64,000 bases of DNA from Clostridia bacterium (GTDB taxonomy: Bacteria > Bacillota > Clostridia > UBA1381 > UBA9506), in NCBI GenBank assembly GCA_017416855.1, contig JAFQAZ010000032.1, forward strand, positions 1 to 64,000. Direction: 5' to 3'. How positions within the stretch are numbered: position 1 is the first letter of the stretch; every line of letters starts with the position of its first letter. Below, in pieces: positions 1-64,000 of the stretch. The translations under genes and the position numbers were made by a program. The notes under the pieces were generated by a model. It searched no databases. It saw nothing but the letters and a program-made list of their open reading frames with translations, and had not been told where the DNA came from.

Positions 1-259
1 TGCTCCTGCTCCTGCTCCCGCAGCTGCTCCTTCCGGCGCACAAGGTGCTGTAACAGTGACCGCTCCTATGCCCGGTACCATCTTACGCATCAATGTTAAA
101 GCAGGCGATGCTGTAAAATCCGGTCAACCTGTTGTGGTATTAGAAGCTATGAAAATGGAAAACGAAATCGTTGCACCGCAGGACGGTACCATTGCTTCTG
201 TTAATGTTTCTCAGGGCGCTTCCGTTAACAACGGTGACGTGCTGGTAACCATGAACTAA
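1..259 (+). CDS. Biotin carboxyl carrier subunit of Na+-translocating decarboxylase (5' partial)
   Basis: The reading frame is open from base 2, so the gene begins outside the window. The visible part is an Ala/Pro-rich flexible linker (about residues 1-17) followed by a complete biotinyl/lipoyl domain with the biotinylation motif EAMKM. The lysine of that motif carries biotin and moves CO2 from the alpha subunit to the membrane beta subunit. The Ala-Pro linker next to the domain is typical of stand-alone carrier (gamma/delta) subunits of oxaloacetate, methylmalonyl-CoA or glutaconyl-CoA decarboxylases. It lies 29 bp upstream of the beta subunit start and is surely cotranscribed with it. A GTG at 56 is internal and not the start. 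Confidence 0.93.
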   Translation, partial: APAPAPAAAPSGAQGAVTVTAPMPGTILRINVKAGDAVKSGQPVVVLEAMKMENEIVAPQDGTIASVNVSQGASVNNGDVLVTMN

Positions 260-288
260 AGCACTTCTTTAAAGAAAGGGTGATTTTG

Positions 289-1530
289 TTGAATTTATTT
301 TTAGAAGGAATCACCAGCTTTATTCAAGGTACGGGTCTTGCAAAGATTTTTGCTGCTACAGCAGAAACACCTTTGGCTTTTGCCGGTGTAGATTTTGGAA
401 CCATTATAATGCTGGTTATTTCCTGTTTACTCATTTATCTTGCCATAGGCAAACAATTTGAGCCTTTGCTCTTGTTGCCTATTGCTTTTGGTATGTTGCT
501 TGCAAATCTGCCGCTTTCCAATCTGTTACACAATGTTTTGTTTGTTGGAACCGGTGAAGAAGAGCATTTCGTAATGGATTTTGGTAAAATCCTGCACGAG
601 GGTGGTTTATTAGACCTTTTATACTTAGGTGTTAAGCTTGGTATTTACCCCTCCCTCATTTTCTTAGGCATTGGTGCTATGACAGACTTCTCCCCCCTGA
701 TCGCCAACCCCAAGAGCTTGCTGTTGGGCGCAGCTGCTCAGCTGGGTGTGTTCGTGGCATTCTTTGGTGCCCTGTTCTTAGGCTTTAACATCTTTGAAGC
801 TATGAGCATCGGTATCATTGGTGGTGCAGATGGTCCTACAGCTATTTTGGTAACCAAAACGCTGGCTCCTAAACTGCTCCCTGCCATTGCCATTGCTGCT
901 TACTCTTATATGGCACTGATTCCTATTATTCAGCCCCCCATTATGAAGGCGCTGACAACCAAGAAGGAACGCTTGGTCAAAATGGAACAGCTCCGTTCTG
1001 TCAGCAGACTGGAACGCTTGATTTTCCCCATTATCGTAACCATCGTTGTTGCTTTAATCGTACCCGATGCAGTACCTCTGGTTGGTTGCTTAATGCTGGG
1101 TAACTTAATCAAAGAAAGCGGCGTTGCTGACCGTTTATCTAAAACCATCCAGAATGAATTGATGAACATTGTTACCATCTTTTTGGGTGTAACTGTAGGT
1201 GCAACGGCATCTGCTGATACCTTCCTGCAGTGGGATACTATTGGCATCGTTTTCTTAGGTTTGATTGCATTCTGCATCAGCACTTCTGGTGGTCTTTTAT
1301 TCGGCAAGCTGATGTATGTCCTCACAAAGGGTAAGGTTAACCCCTTAATCGGCTCTGCCGGTGTTTCTGCCGTACCTATGGCAGCTCGTGTGGCTCAACA
1401 GGTGGGCAGTAAAGAAGACCCCACAAACTTCCTGCTGATGCACGCTATGGGCCCCAATGTGGCCGGCGTTATTGGTTCTGCTGTTGCAGCAGGTGTTTTC
1501 CTGACTATGGCAAAAATTTTAATGCCGTAA
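289..1530 (+). CDS. oadB: Na+-translocating decarboxylase, beta (membrane) subunit
   Basis: Integral membrane subunit that decarboxylates carboxybiotin and pumps Na+ outward. It has about ten hydrophobic segments and the family signature GGADGPTAI near residue 178, followed by the C-terminal GPNVAGVIGSAVAAG motif. I prefer the TTG at 289 (413 aa) as start because the Shine-Dalgarno AAAGGG at 276-281 sits the right distance upstream. The GTG at 280 overlaps that Shine-Dalgarno. It follows the biotin carrier and precedes the alpha subunit, so all three modules form one operon. The beta subunit alone does not tell oxaloacetate from methylmalonyl-CoA or glutaconyl-CoA decarboxylase; the neighbouring alpha subunit favours oxaloacetate. 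Confidence 0.92.
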   Translation: MNLFLEGITSFIQGTGLAKIFAATAETPLAFAGVDFGTIIMLVISCLLIYLAIGKQFEPLLLLPIAFGMLLANLPLSNLLHNVLFVGTGEEEHFVMDFGKILHEGGLLDLLYLGVKLGIYPSLIFLGIGAMTDFSPLIANPKSLLLGAAAQLGVFVAFFGALFLGFNIFEAMSIGIIGGADGPTAILVTKTLAPKLLPAIAIAAYSYMALIPIIQPPIMKALTTKKERLVKMEQLRSVSRLERLIFPIIVTIVVALIVPDAVPLVGCLMLGNLIKESGVADRLSKTIQNELMNIVTIFLGVTVGATASADTFLQWDTIGIVFLGLIAFCISTSGGLLFGKLMYVLTKGKVNPLIGSAGVSAVPMAARVAQQVGSKEDPTNFLLMHAMGPNVAGVIGSAVAAGVFLTMAKILMP

Positions 1531-1546
1531 GGAATATTTTACAAAA

Positions 1547-1566
1547 GCAATATCATCAGATATTGC
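1547..1566 (+). other. Hairpin in the oadB-oadA intergenic gap
   Basis: An 8-bp perfect stem (GCAATATC / GATATTGC) with an ATCA loop sits just upstream of the oadA Shine-Dalgarno (GGAAAGGGA). It lacks a T-run, so it is not an ordinary terminator. It may stabilise or partition the transcript; that role is inference. Confidence 0.5.
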
Positions 1567-1582
1567 GGAAAGGGAATGAATT

Positions 1583-2992
1583 ATGTCTACGAATATAAAA
1601 CCGGTTAAAATAACTGAAACCGCCCTTCGTGATGCGCATCAGTCTCTGATTGCAACCAGAATGACCACAGAAGATATTCTTCCCATTGTGGAAAAACTGG
1701 ATCAGGTTGGGTACCACTCTTTAGAAGCATGGGGCGGCGCTACTTTTGATGCCTGCCTGCGTTTCTTGAATGAAGATCCCTGGGAACGTCTGCGTAAAAT
1801 CCGTGAACGCGCTAAAAACACCAAACTACAGATGTTATTCCGCGGTCAGAATATTTTAGGTTATAAAAACTACGCTGATGATGTGGTTGAATACTTTGTG
1901 CAGAAATCTCTTGCAAATGGTATCGACATCATCCGTATCTTTGATGCATTAAACGATGTTCGTAACTTAGAATGTGCTATCAAGGCCTGTCAGAAGGAAC
2001 AGGGTCATGTTCAGGCTGTTGTGTGCTACACCATCAGCCCCGTACACAACATTGAATCCTATGTAAAAATGGCAAAGGAACTGGAAGAAAGAGGTGCCAA
2101 CTCCATTTGTATTAAGGATATGGCCGGTCTTTTACTGCCTTATGAGGCTTATGACCTTGTAAAAGCTATGAAAGAGACTGTTAAAATTCCTATCCAGCTC
2201 CATACACACTACACCTCCGGTGTTGCTTCTATGACCTATTTAAAAGCCATTGAAGCAGGCGTTGATGTAGTTGACTGTGCAATTTCTCCCATGTCCTTAG
2301 GTACCTCTCAGCCTGCAACCGAGCCTTTGGTTGCAACTCTGCAGGGCACACCTTATGACACAGGCTTAAATCTTGACCTGCTATCCGAAATTGCTGACTA
2401 CTTCCGCCCCTTACGTGAAAAATATCTGGCAGACGGCTTGCTCAATCCCAAAATGCTGGGTGTTGACGTTAACACACTGCTCTATCAGGTTCCCGGCGGT
2501 ATGCTGTCTAACTTAGTTTCCCAGCTCAAGCAGCAGGGCAAGGAAGACAAACTGGAAGAAGTGCTCAAAGAAGTTCCTCGTGTGCGTGAAGACTTAGGCT
2601 TCCCGCCCCTGGTAACACCCACCAGCCAGATTGTTGGTACTCAGGCCGTGTTAAACGTTATTATGGGCGAACGCTACAAGATGGTTACCAAGGAAACCAA
2701 AGGTATTGTTAAGGGTGAATATGGCACCACTCCGGTGCCCATCGATGAAGAATTCGCTAAGAAAATCATCGGTGACGAACCCCGCATTACCTGCCGTCCT
2801 GCAGATAAAATCGCACCGGAACTGGATTCTATGCGAGAAAACATTAAAGAATATATCGAACAGGATGAAGACGTTCTGTCCTATGCTCTGTTCGATCAGG
2901 TTGCCGTTAAGTTCTTCCAACAGCGTCAGGCTGAAAAATATAAGCTTGACAAGGATTTAGTCAATATGGAAGAAATGACACATCCCGTATAA
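1583..2992 (+). CDS. oadA: Oxaloacetate decarboxylase alpha subunit (carboxyltransferase, PycB/OadA type)
   Basis: Soluble carboxyltransferase that moves the carboxyl group from oxaloacetate to biotin. The N-terminal TIM barrel shows the metal site motif ETALRDAHQS at residues 11-20, CIKDMAG near residue 176 containing the lysine expected to be carbamylated, and HTHYTSG near 206 with the metal-binding histidines. The conserved PycB-type helical domain follows. At 469 aa it has no C-terminal biotin domain, consistent with the separate carrier at the window start. With oadB and the carrier it makes a Na+-pumping decarboxylase. It could also act as the half-reaction partner of another carboxyltransferase encoded upstream, outside this window. 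A strong terminator follows immediately. Confidence 0.93.
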   Translation: MSTNIKPVKITETALRDAHQSLIATRMTTEDILPIVEKLDQVGYHSLEAWGGATFDACLRFLNEDPWERLRKIRERAKNTKLQMLFRGQNILGYKNYADDVVEYFVQKSLANGIDIIRIFDALNDVRNLECAIKACQKEQGHVQAVVCYTISPVHNIESYVKMAKELEERGANSICIKDMAGLLLPYEAYDLVKAMKETVKIPIQLHTHYTSGVASMTYLKAIEAGVDVVDCAISPMSLGTSQPATEPLVATLQGTPYDTGLNLDLLSEIADYFRPLREKYLADGLLNPKMLGVDVNTLLYQVPGGMLSNLVSQLKQQGKEDKLEEVLKEVPRVREDLGFPPLVTPTSQIVGTQAVLNVIMGERYKMVTKETKGIVKGEYGTTPVPIDEEFAKKIIGDEPRITCRPADKIAPELDSMRENIKEYIEQDEDVLSYALFDQVAVKFFQQRQAEKYKLDKDLVNMEEMTHPV

Positions 2993-3006
2993 TAAATGCA
3001 AAAGTA

Positions 3007-3038
3007 AAAGACCGAGGAAATAATCCTCGGTCTTTTTT
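3007..3038. terminator. Rho-independent terminator after oadA, probably bidirectional
   Basis: An 11-bp stem (AAAGACCGAGG at 3007-3017 paired with 3025-3035) is followed by a T-run. Because it is rich in A on one arm and T on the other, it can also end the convergent minus-strand gene whose stop lies at 3049. Confidence 0.9.
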
Positions 3039-3048
3039 AATATCTTAT

Positions 3049-3453
3049 TTAGCTTTTCTTTATCATCTCTGCTCCGCAATTCCGGCAGTGCAATTTAATC
3101 TTTCCTTTTCCTTTGGGCACTCTTAATACTGTGCCGCACTTACAGCGAAAGTGTTTATGTGTTTTTCTGTCCTGCCACTTACGTCTTTTCTGTCGAAAGA
3201 ACAGCTTTGGTTTTGCCATCAGCTTTTCATAAGCGGCGAGTTCCCTTCGCCTAGCGGCATAGTTTTTAGAAAAGGAACGAAAGAGGGAGAAGAATACACA
3301 CAGCCAATATAAAATCATAAATATGGGCCATCTTGCAAACAGAGAAACCAGCCAAAGGCCAATCGCCAGTTTACACAATGCCAGCGATAAAGCATCCCCG
3401 CCATAACGACCTTGCATAAATTGTGCAAACTTCCACCGCAGTTGTCGAAACAT
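3049..3453 (-). CDS. Small membrane protein with C-terminal zinc ribbon
   Basis: 134 aa, function unknown. Residues about 25-62 are hydrophobic and likely form two membrane segments. A very basic linker follows, then a C-terminal zinc ribbon with CKC near residue 105 and CRNC near 123, which would hold one zinc ion on the cytoplasmic face. Short proteins of this architecture are common in Clostridia but uncharacterised. The start is supported by AGGAGATG just upstream, and a good promoter lies at 3492-3520. It is monocistronic and convergent with the decarboxylase operon. The ribbon could bind nucleic acid or simply stabilise the fold. Confidence 0.75.
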   Translation of the reverse strand: MFRQLRWKFAQFMQGRYGGDALSLALCKLAIGLWLVSLFARWPIFMILYWLCVFFSLFRSFSKNYAARRRELAAYEKLMAKPKLFFRQKRRKWQDRKTHKHFRCKCGTVLRVPKGKGKIKLHCRNCGAEMIKKS

Positions 3454-3491
3454 TTAAAAACATCTCCTATAATCATTTATACCATACTGTC

Positions 3492-3520
3492 ATTGTAAAC
3501 AAACCGGATAAAAATGTCAA
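3492..3520 (-). promoter_or_regulatory. Sigma-A promoter of the zinc-ribbon gene
   Basis: Reading the minus strand: -35 TTGACA (3515-3520), exactly 17 bp spacer, -10 TACAAT (3492-3497). It lies about 40 bp before the start codon. Confidence 0.8.
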
Positions 3521-3562
3521 TCTTATAAGAAATTGTTTAAAAATCGTTTACATCCAATTCAC

Positions 3563-5626
3563 TTATTTAAGATATACATCCACAATAGAAACTCCACCCT
3601 GAGGCACCAACACGCGGAAAGTATGCTGATCGCCCGGATAATCCTGGGTACCGAAACTAAAACGCTTGGCATCAGAAAATTTCACCGGTAACATGGGGAA
3701 TTTACTCACAACATTTACCTTGTCAATATCGTGATTTTTTATCGTAATTGTTGCAGAAGCATAGCGCAGACGGTCATCATTAATCACATACATACGAATA
3801 CCGCCATCCGGCATTTCCATAGCCACAACAGGATTGGAAGCTTCAAAAAGATTATCGTAACTATACATAAACAGTTTTGCCAAAGCTTTTTTAAAACCTA
3901 CAGAAACCTTTTGGAAGGGAATCTGCTGATATATGGTATTGAAAATATCTTCAGCGTGGAAGGGATCTTCCAAAATCACCGTGTCATCATCTTCTGAAAC
4001 TAAGTCTAAAATTGAATTTTTATCCGCAATGTCTATATTATAAGCAAAAGCCATATTGATAAAGGGGGTATCGTGATCTTCAAAATAAATATCCGGTGTA
4101 ATACCATAGTTTTCCGGCTTAAAATCTCCCATAGCAGAAGCCGTTGCAATCACAGCACCGCCCGTGTAACTTGCCATCTGCTGTTTTTCTTCTTCTGAGA
4201 GCATGTCAAAGTTCGGCACAAACAGGTCACCGCTATTGTCTGTCACATCTTCGATTCTCACAACGGAACCGATGTTAGCCCCCGCCCAGTCCATTTCCGC
4301 CATAAACTTATGGGGGGTGTAACGACGGGTCTTCATGTATTCCGGAAGTAACGCATACTGGCCATGATCAGACCAAACCAAAGTTGGCGTGATGTACTTT
4401 TGAGGTGTTTCGCCAAAAGCAATGTCATAACGCTCTTTAAGCCACTTCCACTCATCTTCATAGATACCATCTGCCAGACAGACAATAAAGCCATCTAAAG
4501 AGCGTTTTAAGCCCTGTTTTGTCTGTCGATGGAAGGAAGACATATAATAAATATCACGCTCCAGCATATTGGGAGAATGATGGAGCATATCCCATTCTTC
4601 ACTGCCATCCTTAACACCCAGCATATGCAGTTTTTTGCCCTGATCGGTAAATACATCGGTAAGGGCACACATTGTGGCGTGTTCATAATACACCCAGGGG
4701 CGACCGACATGGCGCATACAGGATGCATTAGCCGCCGCATTGGGCATTAAATAATCAACCCCGGCATTCACAAGGCGCTTTAAATCCACACCCAGTGCAT
4801 ACATAGTCGCAAAGGGGTCTGTGCAATAGGTGCCGATAACAAATGCCTTTTTGCCAATAGCATGCAACCGGTCACAAATCTTTTTCCAGAACTGTTCCCA
4901 ACGCCAGCAATAAAACTCCACCCATTCTGCCCGGACGTTTTCCCAAATCCAGTCGCCACGCAAGTTAATATTCTCAAATGTTTCTTCTGTAAGGCTCATA
5001 ATCTCATCCGGCACCTTTATGCCCGAATACGCCACAAATTGCTCCAGCATATCATAAGAAAAGTCACCGCGGGCTCTGGTGCTGTAATGGGGACAGAAAT
5101 TATCTGTTACATGCAGACCGTCAAACCCATAATCTGAAAGGGTTTCGCAAAGTTTATCTGCAAAAAAATCTTCGTAATAAGTGCCGTCTTTAAACCGTTT
5201 CAACACATTCAATGTCTGAATGGAATCACGATAATGTACTTTAATTTCAGGGTGTTCAGTCAACCATTCTTTATGATAGTAGTCCTCCAAATCTACGCCC
5301 ATAATACCAAGATAAGACTCAATACCGCGCTTACGGAGATTATCTGCCAAAATCTTTAAATCCTTATTGGTCCACTCCTGACGGCGGCGTTCTTCATTAT
5401 AAGGGTTGGCATAATAACCGCAGTTATCCGGCGGCAACACTCTTAACTCATCAACACCATTATGATGATGCACCACATCGGGATGAAAAGCAAACACAGA
5501 AACAGCATGTGGTGTGAATTTCATTCTTTTTAACAGTTGTTTAACGCCTTTATCCCGCTTATCCTTATCAAAACCTATCAGAGGCATCCAGGCAAAAATT
5601 TCTGACTTATCAAAATATTTTGGCAT
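3563..5626 (-). CDS. Putative glycoside-hydrolase-like TIM-barrel protein
   Basis: 687 aa, no signal peptide and no membrane segment, so probably cytoplasmic. I do not recognise an exact family. The first ~430 residues look like a glycosidase-type (beta/alpha)8 barrel: regular strand-loop patterns, many aromatic and acidic residues, and loops such as GFDGLHVTDNF near residue 170 resembling barrel strand ends. The C-terminal ~250 residues look like a class-I glutamine-amidotransferase-like or beta-sandwich module of the sort found at the end of large glycosidases. It is a single gene with its own promoter, with no transporter beside it. Substrate unknown; a carbohydrate-active role is inference. 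Confidence 0.55.
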   Translation of the reverse strand: MPKYFDKSEIFAWMPLIGFDKDKRDKGVKQLLKRMKFTPHAVSVFAFHPDVVHHHNGVDELRVLPPDNCGYYANPYNEERRRQEWTNKDLKILADNLRKRGIESYLGIMGVDLEDYYHKEWLTEHPEIKVHYRDSIQTLNVLKRFKDGTYYEDFFADKLCETLSDYGFDGLHVTDNFCPHYSTRARGDFSYDMLEQFVAYSGIKVPDEIMSLTEETFENINLRGDWIWENVRAEWVEFYCWRWEQFWKKICDRLHAIGKKAFVIGTYCTDPFATMYALGVDLKRLVNAGVDYLMPNAAANASCMRHVGRPWVYYEHATMCALTDVFTDQGKKLHMLGVKDGSEEWDMLHHSPNMLERDIYYMSSFHRQTKQGLKRSLDGFIVCLADGIYEDEWKWLKERYDIAFGETPQKYITPTLVWSDHGQYALLPEYMKTRRYTPHKFMAEMDWAGANIGSVVRIEDVTDNSGDLFVPNFDMLSEEEKQQMASYTGGAVIATASAMGDFKPENYGITPDIYFEDHDTPFINMAFAYNIDIADKNSILDLVSEDDDTVILEDPFHAEDIFNTIYQQIPFQKVSVGFKKALAKLFMYSYDNLFEASNPVVAMEMPDGGIRMYVINDDRLRYASATITIKNHDIDKVNVVSKFPMLPVKFSDAKRFSFGTQDYPGDQHTFRVLVPQGGVSIVDVYLK

Positions 5627-5677
5627 TGCTTTCTCTCTCCTTTGTTGTCTTTTTTAAGGGTTTGTTTAATTTAACTT

Positions 5678-5706
5678 ATTATATCACCACATAAAACCCG
5701 TGTCAA
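5678..5706 (-). promoter_or_regulatory. Sigma-A promoter of the glycosidase-like gene, -35 inside a hairpin
   Basis: On the minus strand: -35 TTGACA (5701-5706), 17-bp spacer, -10 TATAAT (5678-5683). The -35 hexamer overlaps the loop and one arm of the hairpin at 5698-5715, so terminator and promoter share bases. Confidence 0.8.
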
Positions 5707-5716
5707 CAGACACGGA
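5690..5716 (-). terminator. Likely terminator of the ASRT/M24/PTE operon
   Basis: A 7-bp perfect stem CCGTGTC / GACACGG with a 4-nt loop (5698-5715), followed on the minus strand by G and a short T-run. The T-run is weak, so termination may be partial. It may instead serve as an operator for the promoter it overlaps. Confidence 0.55.
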
Positions 5717-5792
5717 TTTTTGTAACAAGATTGATAAAAAAGAAAAACATAAAACCATAAAGCGAATGCTTTTCTATTAATTTTATTTAAAA

Positions 5793-6161
5793 TTAGAATG
5801 TGTAACCTTCTACGCTGTAATATGCCATATTTGTCTGACGGACATCTAAGCGACCGAAGCAAGCGCAAATTGGAACATCGCTTTTTACCCAAACGGTGTA
5901 CTGAACGGACTCACCAAGAGTAAAATTTTTCTCTCCCATAGGCTTGTCGAGCCTTACACAAGTTGTTCTCATACCATCAAGCTCCACAAAAATACCTTCT
6001 TCGGGGTCGCGGTCTTCAAAAATGAATGAAAGCTCAATTTTGGCTTTTTCGTCATTTAAGTTTGTAAACATTAATGCTTCGTGACCTTCAAATTCGGGAT
6101 TATCCCCTTTTGGCGGAAGATATCCGTCACAGAACACCCAATTTTTCTTTCCTCTTTCCAT
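5793..6161 (-). CDS. ASRT-superfamily small-molecule-binding protein (sensory rhodopsin transducer-like)
   Basis: 122 aa. It matches the layout of the Anabaena sensory rhodopsin transducer family: GYLPP near residue 13, HEALMFTNLND near 27-37 matching the family's HE..-ILN-GDE segment, an acidic strand IFEDRDPEEG, a basic RTTCVRLD segment, then VKSDVPICACFGRLDVRQ near 93-110. The family forms a compact beta-sandwich tetramer and is thought to bind small ligands, probably sugar-like; no rhodopsin gene lies here. It is the last gene of an operon with a phosphotriesterase-family hydrolase and an M24 protein, 14 bp after the M24 stop, so it probably serves that pathway as a ligand-binding or sensing subunit. 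Family assignment is firm; role is inference. Confidence 0.8.
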   Translation of the reverse strand: MERGKKNWVFCDGYLPPKGDNPEFEGHEALMFTNLNDEKAKIELSFIFEDRDPEEGIFVELDGMRTTCVRLDKPMGEKNFTLGESVQYTVWVKSDVPICACFGRLDVRQTNMAYYSVEGYTF

Positions 6162-6175
6162 TTCGTTTGTTCCCC

Positions 6176-7369
6176 TTATTTAAAAATTTTCGGTATAGCC
6201 TTATCATTATAGGTTGTCATACGTTTTGCGCCCTTATCAGTTATAAGATAGCAATCTTCAACACGGAAAGAACCCCACTCCATCCCCTTAAAATATGCAT
6301 CAATGCAAATGGCCATATTTTCTTCAATTATGCGCTTATTTGCAACCGAAAACGTCGGTGCTTCGCACTCGAGCATACCTGTCGAGTGAAGACTTCCGTA
6401 CGGGCAGTAATCTATGTAACCATATTTTGTAAGATAATCTGTGTATGCATTTAAAACCACATCGCAAGGTGTTCCCGGAACCATTTTTTCAGATGCGTAA
6501 TTTAGTGCATCATATGCGCACATAACGGCATCCTTAATCTTTTGTGGAACTTCGCCGAGTACAAGAGGCGAGCAGATTATACCGTTGTAACCTTCATAGC
6601 ATACGCCTGCACCGATATTTATAATTTCGCTTTCGCCAATCTTTCTTAAAGTATTTCTGCACATACTGATATATGAGTTTTGAGTGCCTGTTGCCACCAT
6701 AGGCGCAAATGCCTGAACATAGCTTTCAGCCCCCAAGCTCATCATTTCAGCTTCAAACATACCTTCAATATGACGCTCTGTCATACCAACTTCAATTTTA
6801 GGAACAACGTTTTCAAACATTTTTGAAACCATTTCCCAGTTAGTCTTGAGTAGCTCAATTTCTGCAGGACTTTTTCTTATTCTCTGCTCATAATGAACAT
6901 CATCAAAGTCCACAATTTCGCAATCCGAGAACACCTTTTTAAGCTTATTCATAATAATTGCAGGGAAAATAAGTCGTCCGATAAAGCCGATTTTTTTAGC
7001 ACCGGGATGCTCAGCTTTAACCTGCATAAAGAGTTCCTCAAAGTCAAGCTGACCTTCTGTATCGTACTCAAAACCGCTAACTTCACCAATTTCAGGCAAG
7101 ATAGCAATTCTGCTGTCGGGAAGTGCGTTTTGTATTTCGCAGTAGTCAAAAGACGCCTGACCGCTACAAACTATAACCTCTCCCTCTTTTGGAATAATGA
7201 TTGCCGAGCTTTCGTTTACAGGTGCAAATCCCGAGTAGTATCTTACAATCGCAATTTCTAAAAGGTTTGAAAATCCTACTACGATATCAACGCCGTTTTC
7301 TGCCATTTTCCCGCGCAGGAAATCTACTCTTTTCTGATATTCTGCGCCCTCAATTTTTGTAAAATTCAT
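6176..7369 (-). CDS. M24-family (creatinase/prolidase fold) protein without metal ligands
   Basis: 397 aa, two-domain 'pita-bread' protein: an N-terminal creatinase domain (about 1-150) and a C-terminal catalytic domain (about 160-385). In aminopeptidase P and prolidase two aspartates of a DxG..x(n)D motif bind metal; here the same stretch reads INIGAGVCYEGYNGII, with Asn and Ile at those places. The histidine of HSTGMLECEAP and the Glu of FRVEDCYLIT remain. This resembles creatinase, which is metal-free and uses a histidine, so a C-N hydrolase on a small guanidino/amide substrate is likelier than a peptidase. Start ATG with GGGAGG upstream. It lies between the PTE-family and ASRT genes. Confidence 0.8.
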   Translation of the reverse strand: MNFTKIEGAEYQKRVDFLRGKMAENGVDIVVGFSNLLEIAIVRYYSGFAPVNESSAIIIPKEGEVIVCSGQASFDYCEIQNALPDSRIAILPEIGEVSGFEYDTEGQLDFEELFMQVKAEHPGAKKIGFIGRLIFPAIIMNKLKKVFSDCEIVDFDDVHYEQRIRKSPAEIELLKTNWEMVSKMFENVVPKIEVGMTERHIEGMFEAEMMSLGAESYVQAFAPMVATGTQNSYISMCRNTLRKIGESEIINIGAGVCYEGYNGIICSPLVLGEVPQKIKDAVMCAYDALNYASEKMVPGTPCDVVLNAYTDYLTKYGYIDYCPYGSLHSTGMLECEAPTFSVANKRIIEENMAICIDAYFKGMEWGSFRVEDCYLITDKGAKRMTTYNDKAIPKIFK

Positions 7370-7385
7370 TTCTTTATACCTCCCG

Positions 7386-8396
7386 TTATATTATGAAATT
7401 TTTAACATTTTCTGTAAGAAGTGACATATACTGATTTTCTGTTATGCCATTTTCAAGCGCCATATTTTTAACAGAATTAAGTATATGAGCGTAGCCCGTA
7501 CCGCCAAACTTTCTCCACATAGTTTTAAGGCATATATCGTTACATAAAAGGATTTGCTCTCCATACCCTTCCTCTAAAAGCCTTTTTAAAAGCTTAATTC
7601 TTTCTAAGTCATAAGCAAATCTTCTTTCTTCCGAAACATAAAACTCTTTTCCGAAATTATCAAACTCTATGTAAACTCCCCTATCCAAAAGCGCACGTAC
7701 ATAGTCAGGTCTTAATAGAACATCTACATGGTCAATACATATTTTTTCAGGCTTTGCTCCCTGCTTGGTCAATATATCAATAACCAAAAAACCATTCTCT
7801 GTATATAGGTCAGTATGAACATGAATCGCTTTTCCCGTTTCACAGCTTACAATACCCGCCGCTGTCAAAACCTTTTTTTCGTCATCCGTTACCACAGCAC
7901 TCGTTCCGATTTCTCCGATTATGCCTGCTTTTATATCCGTTTCGCCAATGCCTTCTAAAATATCTTTTCTCATTTCATCTGCAAGCTCTTCTGTTTTTGC
8001 ATCTTTAACATACGGAAAATGTGCTTTGTGGTAGTAGTGACCGCAACCTAAAATAATATTTACACCCGAGCGAAGAGATACTTCTTTTAGGGCGCTTGGG
8101 TTACGCCCTATCTCATCGAGCGTGCAGTCAATTATCGTATTTCCGCCGCTATTTTTAAAATATTCCATCTCTTTTACAGCATCATCTACACCCTCTAAAA
8201 GAGCATTGTCCAAAATAGCATAAGGGTCAGAAAAAACAAGCCCCCTGTTTGCCATACCAATTTTCTCATTAAAATAATCGGGTTCATGTCCCGTAACATC
8301 CACACAACCACGCATATCTATAAAAATATGCTCGTGCGATGACGCAACTCCAATTTCGTCTTTGCTGATTTTTCCCAATGCTGTTTCAACCAACAT
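7386..8396 (-). CDS. Phosphotriesterase-family (amidohydrolase superfamily) lactonase/hydrolase
   Basis: 336 aa from ATG 8396; the GTG at 8402 overlaps the Shine-Dalgarno GAGGTG. The binuclear metal site is visible: HEH near residue 23, GEIGTS near 165 (a Glu where many phosphotriesterases have a carbamylated Lys, as in E. coli PHP), HVHT near 195, IDHVD near 225, and Asp in CNDICLK near 285. All metal ligands are present, so it is predicted active. Family members open lactones or hydrolyse esters and amides; true phosphotriesterase activity is unlikely. It is the first enzyme gene after the AraC regulator, and its probable product flows to the creatinase-like gene 16 bp downstream. Confidence 0.85.
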   Translation of the reverse strand: MLVETALGKISKDEIGVASSHEHIFIDMRGCVDVTGHEPDYFNEKIGMANRGLVFSDPYAILDNALLEGVDDAVKEMEYFKNSGGNTIIDCTLDEIGRNPSALKEVSLRSGVNIILGCGHYYHKAHFPYVKDAKTEELADEMRKDILEGIGETDIKAGIIGEIGTSAVVTDDEKKVLTAAGIVSCETGKAIHVHTDLYTENGFLVIDILTKQGAKPEKICIDHVDVLLRPDYVRALLDRGVYIEFDNFGKEFYVSEERRFAYDLERIKLLKRLLEEGYGEQILLCNDICLKTMWRKFGGTGYAHILNSVKNMALENGITENQYMSLLTENVKNFII

Positions 8397-8403
8397 TCTC
8401 ACC

Positions 8404-9285
8404 TCAATTTTGTTCTGTATTTTTCATTATACTTTTTTTATACATTGCAGGCGACATTCCCTCGTTTTTCTTAAAAAAAGCACCAAAATACTTGATATCC
8501 GAAAAACCAAGCTCTTTAGACACCGCAGTAACTGACAAATCGGTTTCTGAAAGCAATTTTTTCGCTTCTTCAATTTTCATCCTGTTAAAATATGCAAACA
8601 AGCTCTCCCCCATCTGCTCTTTAAATATCTTGCACAAGAAAGACCTCGAATAATTAACCTTGGCACATATTTCCTCAAGCGATATTTTCCTGTTTATATT
8701 TGCCTGAAAATAATCGATTATTATGCCTGATAGTTTTGCATAAAAATCATCTTTATTTAAAAATACAACCTCAGGATTTTTCTCTTCAGAAAGCTTTCTT
8801 AAAATGCATATTATGATATACTCAAGATGCAAAATTATAGCTTGCTGACCCCCAAAATTAGCATTTTTAATCACTTCAAGCTGGTCTTTATCGTTCATAA
8901 AAAAGGTTTGTTTGTGTTCAGAAATAATTCTTAAAACATAGTCCTTTAAAACCTCATCAAGCGCATATGGAGTTTCTCCCAAAGTTTTCATTGTGTGAGA
9001 AAACGTTTCAAAGCACACAACAAAAGCCTTGCCTTTTTTATAATCGTTGCAAATATATGAGTGTGTTTTTTCAGGCGGAATAAAGAAGATTTCCCCCTCG
9101 TTCAGCGTGACAGACTTCCCCTCTAAAACGAGCATAATTTTCCCGTTTTCAACATAGCAAAGTTCCCAAAAATTATGCTGTTCTTCGTAATTTTTGTACT
9201 TTCCCCTAAAATCGAGATACTCTAAGGCCGTAAGCCCCTTTATATCTATGACATTGTGAATTTTGTGCTTGAGATAAGTTTTCAT
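8404..9285 (-). CDS. AraC-family transcriptional regulator of the PTE/M24/ASRT operon
   Basis: 293 aa. The N-terminal cupin (about 20-110) carries PPEKTHSY, the usual ligand-pocket turn. The C-terminal ~100 residues hold two helix-turn-helix motifs, including YSRSFLCKIFKEQ and the signature FSDIKYFGAFFKKNEGMSPAMYKK. It is the first gene of the operon, two bases before the hydrolase frame, so it is cotranscribed with its likely targets. A good promoter sits at 9315-9343. It probably senses the substrate of the two hydrolases. The start ATG has GGGGTAA upstream. Confidence 0.9.
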   Translation of the reverse strand: MKTYLKHKIHNVIDIKGLTALEYLDFRGKYKNYEEQHNFWELCYVENGKIMLVLEGKSVTLNEGEIFFIPPEKTHSYICNDYKKGKAFVVCFETFSHTMKTLGETPYALDEVLKDYVLRIISEHKQTFFMNDKDQLEVIKNANFGGQQAIILHLEYIIICILRKLSEEKNPEVVFLNKDDFYAKLSGIIIDYFQANINRKISLEEICAKVNYSRSFLCKIFKEQMGESLFAYFNRMKIEEAKKLLSETDLSVTAVSKELGFSDIKYFGAFFKKNEGMSPAMYKKSIMKNTEQN

Positions 9286-9314
9286 TTTAAATTACCCCAC
9301 TATCTTTTAATTTC

Positions 9315-9343
9315 AGTATAAATAAAAATTTTTTTGATGTAAA
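9315..9343 (-). promoter_or_regulatory. Promoter of the AraC/PTE/M24/ASRT operon
   Basis: Minus strand: -35 TTTACA (9338-9343), 17-bp spacer that is almost pure A/T, -10 TATACT (9315-9320). The A-tract spacer may bend DNA. The region from here to 9438 is very AT-rich and holds no gene. Confidence 0.7.
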
Positions 9344-9438
9344 CCTATTATTTTCTCCTGATATACTAAAATATTCCACAAAAATATTTTTATGTAAATT
9401 TTAACACATTTTAAACTGTTTTGCATCATTTTCATAGC

Positions 9439-9565
9439 AGAGGTGAAGTTTATTCAAAGTGAAAAACATAAAAAAAGCAGGCATTCGTCACTAAAACGAA
9501 TGCCTACCTTAATCTTTTATTTTATATTAACTTGTTTTGCACGGTCTGTGCATTTTTAGACAACC
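9439..9565. repeat. Copy A of duplicated groEL-terminator block
   Basis: 127 bp nearly identical to 9631-9756; the only clear difference is one extra A in an A-run (seven versus six). It contains a full copy of the groEL terminator hairpin. Distance between copies is 192 bp. Confidence 0.95.
9470..9504 (-). terminator. Second (duplicated) terminator downstream of groEL
   Basis: Perfect 9-bp stem GGCATTCGT / ACGAATGCC (9480-9504) followed on the minus strand by a run of seven T. It backs up the terminator in copy B and isolates the AraC promoter from groEL read-through. Confidence 0.85.
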
Positions 9566-9591
9566 ACCGGTTAGTCGAAAAATAGTGCAGA

Positions 9592-9649
9592 TTGAATAAA
9601 CTGAATCCGATAGCGTACTTTGGTACGCTGAGAGGTGAAGTTTATTCAA
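9592..9649. repeat. Nested inverted repeat between the duplicated blocks
   Basis: Outer arms TTGAATAAAC (9592-9601) and GTTTATTCAA (9640-9649) enclose an inner perfect hairpin AGCGTAC / GTACGCT with a 4-nt loop (9612-9629). The right outer arm lies inside copy B. No gene; function unknown, possibly the footprint of the event that made the duplication. Confidence 0.75.
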
Positions 9650-9756
9650 AGTGAAAAACATAAAAAAGCAGGCATTCGTCACTAAAACGAATGCCTACCT
9701 TAATCTTTTATTTTATATTAACTTGTTTTGCACGGTCTGTGCATTTTTAGACAACC
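9631..9756. repeat. Copy B of duplicated groEL-terminator block
   Basis: 126 bp, the copy next to groEL and therefore probably the original. It ends five bases before the groEL stop codon. Confidence 0.95.
9662..9695 (-). terminator. groESL operon terminator
   Basis: Perfect 9-bp stem GGCATTCGT / ACGAATGCC (9671-9695), 7-nt loop, followed on the minus strand by TGC and six T. It lies 65 bases after the groEL stop. Confidence 0.9.
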
Positions 9757-9760
9757 GTGC

Positions 9761-11404
<1,644 letters not shown>

Positions 11405-11408
11405 TTAA

Positions 11409-11708
<300 letters not shown>

Positions 11709-11737
11709 TTATGTTAAGTTAATTCAAAAACAAATTA

Positions 11738-11764
11738 TTAGCACTCTTCGTAGTTGAGTGCTAA
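11738..11764 (-). promoter_or_regulatory. CIRCE operator (HrcA binding site)
   Basis: Perfect inverted repeat TTAGCACTC - 9 bp - GAGTGCTAA, identical to the consensus. HrcA bound here represses groESL at normal temperature; the site lies between the -10 box and groES. Confidence 0.98.
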
Positions 11765-11772
11765 ACACATGT

Positions 11773-11804
11773 ATTATATTACTCAATATTTCACTTTTTG
11801 GCAA
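11773..11804 (-). promoter_or_regulatory. groESL promoter
   Basis: Minus strand: -35 TTGCCA (11799-11804), 17 bp to TAATAT (11776-11781); a TATAAT overlaps three bases further on (11773-11778) at 20 bp. It lies directly upstream of CIRCE, the usual arrangement. Confidence 0.8.
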
Positions 11805-11891
11805 ATATTATGCAGCTCTATTTTTTTAAATTATCCCTCTAATTCTTTTGTTTTCTCTTGTTTTTTCTTATTTTCTTTCAATTCCTAAAAG

Positions 11892-11920
11892 TTGATAATT
11901 TTTCACCCTTCTGTTATACT
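11892..11920 (+). promoter_or_regulatory. Promoter of the flavoprotein-hflX-yigZ operon
   Basis: -35 TTGATA (11892-11897), 17-bp spacer, -10 TATACT (11915-11920), about 38 bp before the ATG at 11959. Confidence 0.8.
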
Positions 11921-11958
11921 AAAAAAGGAAGAAAAAATGCAGAAAAAGAGTGATTAAA

Positions 11959-13212
11959 ATGGATTTTGATGTCATAGTCATCGGCGGCGGGCCGGCCGGC
12001 ATGATGGCCGCTGGCACAGCAGCCTCATTTGGAGCGAAAACCGCCCTGTTTGAAAAAAATGAAAAACTAGGCAAAAAACTGTTTATTACCGGCAAGGGTC
12101 GCTGCAATGTGACCAACAGTGCTCCTATTCGCGACTTTATGGAGCAGATTCCCGGTGACGGACGTTTTTTATATAGCGCTTTTTCTTCCTTTAATAATGA
12201 AGATTTATGTGCTTTTTTACATAATCACGGTGTGCAAACCAAGGTTGAGCGAGGCGGCAGGGTGTTTCCCGAAAGCGATAAATCCTCCGATGTGGTCCGG
12301 GCATTTTCGGATTACGCCAATTATTCCGGTGCTGTAACCTTATCCACAAAGGTTTCTTCTATATTAATTAAGGATCATACTGTCTGCGGCGTAGCTTTAG
12401 AAAACGGTAAAAAGTTCACCGCCAAAGCTGTTATCATTGCCACCGGCGGTATGAGCTATCCACAAACCGGTTCTGATGGTGACGGTTACCGTTTCGCTAA
12501 AGCAGCAGGTCATTCCATTGTCACTCCGAAGCCTTCTTTAGTCCCCGTGGAAACAAAAGAGTCATGGCCAAAAGATGCTATGGGTCTCTCCTTAAAGAAT
12601 GTAGGCCTCAAAGCTTTAGATAAAAATAACAAAACCATCTATTCTGCTGAAGGAGAAATGCTGTTTACACACTTTGGCCTTTCCGGTCCCTTAGTTCTTT
12701 CCGCCAGCGCCCATATGCGGGATTTTGAAAAAAATGCCTACCGCATTATCATCGACCTAAAACCGGCGCTTTCTGAACTACAGTTAGATAGCCGCATACT
12801 CCGTGATTTTTCTGCAGAACCTAATAAAGACTATATTAACAGCTTAGATAAATTATTACCTAAAAAATTAATTCCCGTCATTGTGAACCTATCCGGTATT
12901 GACCCCCGCAAAAAGGTAAACGCCATCACGCGGGAGGAACGTCTGGGGTTAGTTCAACTTTTAAAGGGTTTAACCGTAACTGTTAAAAAGCCCCGGCCTA
13001 TTGCTGAGGCCATCATTACAGCCGGTGGCATCAACACCAAAGAACTAATGCCCAAAACTATGGAGTCTCGCTTGGTAAAAGGATTATATTTTGCCGGTGA
13101 GGTTATCGATTTGGATGCCTATACCGGTGGTTATAATCTGCAAATTGCTTTTTCCACCGGTTATCTGGCCGGACAAAGCGCAGCAGAGGCCTCCTTTGCC
13201 GATGCCGATTAA
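11959..13212 (+). CDS. HI0933/YhiN-family FAD-dependent oxidoreductase
   Basis: 417 aa from ATG 11959; a GTG at 11950 overlaps the AAAGAGTG ribosome site. The N terminus is a Rossmann FAD fold with GGGPAGMMAAG near residue 9, then GKGRCNVTN near 46, a family marker. The C-terminal FAD site reads YFAGEVIDLDAYTGGYNLQ. Members of this widespread family, including BaiN-type proteins, are flavoproteins whose cellular substrates are mostly unknown; a reductase role in anaerobic metabolism or in RNA modification has been discussed for relatives. First gene of a three-gene operon with hflX and a yigZ-family gene. Confidence 0.9.
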   Translation: MDFDVIVIGGGPAGMMAAGTAASFGAKTALFEKNEKLGKKLFITGKGRCNVTNSAPIRDFMEQIPGDGRFLYSAFSSFNNEDLCAFLHNHGVQTKVERGGRVFPESDKSSDVVRAFSDYANYSGAVTLSTKVSSILIKDHTVCGVALENGKKFTAKAVIIATGGMSYPQTGSDGDGYRFAKAAGHSIVTPKPSLVPVETKESWPKDAMGLSLKNVGLKALDKNNKTIYSAEGEMLFTHFGLSGPLVLSASAHMRDFEKNAYRIIIDLKPALSELQLDSRILRDFSAEPNKDYINSLDKLLPKKLIPVIVNLSGIDPRKKVNAITREERLGLVQLLKGLTVTVKKPRPIAEAIITAGGINTKELMPKTMESRLVKGLYFAGEVIDLDAYTGGYNLQIAFSTGYLAGQSAAEASFADAD

Positions 13213-13236
13213 ACTGTTTACAGAAAGGAATGTATT

Positions 13237-14508
13237 ATGGCATTGTTAGAAACAAAACAAGAAGCGGAACGTGCCGTTTTAGCAGGTGTACACACCGGCA
13301 GTGGCGATCCCCTCAAAGATACAACTGAAGAATCTATGGAAGAGCTTGCCCGTCTGGCTGATACCGCCGGTGCCCAGGTGGTAGGAACTTTGGTGCAGAA
13401 TCGTCCCAGTCCTGAAAATGCCACCTATTTAGGCGAAGGCAAGCTGGAAGAGCTCCGCATCGCCTGTGAAAGTTTAGAAGCCACGCTGGTTATTTTTGAC
13501 AGTGAACTCTCCCCCATTCAGCTTAAGAATTTAGAAAAGGAGCTGGGCTTGCGCGTCATCGACCGCAGTATGCTGATTTTAGATATCTTTGCCGCCCGCG
13601 CTCAAAGCAGCGAGGGTAAAATTCAGGTAGAACTGGCACAGCTCCGCTATATGCTCCCCCGTCTTATGGGCATCGGCACACAGCTTTCCCGTTTGGGTGC
13701 CGGTATCGGTACCCGTGGCCCCGGTGAAACACGGCTGGAAACTGACCGTCGTCACATCCGCCGCCGTATTCACCATCTGCAGGAGGAACTCTCTGAGGTG
13801 AGGAAGCACCGTGAATTACTCCGTACAGGCCGCGCTCATGATAAATCCATTACTGTAGCACTGGCAGGTTACACCAACGCCGGAAAATCTACCTTATTAA
13901 ATGCATTAACCGGTGCCGAGGTCTATGCCGAAGATAAACTGTTTGCTACGTTAGATCCCACCGTACGCGGATTTTCTTTAGAAGACGGACGCAACATATT
14001 GCTCATTGACACCGTTGGTTTCATCCGCAAACTCCCCCACCATTTAATTGAAGCCTTTAAATCCACCCTAGAGGAAATTTCTCTGGCTGATGTGGTCCTT
14101 CATGTGGTGGATGGCTCCAGTCCGGAATACGGAGAACACATTCAGGTGGTATCCGGCATTTTAGCCGAATTAGGCGCCGGGGATAAACCACAGGTACTGG
14201 CCTTCAATAAGGCCGATGTCTGCCCTGAGGATGTTTTACCAGTTTCTTTCCCTAACGCTGACAAAACAGTTAAAATCAGTGCCAAAACCGGGGCAGGATT
14301 TAACGAATTAATTGAGGCGATTGCTGATGTCGCCCCCGGCAAAAAACAGAAATTCACCTTAAAAATTCCCTTTGCCAAAGGCGCTGTCCTCTCAGAGCTT
14401 CATGATAACCATCCCATTGTAAAAGAGGACTTTGAAGCAGACGGAACGCTGGTAGAAGTCTTACTGGACGTTGCTGATTATAACCGCTTTAAAGAATTCA
14501 TTCAATAA
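13237..14508 (+). CDS. hflX: Ribosome-associated GTPase HflX
   Basis: 423 aa. GTPase that binds the 50S subunit and splits stalled or hibernating ribosomes under stress. The N-terminal domain holds the glycine-rich TRGPGETRLETDRR near 155-170, followed by a coiled-coil helix and the GTPase domain: GYTNAGKST (G1) near 211, DTVGFIRKLPHHLIEAF (G3 region), NKAD (G4). ATG start with AAAGGAATG upstream. Its position after a flavoprotein and before YigZ suggests a small translation/stress operon. All GTP-binding motifs are intact. Confidence 0.96.
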   Translation: MALLETKQEAERAVLAGVHTGSGDPLKDTTEESMEELARLADTAGAQVVGTLVQNRPSPENATYLGEGKLEELRIACESLEATLVIFDSELSPIQLKNLEKELGLRVIDRSMLILDIFAARAQSSEGKIQVELAQLRYMLPRLMGIGTQLSRLGAGIGTRGPGETRLETDRRHIRRRIHHLQEELSEVRKHRELLRTGRAHDKSITVALAGYTNAGKSTLLNALTGAEVYAEDKLFATLDPTVRGFSLEDGRNILLIDTVGFIRKLPHHLIEAFKSTLEEISLADVVLHVVDGSSPEYGEHIQVVSGILAELGAGDKPQVLAFNKADVCPEDVLPVSFPNADKTVKISAKTGAGFNELIEAIADVAPGKKQKFTLKIPFAKGAVLSELHDNHPIVKEDFEADGTLVEVLLDVADYNRFKEFIQ

Positions 14509-14526
14509 TCCATCGGAGAAAGTGAT

Positions 14527-15159
14527 ATGACAAAAAAGAATTACAAAACATTAAAACAGTATGGACGGAGCGAATTGATTGAGAAAAAATCCCGCTTTAT
14601 CGGCACCGCAAGGCCCGTCCATTCTGAAGAAGAGGCTCTTGCTTTTATCAATATGATGCGCAAGGAATTTTCCGATGCCTCTCATAATGTATATGCTTAC
14701 ATCATCCGTGAAAATAATATTGCCCGTTTTTCTGACGATGGTGAACCGGGCGGTACTGCAGGCCTGCCCACAATGGAGGTGCTAAAGCAGGAAGAATTAA
14801 CCGACGTTGCCGTAGTGGTCACCCGCTATTTCGGTGGTACACTCCTTGGTGCCGGTGGGCTGGTCCGTGCTTATTCCAAAACGGCAAAGCTCGGTGTAGA
14901 AGCCGGTGTCATTGCCGAGATGACCGATTGCACCTTTGTAAAAATTTGTGTACCCTATGATCTTTACGGCCGGTTGCAATACCTTTTGGAGCAGGAAAAT
15001 CTGACAACAGAAGAATCCGATTTCGGTCAGGAGGTATCCGTCACCGTTTGCATTCGTACTGAGCTTTTGGAAAGCTTTCAAAAAAAAATTACCGAAAATA
15101 CAAACGGCCGTGCTGTTTGCACGGTGCTTCATTCAGAATTCAGACCTCTGGAAATATAA
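14527..15159 (+). CDS. YigZ/IMPACT-family protein
   Basis: 210 aa. The N-terminal UPF0029 domain has the conserved FSDDGEPGGTAGLP near residue 68 and TRYFGGTLLGAGGLVRAYS near 98-116; the C-terminal ~70 residues form the DUF1949 ferredoxin-like domain. Eukaryotic relatives (IMPACT/YIH1) regulate the GCN2 kinase; the bacterial role is unclear, though a link to translation or nucleic-acid binding is suspected. Its cotranscription with hflX fits that. CGGAGAAAG precedes the ATG, and a strong terminator follows. Confidence 0.93.
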   Translation: MTKKNYKTLKQYGRSELIEKKSRFIGTARPVHSEEEALAFINMMRKEFSDASHNVYAYIIRENNIARFSDDGEPGGTAGLPTMEVLKQEELTDVAVVVTRYFGGTLLGAGGLVRAYSKTAKLGVEAGVIAEMTDCTFVKICVPYDLYGRLQYLLEQENLTTEESDFGQEVSVTVCIRTELLESFQKKITENTNGRAVCTVLHSEFRPLEI

Positions 15160-15161
15160 AT

Positions 15162-15193
15162 AAAAAGGGTGTTGCTGATGCAACACCCTTTTT
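15162..15193. terminator. Bidirectional terminator between yigZ-family gene and prsA
   Basis: 14-bp perfect stem (15162-15175 with 15180-15193) with a TGAT loop, A-run on one side and T-run on the other. It serves the converging genes on both strands. Confidence 0.93.
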
Positions 15194-15203
15194 ATTTATC
15201 AGT

Positions 15204-16247
15204 TTATTTTACTTTAATACCGTCTAAAACACTCTGACGAATGTTAATGGTCATTTCTGGTTTATAAGAATCCAGTAATTCATTATACTTCTTTTCCATT
15301 AACATACTGCTTACATTTTCCATAGCCTGATTGTAGTCATCACCGCTGGTGGGCAACGCATACTTTTTAATAATATGCCAGCCGTAAGAGCTTTCTACTA
15401 AATCAGAAATTTCGCCAACTGCCAGTTTAAAGGAAGCTTCTTCAAACTCAGGCACCATAGCACCCTTTGTAAAGGTGTAACCGTTAGGTGAATCTGCCAT
15501 GCCGGGATCTTCACCGTGAGCACGAACCAATGCTTCAAAGTTGCTGCCGGCTTTTGCTTTGCTTAACACATCCTCTGCCTTTGCTTGCTGGGCCAGCTTA
15601 TAAGATTCTGCAGCTTTCGCCGCATCCTCTTCAGAAAGATTAGAAGTGTCTGCTTCTTCATCAGTATTGCCAATCAGAACATGCTTAACGCAAACATATT
15701 CTGCATTATAGGTAGCATTCAATTCTTCTTCAGAAGGAGATAAAGCATCGGGATCATTAGCCATGATATCGTTTACATAAACCCCTGCCAGAGAAGTCTT
15801 CGTTAACAGATCAATCATCAGATCATCTGTCAGACCAGTTGTCTTTTTCAGTTCATCATACATAGCCTGCTGTTCTTTATCAGACAGGTTAACGCTGTTT
15901 TTAATCTGCTTTAACTGATCCTCCGGTACGCTGAGACCTTTTTCTTCTGCTTTAATGCAAGCCATTTCCACACGTAAAACTTCTTCTAAAGCGCGGGTTT
16001 TAGCTGCTTCACTAGCCTTTACACCGTCAATTTCAGCATCCCAAAAAGCTGTTGCATCCTGCGTGCCGGCTTCTGTTAACATTTGCTGTTTTACATTTTC
16101 CAGATAATAATTGAACTCAGCCACGGTAATCACACGGCCATTAACTGTTGCAATTTCTCTGGAAATCTGCAATCTGCTGCAGCCAACCATACCAAACGCA
16201 ATGCATGTAATGCAAATAATTGCCAGAATTCTTTTCATTTTTTTCAA
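15204..16247 (-). CDS. prsA: PrsA-like peptidyl-prolyl isomerase lipoprotein
   Basis: Extracytoplasmic foldase anchored by lipid. From the TTG at 16247 (347 aa) the signal peptide ends in lipobox GMVGC with the lipidated Cys at 23. A SurA-N-like helical region follows, then a parvulin domain at about 185-300 (start CVKHVLIGNTDEE, later FEALVRAHGEDPGM and SSYGWHIIKK). The GTG at 16256 overlaps the AAGGAG ribosome site and is not the start. It helps secreted proteins fold outside the membrane. It has its own promoter whose -35 lies within the end of mfd. Confidence 0.88.
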   Translation of the reverse strand: MKKMKRILAIICITCIAFGMVGCSRLQISREIATVNGRVITVAEFNYYLENVKQQMLTEAGTQDATAFWDAEIDGVKASEAAKTRALEEVLRVEMACIKAEEKGLSVPEDQLKQIKNSVNLSDKEQQAMYDELKKTTGLTDDLMIDLLTKTSLAGVYVNDIMANDPDALSPSEEELNATYNAEYVCVKHVLIGNTDEEADTSNLSEEDAAKAAESYKLAQQAKAEDVLSKAKAGSNFEALVRAHGEDPGMADSPNGYTFTKGAMVPEFEEASFKLAVGEISDLVESSYGWHIIKKYALPTSGDDYNQAMENVSSMLMEKKYNELLDSYKPEMTINIRQSVLDGIKVK

Positions 16248-16291
16248 AACAAACACTCCTTATCTGTTATACTTCATAAGTAATCAGTATA

Positions 16292-16320
16292 ATTATACAC
16301 TACTTTTCCTGATTGTGCAA
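16292..16320 (-). promoter_or_regulatory. prsA promoter
   Basis: Minus strand: -35 TTGCAC (16315-16320), 17-bp spacer, -10 TATAAT (16292-16297). The -35 box and spacer lie in the last codons of mfd. Confidence 0.75.
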
Positions 16321-19300
16321 GTCTTTAAAGGTTTGTAACAAACTTTTAATACAGAATGCCATATTTTTCTTATCTTCCTCTGTCAGTCGATAGGCAAAAT
16401 AAGGTTTTTGTCCGGCTGAAAGCAGAATTCTGCCCTTATAATGCCCGATTAATTCTGCAATCACAGCAGGATCAAAGCTTTCTTTAAAGTAGCAAAGCAC
16501 ACTGCCCTCCCGGGTGGTCACCTGGGAGATACCGGTTTCTTTTGCCAACGCCTTACTTTCTGCCGCCATTAAAAGATTGCCCACGCAGGCAGGATAATCT
16601 CCAAAACGGTCAATAAGTTCCTCTGCCGTTTCCTGCCCATCTGCCTCATTCTGAACAGCACCGATTTTTTTATAAAACTCAAGACGTAAACGATGGCTTT
16701 TAATGTAGCTTGCCGGAATGTAGGCATCTGCTTCAAAGTCAAGTTGAGGCTCCCAATCCTCTGTCATCGTCGGTTTACCCTGCAGTTCGTTCACACATTC
16801 TTCTAAAAGCCGGCAATACATATCATAGCCAACAGTTTCCATATGTCCGTGTTGCTCAGCGCCCAAAAGATTACCGGCACCGCGGATTTCCAGATCACGC
16901 ATCGCAATCTTAAAGCCGGAACCAAATTCGGTAAATTCACGAATGGCTGAAAGTCGTTTCACCGCTTCTTCTTTTAAACTCTTATTCCGCTGATAGGTTA
17001 AATAACAATAGGCTCTGCGGTTGCTTCGTCCCACACGGCCACGCAGCTGGTAAAGCTGTGAAAGGCCCAACCTGTCAGCATTTTCCACAATCATGGTGTT
17101 TACATTCTGAATATCAAGTCCCGTTTCAATAATGGTAGTGCAAACCAAAATGTCAATCTCGCCGGACTGCATATCCAGCATAACATCCTCTAAGGTGTCA
17201 GGGTCCATCTGCCCGTGAGCATACCGCACCTTGGCATTTGGGAAGGCCTCCTGCAGCCTTCTGGCGCAGGCAGAAATGGATTGAGTCTGATTATGCAGAT
17301 AATACACCTGTCCCCCACGGGAGAGCTCTTTTTTAATGGCATCCTCCACAATCACCGGATTATATTCCACTACATAAGTCGAAACAGGATATCTGTCCTG
17401 GGGTGGCTCAGATAATAGGCTCATATCCTTAATATTCACCATAGACATATGAAGGGTTCGGGGAATAGGTGTTGCCGAAAGAGTCAGCACATCCACATTG
17501 TTTTTCATTTCCTTAATCCGTTCTTTGTGCTTTACCCCAAACCGTTGCTCTTCGTCAATAACCAAAAGCCCTAAATCTTTAAACTCAATATCCTGACCCA
17601 AAAGTCGATGCGTACCAATCACAATATCCGTTTCACCGGTTTTCAGCCGCTTTAAAATGGCCGTTTGTTCCTTACTGGAAACCAGACGGCTCATAAGCTC
17701 AACTTTCACGGGAAAAGCTTTCATTCTGCGGGTAAAGGTATTGTAATGCTGCAGAGCCAGCACCGTGGTGGGTGCTAAATAGGCCACCTGCTTAGAATCC
17801 TGTACAGCTTTAAAGGCCGCCCGAAGCGCCACCTCGGTTTTACCGTAGCCCACATCACCACACAACAGTCTGTCCATCGGACGGTTGTTTTCCATATCCG
17901 CCTTTACTTCTGCAATAGCCGTTAACTGGTCTTCCGTTTCTTCGTAAGGAAAGTGATCTTCAAATTCTTTTTGCCAGGTTGAATCGGGAGAATAGGCATA
18001 ACCCTCTGCGGCCTGACGGGCAGCATAAAGCTGAATGAGGCCTTCTGCCAGCTCCATGGTAGACTTCTTAACCTTGGCCTTTTGCCGTGCAAAATCAGTT
18101 CCGCCCATTTTGGAAAGGCGGACTCTTGCCTCTTTGCCGATATATTTCTGCAACAAGTCCAGCTGGTCACAGGGTACATATAAAAAGTCATCCCCGGCAT
18201 ACTTTATTTTTAAGTAATCCTTGTAGTGGCCTTCCACCGTCAGGGTATCCAGACCCACATATTGACCAATACCATGGGTGGTGTGCACCACAAAGTCACC
18301 AATATCCAAATCATTAAAGCTGTTCAGCTTATTCCCCTTGGCCACCTTTTTTCGGCGACCTTTCCTGCTTTCTCTGCCGAAAATTTCGTTGTCAGAGAGC
18401 AAAATCAAGCGGCTTTCCGGTAATTGGAAGCCTTTTTTCAGCTGTCCCTCTGTGATTAAAATCTGTCCTACTGCCGCATTGTCTGGCGTTTTATCTAAAA
18501 ACACAGGGAAATCGTGGTCAGACAGTTCACGGAACAGGGCTTCTGCCTGCAGAGGCGTACTGGCCACAACCACAAGGGCAAATTTTCGTTCCAGCCATTC
18601 TTTTAAGTCAGCATATAATAAATCCCGCTGACCGGAATACATATTCATTCCATGGCTTGTGATATTCACCGCCGCTTTGGGGTGATAATCCTGGGTGGAT
18701 TGCGGCAGGGTGAAAAGTCCCATAAAAGGATGCCGCAAAAGCACCTTTAACACTTTTTCATAATCGTGAATGTAAGCTTCTTTCGCTTCTTCAATAACGC
18801 CTTTTTCCAAAAGACCTGCCACGGTCTCGCCAATATCCCACAAAAACCCTTCAGCACGCTCACAAATACGCTCCGGCTCGTTAAAGAACACCGCCGATTT
18901 TTCCGGCAGATAGTCTGCCACGCAGGGCTGACCGTTTGCATTGGATACCTGTTCTTTGGCGGCATCAATCTGAATTTCTGAAAGTCTTTGAATAGAGGTT
19001 TGCATAATTGGGTCGAATTCGCGGATGGAATCCACATCATCCCCAAAAAACTCAATACGGTAAGGATTCTCTGCTGCCGGTGGGAACACATCCACAATGC
19101 CGCCCCGGGCAGAAAACTGACCTTTTGCCTCTACCATTTCTTCCCGCACATAACCCATGGCTTCCAATTTTTCCAAAAGCTCTGTGGCGTTATAGCCTTC
19201 GCCGTCAACAATAGTAATTCTCGATTGCTTAAAGGCATTAAAATCGGCAGCGAACTGAAGCAGCGCATCGGTACCCAGCACTAAAACCGCCTCATCGCCT

Positions 19301-19638
19301 TCTTCTGCCAAACGACCTAAAGCAGCAAGGCGCTGCGACTCTAATTCATTGCTTTTCGCATCTACTTTATAGTATTCAATTTCTTTGGAGGGATAATAAA
19401 TACTCTCTTTTCCCAAAAAGAAACGGATATCTTCGCAAAACAGCCGTGCTGTGTAATCGCTGTCACAAACCACCATAGCGCCGGTTTCGTTCTTTTGGCA
19501 AAAACGGGCAACCAAAAGAGCCTTCGCCTGCTCGGTCAAACCGGTGACCGAAAGAGGTGAAAGCTGTTGTTTAACAAGAGCATCAAGCTCTTTCCATTCT
19601 TTTTTTGCCCCTAAATAAGCCTCGAACAAATTACTCAC
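16300..19638 (-). CDS. mfd: Transcription-repair coupling factor Mfd
   Basis: 1112 aa, close to the usual ~1150. DNA translocase that pushes stalled RNA polymerase off lesions and recruits UvrA. Order: UvrB-homology region (about 1-320), RNA-polymerase-interacting domain with [17 protein letters not shown] near 445, superfamily 2 helicase core with [11 protein letters not shown] near 590 and DEEQRFG near 695, [14 protein letters not shown], and the C-terminal regulatory domain. Starts at GTG 14 bp after pth; the pth-mfd order is common in Firmicutes. All helicase motifs intact. Confidence 0.98.
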
Positions 19639-19652
19639 GCCATTTCCAAAAT

Positions 19653-20222
19653 CTATTTTCCGTTGCTGTTAAACCGATTCATAGCAGAGGCGGCCCCCCG
19701 CTTAATAATTTCCTCCACCATATCCGGCACCAAATCCACAGCTTTAGACATTACTTTAATCTCTTCATCAGTAAACTTAGAAAGCACCCAATCCGCCAGA
19801 TCATAGCCCTGCGGTTTCATACCCACGCCTAAGCGGATGCGGGGAAAATTATCACTTTTTAAATGATATAAAATGGATTTAATGCCGTTATGACCGCCAT
19901 CAGACCCCTTGGGGCGGATGCGGATGCGACCGGCATCTAAATTAATGTCATCATAAATGACAATCAGATTTTCCGGGGGCAGTTTATAAAAATTCATAAT
20001 TTCTGCAACACTTTCGCCGGATAAATTCACAAAGGTCTGGGGCTTTACCAACAGCACCTTTTCGCTGCCAAGGTATCCTTCCCCAACCAATGCTTTAAAC
20101 TTAATTTTATTCATCTGTATGCCCAAAGATGCCGCCAGAAAATCCAGACTGATAAACCCAATGTTATGCTTGGTATTTTCATATTGCTTCCCCGGGTTTC
20201 CAATTCCTAAAATGACATACAT
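19653..20222 (-). CDS. pth: Peptidyl-tRNA hydrolase
   Basis: 189 aa. Releases peptides from drop-off peptidyl-tRNA in the cytoplasm. Shows GNPGKQYENTKHNIGF at residues 8-23 with the catalytic His, QTFVNLSGESV near 62, and the conserved Asp in IVIYDDINLD near 90. The GGHNGIKSI segment binds tRNA. It lies 4 bp after the O-methyltransferase gene and 14 bp before mfd, in the long repair/translation run. Confidence 0.98.
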   Translation of the reverse strand: MYVILGIGNPGKQYENTKHNIGFISLDFLAASLGIQMNKIKFKALVGEGYLGSEKVLLVKPQTFVNLSGESVAEIMNFYKLPPENLIVIYDDINLDAGRIRIRPKGSDGGHNGIKSILYHLKSDNFPRIRLGVGMKPQGYDLADWVLSKFTDEEIKVMSKAVDLVPDMVEEIIKRGAASAMNRFNSNGK

Positions 20223-20226
20223 TGTT

Positions 20227-20880
20227 TTATGACTCCTTAATCAGTGTAATTGCCACCCCGTCACCTACGGGCAACACCGCTGTGTAAAACCGCGGCTCGT
20301 GACATAAATAATCTAAGTACTCCCGCATAGCACGAACACCGGTTCTATGCTTGTGGGCAGGCTCCCCCGGCGCCGCTGTGCGACCGCCATAGAGCACATT
20401 ATCCGTCACCACCATACTACCGGGCTGTACTTTATCCAGTATTTTTTCAAAGTATCGCATACTGGCACCTTTGGCCGCATCAATAAACACCAAATCAAAG
20501 GGACCTTCCAAAGTGTCCAGCACTTCTTCTGCATCTCCGCAAATGGGCTTCACTTTATCCAGCGCCCCAAACGCCCGCAGATTCTGCCTTGCCATTAAAA
20601 ACCGTTCTTCATCTTTTTCAATGGTGATAATCTGCGCCTGTTTGCCGCTACCTGTGTATAGCATTAAGGCAGAATACCCTGCCGCCGTACCGATTTCCAG
20701 AATCCGTTTGGGGGCTTTTGCCGCCGCCAAAAGATATAAAAGCCGTGCTGTAGGACGAACTGCCGCCGGAATATCCTCCTTCCGGCAAGACTCCTCCAAA
20801 GAACGCAAAAAGCCGTCCTCCGGCACCTGAAGGGCGTTTAAAAATTCATCAATATAGGGATATGTAATCTGATTATCCAT
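20227..20880 (-). CDS. Class I SAM O-methyltransferase, TrmR-like
   Basis: 217 aa. Catechol-O-methyltransferase fold with the SAM motif LEIGTAAGYSALML near 60-73, IEKDEERF near 88, VFIDAAKG near 131 and VVTDNVLYGG near 156, which hold the metal-binding Asp and Asn. Firmicute relatives (YrrM/TrmR) methylate 5-hydroxyuridine in tRNA wobble positions; the neighbours pth and miaA are also tRNA genes, which supports that reading. A small-molecule substrate cannot be excluded. It lies 11 bp downstream of recD2. Confidence 0.85.
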   Translation of the reverse strand: MDNQITYPYIDEFLNALQVPEDGFLRSLEESCRKEDIPAAVRPTARLLYLLAAAKAPKRILEIGTAAGYSALMLYTGSGKQAQIITIEKDEERFLMARQNLRAFGALDKVKPICGDAEEVLDTLEGPFDLVFIDAAKGASMRYFEKILDKVQPGSMVVTDNVLYGGRTAAPGEPAHKHRTGVRAMREYLDYLCHEPRFYTAVLPVGDGVAITLIKES

Positions 20881-20891
20881 AGTTGCCTCTT

Positions 20892-23102
20892 TTATAAAAA
20901 TTCCTGCAAAGCAGAATACCTTTTTTCTTCAAAATCATTATTGACCATGGTTTCTACCGCACTTTTCTGTCCTACCAATATAACCAGCTTTGCCCCACGA
21001 GTCACAGCTGTGTAAATCAAATTTCTCGTCATTAAGCGAGGCACACCGTGAAATACAGGCATCACCACAGCCGGAAACTCACTGCCCTGACTTTTATGCA
21101 CCGTCACCGCATAGGCGTGTTCCAATTCTTCAAACATCGGCGGTTTATATACCACACGACGTTCTCCATCAAATACGACCGAAATTTCATCAGAGTCTAC
21201 CCGTTCAATCATACCAATATCGCCGTTATACACACCCACACCCTCATCATTACCCTCTAAGGCTTCCCAGGGCAGGTCATAATTATTCTTAATCTGCATC
21301 ACCTTATCACCTTCGCGCAGGGTTCGTAAGGCACTTGTCCGTTCTTTTTTGCCTTTTTCTGCCGGATTCAGCGCCTCCTGCAGAAGTTTGTTTAGGTTGA
21401 TGACACCGGCAGTTGTTTTCTTCATAGGCGAAATCACTTGAATATCTCCCATAGGGTCAAATCCGTAGGCTTTTGGCAATCGGTTTTTAACCAGATCGAC
21501 CAATTTTTCAGCAATAGCCTCCGCGCCCAAAGCATTTACAAAGAAAAAGTCTTTGTCTTTTTCATTAAAAATCGGCATATCGCCACGATTAATCCGATGA
21601 GCATTTAGCACAATCATGCTTTCCTCAGCCTGACGGAATACTGTATCAAGCCGCACAACCGGTGCCTTCCCTGAGGCCACCACATCCTTTAATACATTGC
21701 CGGCGCCCACCGGTGGCAATTGATCGGAATCCCCCACCAAAATCAGCTGTCTGCCTGGTTTTATGGCCTCTACCAATGCCGAAAGCAGAAGCACATCGGC
21801 CATGCTGGCTTCATCCACAATCACCACATCCTCCGAAAGAGGGTCTTCTGCATTTTTATTATATTGCCGGAGGAGTTCATCATCCCCCGCATAACCCACC
21901 TCTAGCAAGCGGTGAATGGTCTTAGCTTCATAGCCGGAGAGCTGACTCATCCGTTTGGCCGCCCGACCGGTTGGAGCACAAAGGGCAATTTTTTTCTTTC
22001 TTTTTTTAAAGGCCGCAATCAAAAACCGAATAGCCGTGGTTTTCCCTGTACCGGGACCACCGGTGATAACGGAAAAACCGGCTGTTAAGGCCGTGAGCAC
22101 CGCTTCCTTCTGCATCGGCGCCAAAGTAATGCCCCGCTCTTCTTCTAAAGCGGCAATTTCATTCTCCACATCCCGAATCAGTTTCATATCCGGTGCTTTG
22201 GAATGCTCCGTCATTTCCTTTAAGGTTTCTGCCAGACTCCGTTCCGCCTCATATAAGGTGGTTAAAAATATCCCTTCGCCCTCTTCCGTTTTCTGGCTGA
22301 CAAGCTGTCCCATAGCTAGGAGAGAAACCAATGCGTTTTCCACTAGCAGGCAGTCGGCACCCAAAAGCTGTGCCGCTGTCTGTACTAAAATCTCACGGGG
22401 AAGATAGGTATGCCCCCCGGAAAAAGCACCGTATGTTAAAGTGTGAATCACACCGGCACGAATGCGGTTTTCATCCTCCGGCATCACACCTAAATTCCGT
22501 GCCACTCCATCTGCCGTGCGAAAGCTGATGCCCCGAATGTGTTCACAGAGTAAATAGGGGTTCGCTTCAATTTTCTTCACCGCCCGGCTGCCAAACAGTT
22601 CATAAAGCCGCATAGCATGACCGGTGGCAATGCCGTGCTTTTGCACAAACATAATAAGCTGCTCTAAATCTTTTGTTTCCAAATAAGAGTTACGTATCTG
22701 AAAGGCTTTTTTCTCTGTTATACCTTTAATTTCTGCCAGTCGTTCCGGTGTATCTTCAATCACCCGCAGACTATCCACCCCAAAGCGCTCTACTATTTTT
22801 TCTGCCGTTGCTCGACGGACACCGGAAATAATACCCGAGGCCAAAAAGCTTAAAATTTCTGCTTCGTCTCCCGGTTCAGGGCGCAAAAAGCCTATCATCT
22901 TCAGCTGTTTGCCGTAGCTGGGATGATAATGCCAGCCTCCCATAACCGTCAGGCTTTCGCCCGGGTTTACAAAAGGCATCGTCCCTGTGCAGGTAACCAC
23001 TTCTTTTTCCTCCGTTAGCAGATCGAAGATGCTGTAGCCGTTTTCTTTATTAAAATAGATAACCTCCGTTACCGTTCCGGTAAGCTTCAGGGGTTCTTCC
23101 AT
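20892..23102 (-). CDS. recD2: RecD2-type ATP-dependent DNA helicase
   Basis: 736 aa. Superfamily 1B 5'-3' helicase not associated with RecBC. An N-terminal OB-like domain and helix-hairpin-helix repeats (about 80-200) mark the RecD2 class. Walker A GGPGTGKTTA near residue 350, DEASM near 430, QLPPVGAGNVL, and the C-terminal AYAVTVHKSQGSEFP motif are present. It takes part in recombination repair and mismatch-repair-linked processes. Its start overlaps the end of miaA by 16 bp, so the two are translationally coupled. Confidence 0.95.
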   Translation of the reverse strand: MEEPLKLTGTVTEVIYFNKENGYSIFDLLTEEKEVVTCTGTMPFVNPGESLTVMGGWHYHPSYGKQLKMIGFLRPEPGDEAEILSFLASGIISGVRRATAEKIVERFGVDSLRVIEDTPERLAEIKGITEKKAFQIRNSYLETKDLEQLIMFVQKHGIATGHAMRLYELFGSRAVKKIEANPYLLCEHIRGISFRTADGVARNLGVMPEDENRIRAGVIHTLTYGAFSGGHTYLPREILVQTAAQLLGADCLLVENALVSLLAMGQLVSQKTEEGEGIFLTTLYEAERSLAETLKEMTEHSKAPDMKLIRDVENEIAALEEERGITLAPMQKEAVLTALTAGFSVITGGPGTGKTTAIRFLIAAFKKRKKKIALCAPTGRAAKRMSQLSGYEAKTIHRLLEVGYAGDDELLRQYNKNAEDPLSEDVVIVDEASMADVLLLSALVEAIKPGRQLILVGDSDQLPPVGAGNVLKDVVASGKAPVVRLDTVFRQAEESMIVLNAHRINRGDMPIFNEKDKDFFFVNALGAEAIAEKLVDLVKNRLPKAYGFDPMGDIQVISPMKKTTAGVINLNKLLQEALNPAEKGKKERTSALRTLREGDKVMQIKNNYDLPWEALEGNDEGVGVYNGDIGMIERVDSDEISVVFDGERRVVYKPPMFEELEHAYAVTVHKSQGSEFPAVVMPVFHGVPRLMTRNLIYTAVTRGAKLVILVGQKSAVETMVNNDFEEKRYSALQEFL

Positions 23103-24010
23103 GTAAAAGCCTCCAATATTTTCTGTAAGGCACCCTCTTCCAAGGGATTAATCCACAAATACCGTTCATCGCGGCGGAACCAGGTAAGTTGCCGTTTTGC
23201 ATAACGCCTTGTGGCTTTTTTTATTTCTTCAATGCACTCTTCCCGACTGATGCTGCCGTCTAAATAATCAAACACTTCTTTATAGCCAATGCCCTGCATA
23301 GACTGTAATTCTCTCGAAAGGCCCATCTCTTTCAGGGCTTTGGCCTCGTCAAAGAGTCCCTCCGTTACCATATTGTCTACACGTTTTTCAATCCGCTCAT
23401 ACAGCAGTTCCCGGGGAGGACAAAGCATCACCATAAATGGTTCATAAGGAGAAGGTATCAGCTTTGACCGCTTGTTCTGTTCTGTTAAGGTCAGTCCCGT
23501 GGTTTCAAAAATCTCCAGAGCACGAACCACCCGCTTCTGATTGTTGGGGTGAATGTTTTCAGCAGCCACCGGGTCGATGGTCTTTAATCTTTCATACAAG
23601 GGTTCAATGCCTTTTTCTTCTACCTCCTGCCAAAGTCTTTCACGGACTTTGGTATCCATTTCACCTTCAGCAAATTCAACGTTATCCACCAAAGAGGAAA
23701 TGTAAAGACCCGTACCGCCGGCAACAATGGGAAGATGTCCCCTTTGCAGAATGCCGTCTATGCAGGTTTTGGCCTCTTTCACATAATCCGCTACCGAAAA
23801 CCGGTCAAAAGGGGATAGAAAGTCCAGCATATAATGAGGAATGCCCTGCTTTTCATCCTCTGTTGGCTTAGCGCTTGCAATATTCAGTTCTTTGTAAATC
23901 TGAATAGAGTCGGCCGACACCACCTCGCCGCCCAAATGCTGTGCCAGCTGCACCGCAAAGGCTGTTTTACCGCTGGCGGTGGGACCGGCCACCACGACAA
24001 TCCGCTTCAT
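23087..24010 (-). CDS. miaA: tRNA dimethylallyltransferase MiaA
   Basis: 307 aa. Adds dimethylallyl to A37 of tRNAs reading UNN codons. P-loop GPTASGKTAFA at residues 9-19, SADSIQIYKELNIASAKPT near 34-52, and GGTGLYISSLV near 98. It takes the dimethylallyl diphosphate made through the dxr pathway encoded a few genes upstream. It follows mutL by 3 bp, the classical mutL-miaA order, and overlaps recD2. Confidence 0.98.
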   Translation of the reverse strand: MKRIVVVAGPTASGKTAFAVQLAQHLGGEVVSADSIQIYKELNIASAKPTEDEKQGIPHYMLDFLSPFDRFSVADYVKEAKTCIDGILQRGHLPIVAGGTGLYISSLVDNVEFAEGEMDTKVRERLWQEVEEKGIEPLYERLKTIDPVAAENIHPNNQKRVVRALEIFETTGLTLTEQNKRSKLIPSPYEPFMVMLCPPRELLYERIEKRVDNMVTEGLFDEAKALKEMGLSRELQSMQGIGYKEVFDYLDGSISREECIEEIKKATRRYAKRQLTWFRRDERYLWINPLEEGALQKILEAFTWKNP

Positions 24011-24013
24011 AGG

Positions 24014-25987
24014 TTATACAATCCTTTTAAACTGTTTTTCAATAAATGACTTGGTCATAGCCACCGTAATAGGTCTGCCATGAGGGCAGGTGTTAATGGA
24101 ATCCAACGCAAACACCGCATCTAAAAGCTTTTTCATTTCACTCTCCTGCAATTTATTGCCAGCCTTCACCGCACTCTTGCAGGCAATGGTATACAGCGCT
24201 CTTTGTGCTTTGGAAGCTGTAGCATCCTTTCGTTTTTCGCCCAGATTGCCCAGCACTTCTAAGAACAACGCCTGCAGACCCTGCTCGTCCAGCGCTTCGG
24301 GTGCTCCACGGAGAATTACGGTTTTATCGCCAAAGCTTTCCGCTTCAAAGCCCATATCTGAAAGCATCTCCTGATAATCATAAAACAAGCTTTCCTCTGT
24401 AGCCGTCAACCGGACCGTCACGGGAATGAGCAGCATCTGAGATTCTATTCTACGGCCTTCATATTGCTTTAAGAGTTCTTCATAGCGTAGTCTCTCGTGG
24501 GCTGCGTGCTGATCAACCAAATAAAGCTGGTCATCCTTTTCCACTAAAATATATGTATTAAACACCTGTCCGCAAATGCGATATGTAATCTGTTTGGTTT
24601 CCGACACAACAGCTACCTGCTCCGGTTCATAAATGGTTTCTGCCTTTGGGACAGTCTCAGCCGGTTTTGGCTCTTCTTTTACCACCGGTTCCGGCCTACT
24701 GATCTGTGTTGGCTCTGCAGTGTTTTGCACCGGTTGTTCTTTCGGTTTTTCTTCTGTTTTAACAAAAGACCTTTCCGTGCCAAAGCTTATTTTTGCCTGA
24801 CCTCTCTCCGTCTTTTGAGTCAGACCTTTCCAAACAAATGGTTCTGTCGGCTCTGCCTTTTTAAGAATGGCCGGTTCCTGCATAATCACTGCCGGTCGTT
24901 TTGCGGCAGAAGTCGACGGCTGGCTCACCGGTGTAGCTGCGGTTGTCTTCAATAACGTCGGCTCTTCCTCTGTTTTAAGAGTAACGGCCGGAATTTCATT
25001 TTTCTGATACAGCGCATTCTTTGCCGCCCAGTACACGCAATGATACACCGCTTTTTCATCGGCAAATTTAGCTTCTAACTTCGTAGGGTGCACATTGATA
25101 TCCACCATTGATGGCGGCAGCGTAACCAACAGCACACAGGCAGGGAATTTGCCTCCCATCAGTTCGTTTTTATAGGCCTCCTCCACCGCACGGGCTAAAA
25201 GGGGGCTTTTAATAAAACGGCCGTTTACAAAAAAGCTCTGCATACTGCGGTTCGGTCTTGCTCCGGCACCGGTAGCGCAAAAACCGGATACGGACACGCC
25301 ACCTTCTTCATATTCTGCCGGACGCATAGTACTCTTTAAATCCTTGCCGTAAACCGCAAAAATACTGTTTAACAGCTTTGAATCCCCGGCCGTAAAAAGA
25401 ACTTCTTTTCCGTCTGCAATCAGGCGAAAGGACACATCGGAACGAGCCAAAGCCAAACGATTCACAATGTCTTCTATGTAACCTGCTTCGGTATAATTTT
25501 TCTTTAAAAATTTCATCCGGGCCGGAGTGGTCATAAATAAATCACGGACAACCACTGTGGTACCCACAGGGCAACCGGCTTCACTGCAATCTACAATTTC
25601 GCCATCTTCAGCCACCAGATGTGTGCCTGTTTCTTCATCCTGGGTGCGGGTATAAATCTCCAGCTTTGCCACAGCCGCAATGCTGGATAGCGCCTCACCG
25701 CGAAACCCTAATGTCATGATAGCATCCAAATCAGAGGCTTCTGCAATTTTACTTGTTGCGTGACGAAGAAGTGCTACCGGCACATCCTCCCGGGACATAC
25801 CGTGACCGTTATCCGTCACCCGCATATAGGTAATGCCGCCGTTCTTAATCTCAGCCACAATGTGTGTAGCACCGGCATCCAGAGCATTTTCCAAAAGTTC
25901 TTTTATAACGGAAGCAGGACGCTCCACCACTTCTCCAGCCGCTATTTTATTGGAAACAGATTTGTCCAGAACCTGAATTTTTCCCAT
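24014..25987 (-). CDS. mutL: DNA mismatch repair protein MutL
   Basis: 657 aa from ATG 25987; the GTG at 25996 overlaps the GAGGTG ribosome site. The N-terminal GHKL ATPase shows ELLENALDAGAT near 30-41, DNGHGM near 60 and GFRGEAL near 93. A Pro/Glu/Lys-rich linker (about 330-460) follows. The C-terminal domain has the metal-endonuclease motif DQHAAHERLRYE near residue 492, ACKSAVKAG near 605 and CPHGRP near 634. So this MutL can nick DNA itself, as in bacteria without MutH. mutS is not in the window. Confidence 0.97.
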   Translation of the reverse strand: MGKIQVLDKSVSNKIAAGEVVERPASVIKELLENALDAGATHIVAEIKNGGITYMRVTDNGHGMSREDVPVALLRHATSKIAEASDLDAIMTLGFRGEALSSIAAVAKLEIYTRTQDEETGTHLVAEDGEIVDCSEAGCPVGTTVVVRDLFMTTPARMKFLKKNYTEAGYIEDIVNRLALARSDVSFRLIADGKEVLFTAGDSKLLNSIFAVYGKDLKSTMRPAEYEEGGVSVSGFCATGAGARPNRSMQSFFVNGRFIKSPLLARAVEEAYKNELMGGKFPACVLLVTLPPSMVDINVHPTKLEAKFADEKAVYHCVYWAAKNALYQKNEIPAVTLKTEEEPTLLKTTAATPVSQPSTSAAKRPAVIMQEPAILKKAEPTEPFVWKGLTQKTERGQAKISFGTERSFVKTEEKPKEQPVQNTAEPTQISRPEPVVKEEPKPAETVPKAETIYEPEQVAVVSETKQITYRICGQVFNTYILVEKDDQLYLVDQHAAHERLRYEELLKQYEGRRIESQMLLIPVTVRLTATEESLFYDYQEMLSDMGFEAESFGDKTVILRGAPEALDEQGLQALFLEVLGNLGEKRKDATASKAQRALYTIACKSAVKAGNKLQESEMKKLLDAVFALDSINTCPHGRPITVAMTKSFIEKQFKRIV

Positions 25988-26000
25988 GTTTTTCACCTCA

Positions 26001-27038
26001 TTACTTTACAAAAAGTTTGAGTACATCCATATAAGCAATCACAATTGATAACAAAATCAAAAGAGCAAAGCCAACAAAATGCACCATGCCCTCTTTTTCC
26101 GGTGGCAGGGGTTTTCTTCGAATCATTTCCACAAGAATGAAGAAAATGCGTCCGCCATCCAGCGCAGGGATAGGTAATAAATTGAAAACACCTAAATTTA
26201 TGGTTAGCAAAATGGTAAGCTGCAACAAATTCATAAACCCTGCCCAACCATTTTGTGCCGTTGCCTCCACCGCTGAGCCTATTTCTGACACAATGCCAAC
26301 AGGACCGGACATACTGGAAAAAGCAATTTTTCCGCGAATTAAATCCACAAAGCTGGAGAGAATCACCTTTCCGTAAAAAGCCGTATCACAAAAGCCGTTT
26401 TTCACCGTAAGCCATAGGTTATTTTCTTTGGCCAACAATGTGATGCCCAACGTATTTTGTTCAGCCTGTTCATCTGGTGATAAGGTGAGGTTTATTTTTT
26501 CTCCTGCACGCCTTACCACAACGTGAGCATCGCCTTCCATCCACTGATCTTTTTCCCAATATAAATCGCGGACAGTATTAATGACTTTTCCGTTAAACCG
26601 GATGATGGTATCTTCCGGCATCATGCCGGCTTGTTCTGCCATGCTCCCCGGCGCCACCGTAGCAACCTCCGGAACCACAACAGACTGTATACTTCCGTAA
26701 AGCAAAAACAGCAGCAAGAGCCCTAATAACACATTCATAAAGGCTCCTGCTACCGTTATAATCAGTTTCACCCACGCGGGTTTGTTAGAAAGGGCTTTAT
26801 CATCCTCTGAAGACTTGTCTTCCCCTTCCAAAGCACAAAAACCGCCTATTGGAAACAGGCGGACAGAGTATAAAGTTTCTCCTTTTTGTTTGCCGTAAAT
26901 TTTAGGCCCCATGCCAATGGCAAACTCGTGCACACGCACACCCAGACCCTTGGCTGCCAAAAAGTGGCCCAATTCGTGTACAAAAATTAAAATACAAAAA
27001 ATCAATATTGCCGCCACAGCGGTCCACAATCCAGTCAT
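26001..27038 (-). CDS. rseP: Site-2 metalloprotease RseP
   Basis: 345 aa, membrane zinc protease that cuts anti-sigma factors and leftover signal peptides within the membrane. HELGH at residues 21-25 in the first helix, a central PDZ domain (about 115-185) and NLLPIPALDGGR near 295 with the third zinc ligand. About four membrane segments. It lies 21 bp after dxr, in the conserved dxr-rseP order. Confidence 0.96.
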   Translation of the reverse strand: MTGLWTAVAAILIFCILIFVHELGHFLAAKGLGVRVHEFAIGMGPKIYGKQKGETLYSVRLFPIGGFCALEGEDKSSEDDKALSNKPAWVKLIITVAGAFMNVLLGLLLLFLLYGSIQSVVVPEVATVAPGSMAEQAGMMPEDTIIRFNGKVINTVRDLYWEKDQWMEGDAHVVVRRAGEKINLTLSPDEQAEQNTLGITLLAKENNLWLTVKNGFCDTAFYGKVILSSFVDLIRGKIAFSSMSGPVGIVSEIGSAVEATAQNGWAGFMNLLQLTILLTINLGVFNLLPIPALDGGRIFFILVEMIRRKPLPPEKEGMVHFVGFALLILLSIVIAYMDVLKLFVK

Positions 27039-27059
27039 ATTGCCTCCTTTGGCTGATTC

Positions 27060-28217
27060 CTATTGAGTGAGTGCCAAAACCTGTTCTCTCGCCCAACGGT
27101 CTGCTGCTAAAATCTCTTCCAAAGAGGGATTTTCCACAACGCGGTGCGCCTGCATCACCCGTTCTAAGGTTTCTGCAATGTCCAAAAATCCCAGTTGCTT
27201 ATGTAAAAACAGAGAAACCGCCGCTTCGTTGGCACCATTTAACACACAAGGCATAGTGTGCCCAACTTTTGCCGCTTCATACGCAAGAGCCAGACAACGG
27301 AAGGTTTCCATATCCGGTTTTTCAAAGGTTAATGTACCTGCCGCTGCCAAATCCAATGTGTTATCCGTCATAGGCAAACGGTCAGGATAGGTTAACGCAT
27401 ACTGAATGGGCAACTTCATATCCGGCACGCCCATCTGTGCTAACACTGCACCATCTGTCAGTTCAATCATAGAATGAACAATACTCTGACGATGAACCAA
27501 CACGTCAATTTTATCTGCCGTCACGTCAAAAAGCTGTGCCGCTTCCAACACTTCCAGTCCTTTATTCATTAAAGTCGCCGAATCAATCGTAATTTTGGCG
27601 CCCATATCCCAGTTGGGATGTTTAAGCGCCTTTTCTGGTGTAATATCGGCAAGTTCTTCTCTCGTTTTACCGGCAAAAGGACCACCGGAAGCTGTCAGCA
27701 GAATCCGTTTCAGTTCTGCTTTTCTGCGATCTTTCCGCACTGCTTCAAGGCACTGGAAAATAGCGCTGTGCTCACTATCCACCGGAATCAGTTCAGCACC
27801 GGATTCTTTTATAACAGAACGAACCAAATCCCCGGCTGCCACCAGAGTTTCTTTGTTGGCAAGTGCCAGTCGTTTGCCGGCTTTTGCTGCAGCCAGAGCC
27901 GGTTTTAATCCGGCAATGCCCACAATAGCCGCAATCACGATATCACTTGCAGTATCTGCTGCAATGGCTTCCATTCCCTCCTCGCCTGAAAGAACCTTTG
28001 TATCGGTATCAGCTACCTTTATCTTCAGTTCTGCCGCCAGACTTTCATCTGCTACACAGGCAATATGGGGACGGAATTTTCTGATTTGCTCTTCTAAAAG
28101 CTTAATGTTCCGGCCGGCACCCAGAGCTTCTATCGTTATGTTGTCACTATGCTCTGCAACCTCCAAAGTTTGCGTGCCAATGGAACCGGTTGAACCCAAT
28201 ACTGTTAATTTCATCAT
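27060..28217 (-). CDS. dxr: 1-deoxy-D-xylulose-5-phosphate reductoisomerase
   Basis: 385 aa. Converts DXP to methylerythritol phosphate with NADPH, the committed step of the MEP isoprenoid pathway. NADPH motif LGSTGSIGTQTLEV at 7-20, TASGGPF near 178, HPNWDMGAKITIDSATLMNK near 203-222 in the metal/substrate site. Overlaps the cdsA stop by 4 bp (ATGA). Supplies precursors to uppS and miaA in this same gene run. Confidence 0.98.
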   Translation of the reverse strand: MMKLTVLGSTGSIGTQTLEVAEHSDNITIEALGAGRNIKLLEEQIRKFRPHIACVADESLAAELKIKVADTDTKVLSGEEGMEAIAADTASDIVIAAIVGIAGLKPALAAAKAGKRLALANKETLVAAGDLVRSVIKESGAELIPVDSEHSAIFQCLEAVRKDRRKAELKRILLTASGGPFAGKTREELADITPEKALKHPNWDMGAKITIDSATLMNKGLEVLEAAQLFDVTADKIDVLVHRQSIVHSMIELTDGAVLAQMGVPDMKLPIQYALTYPDRLPMTDNTLDLAAAGTLTFEKPDMETFRCLALAYEAAKVGHTMPCVLNGANEAAVSLFLHKQLGFLDIAETLERVMQAHRVVENPSLEEILAADRWAREQVLALTQ

Positions 28218-29032
28218 TTGTAAATAACCTCAAATACTGATAAGAAATAGTACACCACCGGTGCGATAAACAATAAGCTATCCACTCTGTCCACCAGTCC
28301 GCCGTGGCCAGGTATTAAATTGCCAAAATCCTTAATGCCAAATTCCCGTTTAATCACCGATGCGGATAAATCGCCAAGTTGAGAAACCACACCGCAAATT
28401 AAACCGAGAGAAAGAAGCGCTATGTAATTCACAGTAAAACCAAAAGCAAAGTCCATAAGCAGTCCATAGACAGCAAACATAAGCAATGAGCCTGCAACAG
28501 CTCCCACAGAACCTTCTACAGTTTTATTGGGGCTGATGGCAGGAATCAGTTTATGCTTTCCTAAGAGACAGCCGGTGAAATACGCAAATGTATCCGGCAT
28601 CCACGCCCCTAAGAGCGGAATAAAAATCAAATAAAGGCCGTGGCCCATCATACGCACACCATTTAAATGCAGCGGCAACAACACAGCATAGAGCAGCATA
28701 AACAGCGATTTTGTTACATCGGCAAACTTAACAACGTTGTGAAAGAGTACTGAAAAAATCATCAGCATCATAATATATGCCGTTATAACAAACACAATTC
28801 TGTCATAAGGGAAAAAGACAGGCATACAGAAAACTGCCGCTGCAAACAGATAGTTCAGTGCAACCAGTTGCCATTTTTCCTGCATCTGAAAGGTTGTGTG
28901 TAATTCATACAGCATAATAAAGCTGACCAGCATCATAGCAATATAAAAAACCACCGATGGTGCGAAAATAATGCCCAGTACAACAATAATGCCAAAAAAA
29001 GCACTAATTAAACGAACTTTTAATTTTGACAC
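28214..29032 (-). CDS. cdsA: Phosphatidate cytidylyltransferase
   Basis: 272 aa, about seven to eight membrane segments. Makes CDP-diacylglycerol from phosphatidate and CTP for phospholipid synthesis. The C-terminal signature is present: SQLGDLSASVIKREFGIKD near 215-233 and IPGHGGLVDRVDS near 238. GTG start at 29032 with AAGGAG 8 bp upstream. It lies between uppS and dxr, the standard order. Confidence 0.97.
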   Translation of the reverse strand: MSKLKVRLISAFFGIIVVLGIIFAPSVVFYIAMMLVSFIMLYELHTTFQMQEKWQLVALNYLFAAAVFCMPVFFPYDRIVFVITAYIMMLMIFSVLFHNVVKFADVTKSLFMLLYAVLLPLHLNGVRMMGHGLYLIFIPLLGAWMPDTFAYFTGCLLGKHKLIPAISPNKTVEGSVGAVAGSLLMFAVYGLLMDFAFGFTVNYIALLSLGLICGVVSQLGDLSASVIKREFGIKDFGNLIPGHGGLVDRVDSLLFIAPVVYYFLSVFEVIYK

Positions 29033-29062
29033 CTTAATTCTCCTTCCAAACAGCGGTGCGGT

Positions 29063-29815
29063 TTATGCACCAAACCGTCTGTTTCTATTCTGATAGTCCA
29101 AAATAGCTCGCGTAAAATCGCGATTTGAAAAGTCCGGCCAATTAATATCCGAGAACCAAAATTCGCTGTAAGCCGACTGCCACAACAAAAAGTTTGAAAG
29201 TCTGAGTTCTCCGCTGGGACGGATAATTAAATCCACATCCGGCACCTCATCGGTATAAATCCGCTCAGAAATCATATCTTCTGTCAGGTCTTCCGGAGCC
29301 ACACTACCTTCACGAATTCCCTCACTCAACTTTTTCATTGCTTGAACAATTTCCTGTCGACCGCCGTAGTTGATAGCCAGATACAGCGTTAAGCCTTCAC
29401 GACCCCGGGTGTATTCCTCCACCACATCAATCTCACGGTTAATTTCGTCAGAAAGTGCACTACGGTCACCAATCACGCGAATGATAACCCGCTTACCGGC
29501 CAACTGTTCTTTGTCTTTTAAGTATTCAAGCAGTAAATCCATCAGCGCGTCTACTTCTGCTTTCGGACGTTTCCAGTTTTCTGTACTGAAAGCATAGGCT
29601 GTTATGTACTTAACGCCAATTCCCTCTGCAAATTCGGTAATACGGCGCAAAACCTGAGCACCGGCACGGTGGCCGGCACTGCGGGGCAGACCTCTTTTTT
29701 TCGCCCAACGGCCGTTGCCGTCCATAATAATACCTACATGCTTCGGCACGTTGTTGGGGTCAATTTCTTTTAAAAGCTGCTTCGAGGGCCTGAACTTATC
29801 AAAAAACTTAAACAT
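29063..29815 (-). CDS. uppS: Undecaprenyl diphosphate synthase (cis-prenyltransferase)
   Basis: 250 aa from ATG 29815, chosen because AAGGGGA lies just upstream; an in-frame extension to 29863 would overlap frr. Builds the C55 lipid carrier for cell-wall precursors from farnesyl and isopentenyl diphosphates. Catalytic Asp in IIMDGNGRWAKKRG near residue 30, GHRAGAQVL near 47, and the C-terminal RPSGELRLSNFLLWQ and YSEFWFSDINWPDF segments. Confidence 0.97.
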   Translation of the reverse strand: MFKFFDKFRPSKQLLKEIDPNNVPKHVGIIMDGNGRWAKKRGLPRSAGHRAGAQVLRRITEFAEGIGVKYITAYAFSTENWKRPKAEVDALMDLLLEYLKDKEQLAGKRVIIRVIGDRSALSDEINREIDVVEEYTRGREGLTLYLAINYGGRQEIVQAMKKLSEGIREGSVAPEDLTEDMISERIYTDEVPDVDLIIRPSGELRLSNFLLWQSAYSEFWFSDINWPDFSNRDFTRAILDYQNRNRRFGA

Positions 29816-29825
29816 AAAAATCCCC

Positions 29826-30371
29826 TTAGATTTCCATAATTTCCTTTTCTTTTTTAGCGGCAATGCCGTCGATATCTTTAATGAACTGATCTGTCAGTTT
29901 CTGTACATCGGTTTCAGCACCTTTTAAATCATCCTCGGTGATTTCGCCGTTTTTCTTCTGTGCTTTAAAGCCTTCTAAAGCATCGCGACGGGCATTGCGG
30001 ATAACAACCTTAGCTTCTTCAGCACGCTTGGAAATGCCCTTAACCAGTTCTTTGCGGCGATCTTCGGTTAATGCCGGGAAGTTAATGCGAATTACTTTAC
30101 CGTCATTGTTGGGGGTTAACCCTAAATCAGATTTTAAAATAGCCTTTTCAATGTCGCCTAAAATAGATCCATCCCAGGGCTGAATTACCAGCATTCTTGC
30201 TTCAGGAACAGAAACAGAGCCAACCTGAGGAATGGGGGTTGCTGTGCCGTAATAATCCACTGTAATTTTATCAAGCAGAGCAGGGTTGGCACGGCCGGCA
30301 CGAATAGCCGCATAATCATTTTCCAAAGCTGCAATGGCTTTATTCATTTTGTTCTTTACTTCTGTATACAT
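29826..30371 (-). CDS. frr: Ribosome recycling factor
   Basis: 181 aa from ATG 30371, preceded by AAGGATG; a TTG two codons upstream is less likely. tRNA-shaped protein that splits post-termination ribosomes with EF-G. Shows the conserved [20 protein letters not shown] near 47-66, [17 protein letters not shown] near 105-121 and the C-terminal long helices. Standard pyrH-frr-uppS order. Confidence 0.98.
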
Positions 30372-30400
30372 AATCAAATCATCCTTTCTTACTTTGCTGA

Positions 30401-31111
30401 TTAATCGTTTGATACGATGGTTCCTATTTTTTCACCCTCTAAAACACGAATAATGTTTTCAGGGTCATCCAGGCCAAAGACTAAAATGGGAATGTTATTA
30501 TCCATACACAAAGAGGTTGCTGTAGAGTCCATAACGCCCAGACCACGGTTTAACACATCAATATAAGTTAAGCTGTCAAAACGCTTGGCATCAGGATTAA
30601 CGGCCGGATCGCTGTCATAAACGGCATCAATCTTTTTCGCCAGGAAAATAGCTTCTGCTTCAATTTCTGCCGCACGAAGAGCTGCTGCTGTATCGGTTGA
30701 GAAGAAGGGGTTACCGGTTCCGCAACCAAATACCACAACACGACCTTTTTCCATATGACGAATGGCCTTGCCGCGGATGTAAGGCTCTGCAATCTGACGC
30801 ATTTCAATGGCTGTCTGCACGCGGGTGGGAACGCCAATAGCCTCCAGGGCACTCTGTACAGCCAGAGAATTGATAACTGTTGCCAGCATACCCATATGGT
30901 CGGCACGGGTTCTGTCCATATCGCCGCCGCTTCTGCCACGCCAGAAGTTACCGCCGCCTACAACAATGGCAATTTCAACACCGTCTTCATTACAACGTTT
31001 TACGACTTGTGCAATCTTGCCAATGGTGTCAAAATCAAGACCCGTACCCTTGCCACCAGCCAGTGCTTCGCCACTGATTTTCAGCAAAATTCTTTTGTAT
31101 TTTTTATTCAT
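30401..31111 (-). CDS. pyrH: UMP kinase
   Basis: 236 aa from ATG 31111, with GGAGG 5 bp before it. Hexameric amino-acid-kinase-fold enzyme phosphorylating UMP. N terminus [24 protein letters not shown] near 50, [14 protein letters not shown] near 70, and the C-terminal [10 protein letters not shown]. Usually preceded by rpsB-tsf; those are absent here, and the gene instead starts a transcript from its own promoter next to a DnaA-box cluster. Confidence 0.98.
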
Positions 31112-31150
31112 AATAACCTCCAATTGTGTTTAGTCTTTTTTATCTATCTT

Positions 31151-31179
31151 ATTATATATTTTTTTCATCAAAGATTCAA
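31151..31179 (-). promoter_or_regulatory. pyrH-frr-uppS-cdsA operon promoter
   Basis: Minus strand: -35 TTGAAT (31174-31179), 17-bp spacer, -10 TATAAT (31151-31156), 40 bp before the pyrH ATG. Confidence 0.75.
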
Positions 31180-31226
31180 GAGGTAATGCAAAAATAATAC
31201 TGTAAATTGGTGATTTTTTCTTTGTC

Positions 31227-31277
31227 TTATGCACAAAAAACAGCGAGTTATTAACATTATCCACAGGGTTATCCACA
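31227..31277 (+). promoter_or_regulatory. Cluster of three DnaA boxes
   Basis: In a gene-free stretch of about 330 bp (31112-31442), three same-orientation DnaA boxes occur: TTATGCACA (31227-31235), TTATCCACA (31257-31265) and TTATCCACA (31269-31277). The last two are perfect consensus boxes 12 bp apart. T-rich, AT-rich sequence follows. An inverted pair, GTTATTAACA before and TGTTAATAAC after, frames the area. No dnaA, dnaN or rpmH gene is near, so this may be a regulatory or titration site rather than oriC. I see no ORF or terminator in the rest of the gap. Confidence 0.75.
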
Positions 31278-31442
31278 TTTTTTCTTCATTTTTTCCCATA
31301 AAATCGGCATTTCTGCCTAAATTTTGTTAAAATTCTCTCTCCACCCTGTTAATAACTTTTTTGTTTACATAATATTAAAAATAATTATTTTTTCAGTAAA
31401 AACAGTATGCAAATGCTCTCTGTTTCATGCTGAAAACATCAC

Positions 31443-31892
31443 CTATTTTTTAAATACCCATAGCCGATTGCCCAAAAAGTTTACCCCTAAGGAAAAAGGC
31501 ATAACCAAAACCTTGCAGAACATAACAGCCCAATCCCCTTCCAGCACAAGAGGAATACCCAGCAAAGAAAGCAACTCGTTTGCCAGCTTATGTAATGCCA
31601 GCCAATCATAAAACAGATTTAAAAACAGCAAGGTCGTTAACAGCGACAGAATATTAACAGCAACAAACCGCACAATTTCCTGCCCCTTCACTGCACCGGT
31701 TTTCTGAAAGGTCCAGTACCGGTTCACCAGATAGCTGTTGGTCATTGCAATGGCCGTTGCCAGAATTTGCGCTATGTTTTTATCCAAACCGCACAAGGAG
31801 AAAAATACAAAAAACAAAACATAGTCAAGCAGAGTGTTCACAACACCCACCAATGCAAATTTTCCTGCCTGTAACACATCTTTTTTCTTCAT
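31443..31892 (-). CDS. GtrA-family membrane protein
   Basis: 149 aa from ATG 31892; the GTG at 31907 overlaps the GAGGAG ribosome site. Four predicted membrane helices and the family hallmarks FALVGVVNTLLDY near residue 14 and NSYLVNRYWTFQK near 55. GtrA proteins are thought to flip or pass lipid-linked sugars for surface polysaccharide or lipoteichoic-acid decoration. No glycosyltransferase lies beside it, so its partner is elsewhere. It follows the SLH lipoprotein gene? No: it lies downstream of that gene's end on the same strand, 61 bp away. Confidence 0.88.
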   Translation of the reverse strand: MKKKDVLQAGKFALVGVVNTLLDYVLFFVFFSLCGLDKNIAQILATAIAMTNSYLVNRYWTFQKTGAVKGQEIVRFVAVNILSLLTTLLFLNLFYDWLALHKLANELLSLLGIPLVLEGDWAVMFCKVLVMPFSLGVNFLGNRLWVFKK

Positions 31893-31953
31893 TTGAAAAC
31901 TCCTCACACAAATAATATGCCTTTTTACATGTAAAGTTATCTAGCTTTACATC

Positions 31954-33651
31954 TTATTTCAACCTGCCGTAACCGGCCATAGTCACACATTCCTGCCCTG
32001 CTTCTGTCAGCATAAACTCTGCCATTTTCCGTGCCGGCGCACCAGCCGGTGTATCTTTTCTGAGTACAATATAGGTGTTGTTAGCCAGGGGATAGCTACC
32101 GTCCGCTATGGTCTCATCCGTGGGATGAACGCCGTCAATAGCAAGAAGCTTTAACTGTCTGCTTGTATTGTAGAAGGGATCCATATTATAAAAATAATAA
32201 TAAATGCTATAACCCAAGCCATATCCCACCGGGTCATCCGTTTGAGCACCCATGACATCCGTCAGCACATTGGACATAGTCATTGAGGTTTCTTTCTGCA
32301 CCTCAGGATGGATTTCATTGCCGTTCAAAAAATGCTTTTCCATCTGGGCATGGCTACCGGAATCATGATTGCGGCAATAGGGATATAAAAGTGCATCCGT
32401 CCCCCCTACCTCAGACCAGTTTTCATAGGCATCGTTCACATAAATATTACTGATTTGTTCCTTGGTCAGTCCCGTTGCTGGATTCTCTGCATTGGTAAAG
32501 AAAATCATGGCATCATAGGCAATGGGAATCAGTTCCAATTCCACCCCTTTTTCTTCTGCCATAGCCAAAATATCGCTGGCCGGATACACCGAAGCAAACA
32601 GCATATCCACTTCCCCGTTAATCAACCGCTGATAGGAAGCATGACTTTTGCTATGCGATACCGGAAACTTCGGATGAGCCGGTCCGTTGGCAAACAACTG
32701 AGTATAAACCGCCTCCGTGAAGGGATAGGTCGATGTAGAACCGTCAATCACCGGCATTGCTTTGTCAAAGCCGTATGCCACTGCCGCTTCCGATGCATAT
32801 AACTGGCAAACATCTGCTGTGTTCAGCAGAACATAGGCTACATCGTAGCGCGTAGCCGGCTGTTGGGGCACTAAAATACGAACCGGATACTCCGGATTTG
32901 AATCATCAAAATCAGATGGATAATTAGAACCAATGGCTTCATAAGCCTCCTTGGCCCAGTCTGAAACTTTATCTTTATCTGCAATATTTTCAGTCCGTCT
33001 TGCCGGGCATCTGAGTCCTGCATATGCCAACGCCCTTGCCACCATAACCACAGTTTCTTCTCTGGTAATGTTGCGATTGGGAGAGAAGGTTGTTTCGGAA
33101 TCACCCATAACAATGCCGCATTTATGTGCCATAGCAACATAACCCCAGAACCAATCTGTCCGTTTCACATCTTTAAAATCAAGCTCATACTCTGCTTGTG
33201 TATGTAATCCCAAAAATCGCAGAATCATGGCCGTTGCCTCCGCACGGGTTACATTGTCAAAGGGTTTTGCCTCCCCTTTTTCATTGCCTAAAATTACACC
33301 TGTACGGGAGAGACGCTCCATAGTATGAAATTCATACTGCGATGAATCATAATCCGTAAATTTAATCTCCTCCGGCACAAAGGCTTCAATTTCACGGTGC
33401 TGTTGCTCTGCCGGCACCGTAGCATATACATTGCCCTTATAAAACATAGAAAGAGTAATCGCCTGACCGGAATCCTTAAACCGTGCCACCGTCTGCCAGC
33501 TATTCCGGTCTTCTATTTCTTCCGGAAACGGAATTTTAAGTGTTACAAATTCCCCTTTTGTAATTTCAACTGTTTCTTCAGCGCTCTGCGCGCAGCCAAC
33601 AATGGGAAAAAGAAGACAAAACAGTACAAGCAACGAAACAATTCTTTTCAT
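31954..33651 (-). CDS. Lipoprotein with SLH repeats and PstS-like substrate-binding domain
   Basis: 565 aa. Signal peptide with lipobox PIVGC, lipidated Cys20. Residues about 105-215 hold two S-layer homology repeats (for example ITREETVVMVARAL with the preceding FKDVKRTDWFWGYVAMA), which bind cell-wall polymers. From about 300 on comes a phosphate-type periplasmic-binding fold starting GSTSTYPFTEAVY, with FFTNAENPATGLTKEQISN and an EVGG.DALL stretch. So one protein may be both lipid-anchored and wall-bound, and bind an anion such as phosphate. No Pst permease genes are adjacent. AAGGAGG precedes the ATG. Confidence 0.82.
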   Translation of the reverse strand: MKRIVSLLVLFCLLFPIVGCAQSAEETVEITKGEFVTLKIPFPEEIEDRNSWQTVARFKDSGQAITLSMFYKGNVYATVPAEQQHREIEAFVPEEIKFTDYDSSQYEFHTMERLSRTGVILGNEKGEAKPFDNVTRAEATAMILRFLGLHTQAEYELDFKDVKRTDWFWGYVAMAHKCGIVMGDSETTFSPNRNITREETVVMVARALAYAGLRCPARRTENIADKDKVSDWAKEAYEAIGSNYPSDFDDSNPEYPVRILVPQQPATRYDVAYVLLNTADVCQLYASEAAVAYGFDKAMPVIDGSTSTYPFTEAVYTQLFANGPAHPKFPVSHSKSHASYQRLINGEVDMLFASVYPASDILAMAEEKGVELELIPIAYDAMIFFTNAENPATGLTKEQISNIYVNDAYENWSEVGGTDALLYPYCRNHDSGSHAQMEKHFLNGNEIHPEVQKETSMTMSNVLTDVMGAQTDDPVGYGLGYSIYYYFYNMDPFYNTSRQLKLLAIDGVHPTDETIADGSYPLANNTYIVLRKDTPAGAPARKMAEFMLTEAGQECVTMAGYGRLK

Positions 33652-33731
33652 AGCAATTCCTCCTTATTAATTTGTACTTTCTAAATAATCCTCCGTTAAC
33701 GACCCTGAATGCTTTTAAGTAATCCCCTTCT

Positions 33732-34502
33732 TTATGCTTCTTTTACAAACATCCATTCAAGCACATATTGAATATATTCATCCCAAAACTCCCATGAATG
33801 AATTCCGTCCGATTCCCGATATGTATAATCATAGTCCAGTTTCTGAAAGGCATCTCTTAAACGGCAGTTATCCTCATATAAAAAATCATCTGTTCCAACA
33901 CCCATAAAAATACGTGGTTTTTGCGGATGGCTGTTCTTTTCTTCTGCCAGGGTAAACAGATTCTCTTCCTTTGGAATCACCAGTTCTTCGCCAAAAGCCG
34001 GAATCAATGCATTGCGGAACCGTTCTTTCCCCTTCTCTATATCGGCCACCGAAGAAATGCCGGCAGCAGCACAAAACTTTTCACAGTTGCGAAGGGCAAT
34101 TTTCAAAGCGCCATATCCCCCCATAGAAAGCCCTGCAATGTAATTGTCCTCCCGCTTGCCGGATACTGGGAAAAACTCCTGCATCAGACGAGGCAGTTCT
34201 TCTGCAATATAGGTATAATACTTTTCACCATATTTCATATCAGTATAAAAGCTCCGGCCGCCAAAGGGCATCACCACACAAATGCCGTACTTTTGTGCAT
34301 AGCGTTCAATGGATGTCCGCCGTAGCCAGATGCTATGGTCGTCACTTAAGCCATGGAGAAGGTACAAACAGGGATACTGTTTCTTTTCCACAGCGGTCGC
34401 AACACCGATTTCTCCGCTATTGCTTTGCTGGGGCACGATCACATTTACTGTGGTCTGTACCCCTAATGATTCGCTGTAAATATGCATTTCAAAAAAAGCC
34501 AT
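33732..34502 (-). CDS. Esterase (alpha/beta hydrolase, EstA / esterase D family)
   Basis: 256 aa from ATG 34502, 10 bp after GAAGGAG; an ATG at 34511 is too close to that site. Alpha/beta hydrolase with LYLLHGLSDDHSIW near 46-59, the nucleophile elbow GLSMGGYGA near 120, and HSWEFWDEYI near 235 with the catalytic His. Related proteins hydrolyse short acyl esters on sugars or tributyrin. No signal peptide, so it acts in the cytoplasm. Last gene of an operon with an SGNH hydrolase and an M20 peptidase, suggesting deacylation of an imported compound. Confidence 0.87.
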   Translation of the reverse strand: MAFFEMHIYSESLGVQTTVNVIVPQQSNSGEIGVATAVEKKQYPCLYLLHGLSDDHSIWLRRTSIERYAQKYGICVVMPFGGRSFYTDMKYGEKYYTYIAEELPRLMQEFFPVSGKREDNYIAGLSMGGYGALKIALRNCEKFCAAAGISSVADIEKGKERFRNALIPAFGEELVIPKEENLFTLAEEKNSHPQKPRIFMGVGTDDFLYEDNCRLRDAFQKLDYDYTYRESDGIHSWEFWDEYIQYVLEWMFVKEA

Positions 34503-34543
34503 TTCATTCATTCTCCTTCAGTTTCTCTGCTCTTAAATATGTA

Positions 34544-35284
34544 TCAATCCAAAAACGAAACCTTTCTTCCAATGCCAAGTTCCTTTAGCATCAGTCTGCA
34601 CGTCACTTCATGTCCCTTATTATTGGGATGGAGCCCATCAGCCAAAAGAGAATCCACGCTGATTCCCTTTACATCGCAGTATTCCAAAAACTGCATATAC
34701 AGGCTGATAAAAGGAAATCCGCAGGCAAATGATGCTTTCATATACAGGTCGTGCACTTCATCCATGCTCATTAACCTCCAGAAATTAGCCATATCTTGTT
34801 CGTTTTCTTTTGAGGCAGGAATATTAGCGACAAAAATCACATCAATATCCGCTTTTTTAAAGTGATTATAGAGTGCTATCACATTATGATAAAACATCTC
34901 CATCTGTTCCCGCTTAGTGCGTTTAGGACCCTCTTCGAAAAATTGGTGACGGTTGTTGGTTCCGATTACACAAATGACAATATCGTCTGTTTTATCAACC
35001 AACTTGTCAAAATTTTCAATGATAAACTCAATTTTTGTCCCGGTACACGCATTGTTGATAACCTTGCAATCATACTGGTTTTCCATATATTCTTTAAACA
35101 GATTGGCCCAACAATACCCCTCCGTATTGCGGGCAAAACCCTCTATAATGGGTTCTCCGTTTTGTTCAAACCCGGTACCGCCCACACCATGGGTGATGGA
35201 ATCCCCCAACAGCTTAATATTAATTGTTTTTTCTGCAAGAATAACCTTGCTCATAATTTTTCCGACAGATTGATTCATCATCAT
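34544..35284 (-). CDS. SGNH/GDSL-family hydrolase
   Basis: 246 aa, cytoplasmic. Catalytic Ser in LLGDSITHG near residue 25, the oxyanion Gly/Asn in the middle (VIGTNNRHQ), and the Asp-His pair in ADGLHPNNKGHE near 217. These motifs are intact, so it should be an active esterase, probably for acetylated or other acylated sugars. It lies 4 bp after the M20 peptidase gene and 41 bp before the esterase, forming a three-gene hydrolase operon. Confidence 0.88.
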   Translation of the reverse strand: MMMNQSVGKIMSKVILAEKTINIKLLGDSITHGVGGTGFEQNGEPIIEGFARNTEGYCWANLFKEYMENQYDCKVINNACTGTKIEFIIENFDKLVDKTDDIVICVIGTNNRHQFFEEGPKRTKREQMEMFYHNVIALYNHFKKADIDVIFVANIPASKENEQDMANFWRLMSMDEVHDLYMKASFACGFPFISLYMQFLEYCDVKGISVDSLLADGLHPNNKGHEVTCRLMLKELGIGRKVSFLD

Positions 35285-35288
35285 GTAC

Positions 35289-36548
35289 CTACCCCAAAAC
35301 CTTTACGACATAAGTCGCAATCGTTTTTGTATAGTCCAAAAACTTATCACATTCAATATATTCATTGGGCTGATGGGCACCCCCGGGTTGTGAAAAGTCC
35401 CGTCCTGCGCCAAAGCCATAAGCCCGGGAAGAACCGTATTTTGAAATAACCGAAAGGTCAGAAAGACACGAACCGCACACAATCGGCTCCTGTCCTGTTG
35501 CTTCTTTCGATGCTTCAACCATCAGCATAACATCCTCGCTGTCCGGCTCGCAGAATACATAATGGAAGAATCTTGTGGCCGGCACAAAGCCATCGCCTAT
35601 GATGCCAAGGGGTAACAGACGCTCTTTAAGTTCCTTATTGAGTTCTGCAAGTTCAGTATAAATCTCATCCTTGGTTTTATCGGTATAAAACACAAAATAC
35701 ACTTCGCCTTTGCCAAGGTCGGCTCCGGCATCGCCTGCTTTAACACCCATATATCTGAGAGATGTTTTGGGGATAATAGTACCTTTATAGAATCTGTTTT
35801 CCTCCAGTTCTGCACTGCGTTTCGCTGCAAATTTTTCAACAACCTCTAAAACAACAGGGATGGCCATAGCTGCTGTTTTCGCGCTATCAACGGTATCTTT
35901 GGTATGAAACAGATATTTCATTTCGCCACCGCCGGAACCGCAATGCCAGATCTGATTCTGTCTACCATCCATACTCACAATTCTTTCAGCAGGATATTTC
36001 AAAACCGCTGCAAGAGCACCATGAGAGCCACCGTACTCTTCATCAGAATATGCCGCAAAAAGCAAATTCTTTTTGGGTTTAAAGCCGTTTTCCTTTAATA
36101 GCTTCATAATGAACAGAGCCGCTGCAACAGCATATTTATCGTCGCAGGCACCGCGACCATAAATTTTACCGTCACAAATCTCACCGGATAACGGATCTTT
36201 CTCCCAGTTTGACACATCGCCAATCCGCACGGTGTCTGTATGAGCCATCAACAGCAGTTCATCTTCATCCTCTGTACCACGATATCTGGAAACAACATTA
36301 TATCTGTTTTCCAGATTCCGGCCTGGCATATAATCGGGATGTTTGTCAAAGCCTTCTACCCCCATAGGGGAAAACATATCGTTTTCCAGACCGAGCTTTT
36401 CGCAGTATTCGTATACAAATCTGGCGCATTCTTCTTCATTGCCATAGCTGTTAAAGCTTTCAGAATTAATTTTAATCAGTTCCGAAAGCAGAGCGAATAA
36501 CTCGTCTTTTCTCTCTTCGATTAAAGAGCACAATTTCGTTTGTTCCAT
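35289..36548 (-). CDS. M20-family metallopeptidase / deacylase
   Basis: 419 aa. Zinc-dependent ArgE/DapE/ACY1 fold. Metal ligands visible: LMAHTDTV near residue 99, GRGACDDKYAVA near 130, YSDEEYGGSHGA near 167 and the late His in QPGGAHQPNEYI near 395. A dimerisation lid domain lies between. Members remove N-acyl groups or cleave dipeptides. First gene of the M20/SGNH/esterase operon; AGAGG lies before the ATG. Substrate not predictable. Confidence 0.88.
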   Translation of the reverse strand: MEQTKLCSLIEERKDELFALLSELIKINSESFNSYGNEEECARFVYEYCEKLGLENDMFSPMGVEGFDKHPDYMPGRNLENRYNVVSRYRGTEDEDELLLMAHTDTVRIGDVSNWEKDPLSGEICDGKIYGRGACDDKYAVAAALFIMKLLKENGFKPKKNLLFAAYSDEEYGGSHGALAAVLKYPAERIVSMDGRQNQIWHCGSGGGEMKYLFHTKDTVDSAKTAAMAIPVVLEVVEKFAAKRSAELEENRFYKGTIIPKTSLRYMGVKAGDAGADLGKGEVYFVFYTDKTKDEIYTELAELNKELKERLLPLGIIGDGFVPATRFFHYVFCEPDSEDVMLMVEASKEATGQEPIVCGSCLSDLSVISKYGSSRAYGFGAGRDFSQPGGAHQPNEYIECDKFLDYTKTIATYVVKVLG

Positions 36549-36624
36549 TTCATTACCTCTTTCTTATAGTCAGACCGTTATTTTGTTGTTTTATGATTTT
36601 GTCAAGTTAGGGACAAAAAAAGAT

Positions 36625-37038
36625 TTAGTGACCTCTTAAATCCAAATAATAGAATGGTGCACTTTTAGCATACACTAACACATAATATTTTTTTGAGTTA
36701 TCTGTAACATATTTTGAAAATTGTCTGTTTGTTTTGGTTTCAAAGTGTAATTCTTCAAAAGGTAAAACTTCGTGTGCATCCGGAAATTTGTCCTTCACAA
36801 TTTCTTTTTGATATTCTGTTTCAATTAAAGCAGTTACTATCAAATATGTATGATTACCATTCGCAACATTGCCACAACCGTTTAATGTATCTATCATACT
36901 AATATCATCAACTTCAGCAATAACTTTTTCAACCTCTATCTTATATTGTTCGCACGCAAAATCATCAACCCAATATGGTATACACAAACATATAATAATA
37001 ACTAATGCTATTAAACCCCAAATAATTATTTTCTTCAA
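36625..37038 (-). CDS. Small membrane-anchored protein, unknown function
   Basis: 137 aa from the TTG at 37038, which follows GGAAGTGATAG. The frame can be extended to 37155, but the extension runs through a palindromic repeat and is not coding. One N-terminal membrane helix (about 3-25) is followed by an extracellular alpha/beta domain of about 110 residues with TYLIVTALIETEYQKEIVK and YYVLVYAKSAPFYYLDL. I do not recognise the family. It stands alone between the palindromic element and the hydrolase operon. Confidence 0.65.
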   Translation of the reverse strand: MKKIIIWGLIALVIIICLCIPYWVDDFACEQYKIEVEKVIAEVDDISMIDTLNGCGNVANGNHTYLIVTALIETEYQKEIVKDKFPDAHEVLPFEELHFETKTNRQFSKYVTDNSKKYYVLVYAKSAPFYYLDLRGH

Positions 37039-37053
37039 ACTATCACTTCCTTT

Positions 37054-37187
37054 CAAGGCTTCTCCTTGAGGAGAGGCTCCGCCGTAGGCGGTGGTGAGGT
37101 GTAGATTGCGAAAGCAATCGTTATTCTTTTCCACCTCATCCGAGTTGCTTCGCAACCCACCTTCCCCTCAAGGGGAAGGCTTTTTTT
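37054..37187. repeat. Palindromic intergenic repeat element
   Basis: About 134 bp made almost entirely of hairpins: AAGGCTTCTCCTTGAGGAG at one end and CTTCCCCTCAAGGGGAAGG at the other, CCGCC GTA GGCGG, GATTGC GAAA GCAATC with a GNRA loop, and GTTGC TTC GCAAC. GAGGTG and CACCTC pair across the middle. A T-run follows on the plus strand, so it may terminate. Elements of this look recur across clostridial genomes; a mobile REP/MITE-like origin is inference. Confidence 0.8.
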
Positions 37188-37272
37188 GTCCCTTGTATAT
37201 CAAACATTATAAAGACTGTATAATCTGGATGCCTGTCTTTTTGCGATAGGTCATATCAAGTCAGATAAAAAT

Positions 37273-37485
37273 TTATCTGAACACATCTCTTATTAAATAA
37301 TTGGCTTGTTCATAATCTTTTTTATAAACATATATTTTATATTCATATATGCGCAAATTTAAATGTACATTTAGCACCTTGATAATATAATCGATGTTAT
37401 TAGATGCAAGAATATCTCTAACTTTTAATTGAATTGCCATATCGTAAGTTATTATGAGTTCTTTTCTGTTAAAGATAGTTATCAT
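37273..37485 (-). CDS. Small DUF2007-like protein
   Basis: 70 aa, soluble. Sequence starts MITIFNRKELIITYDM and ends with YEYKIYVYKKDYEQANYLI, a pattern I know from short clostridial proteins related to DUF2007 signal-transducing-like proteins, which fold as a small alpha/beta sandwich. Function unknown. AAGGAGATG lies upstream. Its leader carries two 0A-box-like heptamers shared with the next gene's leader. Confidence 0.6.
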   Translation of the reverse strand: MITIFNRKELIITYDMAIQLKVRDILASNNIDYIIKVLNVHLNLRIYEYKIYVYKKDYEQANYLIRDVFR

Positions 37486-37495
37486 ATCTTCTCAT

Positions 37496-37516
37496 CTCCT
37501 TGCGACAACATTCGAC
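37496..37516 (-). promoter_or_regulatory. Repeated leader with tandem Spo0A-box-like heptamers (copy 1)
   Basis: 21 bp that match 38327-38347 at 19 positions. On the minus strand it holds TGTCGAA (37511-37517) and TGTCGCA (37501-37507), 10 bp apart, right before the ribosome site. TGTCGAA is the Spo0A box consensus. A possible promoter TTGCAT - 17 bp - CATAGT lies just upstream. Confidence 0.45.
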
Positions 37517-37592
37517 ACTCTTACTATGCGAGGCGTAAGGTTTAGATGCAACTTGTTTTGAAAACAACCTCGTGTCAAGTCTAGTCTAAAAA

Positions 37593-38318
37593 TTATTTCA
37601 CATCATAACTAACATCATTTATTAAAATGGTATTATTATCTTCCCATTTTAATGTTGGTTCTTCTGCCCAATCACCAATCCATAATTGTTGTTCCCTGCG
37701 GATTATCGAACCAATTAAAAGCGGGACTTTTTGTTTGTTGTTAATAACTCTTACGCAAGTATCTCCACCCAATGCCCCATCATCATGGGAAATGGAGATA
37801 GCAACATATGTACTATCTGGTGAATTAATAGTTTGTATAATCTTGCTTTCCCCAAAATTTGTAAAGATTAATGATATAAAGAGCACAAAGCCAAACAATG
37901 CCCCAATGCCTATCGAAAGGATTCCAACAACTATTTTCAGCCACTTAATATGATTGTAAACGAAGAATATTATCAGGCAAAATATAATCGTTACCGCAAA
38001 TAGCATTTCATAATACAAGAAGCTATATGTTTTGTGGTCAATGCTCAAATCAAATGAAAAGATTAATGTTATCAAATAAACTAATGCTATTATAGGTAAA
38101 AATGATGCAAAATTTTTAGAAACTTTATTTGCGTCATTTCTATATTTAATTGAGAAAAAGGATACACCTGCTGTTATTATTAAATACACTATACCAAATA
38201 CAATATAGCTTCTTGGTCTGTATATATAATCCAACCTTGATATAATTAGATTTATTGCAGACAAAGCTATCATAATAATTCCAATTACAGAATTAATACT
38301 TGTTTTAACTTTATTCAT
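37593..38318 (-). CDS. Membrane protein, DUF5412-like
   Basis: 241 aa from ATG 38318, preceded by AAAGGAGAGTG. Four to five hydrophobic segments in the first ~160 residues, then an extracytoplasmic C-terminal domain with TINSPDSTYVAISISHDDG near 165 and CVRVINNK, a layout typical of DUF5412 proteins. Function unknown. AT-rich compared with the housekeeping run. Neighbours are other small genes with repeated leaders. Confidence 0.65.
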   Translation of the reverse strand: MNKVKTSINSVIGIIMIALSAINLIISRLDYIYRPRSYIVFGIVYLIITAGVSFFSIKYRNDANKVSKNFASFLPIIALVYLITLIFSFDLSIDHKTYSFLYYEMLFAVTIIFCLIIFFVYNHIKWLKIVVGILSIGIGALFGFVLFISLIFTNFGESKIIQTINSPDSTYVAISISHDDGALGGDTCVRVINNKQKVPLLIGSIIRREQQLWIGDWAEEPTLKWEDNNTILINDVSYDVK

Positions 38319-38326
38319 ACTACACT

Positions 38327-38347
38327 CTCCTTTCGACAATATTCGAC
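38327..38347 (-). promoter_or_regulatory. Repeated leader with tandem Spo0A-box-like heptamers (copy 2)
   Basis: Matches 37496-37516 at 19 of 21 positions. Minus strand holds AGTCGAA (38342-38348) and TGTCGAA (38332-38338), again 10 bp apart, immediately upstream of the ribosome site of the DUF5412-like gene. Confidence 0.45.
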
Positions 38348-38383
38348 TTTTCTTAAAGGCTCGTATCAGGTCAAAGCTAAAAA

Positions 38384-39091
38384 TCATTTACTCCGTTGTA
38401 AAAACTGATAGAGTCTGTCCAGGAAATTCACCGTCATTCCGTCGACTTTGAGCTCGCACATTTTTTTCATAAGGCTGATGTTGAAAACGCCCCAGGCTCT
38501 CACGCCAAGATTGACAGTCCGCAGTTTTTCCACCAGTTCTGCTGTTATATTCTCCGCCTTCGGTGCAAGCTCTTCTCCGCCGATGTCCAAAAGCTTTTTC
38601 ATATTTTCATCCGTTATTTCATCGGTCAGCCAGCCGACTCTTGCTTCAGAATTCAGTTCTTTAATTTTGCGGATGTAATCAAAGTTAAAGCTTGTGAATG
38701 TGGTTTTATCAAAAACACCAAATTCTCTGACCATATTAAGCGTTTCTTTTTCAACACCTGCGCCCTTAAGTTCAATGGCAAACTGTATATCATATTGAGA
38801 AAATTTTTCCAAAAATTCTCTTAAAGTAACAACCCTATCGTAAAAACCGGTGATGCTGTTTCCATAAACTTTTAGCTTTCTAAGTTCTTCAAATGTATAG
38901 TCAGAAAGTTGACCGGTGCCATCAGAAATTCTGTCTACTGAGTCATCGTGAAACAAGACCAAAACGCCGTCTTTGGTTCTTTGCACATCAGTTTCTATCC
39001 CGTTAGCACCCTGCAATAGTCCAAGATAAAACGATGACAGGGTATTTTCCGGCGCATATTCGCTTGCCCCTCTGTGTGCATAATTAATCAT
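38384..39091 (-). CDS. Glycerophosphodiester phosphodiesterase
   Basis: 235 aa from ATG 39091; upstream AAGGAG supports it over the longer frame to 39157. TIM-barrel GDPD family: YAHRGASEYAPENT at residues 4-17, ETDVQRTKDGVLVLFHDD near 34-51, and the barrel strand FAIELKG near 112. Hydrolyses glycerophosphodiesters from phospholipid breakdown to glycerol-3-phosphate and an alcohol. No signal peptide, so cytoplasmic (UgpQ-like). All catalytic residues are present. Confidence 0.93.
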   Translation of the reverse strand: MINYAHRGASEYAPENTLSSFYLGLLQGANGIETDVQRTKDGVLVLFHDDSVDRISDGTGQLSDYTFEELRKLKVYGNSITGFYDRVVTLREFLEKFSQYDIQFAIELKGAGVEKETLNMVREFGVFDKTTFTSFNFDYIRKIKELNSEARVGWLTDEITDENMKKLLDIGGEELAPKAENITAELVEKLRTVNLGVRAWGVFNISLMKKMCELKVDGMTVNFLDRLYQFLQRSK

Positions 39092-39315
39092 GACATAAGC
39101 TCCTTCCAAGGCGATTCGATAACTTCCCATTAAAATCTCAAACGGCCGTATTTTCATTGATGTTTCTTTATTAGTTTATTATACCATCTTCCTTTGTTTA
39201 CTGTCAATAATTTGCCCCTCATTTTGGGACGGGTCAAGAGGGTCTTTTTTGTATCTTTTTGCATATAGTATCAATGAGCCCGGTTTGATTCTTGTTAGCG
39301 GGCAGAAAGGCTGTG

Positions 39316-39765
39316 ATGATCTCCATGGCATTATCCGACAGAGAATTGCTGGCAAGACTGATTCAATGCGAAGCCGGCGGCGAAGGTGATAACGGCATGC
39401 GAGCCGTGGCCAGTGTGGTCATAAACCGCGTTCGTGCCCCCGGCGGTGAATACGCCCGCATTGGTCGTGGCAGCATCCGAAACATCATTTTCCAGCCGGG
39501 TCAGTTTACCTGCGTGAAAGAGGTGGTCGCCGGACGTTATAACGCACAAAACATTTATAACATGCGGCCGGAAGCAATTCATTTTTCCATTGCCGACTGG
39601 GCCATTGCCGGCAACCGACTGCCACCCTTGGGGCAGGCTCTCTGGTTTTTCAACCCCTACCGCCCCACCTGCCAGCAGAATTTTCCCAGTCAGGTAGGTG
39701 TTTTTGTCACCAGGGTGGTGAATCATTGTTTTTACAATCCAACAGATGCTTACTTTCAGACCTGA
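39316..39765 (+). CDS. cwlJ: Spore cortex-lytic cell wall hydrolase, CwlJ/SleB family
   Basis: 149 aa from ATG 39316, 6 bp after AGAAAGG. Single hydrolase_2 domain with LLARLIQCEAGGEGDNGMRA near residues 11-30 holding the catalytic Glu, VASVVINRV, and FSIADWAIAG. No signal peptide and no peptidoglycan-binding domain, which matches CwlJ rather than SleB. CwlJ degrades muramic-lactam cortex during germination and sits in the coat. The next gene is gerQ, as in Bacillus, which strongly supports this identity. Confidence 0.85.
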   Translation: MISMALSDRELLARLIQCEAGGEGDNGMRAVASVVINRVRAPGGEYARIGRGSIRNIIFQPGQFTCVKEVVAGRYNAQNIYNMRPEAIHFSIADWAIAGNRLPPLGQALWFFNPYRPTCQQNFPSQVGVFVTRVVNHCFYNPTDAYFQT

Positions 39766-39792
39766 ATTCAAATAAGAAAGGAATGTGAAAGC

Positions 39793-40290
39793 ATGGCAAA
39801 TGAAGCAATGCCATACACACAGACAGAACGGGAACCAAATTATACCCAGGGCACCACGCCCGAAACCGGCGGACGCAGCATTCCGGGATATTTTTATTCT
39901 CCCCCTAATTCCAACAATAGTGGCCAGCCCAACCCAGCCCCGGAAGAAATCCCCATGAATGTGGGTAATCCGCAAACAACCGAAGAAGCCTATTTAGGCT
40001 CTTTTGAGGCTGCTCTTCAGAATAATTTAGGTTATTTTGTGGTCATCGAATTTTTAATCGGTACCAATGGTCTGACAGAAAAAGAAGGTATTCTGTATGC
40101 GGTGGGGAACAATTTCGTCACCCTTTACGAGCAGGAAACCGACCGTTACATAGTCTGCGATTTATTTTCTATTAAATTTGTCACTTTTTTCAGGCAAATG
40201 CCCAATAACAGCAGAGGCAACCGGTTAGGCTATGAAAGCTCTCCCGCTAACCAGAACAGCTATGGCGGAATGGTTCCCAGACGTTATTAA
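39793..40290 (+). CDS. gerQ: Spore coat protein GerQ
   Basis: 165 aa. The N-terminal half is low-complexity, rich in Asn, Pro, Gln and Tyr. The C-terminal core (about 68-140) reads LGYFVVIEFLIGT and then GILYAVGNNFVTLYEQETD and YIVCDLFSIKFVTF, matching the compact GerQ core in which a short beta domain describes how a coat surface is formed. GerQ is needed to place CwlJ in the spore coat and is crosslinked there. It lies 27 bp after the cwlJ-like gene with GAAAGGAATG upstream; the pair and order equal the Bacillus cwlJ-gerQ operon. Confidence 0.82.
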   Translation: MANEAMPYTQTEREPNYTQGTTPETGGRSIPGYFYSPPNSNNSGQPNPAPEEIPMNVGNPQTTEEAYLGSFEAALQNNLGYFVVIEFLIGTNGLTEKEGILYAVGNNFVTLYEQETDRYIVCDLFSIKFVTFFRQMPNNSRGNRLGYESSPANQNSYGGMVPRRY

Positions 40291-40309
40291 GTCTCCCTCG
40301 AAAAAAGTC

Positions 40310-40347
40310 AAAAATGAGCTGTAAAAATCAATTTACAGCTCATTTTT
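40310..40347. terminator. Bidirectional terminator after gerQ
   Basis: 16-bp perfect stem (40310-40325 with 40332-40347), 6-nt loop, A-run and T-run at the ends. Serves gerQ and the converging AraC-family gene. Confidence 0.93.
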
Positions 40348-40348
40348 G

Positions 40349-41248
40349 TTATTCACGGTTAATTTTTTCCGTTTTTTTCTGTTGGCGGAATTTAAGCGGT
40401 GTCACCTCTGTGTATTTTCTAAAGATATCGTTAAATCTCTGTTGACTGGAAAAGCCTACCGAAAATGCCACATCAGAAATCTTTAAATCTGTGTTTTCCA
40501 ACAGTTCCTTGGCCGCTTCAATACGAACCTTTAAAATATAGCTTTTGGGACTGATGCCGAATTTATCCTTAAAGGAATGGGCAAAATAGCTGTCGGATAA
40601 ATAGATGTATTTCGCCACCTGGGATAGTGTCAACTCCTTGGCATAGTTGTTATCAATATATTCTTTGGCAATGTTTAGCAGTTCGTGGAGCTTTAGGTTT
40701 CGGTTTTTGGAGTTCTGCTCCCACTCCTGCTTCAGTGCCCGGGATAATAGCACAAACAGCTCCATAATTAAGAGACAGCTTAAAAAATCGCCCCACAGCT
40801 GAAACTTCATCCGCTCTCTTAAAATACGGCTCATCACATGCACAATATCATTCTTTTTACTCAGTTTTAAATAAATGTGAGAACCGCTGGATTCGTCTTC
40901 TATATAGTCCATAAAATCTGTCAGCGAATCGTGACTGCCGTCTTTTTTACCGTTGAGTTTAAAATAAAGGACAATCAGTTCACAGCTTTCGGAGGTAACA
41001 ATAAACTTGTGAGCCTTGTGCGGTTTAATGATGACAACAGAATTGGGCACCATATTCACATCAATGCCATCAATGGCAAAGGTTGCAGTTCCCTTTTTAA
41101 CATAAACCATTTCGTAATGATCGTGTTTGTCGGCGCTAGCACTCCAGCTGGTATCATGAATTTTTTCAATGGCTTTCACCACCGCCGGAACAAACGAAAG
41201 TTTTTCAACCATCTCGTTCCAGGCTTTCGGAAGTTGTCCGTTCATCAT
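40349..41248 (-). CDS. AraC-family transcriptional regulator
   Basis: 299 aa. N-terminal cupin sensor (about 30-110; HDHYEMVYVKKGTATFAIDG and IKPHKAHKF) and a C-terminal double helix-turn-helix with YLSDSYFAHSFKDKFGISPKSYI and FSSQQRFNDIFRKYTEVTPLKFR. GGAGGG lies before the ATG. Divergent from the ABC exporter at 41439, whose promoter lies in the shared 190-bp gap, so it probably controls that exporter. Inducer unknown. Confidence 0.9.
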   Translation of the reverse strand: MMNGQLPKAWNEMVEKLSFVPAVVKAIEKIHDTSWSASADKHDHYEMVYVKKGTATFAIDGIDVNMVPNSVVIIKPHKAHKFIVTSESCELIVLYFKLNGKKDGSHDSLTDFMDYIEDESSGSHIYLKLSKKNDIVHVMSRILRERMKFQLWGDFLSCLLIMELFVLLSRALKQEWEQNSKNRNLKLHELLNIAKEYIDNNYAKELTLSQVAKYIYLSDSYFAHSFKDKFGISPKSYILKVRIEAAKELLENTDLKISDVAFSVGFSSQQRFNDIFRKYTEVTPLKFRQQKKTEKINRE

Positions 41249-41357
41249 AAACCCTCCTTTTTTACGAAATCTGTTTCAGCTATATTTTAACATACCAATA
41301 GAACAAAGTCCATACATTTTTATAAATTTATTCTATTTCCCTTTCCCTTTCCTTCTA

Positions 41358-41386
41358 TTGACAATACAGACGAAAGATAATATAAT
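41358..41386 (+). promoter_or_regulatory. Promoter of the ABC exporter gene
   Basis: Full-consensus sigma-A promoter: TTGACA (41358-41363), 17 bp, TATAAT (41381-41386). In the divergent gap next to the AraC-family gene. Confidence 0.88.
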
Positions 41387-41438
41387 AACATTCGTATCCC
41401 ATCATATGAATGACAGCACCAAGAAAGGGTATTTTATT

Positions 41439-43232
41439 ATGTCTAAACACAATACTTCAAGCAAAAAAAAAGTTAATTTCTGGTTCACCATCATGGACTT
41501 TGCACGAGACGAAAAAAAGCACATTCTGGTTGCTATTATCGCCTCTGTTATCACTGGTATTACCGTTGCCATTCAGCCTCTTGTTATTCGTTATATTGTA
41601 GATGAAGGCATTTCAGCCGTACATAAATCCAACAACACTCGTCTGTATGTAGCTGGTGTTTTTTGCTTACTTTACGTCGTTGTTTCACTACTTCGTGAGG
41701 GTAGTTGGGCCTTAGGCTATAAACAAACCTTAAAAGCCTTGGAAGGTGCCATCTTTAAAATCCGCTCAAGCTATTTTTATCATGTGGAGCATCTTTGTAT
41801 GCGATTTCACGAGCGGATGTCTGCCGGCGAGTTGTATAATAGTTTGATGGGTACCCCCATTGTCAACATCAGAACATATTTGCAACAGGTTATTTTAAAT
41901 ATTCCCTACCAGAGTGTATCTTTTGTCATTTCTCTGTCAGCTCTTTTCACCTATGACTGGCTCTTAACGCTTGTATTGCTTTTAGTGGCCATCATTATGG
42001 TGTTGTTTAACTATTTTTCCCGAAAAAAAATCCGCAGAATTTCCTCTGAATTTATTCAGGAAGAAACAAAAACCAGCAAATATATCACCGATGTACTCCA
42101 CGGTATGGATGCGATTAAAATTTATTCCATCGAAGATGATATTTTTAAAACTTTTAATGATTATGTGGCAAAAATCAGAAATGAAGGCATCCGCCTGACA
42201 TATTCACAGTATGTTGCCAGCGTGAAGCCCGAACTGACCAACTTTGCCGGCACTGCACTCATTTATTTTGTTGGTGCTTTTTCCTGTATTTACAGAGGCG
42301 TTTCCACCGGTACTCTTTTTGCTTTCATCACCAGCATGTCTATTATTTTAGGAACGCTGACGAGTTGGCTTAACATAGGTCTAGTACGTCAAAGTGCAGA
42401 GTCCGGTTTGCAAAAAATTATGGATGTTTTGCAGGACGAACCCTCCACTCCGGAAGTCGATAGTGATAAAAAGCGTGTTACTGCCATTGAAAAACAATCT
42501 ACAAAAAGAAAAAACAAACCTTGCATTGAATTTAACAATGTTAAATTTGCCTATGCTGATACACCGGTGTATCAAGACCTTTCCTGCTCCATCGGCTATA
42601 ACGAGAGTATTGGCTTAGTAGGTTCCAGCGGCAGCGGCAAAAGCACCTTCACCAAGTTAATTATGCGCCTTTACGATGTGCAACAAGGCGAAGTGAAGAT
42701 TCACGGTCGAAATGTGAAAGACTACCAGCTTCACGACCTGCGTATGACCTTTGGTGTAGTGCCGCAAAACCCCTTTATTTTTCAAGGCACCATTATGGAT
42801 AATATCCGCATTGCCCGTCCTGATTGCGAAAACATAGACATTATCAAAGCCATGGAAATTGCCCATGTGCATGAGTTTGTTAACGAACTCCCCAAGGGCT
42901 GGCACACCCTCATTGGTGACGGTGGATTAAATCTCTCCGGTGGACAAAAACAACGTATCGCTATCGCCCGTGCCGTGTTGGGAAATCCCGATATTCTCAT
43001 TTTTGACGAAGCAACCTCTGCCTTGGATAACATTTCTGAGCGTCATATCCAGCAAGCCATTGAAACCCTTATGAAAGACCATACAGTCATTATTGTCGCC
43101 CACAGACTGTCCACCATCAAAAACGTTGACAGAATTATGGTGTTTGATAAGGGCGAAATTATAGAAGAAGGAACCTACGACGAGTTAGCCACTATAGAAG
43201 GTGGTATGTTTGCTGGTCTTCTCTATCAGTAA
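41439..43232 (+). CDS. ABC transporter, fused permease/ATPase (exporter type)
   Basis: 597 aa from ATG 41439, after AAGAAAGGG; the frame is open back to 41169 but that part is antisense to the regulator. Six-helix membrane domain in residues about 20-320, then an ATPase domain with GSSGSGKST near 395, LSGGQKQR near 498 and ILIFDEATSALD near 516, plus the His in IIVAHRLSTI. Half-transporter that works as a homodimer to export lipids, drugs or peptides. It carries no peptidase domain. Substrate unknown; the divergent AraC gene likely controls it. Confidence 0.93.
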   Translation: MSKHNTSSKKKVNFWFTIMDFARDEKKHILVAIIASVITGITVAIQPLVIRYIVDEGISAVHKSNNTRLYVAGVFCLLYVVVSLLREGSWALGYKQTLKALEGAIFKIRSSYFYHVEHLCMRFHERMSAGELYNSLMGTPIVNIRTYLQQVILNIPYQSVSFVISLSALFTYDWLLTLVLLLVAIIMVLFNYFSRKKIRRISSEFIQEETKTSKYITDVLHGMDAIKIYSIEDDIFKTFNDYVAKIRNEGIRLTYSQYVASVKPELTNFAGTALIYFVGAFSCIYRGVSTGTLFAFITSMSIILGTLTSWLNIGLVRQSAESGLQKIMDVLQDEPSTPEVDSDKKRVTAIEKQSTKRKNKPCIEFNNVKFAYADTPVYQDLSCSIGYNESIGLVGSSGSGKSTFTKLIMRLYDVQQGEVKIHGRNVKDYQLHDLRMTFGVVPQNPFIFQGTIMDNIRIARPDCENIDIIKAMEIAHVHEFVNELPKGWHTLIGDGGLNLSGGQKQRIAIARAVLGNPDILIFDEATSALDNISERHIQQAIETLMKDHTVIIVAHRLSTIKNVDRIMVFDKGEIIEEGTYDELATIEGGMFAGLLYQ

Positions 43233-43245
43233 CCGTATAAAACAC

Positions 43246-43274
43246 TTTACGAAGCAGATATTATTTGATATAAT
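43246..43274 (+). promoter_or_regulatory. Probable rodA promoter
   Basis: Weak -35 TTTACG (43246-43251), 17 bp, consensus -10 TATAAT (43269-43274), 41 bp before the rodA ATG. Confidence 0.6.
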
Positions 43275-43314
43275 AATTCTAAATCGACGAATTATTTTGT
43301 TGCGGAGATGCGTT

Positions 43315-44421
43315 ATGAAGGATTTAAAAAATTACTTTAAACAACTGGATTATATTTTAATTTCGACTGTTATCTTATTGGCCGCTTTTGGCATTTTAAT
43401 GATTGCCAGCGCCACAAAATCCGAGCCGGGAAACCGCCAGATCTTAGTGCAGTCCATCGCCGTAGGCATGGGCATTGTTGCTATGCTTATTGTGGCGGCC
43501 ATAGATTATGAAACATATACGGATTTTTCTAAATTTTTATATATTGGCAGTATCGCCATCCTCGTGTTTGTCTTATTGTTCGGTCAAGGCAAGGAAGAAA
43601 CCGGTGCCAATAGCTGGATTCGTTTGGGCAGCATTAACCTGCAGCCCTCTGAGCTTGTCAAACTCACGTTTTGTGTTACATTTGCACCCCTTCTTTCCAA
43701 ATACCGCGACAGTATCAATTCCCCAAAAACCTTATGTAAGCTGTTACTGTATTTTGGCATTCTGGCTGGCCTTGTGCTGCTGCAAAACGATACCGGCACT
43801 GCTCTTGTTTTTTTGTTTATGTTTTTATGTATGCTGTTTATGGCAGGCCTTTCCTATAAATATATCATCGCCACCGTGTTGTCTGTTGCGGCCTTTATGC
43901 CCTTTGCGTTTTTCGTTTTAATGAAGCCCTACCAACGGGAAAGAATTCTGGTGTTTTTCGATCCGGAGCGTGATGCCACCGGTTCCGGTTATCAGGTTCT
44001 GCAGTCCAAAATTGCCATTGGCTCCGGTGAGTTTGTGGGCCGTGGATATATGCAGGGGCCGCAAAACCAGTTGAGTATGCTGCCGGAAAAGGAAACAGAC
44101 TTTATTTTTGGCGTTATCGGTGAAGAATTCGGTTTCATTGGTTGTGTCATTGCTCTGCTCCTTTTGTTTATTCTCATCATCCGATGTATTCGCATTGGTA
44201 TGCAGGCAAAAGACTCTACAGGCAGTTTTATATGTATCGGCATTGCCGCTATGTTTATTTTCCACACATTCGAAAATGTGCTTATGTGCATCGGTTTAAT
44301 GCCGGTAACAGGTATTCCTCTTCCGTTTTTAAGCTACGGTGGTTCCAGCGCTCTCACGAACTTTTTGGCAGTGGGACTGGTTCTCTCTGTATGGAATCGA
44401 AGGCGCGTTTTAAGATTTTAA
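43315..44421 (+). CDS. rodA: SEDS peptidoglycan polymerase, RodA type
   Basis: 368 aa from ATG 43315 with GCGGAGATG upstream. Ten membrane helices. Glycosyltransferase of the elongation machinery, working with a class B penicillin-binding protein. Shows LGSINLQPSELVKLTF near 101-116, the large extracellular loop with the essential region around FIFGVIGEEFGFIG, and the C-terminal TGIPLPFLSYGGSS. The short N terminus and gene isolation favour RodA over FtsW; SpoVE is a possibility in a spore former. Confidence 0.85.
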   Translation: MKDLKNYFKQLDYILISTVILLAAFGILMIASATKSEPGNRQILVQSIAVGMGIVAMLIVAAIDYETYTDFSKFLYIGSIAILVFVLLFGQGKEETGANSWIRLGSINLQPSELVKLTFCVTFAPLLSKYRDSINSPKTLCKLLLYFGILAGLVLLQNDTGTALVFLFMFLCMLFMAGLSYKYIIATVLSVAAFMPFAFFVLMKPYQRERILVFFDPERDATGSGYQVLQSKIAIGSGEFVGRGYMQGPQNQLSMLPEKETDFIFGVIGEEFGFIGCVIALLLLFILIIRCIRIGMQAKDSTGSFICIGIAAMFIFHTFENVLMCIGLMPVTGIPLPFLSYGGSSALTNFLAVGLVLSVWNRRRVLRF

Positions 44422-44440
44422 ACTTTTTTTATTAAAACAC

Positions 44441-44469
44441 TTGCATTTTGGTTTTTATTGTGCTATAAT
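44441..44469 (+). promoter_or_regulatory. tRNA-Arg promoter
   Basis: -35 TTGCAT (44441-44446), 17-bp spacer, -10 TATAAT (44464-44469), about 31 bp before the tRNA 5' end. Confidence 0.88.
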
Positions 44470-44500
44470 ATCACTGTTGCGAAATTGCAACAGTGTATAT

Positions 44501-44577
44501 GCGCCTGTAGCTCAGCTGGATAGAGTGCCTGGCTACGAACCAGTAGGTCGGGAGTTCGAATCTCTCCAGGCGCACCA
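44501..44577 (+). tRNA. tRNA-Arg (anticodon ACG)
   Basis: 77 nt with an encoded CCA end. Acceptor GCGCCTG pairs with CAGGCGC; the D loop holds AGCTCAGCTGGATAGAG; the anticodon loop CTACGAA gives ACG (44535-44537), read as ICG after deamination; the T arm contains GTTCGAATC. Pair 27-43 is a C-T mismatch at the base of the anticodon stem. The 3' nine bases GGCGCACCA begin the first of the 193-bp tandem repeats that follow. Confidence 0.97.
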
Positions 44578-44580
44578 AAA

Positions 44581-44615
44581 CAACTCAATCCCATCAGGGA
44601 TTGGGTTGTTTTTTT
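44581..44615 (+). terminator. tRNA-Arg terminator 1
   Basis: Stem CAAC-CAATCCC / GGGATTG-GTTG with an ATCA loop and seven T. Two more copies (44774-44808 and 44967-45002) lie in the next repeat units, so the tRNA has three terminators in series. Confidence 0.92.
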
Positions 44616-44773
44616 GTTCTCGAAGAATTGAGAACTCCCGAAGGAGTTCGTCGTAGCAGCTGAAGAGCAAAGCGATTCAGGCTGCGAAGCTCGAGCACGG
44701 CAGATGTTTTCGGGTACCGCCAACCGCGGTCGAAAACATCCCGGCACAGAGTATCTCAAAAGGCGCATCAAAA

Positions 44774-44808
44774 CAACTCAGTCCCATCAGGGATTGGGTT
44801 GTTTTTTT
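44774..44808 (+). terminator. tRNA-Arg terminator 2 (repeat copy)
   Basis: Same hairpin as at 44581, one base changed in the 5' arm (CAGTCCC for CAATCCC), followed by a T-run. Confidence 0.85.
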
Positions 44809-44966
44809 GTTCTCGGAGAATTGAGAACTCCCGAAGGAGTTCGTCGTAGCAGCTGAAGAGCAAAGCGATTCAGACTGCGAAGCTCGAGCACGGCAGATGT
44901 TTTCGGGTACCGCCAACCGCGGTCGAAAACATCCCGGCACAGAGTATCTCAAAAGGCGCACCAAAA

Positions 44967-45002
44967 CAACTCAATCCCATCAGGGATTGGGTTGTTTTTT
45001 TT
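44967..45002 (+). terminator. tRNA-Arg terminator 3 (repeat copy)
   Basis: Third copy of the hairpin with one additional T in the T-run, 77 bp before the ferredoxin ATG. Confidence 0.85.
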
Positions 45003-45078
45003 GTTCTCGGAGAAATTCATGTATAAAACCTTAAAAAAAAGCCACCATAATATTAATTTAATATCAGGAGGCATAGAT

Positions 45079-45261
45079 ATGAAAGCTACAATAATTGAAG
45101 GCTGTATCGGTTGCGGTTTGTGTGCAAGCACCTGTCCGGAAGTGTTCCGCATGCAGGATGACGGCACAGCAGAAGTCTACAGTCAACCTGATCCGGAGCA
45201 GGAAAATGCCGTAAAAGAATCTGCCGAGGGCTGTCCCGTCAGCGTCATCATAACCGAATAA
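45079..45261 (+). CDS. Single-cluster [4Fe-4S] ferredoxin
   Basis: 60 aa from ATG 45079 with CAGGAGG upstream; longer frames are not supported. Cysteines at CIGCGLCASTCP (residues 9-20) and EGCPVSV near 51-57 bind one [4Fe-4S] cluster, with one spare Cys that could form a disulfide. Acidic C-terminal half, low-potential electron carrier for anaerobic metabolism. It lies after the tRNA-Arg repeats and converges on sigE with a 3-bp gap and no clear terminator between them. Confidence 0.92.
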   Translation: MKATIIEGCIGCGLCASTCPEVFRMQDDGTAEVYSQPDPEQENAVKESAEGCPVSVIITE

Positions 45262-45264
45262 CCG

Positions 45265-46011
45265 CTACTGTGCCAGTTTGGTAAATTCCTTTTTTAGTCG
45301 CTCGATAATGCGCTTTTCCAGCCTTGAAATATAGGACTGGGAAATGCCCATCATATCGGCGACTTCTTTTTGTGTTTTTTCATTACCGGACCGAAGACCG
45401 AACCGCAGTTCCATAATCCGCTTTTCACGCGGGGACAACCGTTCAATAGCGCTGTATAATAGCTGCCGGTCTACCTCCTCCTCTATCCTGCGGGATATTT
45501 CATCACTTTCCGTTCCTAAAACATCTGAAAGCAACAGTTCGTTTCCGTCCCAATCCGTATTGAGCGGTTCGTCAATGGAAACCTCCGTTTTGGCATTGTG
45601 ATTTTTCCGCAAATGCATTAAAATTTCATTTTCAATGCAACGTGAAGCATAGGTTGCCAGTTTAATGTTTTTTTCGGTATTAAAGGTATTAATTGCCTTA
45701 ATCAGACCGATCGACCCAATGGATATCAAATCCTCTATGCACACTCCTGTGTTTTCAAACTTCCGCGCCACATAAACCACCAGTCGGAGATTCCGCTCAA
45801 TCAGAACCTTTTTGACTTCAGTCGGCTCCGCAGAAAGACGTGCCAACAACGCGGCTTCTTCCTCTTGTGATAAAGGTGCCGGCAGAGCATCACTTCCACC
45901 AATATAAAAGATGGAATTTTCGGTATCCAGCAACCAGTCAAGAACTTGCTTGCCCCGTATTTTGGTTATATCCAGAAACCGTTTGAACAGCATAGGCTTC
46001 ATGTCTTTCAT
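45265..46011 (-). CDS. sigE: Sporulation sigma factor SigE (pro-sigma-E)
   Basis: 248 aa from ATG 46011 (46002 is an alternative). The mother-cell sigma factor, active after engulfment begins. A hydrophobic/basic pro-sequence of about 30-35 residues comes before [14 protein letters not shown], the counterpart of the Bacillus processing region. Region 2 reads [18 protein letters not shown] and [15 protein letters not shown]; region 4 reads [18 protein letters not shown]. The pro-sequence is cut by SpoIIGA, encoded just upstream with an overlap of about 74 bp. No sigG follows, unlike Bacillus. Confidence 0.96.
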
Positions 46012-46855
46012 CAACTCCCTCAAAATCATGGGGCAAAATTGCATCCCAATTATGATAAAAATCCAAGCTCTCCATCGTGATGCCGATATAGATCGGTTCA
46101 ACAGGGATCAAGCGACGACCTCGTTCCAGCCAGATTGCCTCCGGCTTAAAAGCCGGCAGAACCCCCTTGCTGTGAAGGGCGCGAAAGGGTATCCTTTTCC
46201 ACTCCATATTTGCCTCCTCCGGAGAAGCCGTATTGGAAAACAGGGGCTTCAGACTTTTCCACTCGGCAACAATAACGCCCTTCCCGAAACCGTCCCGCAT
46301 CCGATTGCCGCTGTCACAAAAGCCCTTAAGCCCAGTTGTATAACCATTGTACCGGACCCGTAATGTAACAATCTGCTTCCCTATTGCCGCCAATTTTGCG
46401 CCCACAGAAAATGCTGTTTTCAACAAAAAATAGCATCCACAGGTCAGCAACAACAGCAAATAAACCGGCATATTGATATAAAAGGACCCATTCCGATATG
46501 CCGCGCCAAAGCACGAGCCCAACCGCGTGTAAAAAAGTGCAAAAAATGCCACGCCACCCAGCAAAAATACTGCCGTTAGAAATACAGATATGTACTGCAC
46601 ACACAGCCTGAAGCTTTTCGGTTTAAATGCCAGTATCACCAAAAGAGCACCCACAAACAGTTTGCAAGGTAAATGATACATAAAATCCGGCAGAAAAAAA
46701 ACACAAACAGCATACAACCCGCCAAAAAAAGAAACCATCAGCAATCGCAGAGTTTCCACACGTCGTTTCAGCAAAAAACCGGTAACCCACAAAAGAAGAT
46801 AATCAAAAACCGTGTTCATTAAAAGCAACACATCGATATAGATTTTAATTTCCAT
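45938..46855 (-). CDS. spoIIGA: Sigma-E processing peptidase SpoIIGA
   Basis: 305 aa from ATG 46855 with GGAGG upstream; the frame to 46987 is not used. Five membrane helices in the first ~160 residues, then a cytoplasmic aspartic-protease-like domain with the active motif FCDSGNRM near residue 180. It removes the SigE pro-sequence in response to the forespore signal SpoIIR. Its end overlaps the sigE start, so the two are translationally linked. Length equals the Bacillus protein (about 309). Confidence 0.95.
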
Positions 46856-46885
46856 TTGTCTTCCTCCGTTTGTCTTTTCAAGTTC

Positions 46886-46918
46886 ATTATAGCATATGCT
46901 TCCAAAGAAAATTGTCAT
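46886..46918 (-). promoter_or_regulatory. Candidate spoIIGA-sigE promoter with long spacer
   Basis: Minus strand: -10 TATAAT (46886-46891); the best -35 is ATGACA (46913-46918) at a 21-bp spacing. The Bacillus spoIIG promoter is also over-long (22 bp) and needs Spo0A. No clean Spo0A box seen; TTGTCATA at 46912 is a partial match. Confidence 0.45.
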
Positions 46919-46973
46919 ATTCTGATAGGAATTTGAAAAAATTTCCAAATTGGGAATACTATTCAAAAATTCG

Positions 46974-47002
46974 TTGAAATCAGTCATTTTTTATGGTAAA
47001 AT
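46974..47002 (+). promoter_or_regulatory. Promoter of the tandem ATP-grasp operon
   Basis: -35 TTGAAA (46974-46979), 17-bp spacer, -10 TAAAAT (46997-47002), 42 bp before the first ATG. Confidence 0.7.
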
Positions 47003-47043
47003 AAATCTTAGTGATAAAAGACTACAGTAAGCGAGGAAATAAA

Positions 47044-47916
47044 ATGAAAACCGGCTGGCTGGTTGTCAATCATTTTTTGGCAACAAACAAATTTACCGAA
47101 CATTATGACTGGTTGCGAGAAGCTGCTGAAAAAGTGAATATAACCCTCTCCTTAAAAACAGGTGTAGAGTTGATGAATGAAATAGGCAATGGTCTGCTGT
47201 CGCCGGAACCCCTGCCGGATTTTGTTTTATTCTGGGATAAGGATACACGTCTGGCCTCCGCCTTAGAGCAAATGGGACTGAAGGTATTTAACAATGCCCG
47301 CGCCATTGGCGTATGTGATGATAAAAGTCTGACACATCTCGCCCTTGCCGGACACATTCCCATGCCCAGAACCATTTGTGCGCCCATGACTTATCCCGCC
47401 GTTGGCTACCCTGATCTTTCCTTTGTGAAGCAGGCAGCGGAAGCTCTGGGACTCCCTATGGTGATGAAGGAGTGCTACGGCTCCTTTGGATTTCAGGTGT
47501 ACCTTGCAAACACATTGGAAGAAGCCGAGGAACTGGCCAAAAAGCTGGCTGGTACCCCTTTTATTATGCAGGAATTCATTGCTGCAAGCCTCGGTCGGGA
47601 TGTACGCCTGCAGGTGGTTGGCGATCAGGTTGTTGCCGCTATGTACCGTTATAATGACAACGGGGATTTTCGTGCCAACATCACCAACGGCGGCAAAATG
47701 AAGGCTTACGAGCCAACGGAAGAACAGTGCAAACTGGCTCTTTCCGCTTGCCGCATCTTAGGTTTGGATTTTGCCGGTGTTGACTTCTTATTCGGGCAGG
47801 AGGGCGAACCGGTTTTGTGCGAAATCAATTCCAATGCTCATTTTAAAAATCTGTACAGTTGCACCGGCGTTAATGTTGCCGAGGCAATTCTTGACCATAT
47901 TGCAAAAAATATTTAA
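47044..47916 (+). CDS. RimK-like ATP-grasp ligase 1
   Basis: 290 aa from ATG 47044, after GCGAGGAAAT. N-terminal pre-ATP-grasp domain (about 1-95, ending VFNNARAIGVCDDKSLTHLALA), then the ATP-grasp core: VMKECYGSFGFQVYLA near 140, ATP hinge IMQEFIAASLGRDVRLQV near 175, and the Mg site LCEINSNAHFKNL near 258, with both Glu and Asn ligands. RimK relatives add amino acids to a carboxylate using ATP. The substrate is unknown. It is paired with a second ATP-grasp gene 12 bp downstream and divergent from spoIIGA. Confidence 0.85.
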   Translation: MKTGWLVVNHFLATNKFTEHYDWLREAAEKVNITLSLKTGVELMNEIGNGLLSPEPLPDFVLFWDKDTRLASALEQMGLKVFNNARAIGVCDDKSLTHLALAGHIPMPRTICAPMTYPAVGYPDLSFVKQAAEALGLPMVMKECYGSFGFQVYLANTLEEAEELAKKLAGTPFIMQEFIAASLGRDVRLQVVGDQVVAAMYRYNDNGDFRANITNGGKMKAYEPTEEQCKLALSACRILGLDFAGVDFLFGQEGEPVLCEINSNAHFKNLYSCTGVNVAEAILDHIAKNI

Positions 47917-47928
47917 GAGGTGAATTTT

Positions 47929-48780
47929 GTGGAAGGTTGGCTAGTATACCGCAAAAGTGAAGCAGAAAGAAATAAGCATTACATTACCTTTTATGAAGAG
48001 GCGTGCCGGAAAAGAGATGTAACCATCACCCTGAAGTATTATGAAGATTTTTCTTACGGTGCCGCACCGGAAGGCTCTGCTCTCTTCTATCAGGGAGAGA
48101 CTGTTACCAAGCCGGATTTTGTTATTATGCGCGCCGATGTGCCGGAGTTTTCTGAGCATCTGGACTTTATGGGTTACCGTCTTTTTAACAACGCCCGGGT
48201 TTCAGCCATTGCTAATGATAAATTTAAAACGCTGCAGCTGGCCGCAAGACTGAACATTCCCGTGCCGGTAACACGGCTTGCCCATAACGAAAACGCCCTC
48301 ACCGAAGCCGCCGCCTTAGGTTATCCGCTGGTGATTAAACCCCGCGACGGTCACGGTGGTCATGATGTGCTCTGGGTGGAAGATGAAAAAAAATTGAAGG
48401 AAATTCTGCAGGATTATGACCACAAAACCTTCCTGCTTCAACAGCCGGTTTCTGATTTAGGCCGGGATTTGCGCGTTTACATCATCGGTGGTAAACCAGT
48501 AGCCGCTATGCTGAGAAGCCGCGACGATGATTTTCGCAGTAATTATTGCTTAGGCGGCTCTGCACAGAAATTCGAATTGACAGACAGAGAGCTTACCATG
48601 ATTAAAAAAATCACCTCTGTGCTGGAGATTGACTACGCCGGCATTGACTTTATGTTCCACGAAGGCAAAAGCATTTTAAACGAAATGGAAGATGTGGTTG
48701 GTGCCAGAATGCTCTATCACTTAACCGATATTGATGTTGTTGATGTTTATATAGACCACATTTTAAGCAAATTAACATAA
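47929..48780 (+). CDS. RimK-like ATP-grasp ligase 2
   Basis: 283 aa from GTG 47929; the GTG at 47920 overlaps AAGAGGTG. Same layout as ligase 1 but diverged: FNNARVSAIANDKFKTLQLA near 87, VIKPRDGHGGHDVLWV near 137, LLQQPVSDLGRDLRVYIIGG near 173, and the metal site ILNEMEDVVGARMLYHL near 254, in which the second Mg ligand Asn of ligase 1 is replaced by Glu. The glycine loop differs strongly (DGHGGH versus YGSFGF), so the two may use different acceptors or form a heteromer. Likely cotranscribed. Ends in a strong terminator. Confidence 0.85.
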   Translation: MEGWLVYRKSEAERNKHYITFYEEACRKRDVTITLKYYEDFSYGAAPEGSALFYQGETVTKPDFVIMRADVPEFSEHLDFMGYRLFNNARVSAIANDKFKTLQLAARLNIPVPVTRLAHNENALTEAAALGYPLVIKPRDGHGGHDVLWVEDEKKLKEILQDYDHKTFLLQQPVSDLGRDLRVYIIGGKPVAAMLRSRDDDFRSNYCLGGSAQKFELTDRELTMIKKITSVLEIDYAGIDFMFHEGKSILNEMEDVVGARMLYHLTDIDVVDVYIDHILSKLT

Positions 48781-48814
48781 GAGAAGGGACTGTCTTTTGA
48801 CAGTCCCTTCTCTT
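48779..48814. terminator. Bidirectional terminator after the ATP-grasp operon
   Basis: 16-bp perfect stem (48779-48794 with 48799-48814), TTTT loop. It overlaps the stop of ligase 2 and the end of the converging dus gene. Confidence 0.9.
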
Positions 48815-49736
48815 ATAAGGCAGGCAAATAACTGATTGCGGCTATAAATTCCGATAGGTCGTTTGCTTTTTTTATAGCTTTTGCAAGCTTATTATCTTCC
48901 GGAAACAGCTGCAACATATAGGTCCATACTTCTTTTACCTTATGCAATGTAAATGTTTCCGAATGCAGTTCCTCATAATAGTTTTCAATGAGTTTTTTGG
49001 AAAAATCGTAAAGCTCCTTTGTCTGAAGCCCTTCTCCGCCCCTGATTTCTCTGAACAGGGCCGGATTCCTCACGGCTCCCCTCCCAATCATCACACCTTC
49101 CAGTTCCGGATAGGTGCCGGCAATATGGTTAAAATCCTCTGCGGTAACTACATCACCGTTATAACAAACCGGATTGACAGAATGCTCATATACCTTTGTA
49201 AAGGTTTCCATATCCGGCACACCCTTATAAAAATCACTCCGCGTTCTTGGGTGCACCGTCAGTTGGGCAATGGGATATCGATTAAAAATTGAAAGCAGCG
49301 TATCCATTTCACTTCTGTCTGTGTAGCCTGTGCGGGTTTTGACCGTTATGTTTAAATCGCAGGCGGCAAAGATTTCTTCAAAAAAGGCATCCAGAGCCTC
49401 AGGCTCCTGTAAAAAGCCGGCACCCCGGCCCTTTTGCACCACCCGCTGGAAAGGGCAGCCGATGTTCAGATTCACTTCATCATAGCCGGTTAATGTAATC
49501 TTTTGCGCAAACTTAAGAAAAGACTGCGCCTGATTAGTCAGCACCTGCACCTTCAACGTTTGGTTTTGGTTCCGCTCCGGCACAACATCATAAAGACCTT
49601 TCCGGCTGATTCTTTCATTGTCGCTGGGGGTTATAAAAGGCGCATAATAAGCATCTGGGCCACCGAAACACTCTGCGTGGGTATTGCGGTACACCGCTGT
49701 GGTAATGCCCTCTAAGGGTGCAAAATATATGTTCAC
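48813..49736 (-). CDS. dus: tRNA-dihydrouridine synthase
   Basis: 307 aa. FMN TIM-barrel enzyme that reduces uridine to dihydrouridine in tRNA. Shows APLEGITTAVYR near 6-17, LNIGCPFQRVVQKGRGAGF near 90-108, VKTRTGYTD near 131, and TVHPRTRSDFYKG near 155 with the conserved His. The residue where DusA-type enzymes have their active-site Cys aligns with Gly here; some Dus branches share this. Which tRNA position it modifies cannot be told. Apparently monocistronic, 12 bp after the AEC transporter gene. Confidence 0.9.
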   Translation of the reverse strand: MNIYFAPLEGITTAVYRNTHAECFGGPDAYYAPFITPSDNERISRKGLYDVVPERNQNQTLKVQVLTNQAQSFLKFAQKITLTGYDEVNLNIGCPFQRVVQKGRGAGFLQEPEALDAFFEEIFAACDLNITVKTRTGYTDRSEMDTLLSIFNRYPIAQLTVHPRTRSDFYKGVPDMETFTKVYEHSVNPVCYNGDVVTAEDFNHIAGTYPELEGVMIGRGAVRNPALFREIRGGEGLQTKELYDFSKKLIENYYEELHSETFTLHKVKEVWTYMLQLFPEDNKLAKAIKKANDLSEFIAAISYLPAL

Positions 49737-49748
49737 AATACCCCTCCG

Positions 49749-50705
49749 TTACCACAAAACGATGTATAAAAGATACATTAAAGGAATGGTGATAACGGAA
49801 AGCGTGTGAGAAATCATAGCCATCGATGCCCCTGTTTCAGTCTCACCACCAAAGGAAGCAGGATACACAATGGTATTGAGACCTAAAGGTGTTGCAAAGG
49901 CAATGAGTACCCAGGTCATAATCTCCTTACTTGTACCCAGCAAATGCAAAATAATTAACATAACCGAAGGAAGCACAAATAAACGTAGTGCCGTAGCAAT
50001 ATAAACCTTTTTATTGAAGAGCAATCCGCGGAAATTATAGCCGCCAATCACAAAGCCGGCCAACACCATAGATACAGGTCCCATGCAGTTTGATGCATTG
50101 GAAAGCATATTCAAAAGAAAATCAGGGAGATACTGTTTTAACCCTAAAAAGCCTGAAATAACGCCAATCAATAAAGCAATCATTGGTGGTTTGGTTAAAC
50201 CGCTTGTCAAATTCTTAAACATGCTTTTTTCACTGTCTTTCGGAATCAGTATGTACATACCCCAACTGCAACAAGCCAATGTTACCGGCAAGCAAAACAT
50301 AGTATATTTAAACAAGCCCTCATTGCCCCAGATACCCAAGGCAATAAAGTTACCCATAAACCCGTAATTTCCAAAGGTCATAGCGTATTTATATACATTT
50401 CGTTGATAGGCAAATTCCTTCTCTGGCATAAAGAGCTTTGAAAGAGGATACGCAAGCAGCATAGCAAGCAAAACGATAACCGCGCCATATAAGATTAAAA
50501 TGGAGTTCTCGGCAAAGCTTTTCACCGTACAGTTGGTCATCATATTATATAGATTCAGTGCCGGCACAAACAAATAGGTTTCCAAACGGGACATACAGGT
50601 ATCTGAATCCTCCGGTAGAATTTTTCCTTTTCTGAGACCAAAACCCACAACAATAAACAAAAACATTAAAAGCATTTGACTCAATGTTAATTTAAAAATA
50701 TCCAA
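49749..50705 (-). CDS. AEC-family (auxin efflux carrier-like) transporter
   Basis: 318 aa, about ten membrane helices. Starts LTLSQMLLMFLFIVVGFGLRKG and shows the internal two-fold repeat of the family with TFGNYGFMGNFIALGIWGNEG near 114-134. Bacterial members export or exchange carboxylates such as malate or lactate; that fits an organism with an oxaloacetate decarboxylase, but the substrate is inference. It has its own promoter and reads toward dus. Confidence 0.87.
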   Translation of the reverse strand: MDIFKLTLSQMLLMFLFIVVGFGLRKGKILPEDSDTCMSRLETYLFVPALNLYNMMTNCTVKSFAENSILILYGAVIVLLAMLLAYPLSKLFMPEKEFAYQRNVYKYAMTFGNYGFMGNFIALGIWGNEGLFKYTMFCLPVTLACCSWGMYILIPKDSEKSMFKNLTSGLTKPPMIALLIGVISGFLGLKQYLPDFLLNMLSNASNCMGPVSMVLAGFVIGGYNFRGLLFNKKVYIATALRLFVLPSVMLIILHLLGTSKEIMTWVLIAFATPLGLNTIVYPASFGGETETGASMAMISHTLSVITIPLMYLLYIVLW

Positions 50706-50738
50706 AGGAATGCCCCCCTAAAAAATCATATCGTTTTA

Positions 50739-50767
50739 ATTGTACTATCCAAACCAAAATAAGTCAA
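50739..50767 (-). promoter_or_regulatory. Promoter of the AEC transporter (and dus)
   Basis: Minus strand: -35 TTGACT (50762-50767), 17 bp, -10 TACAAT (50739-50744). Confidence 0.8.
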
Positions 50768-50783
50768 GTGTTTTCGATTAGAA

Positions 50784-50819
50784 AAAGAGGCCGTAGTTTC
50801 CATTAACTACAGCCTCTTT
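50784..50819 (-). terminator. ATP synthase operon terminator
   Basis: About 15-bp stem with one mismatch (50784-50798 with 50805-50819), followed on the minus strand by five T. Ten bases after the atpC stop. Confidence 0.9.
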
Positions 50820-50828
50820 CAGATGTTT

Positions 50829-51085
50829 TTATTTTGTTATAAAGTGTCCTGTCAAAAGAGTTACAGACTCTTTTGACACTGTAAGCAACCCACCGTCTAT
50901 TTCGCCGTTCAAAATTGCTCCCTCTTCTTTTTCAATTATACAAGCACAGGGCTTTACAGCTGTAATAAAAGGCGTATGCCCCGCCATCACTGCCAAATCG
51001 CCTTCCACGCCACGAAGGCTGAGGTTAACCGCATTACCGCGATATATTTCGCCCTCCGGTGTAGACACAATCAGCATAAAATGCA

Positions 51086-51086
<1 letters not shown>
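50829..51086 (-). CDS. atpC: ATP synthase epsilon subunit, beta-sandwich domain only
   Basis: 85 aa from ATG 51086 (TGATG overlap with atpD). The usual subunit has about 130-140 aa; this one ends after the N-terminal beta-sandwich, right after SKESVTLLTGHF, and lacks the two C-terminal helices that inhibit rotation. Residues match the family (IVSTPEGEIYRG, GVEGDLAVMAGHTPFI). A terminator follows at once, so no remnant of the lost domain remains. It links gamma to the c ring in the central stalk. Confidence 0.93.
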
Positions 51087-53304
<2,218 letters not shown>

Positions 53305-53308
53305 TTTG

Positions 53309-55309
<2,001 letters not shown>

Positions 55310-55326
<17 letters not shown>

Positions 55327-55828
55327 CCGCTTCACCTATTTCTTCAATAAAAGAATCAATCAACCTATGATGATCCTCTGTGTTTATTTCCCGTTCCAGC
55401 ATTTTTTCGGCCAAAGCACCGGAAACAGCAACAATCTCCCGTTTAATCCCCTCGGTAGCATTTTTGCGCACAAGTTCTGCCTCGGCTTCTGCCAGATGGA
55501 TGATAGCTTCTGCCCGTTCTTCAGCGCTTCCAATAATTTTTTCTTCACGATGCCTGGCCTGTTCTGTGGCACCGTTCAGAATGCCTTCTGCTTCAGCACG
55601 GGCACCCTGCAGCTTTTTCTCCCAGTTTATCCGGCTTTCTTCTGCCGAACGTTCCGCTTCTCTTGCCGACTCATATTGTTCATTCAGTTCACTGTCCCGT
55701 TTGGCAAGCACCTTTTTCACCGGTCCATAAAGAAACTTTTTAATAATGAGGAACAAAATGGTCAGATTAGCAAGAGAAATCAGAATCAGCCACAGATTAA
55801 CAGATATAACATCTAACGATTGCAGCAT
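55310..55828 (-). CDS. atpF: ATP synthase b subunit
   Basis: 172 aa. One N-terminal membrane helix (about 5-30) and then a long charged coiled coil of the peripheral stalk (ELNEQYESAREAERSAEESR and KKLQGARAEAEGIL). Normal length. Overlaps atpH and follows atpE by 14 bp. Confidence 0.97.
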
Positions 55829-55842
55829 ATTGATAACTCCTT

Positions 55843-57032
<1,190 letters not shown>

Positions 57033-57055
57033 ACTCTCAACTCCATGAAAAGGAC

Positions 57056-57439
57056 TTACTGTTTTTTATCAAATAACGGTCTGAAGGAAATGGCGATGCG
57101 CGAAAAGAACAAAGGAATCACCGTTGCCCACAATTGAAAACAAGGAAGGGTTGCCCCTAACACAACCGTTACCATCAGCATCAGCATCCGGTAAAGTTGG
57201 GAAACCTTAATGGTTGTTTTGGCAGCATCCTTATCTTTTTGCAAAGCTTTTTGTACCGTAATGCCCATCAGGAAAAAATTCAGAACGCAAGCCGAGCTAC
57301 TGAGCAGATTGCCCAAAAGCACCGTGTAATCCCACACGCCAATTACTAAAAAGATAGCCTGCATCAAAATGCTTAAAATCAGCACCCAACAAGCTATGTA
57401 TTTCGTTTCCTTTACAATCGTAGGGTCAACACTTGACAT
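57056..57439 (-). CDS. atpI: ATP synthase subunit I (AtpI)
   Basis: 127 aa, four predicted membrane helices, a helper for c-ring assembly. It has the position (first gene of the atp operon), size and hydrophobic pattern of AtpI, with LGNLLSSSACVLNFFLMG near 42-59. Sequence conservation in this family is low, so identity rests partly on context. Confidence 0.85.
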   Translation of the reverse strand: MSSVDPTIVKETKYIACWVLILSILMQAIFLVIGVWDYTVLLGNLLSSSACVLNFFLMGITVQKALQKDKDAAKTTIKVSQLYRMLMLMVTVVLGATLPCFQLWATVIPLFFSRIAISFRPLFDKKQ

Positions 57440-57525
57440 TCTGTATTCTCCCTTCTTTCAAAAATTCCCCCTATCATTTTGCCCATTTTCAAGTGGGAAT
57501 ATGTTTTTCGTTTATTTAACTCAAA

Positions 57526-57555
57526 ATTATAACACTATATTCTTCCAATTGTCAA
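57526..57555 (-). promoter_or_regulatory. ATP synthase operon promoter
   Basis: Minus strand: -35 TTGACA (57550-57555), 18-bp spacer, -10 TATAAT (57526-57531), 87 bp before atpI. The leader of about 80 bp shows no obvious riboswitch. Confidence 0.85.
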
Positions 57556-57582
57556 TATTTTTAATGCATTATTTGCAAAATA

Positions 57583-57615
57583 AAATGAGTCATCAACCCA
57601 TGCGACGACTCATTT
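57583..57615 (-). terminator. Terminator after the GH106-like gene
   Basis: AAATGAGTC / GACTCATTT stem (57583-57591 with 57607-57615) with partly paired interior, followed on the minus strand by TATTTTG. It separates the glycosidase from the ATP synthase promoter. Confidence 0.75.
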
Positions 57616-57619
57616 CTTC

Positions 57620-60016
57620 CTATTTAATAGTATATACATTCACGGTCGATAAAAGACCCGATGGCAGACTGTCTTTTTCAAATAAAGATGTCCTGTCCAC
57701 ATAGTTTGCAAACATTCGTTCCGGTAATGTTCCCTCAGGTAAATAATACATGGCATTGGCGCCCGTGTTGGTTACTTTAATGCTGATATCGTTTTCCTCT
57801 TTTATCATGCTTCCATCTACAAACAATTCATAGGGGGACATAACACTCTGGCCAACTACCTGACCGTTCACTGAAACCTCGCCGTAATAGCACACCTTAC
57901 CTAAATCCAATATCACACTCTGCTGCGCTTTAGCTGTAAAGGTGCCGCTATACACAGCTGTACCTGAAAATGTGGGATCCCACTCCTTCATTTCACCTTC
58001 TGCCTTTGTTTTAATCCACGCGCCATCTGTCAACGTAGTCCGACAAAGCTTTTGGCAGGATATCAGATTTACTGTGCCTAAGCATTCCCCTTTTTCCGGT
58101 TTATCCGCCACTTCATATTGCTTATGACTGAATAATATAATCCTCTCTCCGCCGCTGACCAACGTCTCTGTTTTACCAGCTTCATAAGCATAAAGTTTGC
58201 CGGTTAAAGCCTCTAACTGATATGTATAGGGGTATGTTTCATTAAAGCTTATCGTAAAGGTTTCTGTATCCTTACTCTCATTATATACAAGATAAAGTGT
58301 TTCCTCTTCCGTTACTCGTTTCATCGCGCGGATGCGGGGGTTGTTGCAATGCAACAAGCTATAGGCTGCCAATCCCTCGGCATCATAGGGCAACGCACCC
58401 TTCACAAGATCAGGCTCCTTGGCATATACCTTGCCCCCTGCTTCAATAAACTGCTCTAACCGTGCAAGGGTTTCTTTTTTGATATACTTTGTTTCAGGCA
58501 ACACAATCACCTTGTAACCTGCCTGACCCATAGAGCCACCGGAAACGGTGGATTCCATAATATAAAAATCATCTGCCACATCAAAATACAGCTGATGCTC
58601 TTCCATTTCTTTGCCGATGGCATAAAAAGACTGTTCCGATTCCGTATTGCCCACCCAGGCATCCCGGTTGGGCATATATAAAGCAACCTCAGCACAAACC
58701 TGCCCTACAGATGTAATGTATTCCATGCGGGAAAGATAACCGGTTAATGCCGGCATATACTCCCAAATCGTGCTTTCAGGAACATACTTTTCGCCTGCCG
58801 ATAAAAACCGCACACGACCGGAGGGGATGCTCTGAATATTAAAAATGTTGATGCCACGGACAAGCTGATAACCGCAGACATACCGTGTTTCATCAAAGGT
58901 GAGGCCGCCGCCATACACGCCAAAGGATTCAGAAACAGCATACTGGCCGCCGGTCTGATGTGCCGCGGAGGATGCAAACCGGGGAAAGAAATTCATATCT
59001 TCCTTACCGGGCCATACCTGACGCCAGATTACATCCACACCGGGGATATCCATAGTCCGCAGATTCCGTAGCATGGTGCCGCCGTGCTCGTGGAAGTTGG
59101 CAATCACGTGGTCGCCATCCAAATGCCCTGTGGCCAGCAAATTGTTTTCTCTGCACCAATTCTGTATGGTTTCAAAATAGTTTTTGGTAAATAAATCGGC
59201 GCAATATTCAATATAATCAATTTTAAACTGTTTGCCCGTTTCACCCAGCACATTGGGGCCAATCAGAGCCGGCACCATGTCTTTAAAGTCATAACCATAC
59301 TTTTGCTCAAAGTCAGATGTATCTGCTAAATAAAAGGGATAATACAAAATCGGCTCATCGGTAAACATAGCATAAGCACCGTTACCAAATAAATCCCCCA
59401 TATGCTTTTTATATCCCTCGTGAGTGAGTTCGATGAATTTTGCTACCGCTTCTTCATCCAGCAGATAGGGCTCATATACATCCCGCACCTCTACTTCATA
59501 AACAAAAACGATCTGTTCTTGTTCGGCAGAAAAAGGCAGAGGGAGCCGCTCATAGCTTTCGTTAAATATGGAAATGGTCAGTTCATCCCCTGCAAAGATT
59601 TCACCTTTTTGCAAGGTAAGTTCCTGCTTCCGTAACCGTTTGGCCTTTTTATCAGGCAATGCTTTTAATACCTGACCGCAAGCCGCACCGGAGGGCCATC
59701 CACCCTCATCATAGAGCCACATCACCATACCTTTTTCTTTTGCATAGTTCACCGCATATCGAATCAGTTTAAAAAACTCTTCCGATAAATAAGCAGGAGA
59801 CATTTCCGTCGCCATTGTGTCCGGACGGAATTCCGGAGGCTCCGGCAAAATATACGTCGCACGTATGCCAACGCTGCACATTTCGTCGATCTGTTTTCTT
59901 ACAATATCTTCCGTCATTTCGCTGTTAAATACCCAACTGAAAATGGGTGAAAACTGCGCAGCCGGCTTTTGAAAGGCAGATACCTCAAATGAAAGATTAT
60001 CATGTTTATGTATCAT
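57620..60016 (-). CDS. GH106-like glycosidase (alpha-L-rhamnosidase-type)
   Basis: 798 aa from ATG 60016, just after GGGGAGACAG; the frame to 60064 overlaps the MATE gene. No signal peptide, so cytoplasmic. N-terminal TIM-barrel region with FSWVFNSEMT near 26-35, a GH106-type start, and LYDEGGWPSG at 101-110. The C-terminal part (about 660-780) is a galactose-binding-like beta-sandwich (YSGTFTAKAQQSVILDLG). Family members remove rhamnose from plant polymers or glycosides. It is last in the AraC-MATE-glycosidase operon. Substrate not proven. Confidence 0.8.
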   Translation of the reverse strand: MIHKHDNLSFEVSAFQKPAAQFSPIFSWVFNSEMTEDIVRKQIDEMCSVGIRATYILPEPPEFRPDTMATEMSPAYLSEEFFKLIRYAVNYAKEKGMVMWLYDEGGWPSGAACGQVLKALPDKKAKRLRKQELTLQKGEIFAGDELTISIFNESYERLPLPFSAEQEQIVFVYEVEVRDVYEPYLLDEEAVAKFIELTHEGYKKHMGDLFGNGAYAMFTDEPILYYPFYLADTSDFEQKYGYDFKDMVPALIGPNVLGETGKQFKIDYIEYCADLFTKNYFETIQNWCRENNLLATGHLDGDHVIANFHEHGGTMLRNLRTMDIPGVDVIWRQVWPGKEDMNFFPRFASSAAHQTGGQYAVSESFGVYGGGLTFDETRYVCGYQLVRGINIFNIQSIPSGRVRFLSAGEKYVPESTIWEYMPALTGYLSRMEYITSVGQVCAEVALYMPNRDAWVGNTESEQSFYAIGKEMEEHQLYFDVADDFYIMESTVSGGSMGQAGYKVIVLPETKYIKKETLARLEQFIEAGGKVYAKEPDLVKGALPYDAEGLAAYSLLHCNNPRIRAMKRVTEEETLYLVYNESKDTETFTISFNETYPYTYQLEALTGKLYAYEAGKTETLVSGGERIILFSHKQYEVADKPEKGECLGTVNLISCQKLCRTTLTDGAWIKTKAEGEMKEWDPTFSGTAVYSGTFTAKAQQSVILDLGKVCYYGEVSVNGQVVGQSVMSPYELFVDGSMIKEENDISIKVTNTGANAMYYLPEGTLPERMFANYVDRTSLFEKDSLPSGLLSTVNVYTIK

Positions 60017-60032
60017 AACTGTCTCCCCTTTT

Positions 60033-61409
60033 TTAAACAGTTTGTTTTTTCGGTATCCAGACACCGATTTTCCAGCGGATGAAGGTTAAAACTGCTCTGA
60101 ACACTTCATCTAACACCACGCCTATCCAGCATCCCACCAATCCCAGACCACATGGAATGGCCAACACATAGGCAAGGCCGATGCTTAAACACCAGCAGGA
60201 AATGGTGAGTGCCACCACATTAAAGAGCACATCTCCGGCGGCTCTTAAGGCATATTCATACACCTGACTCACCGCACGGGATTGTTCGGCAATTAAATCC
60301 ACCGCAAACACCCCTAAGGCAAGAGCCAAAATCTTCGGGTCATGGGTAAAAATGCCCACCAACTGATACCGAAAGACAATGACTGCAAGGGAAATGAGTA
60401 AATTCACCGGGATGGTAATCCTCACCAGCTGGTTATTCAGCCTTGTGGCACGGTCATATTCTCCGGCTCCGTACAACCTGCCCACCAGAATGGAATTAGC
60501 ATTGCCGCAACTGGAGCTGAATAAATACGTATAGGATAAAATAGTGGAAAAATACACTTTTGCAGACAAAACATAGTCACCCAATAGTGCCACAAAGGCC
60601 GTTGTTACCGTTTGCGCTATTGTAAAGGCCGCATTAGAGAGACCGGTGGGAATGCCCACCTTTAAAATTTGCCCGGCATAGCGCCAAAAATCGCGCCATT
60701 GTTTTGGGAACAACAATTTAATATTCAAACGAACCAGATAATAAATTGACAGCAAAAGTCCCACCGTCTGACCAATCACACAGGCCCAGGCCACCCCTGC
60801 TACGCCCTTTACCGGTGAATATTCGGGAAAATACACCACCACAACCGTCAGCACCAGATTCAGCACATTGGTCACAAGACCGGAAATCATAGTATACTTC
60901 GGATAACCGTAGCATTTTAAAACCGCCAACACCACCGTGGATATGGCCATTACCGCCACAAACCAGATGCGAATACGATAATATTCCAAAGCCTGCTCAT
61001 AGATTTCCCCTGTCAAATTTAAAAGGGATAAAATCTCACCGCCAAAGATGAACAAAAACGGAATACAAATGAGAGAAAACCCGGAACAAATCACCACAGC
61101 CGTCAAGGAGATTTCCCCGGCGGCGCGCAATTTTTCCGCACCGATGTTTTGGCTGATAACCACCATCGCCCCCAGCGAAACCGCGGTAAAAAACAAAGAA
61201 AACATAATCAGAATCTGATTTGCCGCCCCTACAGCCGCCACGGCAGCATCTGAATAAGCACCCAGTACCATAGTGTTCACCGTACCAGGCAGAATGTTTA
61301 AAATATTCTCCAGCAAAAGGGGAATTGCCAAAGAAAACAACTTCACTGTACCAATAGAGGTGGTGACCGAAAACAAGCTTTTATCAAACCTGAATGTTTG
61401 TAATTTCAT
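60033..61409 (-). CDS. MATE-family efflux transporter
   Basis: 458 aa, twelve membrane helices in two similar halves. Begins with LFSLAIPLLLENILNILPG near 24-42 and GAYSDAAVAAVGAANQI, the family hallmark. Exchanges a cation for Na+ or H+ to pump out drugs or metabolites. It overlaps the AraC gene by 26 bp and is followed 17 bp later by the glycosidase. In this setting a role in passing out or in a glycoside-derived compound is possible; MATE importers of sugars are not known to me. Confidence 0.92.
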   Translation of the reverse strand: MKLQTFRFDKSLFSVTTSIGTVKLFSLAIPLLLENILNILPGTVNTMVLGAYSDAAVAAVGAANQILIMFSLFFTAVSLGAMVVISQNIGAEKLRAAGEISLTAVVICSGFSLICIPFLFIFGGEILSLLNLTGEIYEQALEYYRIRIWFVAVMAISTVVLAVLKCYGYPKYTMISGLVTNVLNLVLTVVVVYFPEYSPVKGVAGVAWACVIGQTVGLLLSIYYLVRLNIKLLFPKQWRDFWRYAGQILKVGIPTGLSNAAFTIAQTVTTAFVALLGDYVLSAKVYFSTILSYTYLFSSSCGNANSILVGRLYGAGEYDRATRLNNQLVRITIPVNLLISLAVIVFRYQLVGIFTHDPKILALALGVFAVDLIAEQSRAVSQVYEYALRAAGDVLFNVVALTISCWCLSIGLAYVLAIPCGLGLVGCWIGVVLDEVFRAVLTFIRWKIGVWIPKKQTV

Positions 61410-62340
61410 AATTCTGTTCCTTCATCATTTTTTCTTTTAACATCTTTTCGCGGTATTCCGTGGGTGGAATGCCTTCTGTTTTTTTGAAATACCGGCTAAA
61501 ATAATAGCGGTTTTCAAAGCCGGATTCATAGGCAATTTCACTGATGGTTTTATCAGAAATCATTAATTTTTCTTTTGCTGCATTCATCCGTAAAACATTG
61601 CGGTATTTAACAATATTCACGCCCATAATCCGTTTAAAAACGCGATTTGCATAGTCAAAGTTAACAGCAAATTGTTTTTCGATATCAACACTAGAAACAT
61701 TTTGTAAATAGTTCTTACGAATATATTCAGCGATATTTCTCACCATATAATATGCTTTAAAGCTATTTTCCTGTTTCCCTTCCTCCAGGTTGTCCAATAT
61801 CATTCCTTCTAATTTCAACAGCAATCCGGAAACAAGAAAAGAAAGCTGCAGTCTGTGCTCAATGTCCTGATGCTCAATTAAAAAATGATTCTTCAATACA
61901 TCGGTAATATACAGCAAAAAGTCTTTATTTTCAATATGATACCGTTGCCGCACCAAAACTTTCATATATTCATAGCACCCGGCACCTAAAATATCCGCCT
62001 GCAGGAAACCATTTCGTTTATTCTGCACAATCCGGCAATATTCTTCGTCGGAAAGGGACCGTTCACGTATACAATTTGTGTCAAAATGAATATAATAAAA
62101 TTCACATTCCGTACACTGAAGAGGTCTTTGAAAATCCCCTTTACGAAAACAGTATATATCTCCTGGCAAAAGGGTTATTGGCTCACCGTTTGCCTCTAAG
62201 CAAAGTGACCCTTTTGTAACAATATATAAAATATATTCAGGATTATATCGTGTGCAATGCCTTTGGGGTGGCACAAACTCCTGATGGTTCAACATGGTAA
62301 TCTGCAGGGTTTGGTTTAAGTCAAGTTCAAAGTATTTCAT
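61384..62340 (-). CDS. AraC-family transcriptional regulator
   Basis: 318 aa from ATG 62340, after GAGGTG; the frame extends to 62415. N-terminal cupin sensor (about 30-110; ILYIVTKGSLCLEANGEP, LLPGDIYCF) and C-terminal helix-turn-helix pair with NRVFKRIMGVNIVKYRN and FENRYYFSRYFKKTEGIPPTEYR. It is the first gene of the operon and overlaps the MATE start by 26 bp, so it likely activates its own operon in response to a sugar. Confidence 0.92.
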   Translation of the reverse strand: MKYFELDLNQTLQITMLNHQEFVPPQRHCTRYNPEYILYIVTKGSLCLEANGEPITLLPGDIYCFRKGDFQRPLQCTECEFYYIHFDTNCIRERSLSDEEYCRIVQNKRNGFLQADILGAGCYEYMKVLVRQRYHIENKDFLLYITDVLKNHFLIEHQDIEHRLQLSFLVSGLLLKLEGMILDNLEEGKQENSFKAYYMVRNIAEYIRKNYLQNVSSVDIEKQFAVNFDYANRVFKRIMGVNIVKYRNVLRMNAAKEKLMISDKTISEIAYESGFENRYYFSRYFKKTEGIPPTEYREKMLKEKMMKEQNYEITNIQV

Positions 62341-62449
62341 AAGGATAAACACCTCAATCAAATTAAACCACTTTTTTATACATTTTGCAAGACTTTTTGC
62401 CGTGAATATTTGCACAAAAACGACTTTTTAAAATAACAAAAATAGAAAA

Positions 62450-62489
62450 AAACGCCGTAAAGGAGTGTTTTTTCTTCTTTACAGCGTTT
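62450..62489 (-). terminator. Terminator after the LysR-family gene
   Basis: 13-bp stem with one mismatch (62450-62462 with 62477-62489), 14-nt loop, then seven T on the minus strand. Confidence 0.88.
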
Positions 62490-62504
62490 ATCAATAACGT
62501 TTAT

Positions 62505-63416
62505 TTATCGGTTAGTATTAACATTCTGACCCAATTCCATCAGCAATGCAATAAATCGCTCCATTAAAGGGGTTATTTTTTTATTTCCGTGCAAAATATA
62601 TCCAATGGTATAGAATTCCTCACTGTCTAAAGGAATGCTGACAATATTGCCGTTATTCAGTGCCGAGGGCATAATACCTGTACCAACAGTATAACAGTCG
62701 GTGCTGAGCAACACATTCATCAAGCTGGCTCTGTCACTGATTTCAATATGTTTGTCGCTAAAGCTATTCATAATTTCTTCCGTAAAAAAAGAATTATGGT
62801 GTTCTCCCTGCTCATAAGATACATAGGCATATTCTTTTAGCTGATGGTAGCACAAGCTTTTTTCCTTTGCCAAAGGATGCTCCTTTCGCACAAACACATG
62901 AGGAAATGCTTTTAAAAACGGTGTGAATAATAACCCCTTTTTATGAAGGTACCGTTTCATAATGCCGTCATCATTGCCTTTAATGGCTAAAACACCAATA
63001 TCGCTATAGGCTGTTTCAATCTCACGAATTACTTGATATGTTTGTGTTTCCCGCAGAGCAAACTGATAAGACTCTGCTTTTGTTTCCCATAAAAGTTTTC
63101 CAAAAATATCTGCGACAAAATCATAATGCTGGGTAGAAATATAAAGCTTTTGAGAGGACTGCTGGTAGCTATACCGTTGTAAGACGAAATCATGCTGCTC
63201 CACCAGTTGTGTGGCATAGCGAATAAATTCTGCCCCTTCTTCTGTTAATAACACACCGTTACTAACTCTATCAAAAACAGTAATGCCCAGTTCCTCCTCC
63301 AAGGCCTTAATACTGCTGGATAAACTGGATTGAGCTACAAACAAATTTTTTGCTGCTTCATTAAAAGAACCCTGTTTCGCTATTTCAAGTGCATATCTGC
63401 ACTGTTGTACGGTCAT
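62505..63416 (-). CDS. LysR-family transcriptional regulator
   Basis: 303 aa from ATG 63416, after GGGGGATTGCAGT. N-terminal winged helix with GSFNEAAKNLFVAQSSLSSS near 15-34, then a linker helix and a periplasmic-binding-like effector domain (about 90-295). Its ATG overlaps the stop of the DUF554 gene by 4 bp (ATGA), so it is cotranscribed with that gene rather than divergent, unusual for LysR. Effector unknown. Confidence 0.92.
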   Translation of the reverse strand: MTVQQCRYALEIAKQGSFNEAAKNLFVAQSSLSSSIKALEEELGITVFDRVSNGVLLTEEGAEFIRYATQLVEQHDFVLQRYSYQQSSQKLYISTQHYDFVADIFGKLLWETKAESYQFALRETQTYQVIREIETAYSDIGVLAIKGNDDGIMKRYLHKKGLLFTPFLKAFPHVFVRKEHPLAKEKSLCYHQLKEYAYVSYEQGEHHNSFFTEEIMNSFSDKHIEISDRASLMNVLLSTDCYTVGTGIMPSALNNGNIVSIPLDSEEFYTIGYILHGNKKITPLMERFIALLMELGQNVNTNR

Positions 63417-64000
63417 ACTGCAATCCCCCATATTGTCCATAATAAATTAAACATTATAATTAAAAAAATCCCCGGTATCATGTTGACATTACTGATTTTA
63501 TACCGGCCGTCGCAAATCAGATTGAATCCGGAAAAAAACAGCACAATATAACCCATGGCACAAAGCTGACCAATAAAGCCATCGCTGAAAAAGTTGCCAA
63601 AAAGACAGGCCAGCATCCAAAACAGAAGCTGCAACAACATCACAGGTATGGCCGAAAAAGCCGCTGTCCCTCCATAACTCATACCAAACATTAAGGCGAA
63701 GGGAAAATCAATGAGACTTTTTAAAATCAACTGGCTGTTATCCTGATTGAGTGCCAATAAAATCGGTCCGCTGATTTGCAATCCTCCTATACCAAAAAAC
63801 AAAGTCGCATCCACAAAAGCATTCCCAAGTATATTATCATATTTTGCAAAACGGCTTAATTTTTCCTCAATCCCTATGGTTTCTCCAATCCAACTGCCCA
63901 CAATTAAAGCCAAAATGACCAGCATTAAATGAGAGCTTTGCAGCTTCATGTCTGTTATGCTGAATACATTTTCAAAAAAGCCCACCAGGCTGATAATCAT
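63413..64000 (-). CDS. DUF554-family membrane protein (5' partial)
   Basis: At least 195 aa; the frame is still open at the window end, and the usual N-terminal segment (about 40 residues) is missing, so the gene continues beyond the window. Six or so membrane helices. Family signs: VGSWIGETIGIEEKL near 35, ATLFFGIGGLQISGPI near 66, FSAIPVMLLQ near 115. Close to E. coli YqgA and B. subtilis YdfK, whose functions are unknown. Operon with the LysR-family gene. Confidence 0.85.
   Translation of the reverse strand: MIISLVGFFENVFSITDMKLQSSHLMLVILALIVGSWIGETIGIEEKLSRFAKYDNILGNAFVDATLFFGIGGLQISGPILLALNQDNSQLILKSLIDFPFALMFGMSYGGTAAFSAIPVMLLQLLFWMLACLFGNFFSDGFIGQLCAMGYIVLFFSGFNLICDGRYKISNVNMIPGIFLIIMFNLLWTIWGIAV

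Follow-up and report, generated by a model that had tools for sequence, protein, structure and literature searches.

The locus raises the question of which compound is handled by an operon that joins an AraC-family regulator to a PTE-family hydrolase, a creatinase-like M24 protein and an ASRT protein. We addressed it in a stretch of 64,000 nucleotides, hereafter the window, which comprises bases 1-64000 of the 66286 on contig C32 of a 2.37 Mb draft genome.

Gene layout, operator and promoters

An ORF check found all four reading frames where the original prediction had placed them, on the minus strand in the order AraC, PTE, M24, ASRT, and all four proteins exceeded the curated Pfam cut-offs in an HMM search (Table 1). 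The spacing is 16 bp between the PTE and M24 genes and 14 bp between the M24 and ASRT genes. The AraC-PTE gap is 1 bp from a GTG start at 8402 and 7 bp from an ATG start at 8396. The ATG is the more likely start since a GAGGTG ribosome-binding site is located just upstream.

Table 1. Features of the operon and of the gene that follows it.
Feature	Position	Strand	Description
Operator and promoter of the operon	9317..9375	-	conserved in 17 upstream regions
AraC-family regulator	8404..9285	-	293 aa; Pfam: cupin sensor and HTH_18
PTE-family (PF02126) hydrolase	7386..8396	-	336 aa; Glu-bridged dinuclear metal site
M24 "pita-bread" protein, metal-free subfamily	6176..7369	-	397 aa; Pfam
ASRT (PF07100) protein	5793..6161	-	122 aa; Pfam
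Second promoter, TTGACA-17-TATAAT, extended -10	5678..5706	-	consensus match 12/12
GH42-like glycoside-hydrolase-fold protein	3563..5626	-	687 aa; AF2 model and Foldseek

The AraC protein was assigned by its HTH_18 region (71.4 bits) and cupin sensor, and it has the features of the AraC/XylS family, i.e., a C-terminal two-helix-turn-helix region, an N-terminal cupin and a direct-repeat operator near the -35. At many homologous loci, too, the operon begins with this gene. The window promoter consists of the -35 sequence TTTACA, a 17 bp spacer and the -10 sequence TATACT (9343-9315, with the -10 ending at 9315), and the operator half-sites are AATATTTTAGTAT and, 21 bp on, AAAATAATAGGT. Seventeen homologous araC upstream regions, mostly diverged, were found to have in common AATATTTTGGTAT, followed by GAAnATTTTAGGTTTACA and after it TATAAT. 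They share the half-site AAnATTTT, present in two copies 21 bp apart, of which the second abuts the -35. The box-to-box distance is 29 in at least 12 of the 17 regions, and the spacer between -35 and -10 is 17 in 16 of them. A layout of this kind is expected where an AraC-type regulator activates the operon to which it belongs, as it would here. The claim of four closely packed minus-strand genes under one promoter is borne out by the confirmed ORFs, the short gaps and the conserved promoter and operator upstream of araC, and the regulator gene together with its operator supports an AraC-controlled unit.

A wider regulon or a transporter was sought genome-wide with the operator-promoter pattern, allowing up to three mismatches. 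The only match was the window's own site, which revealed no transporter, and shuffled window sequence gave 0 matches. There is no transporter among the genes of the operon itself. Both the transporter-less operon and a promoter pattern that occurs once in the genome count against the reading favored below.

The gene next to the operon has a promoter that overlaps an 18-bp inverted repeat, CCGTGTCTGTTGACACGG, at 5698-5715 and is unchanged in the sister locus L052 (Oscillospiraceae bacterium SIG442), where the M24 protein is 100% identical after rounding. This promoter probably drives the gene separately, and since it is a consensus promoter of the gene's own, a boundary of the four-gene operon at this point is plausible. 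The 687-aa product had no Pfam match. No significant PDB hit came from sequence searches with the GHL and WGH profiles, and structure prediction was needed. The best Foldseek matches of the AF2 model (pLDDT 77.6, pTM 0.82) were GH42 enzymes (E 6.8e-10, TM-score 0.52). The protein resembles GH42 beta-galactosidase and alpha-L-arabinopyranosidase (4uoq, 5xb7) in its predicted three-domain fold, but is only about 10-12% identical to them and falls outside Pfam. GH42 enzymes combine a TIM barrel with a trimerisation domain and a beta domain and have two catalytic Glu; in the 687-aa protein three acidic residues, D175, D340, and E343, are invariant across 9 homologues and are candidates for the catalytic pair. 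Homologues are located near window-type M24 genes in 10 of 40 loci, at some loci almost directly beside ASRT or PTE, with a few bases between them, and going by these positions the gene is part of the same neighborhood as the operon.

Metal sites and binding pockets of the three partner proteins

The PTE protein scored 198.4 bits against PF02126. A complete binuclear amidohydrolase site had been predicted, and all six ligands (H23, H25, E164, H196, H225, and D289) were found in place and invariant in 60 of 60 homologues. The bridging ligand is Glu164 in all 60 and not a carboxylated Lys as in phosphotriesterase proper. The TIM barrel and the six ligands with their Glu bridge are common to the window PTE, Pmi1525 (3rhg), E. 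coli PHP (1bf6), and mammalian PTER. The nearest solved structures are 3rhg, 9efa, and 3k2g, of which the second-best, 9efa, is a phosphotriesterase-related protein; against the NCBIfam models for PHP, OPH, and phospho-furanose lactonase the protein scored far below the cut-offs. Mouse PTER hydrolyses N-acetyltaurine and has Arg204 and Arg233 near the substrate (PMC11374699). When the mouse numbering was mapped onto 9efa, Arg204 aligned with Leu199 of the window PTE and Arg233 with a gap/Val228. The window PTE thus differs from PTER in the absence of both substrate arginines, and an N-acetyltaurine hydrolase of the PTER type was set aside for this reason.

The M24 protein matched PF00557 with 100.3 bits and Creatinase_N (PF01321) with 33.2 bits against a cut-off of 22, and has the creatinase architecture of a Creatinase_N domain and a pita-bread domain. 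Its profile matches creatinase 1chm at 3.5e-28 and also the ectoine hydrolase DoeA, while its highest-scoring PDB matches are prolidases. The five M24 metal ligands (D, D, H, E, and E) read G253, I264, H328, D357, and E371 in the window. The original prediction of a protein without metal ligands was therefore correct for the two Asp, which are gone, with a further change of Glu to Asp at D357, but not for His328 and Glu371, which are kept. Both metal Asp are absent in 107 of 107 sampled members of the subfamily, for which reason a peptidase function was rejected. Y261, H328, E334, E336, D357, R369, and E371 are invariant in all 107 relatives. Since plain decay would not keep invariant polar residues, the pocket has probably been re-purposed.

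In creatinase a His is the catalytic base. We take its position to be that of MetAP His79, which is occupied by Ser235 in the window M24 and by Ser, Ala, or Val in relatives. Catalysis by the M24 protein is not assured, as it appears to be without the His used as base by metallo-M24 enzymes.

An HMM search had been named as the check on which the ASRT assignment would depend, and the protein withstood it with 90.7 bits against a PF07100 cut-off of 25 and full-length matches to 1nc7 and 2ii7. The ASRT signature is SHEshChhN, whose His and Cys residues lie in the cleft proposed to hold the ligand (PMC2739507). The window motif, GHEALMFTN, compared to SHExxCxxN keeps His, Glu, and Asn and has lost Ser and Cys. 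The protein passes the family HMM yet, as far as its motif tells, is a member of a variant subfamily. The Cys was found in none of the 68 M24- or PTE-linked ASRT proteins with a readable motif, which follow the pattern GHExx[I/M/L/V], and in 28 of the 29 unlinked ones with a readable motif. The sole unlinked protein without it, from locus L086, is encoded about 2.5 kb away from an M24 gene. The main text of the family description from 2009 (PMC2739507) was not found to mention such a division. With this Cys of the putative ligand site gone, the window ASRT may bind a different ligand than ordinary ASRT proteins do. The loss of one of the two residues for which ligand contact has been proposed also counts against the reading favored below.

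Solo ASRT proteins were proposed to be sugar sensors that act via protein contacts, and an ASRT gene was described in an isomerase-aldolase-kinase neighborhood (De Souza et al., 2009, PMC2739507). The sugar-binding role has been a proposal since 2009, and no experimental proof was found in the literature searched. L-rhamnose operons with an ASRT gene, of the Thermotoga maritima TM1070 type, resemble the window in having a small stand-alone ASRT in a sugar-related operon. ASRT proteins of the SHExxC type, as in these operons, are usually encoded beside RhaA or RhaB, whereas the window has the GHExx[M/I] type with a metal-free M24 and a metallohydrolase. Since a distinct ASRT subfamily is here linked to enzymes and to an operator and promoter, the inducer of the operon offers a way to look for its ligand.

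Recurrence of the gene set and exchange of the hydrolase

One genome per species was scanned for 84,980 species with the M24 alignment, and the best 80 loci from 440 relatives were read. Among 40 window-type M24 loci ASRT was found within 1.5 kb in 29, PTE nearby in 27, both in 21 and all four genes in 18, counts that vary with the distance threshold and include several partner-less loci ending at contig edges. The exact AraC-PTE-M24-ASRT order without an insert was found in seven of the 40. M24 also adjoins most ASRT loci in a separate ASRT-only search of the order. The same gene set in dozens of genomes is not due to chance, and the neighborhood check called for in the original prediction found the genes conserved together elsewhere. 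The operon has its nearest named relatives in metagenome-assembled Clostridia, many of which (SIG and RGIG bins) come from the guts of ruminants, and the gene set is shared by bacteria from the guts of both ruminants and other animals.

In other lineages a 244-aa protein of the creatininase family (15 sampled loci), often with DUF4432, comes after the M24-ASRT pair, or MlrC (M81) comes before it. A tree of 107 M24 proteins grouped them by partner, into a window-type clade with PTE, a second PTE clade, and creatininase and MlrC clades; it was made by a quick method with a midpoint root and has long branches, and does not fix the order of partner exchange. M24 and ASRT appear to be the common element, with a metallohydrolase partner that varies between PTE, creatininase, and MlrC.

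The second PTE clade has PTE in 26 of 30 loci, ASRT in only seven, and in 20 a 262-aa protein that has no Pfam match and was modeled as a GH18-like barrel. The many PTE-M24 pairs of this clade that lack ASRT count against the favored reading. The genome of the window has a second-clade copy on contig C9, which is divergent from two AraC genes and from L-rhamnose isomerase (RhaA) and a class II aldolase.

Candidate functions

GH3, GH78, GH29, DUF4838, and Gfo/Idh genes recur near the module loci, and fucose/arabinose-isomerase-like genes recur there as well. Because of such neighbors and of the sugar binding proposed for ASRT in 2009, we favor an operon that is inducible and serves the cytosolic breakdown of a small molecule derived from carbohydrate, a reading to which we give slightly less than even weight. 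The most likely substrate class would be a glycoside, a sugar lactone or an acylated or amidated, perhaps 6-deoxy, sugar. The original prediction of an inducible catabolic unit for a lactone, guanidino or amide compound holds for the AraC-controlled unit, whereas these compound classes are only one option and do not stand as given, the neighborhoods being of carbohydrate type (GH42-like, GH3, GH78, GH29, Gfo/Idh, isomerase-like and rhamnose genes). The neighbor combinations are too inconstant to point to a single sugar. Gut clostridia are rich in glycosidases and sugar genes, so part of the carbohydrate signal may be background, and this is the weakest link of the reading.

The main rival to the carbohydrate reading, which we consider unlikely, is a creatinine-like nitrogen pathway in which the PTE, creatininase, or MlrC would open a lactam, hydantoin or cyclic amidine, the M24 protein would cleave the product and ASRT would be an accessory. 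The creatinine pathway likewise joins a metal-dependent hydrolase (creatininase) to a metal-free M24-fold protein (creatinase), a creatininase-family variant of the module exists in relatives with the creatininase and creatinase-like pair in the 15 loci mentioned, and the M24 profile reaches both 1chm and DoeA. However, the best M24 scores are those of prolidases, the presumed catalytic His position holds Ser, Ala, or Val, and the window differs from that pathway in its PTE family, its ASRT and its carbohydrate neighbors; no guanidine, hydantoin, urea or sarcosine genes were recognized in the neighborhoods inspected. The prolidase matches would suit ordinary Xaa-Pro peptide catabolism in an incidental cluster, which the loss of both metal Asp throughout the subfamily contradicts and the ASRT/hydrolase linkage conserved in many genomes makes highly improbable.

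M24 and ASRT might instead form a non-enzymatic, ligand-sensing or chaperone-like complex that allosterically controls the metallohydrolase as the sole catalytic member. The 2009 proposal of solo ASRT as sugar sensor (PMC2739507), the missing metal Asp pair and the recurrence of M24 with ASRT while the hydrolase changes all fit such a complex, but a pure scaffold would not need the strictly invariant polar set in the M24 pocket, and many PTE-M24 pairs are without ASRT, so we find this rather doubtful. Hydrolysis of N-acyl amino acids or N-acyl taurine as by PTER, with the PTE as amidase and the remaining proteins handling the released amine, draws on the match to 9efa; as R204 and R233 are not conserved in the window PTE and the neighborhood is one of carbohydrate genes, it is very unlikely. 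A defence-system reading was dropped, as there was no PADLOC match.

For the carbohydrate-derived compound that we favor, AraC would bind the two direct half-sites upstream of araC, the nearer one abutting the -35, and an inducer would make it activate araC-PTE-M24-ASRT. The GH42-like enzyme, expressed from its own promoter, could release the sugar part, as its fold suggests. The dinuclear PTE would hydrolyse a lactone, ester, or amide bond at its metal site, and the metal-free M24 protein could carry out a second, metal-independent step with its His/Glu/Asp/Arg set, like creatinase. ASRT would bind a sugar-like substrate or product and work with M24, its usual partner. Creatininase or MlrC substitutes for the PTE in other lineages.

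Every fold is known, and the combination was without description in the open-access literature searched, in line with the original statement that no described pathway of these four parts was known. Among open-access full texts we found no paper that has ASRT together with creatininase or with rhamnose, no PF07100 by name, and only unrelated papers on PTE/creatinase gene clusters. The module belongs with the inducible hydrolase operons, among which its core is unusual. We consider it possible, somewhat below even, that it represents an undescribed catabolic system, with a core of metal-free M24 and GHExx[M/I]-type ASRT that recruits PTE, creatininase, or MlrC and with an M24 that performs a new reaction on compounds derived from carbohydrates. 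In uncultured gut bacteria, the M24 proteins without metal now form a coherent subfamily whose pocket is conserved.

Repeats on either side of the operon

Repeats identified in the window
Feature	Position	Location
Perfect inverted repeat, CCGTGTC-TGTT-GACACGG	5698-5715	Upstream of the GH42-like gene
95-bp repeat, copy 1	9471-9565	Between groEL and the operon
95-bp repeat, copy 2	9662-9756	Between groEL and the operon

The inverted repeat overlaps the -35 element of the GH42-like gene's promoter, which matches the consensus at 12/12 positions, and both elements were found identical in the sister locus L052. The repeat has the look of an operator belonging to a different regulator. The two 95-bp copies, which are identical, spaced 191 bp apart and accompanied by a 37-bp flank, are the groEL terminator region in duplicate. 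A strong terminator hairpin on the minus strand, AGGTAGGCATTCG...CGAATGCCTGCTT, lies within each copy.

Related loci

A second cluster in L165 (G000:C17, 8530-16023) carries two genes for the 262-aa GH18-like barrel protein WGH side by side and encodes a LacAB/RpiB isomerase, a ceramidase-like protein and Amidohydro_1-type proteins; PTE, M24 and ASRT were all absent from this cluster. Related metal-free M24 proteins without ASRT (L091, L092, L101, L103) adjoin Gfo/Idh-like oxidoreductases, M20-like peptidases and transporters.

Five loci (L079, L081, L083, L085, L094) had a variant operon of PTE, two Amidohydro_2 proteins, a fucose/arabinose-isomerase-like protein and M24, in that order and usually accompanied by ASRT. 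This variant may be the best version for guessing the substrate. L065 and L078 each contained a PTE-M24 unit adjoining an MlrC-M24-ASRT unit.
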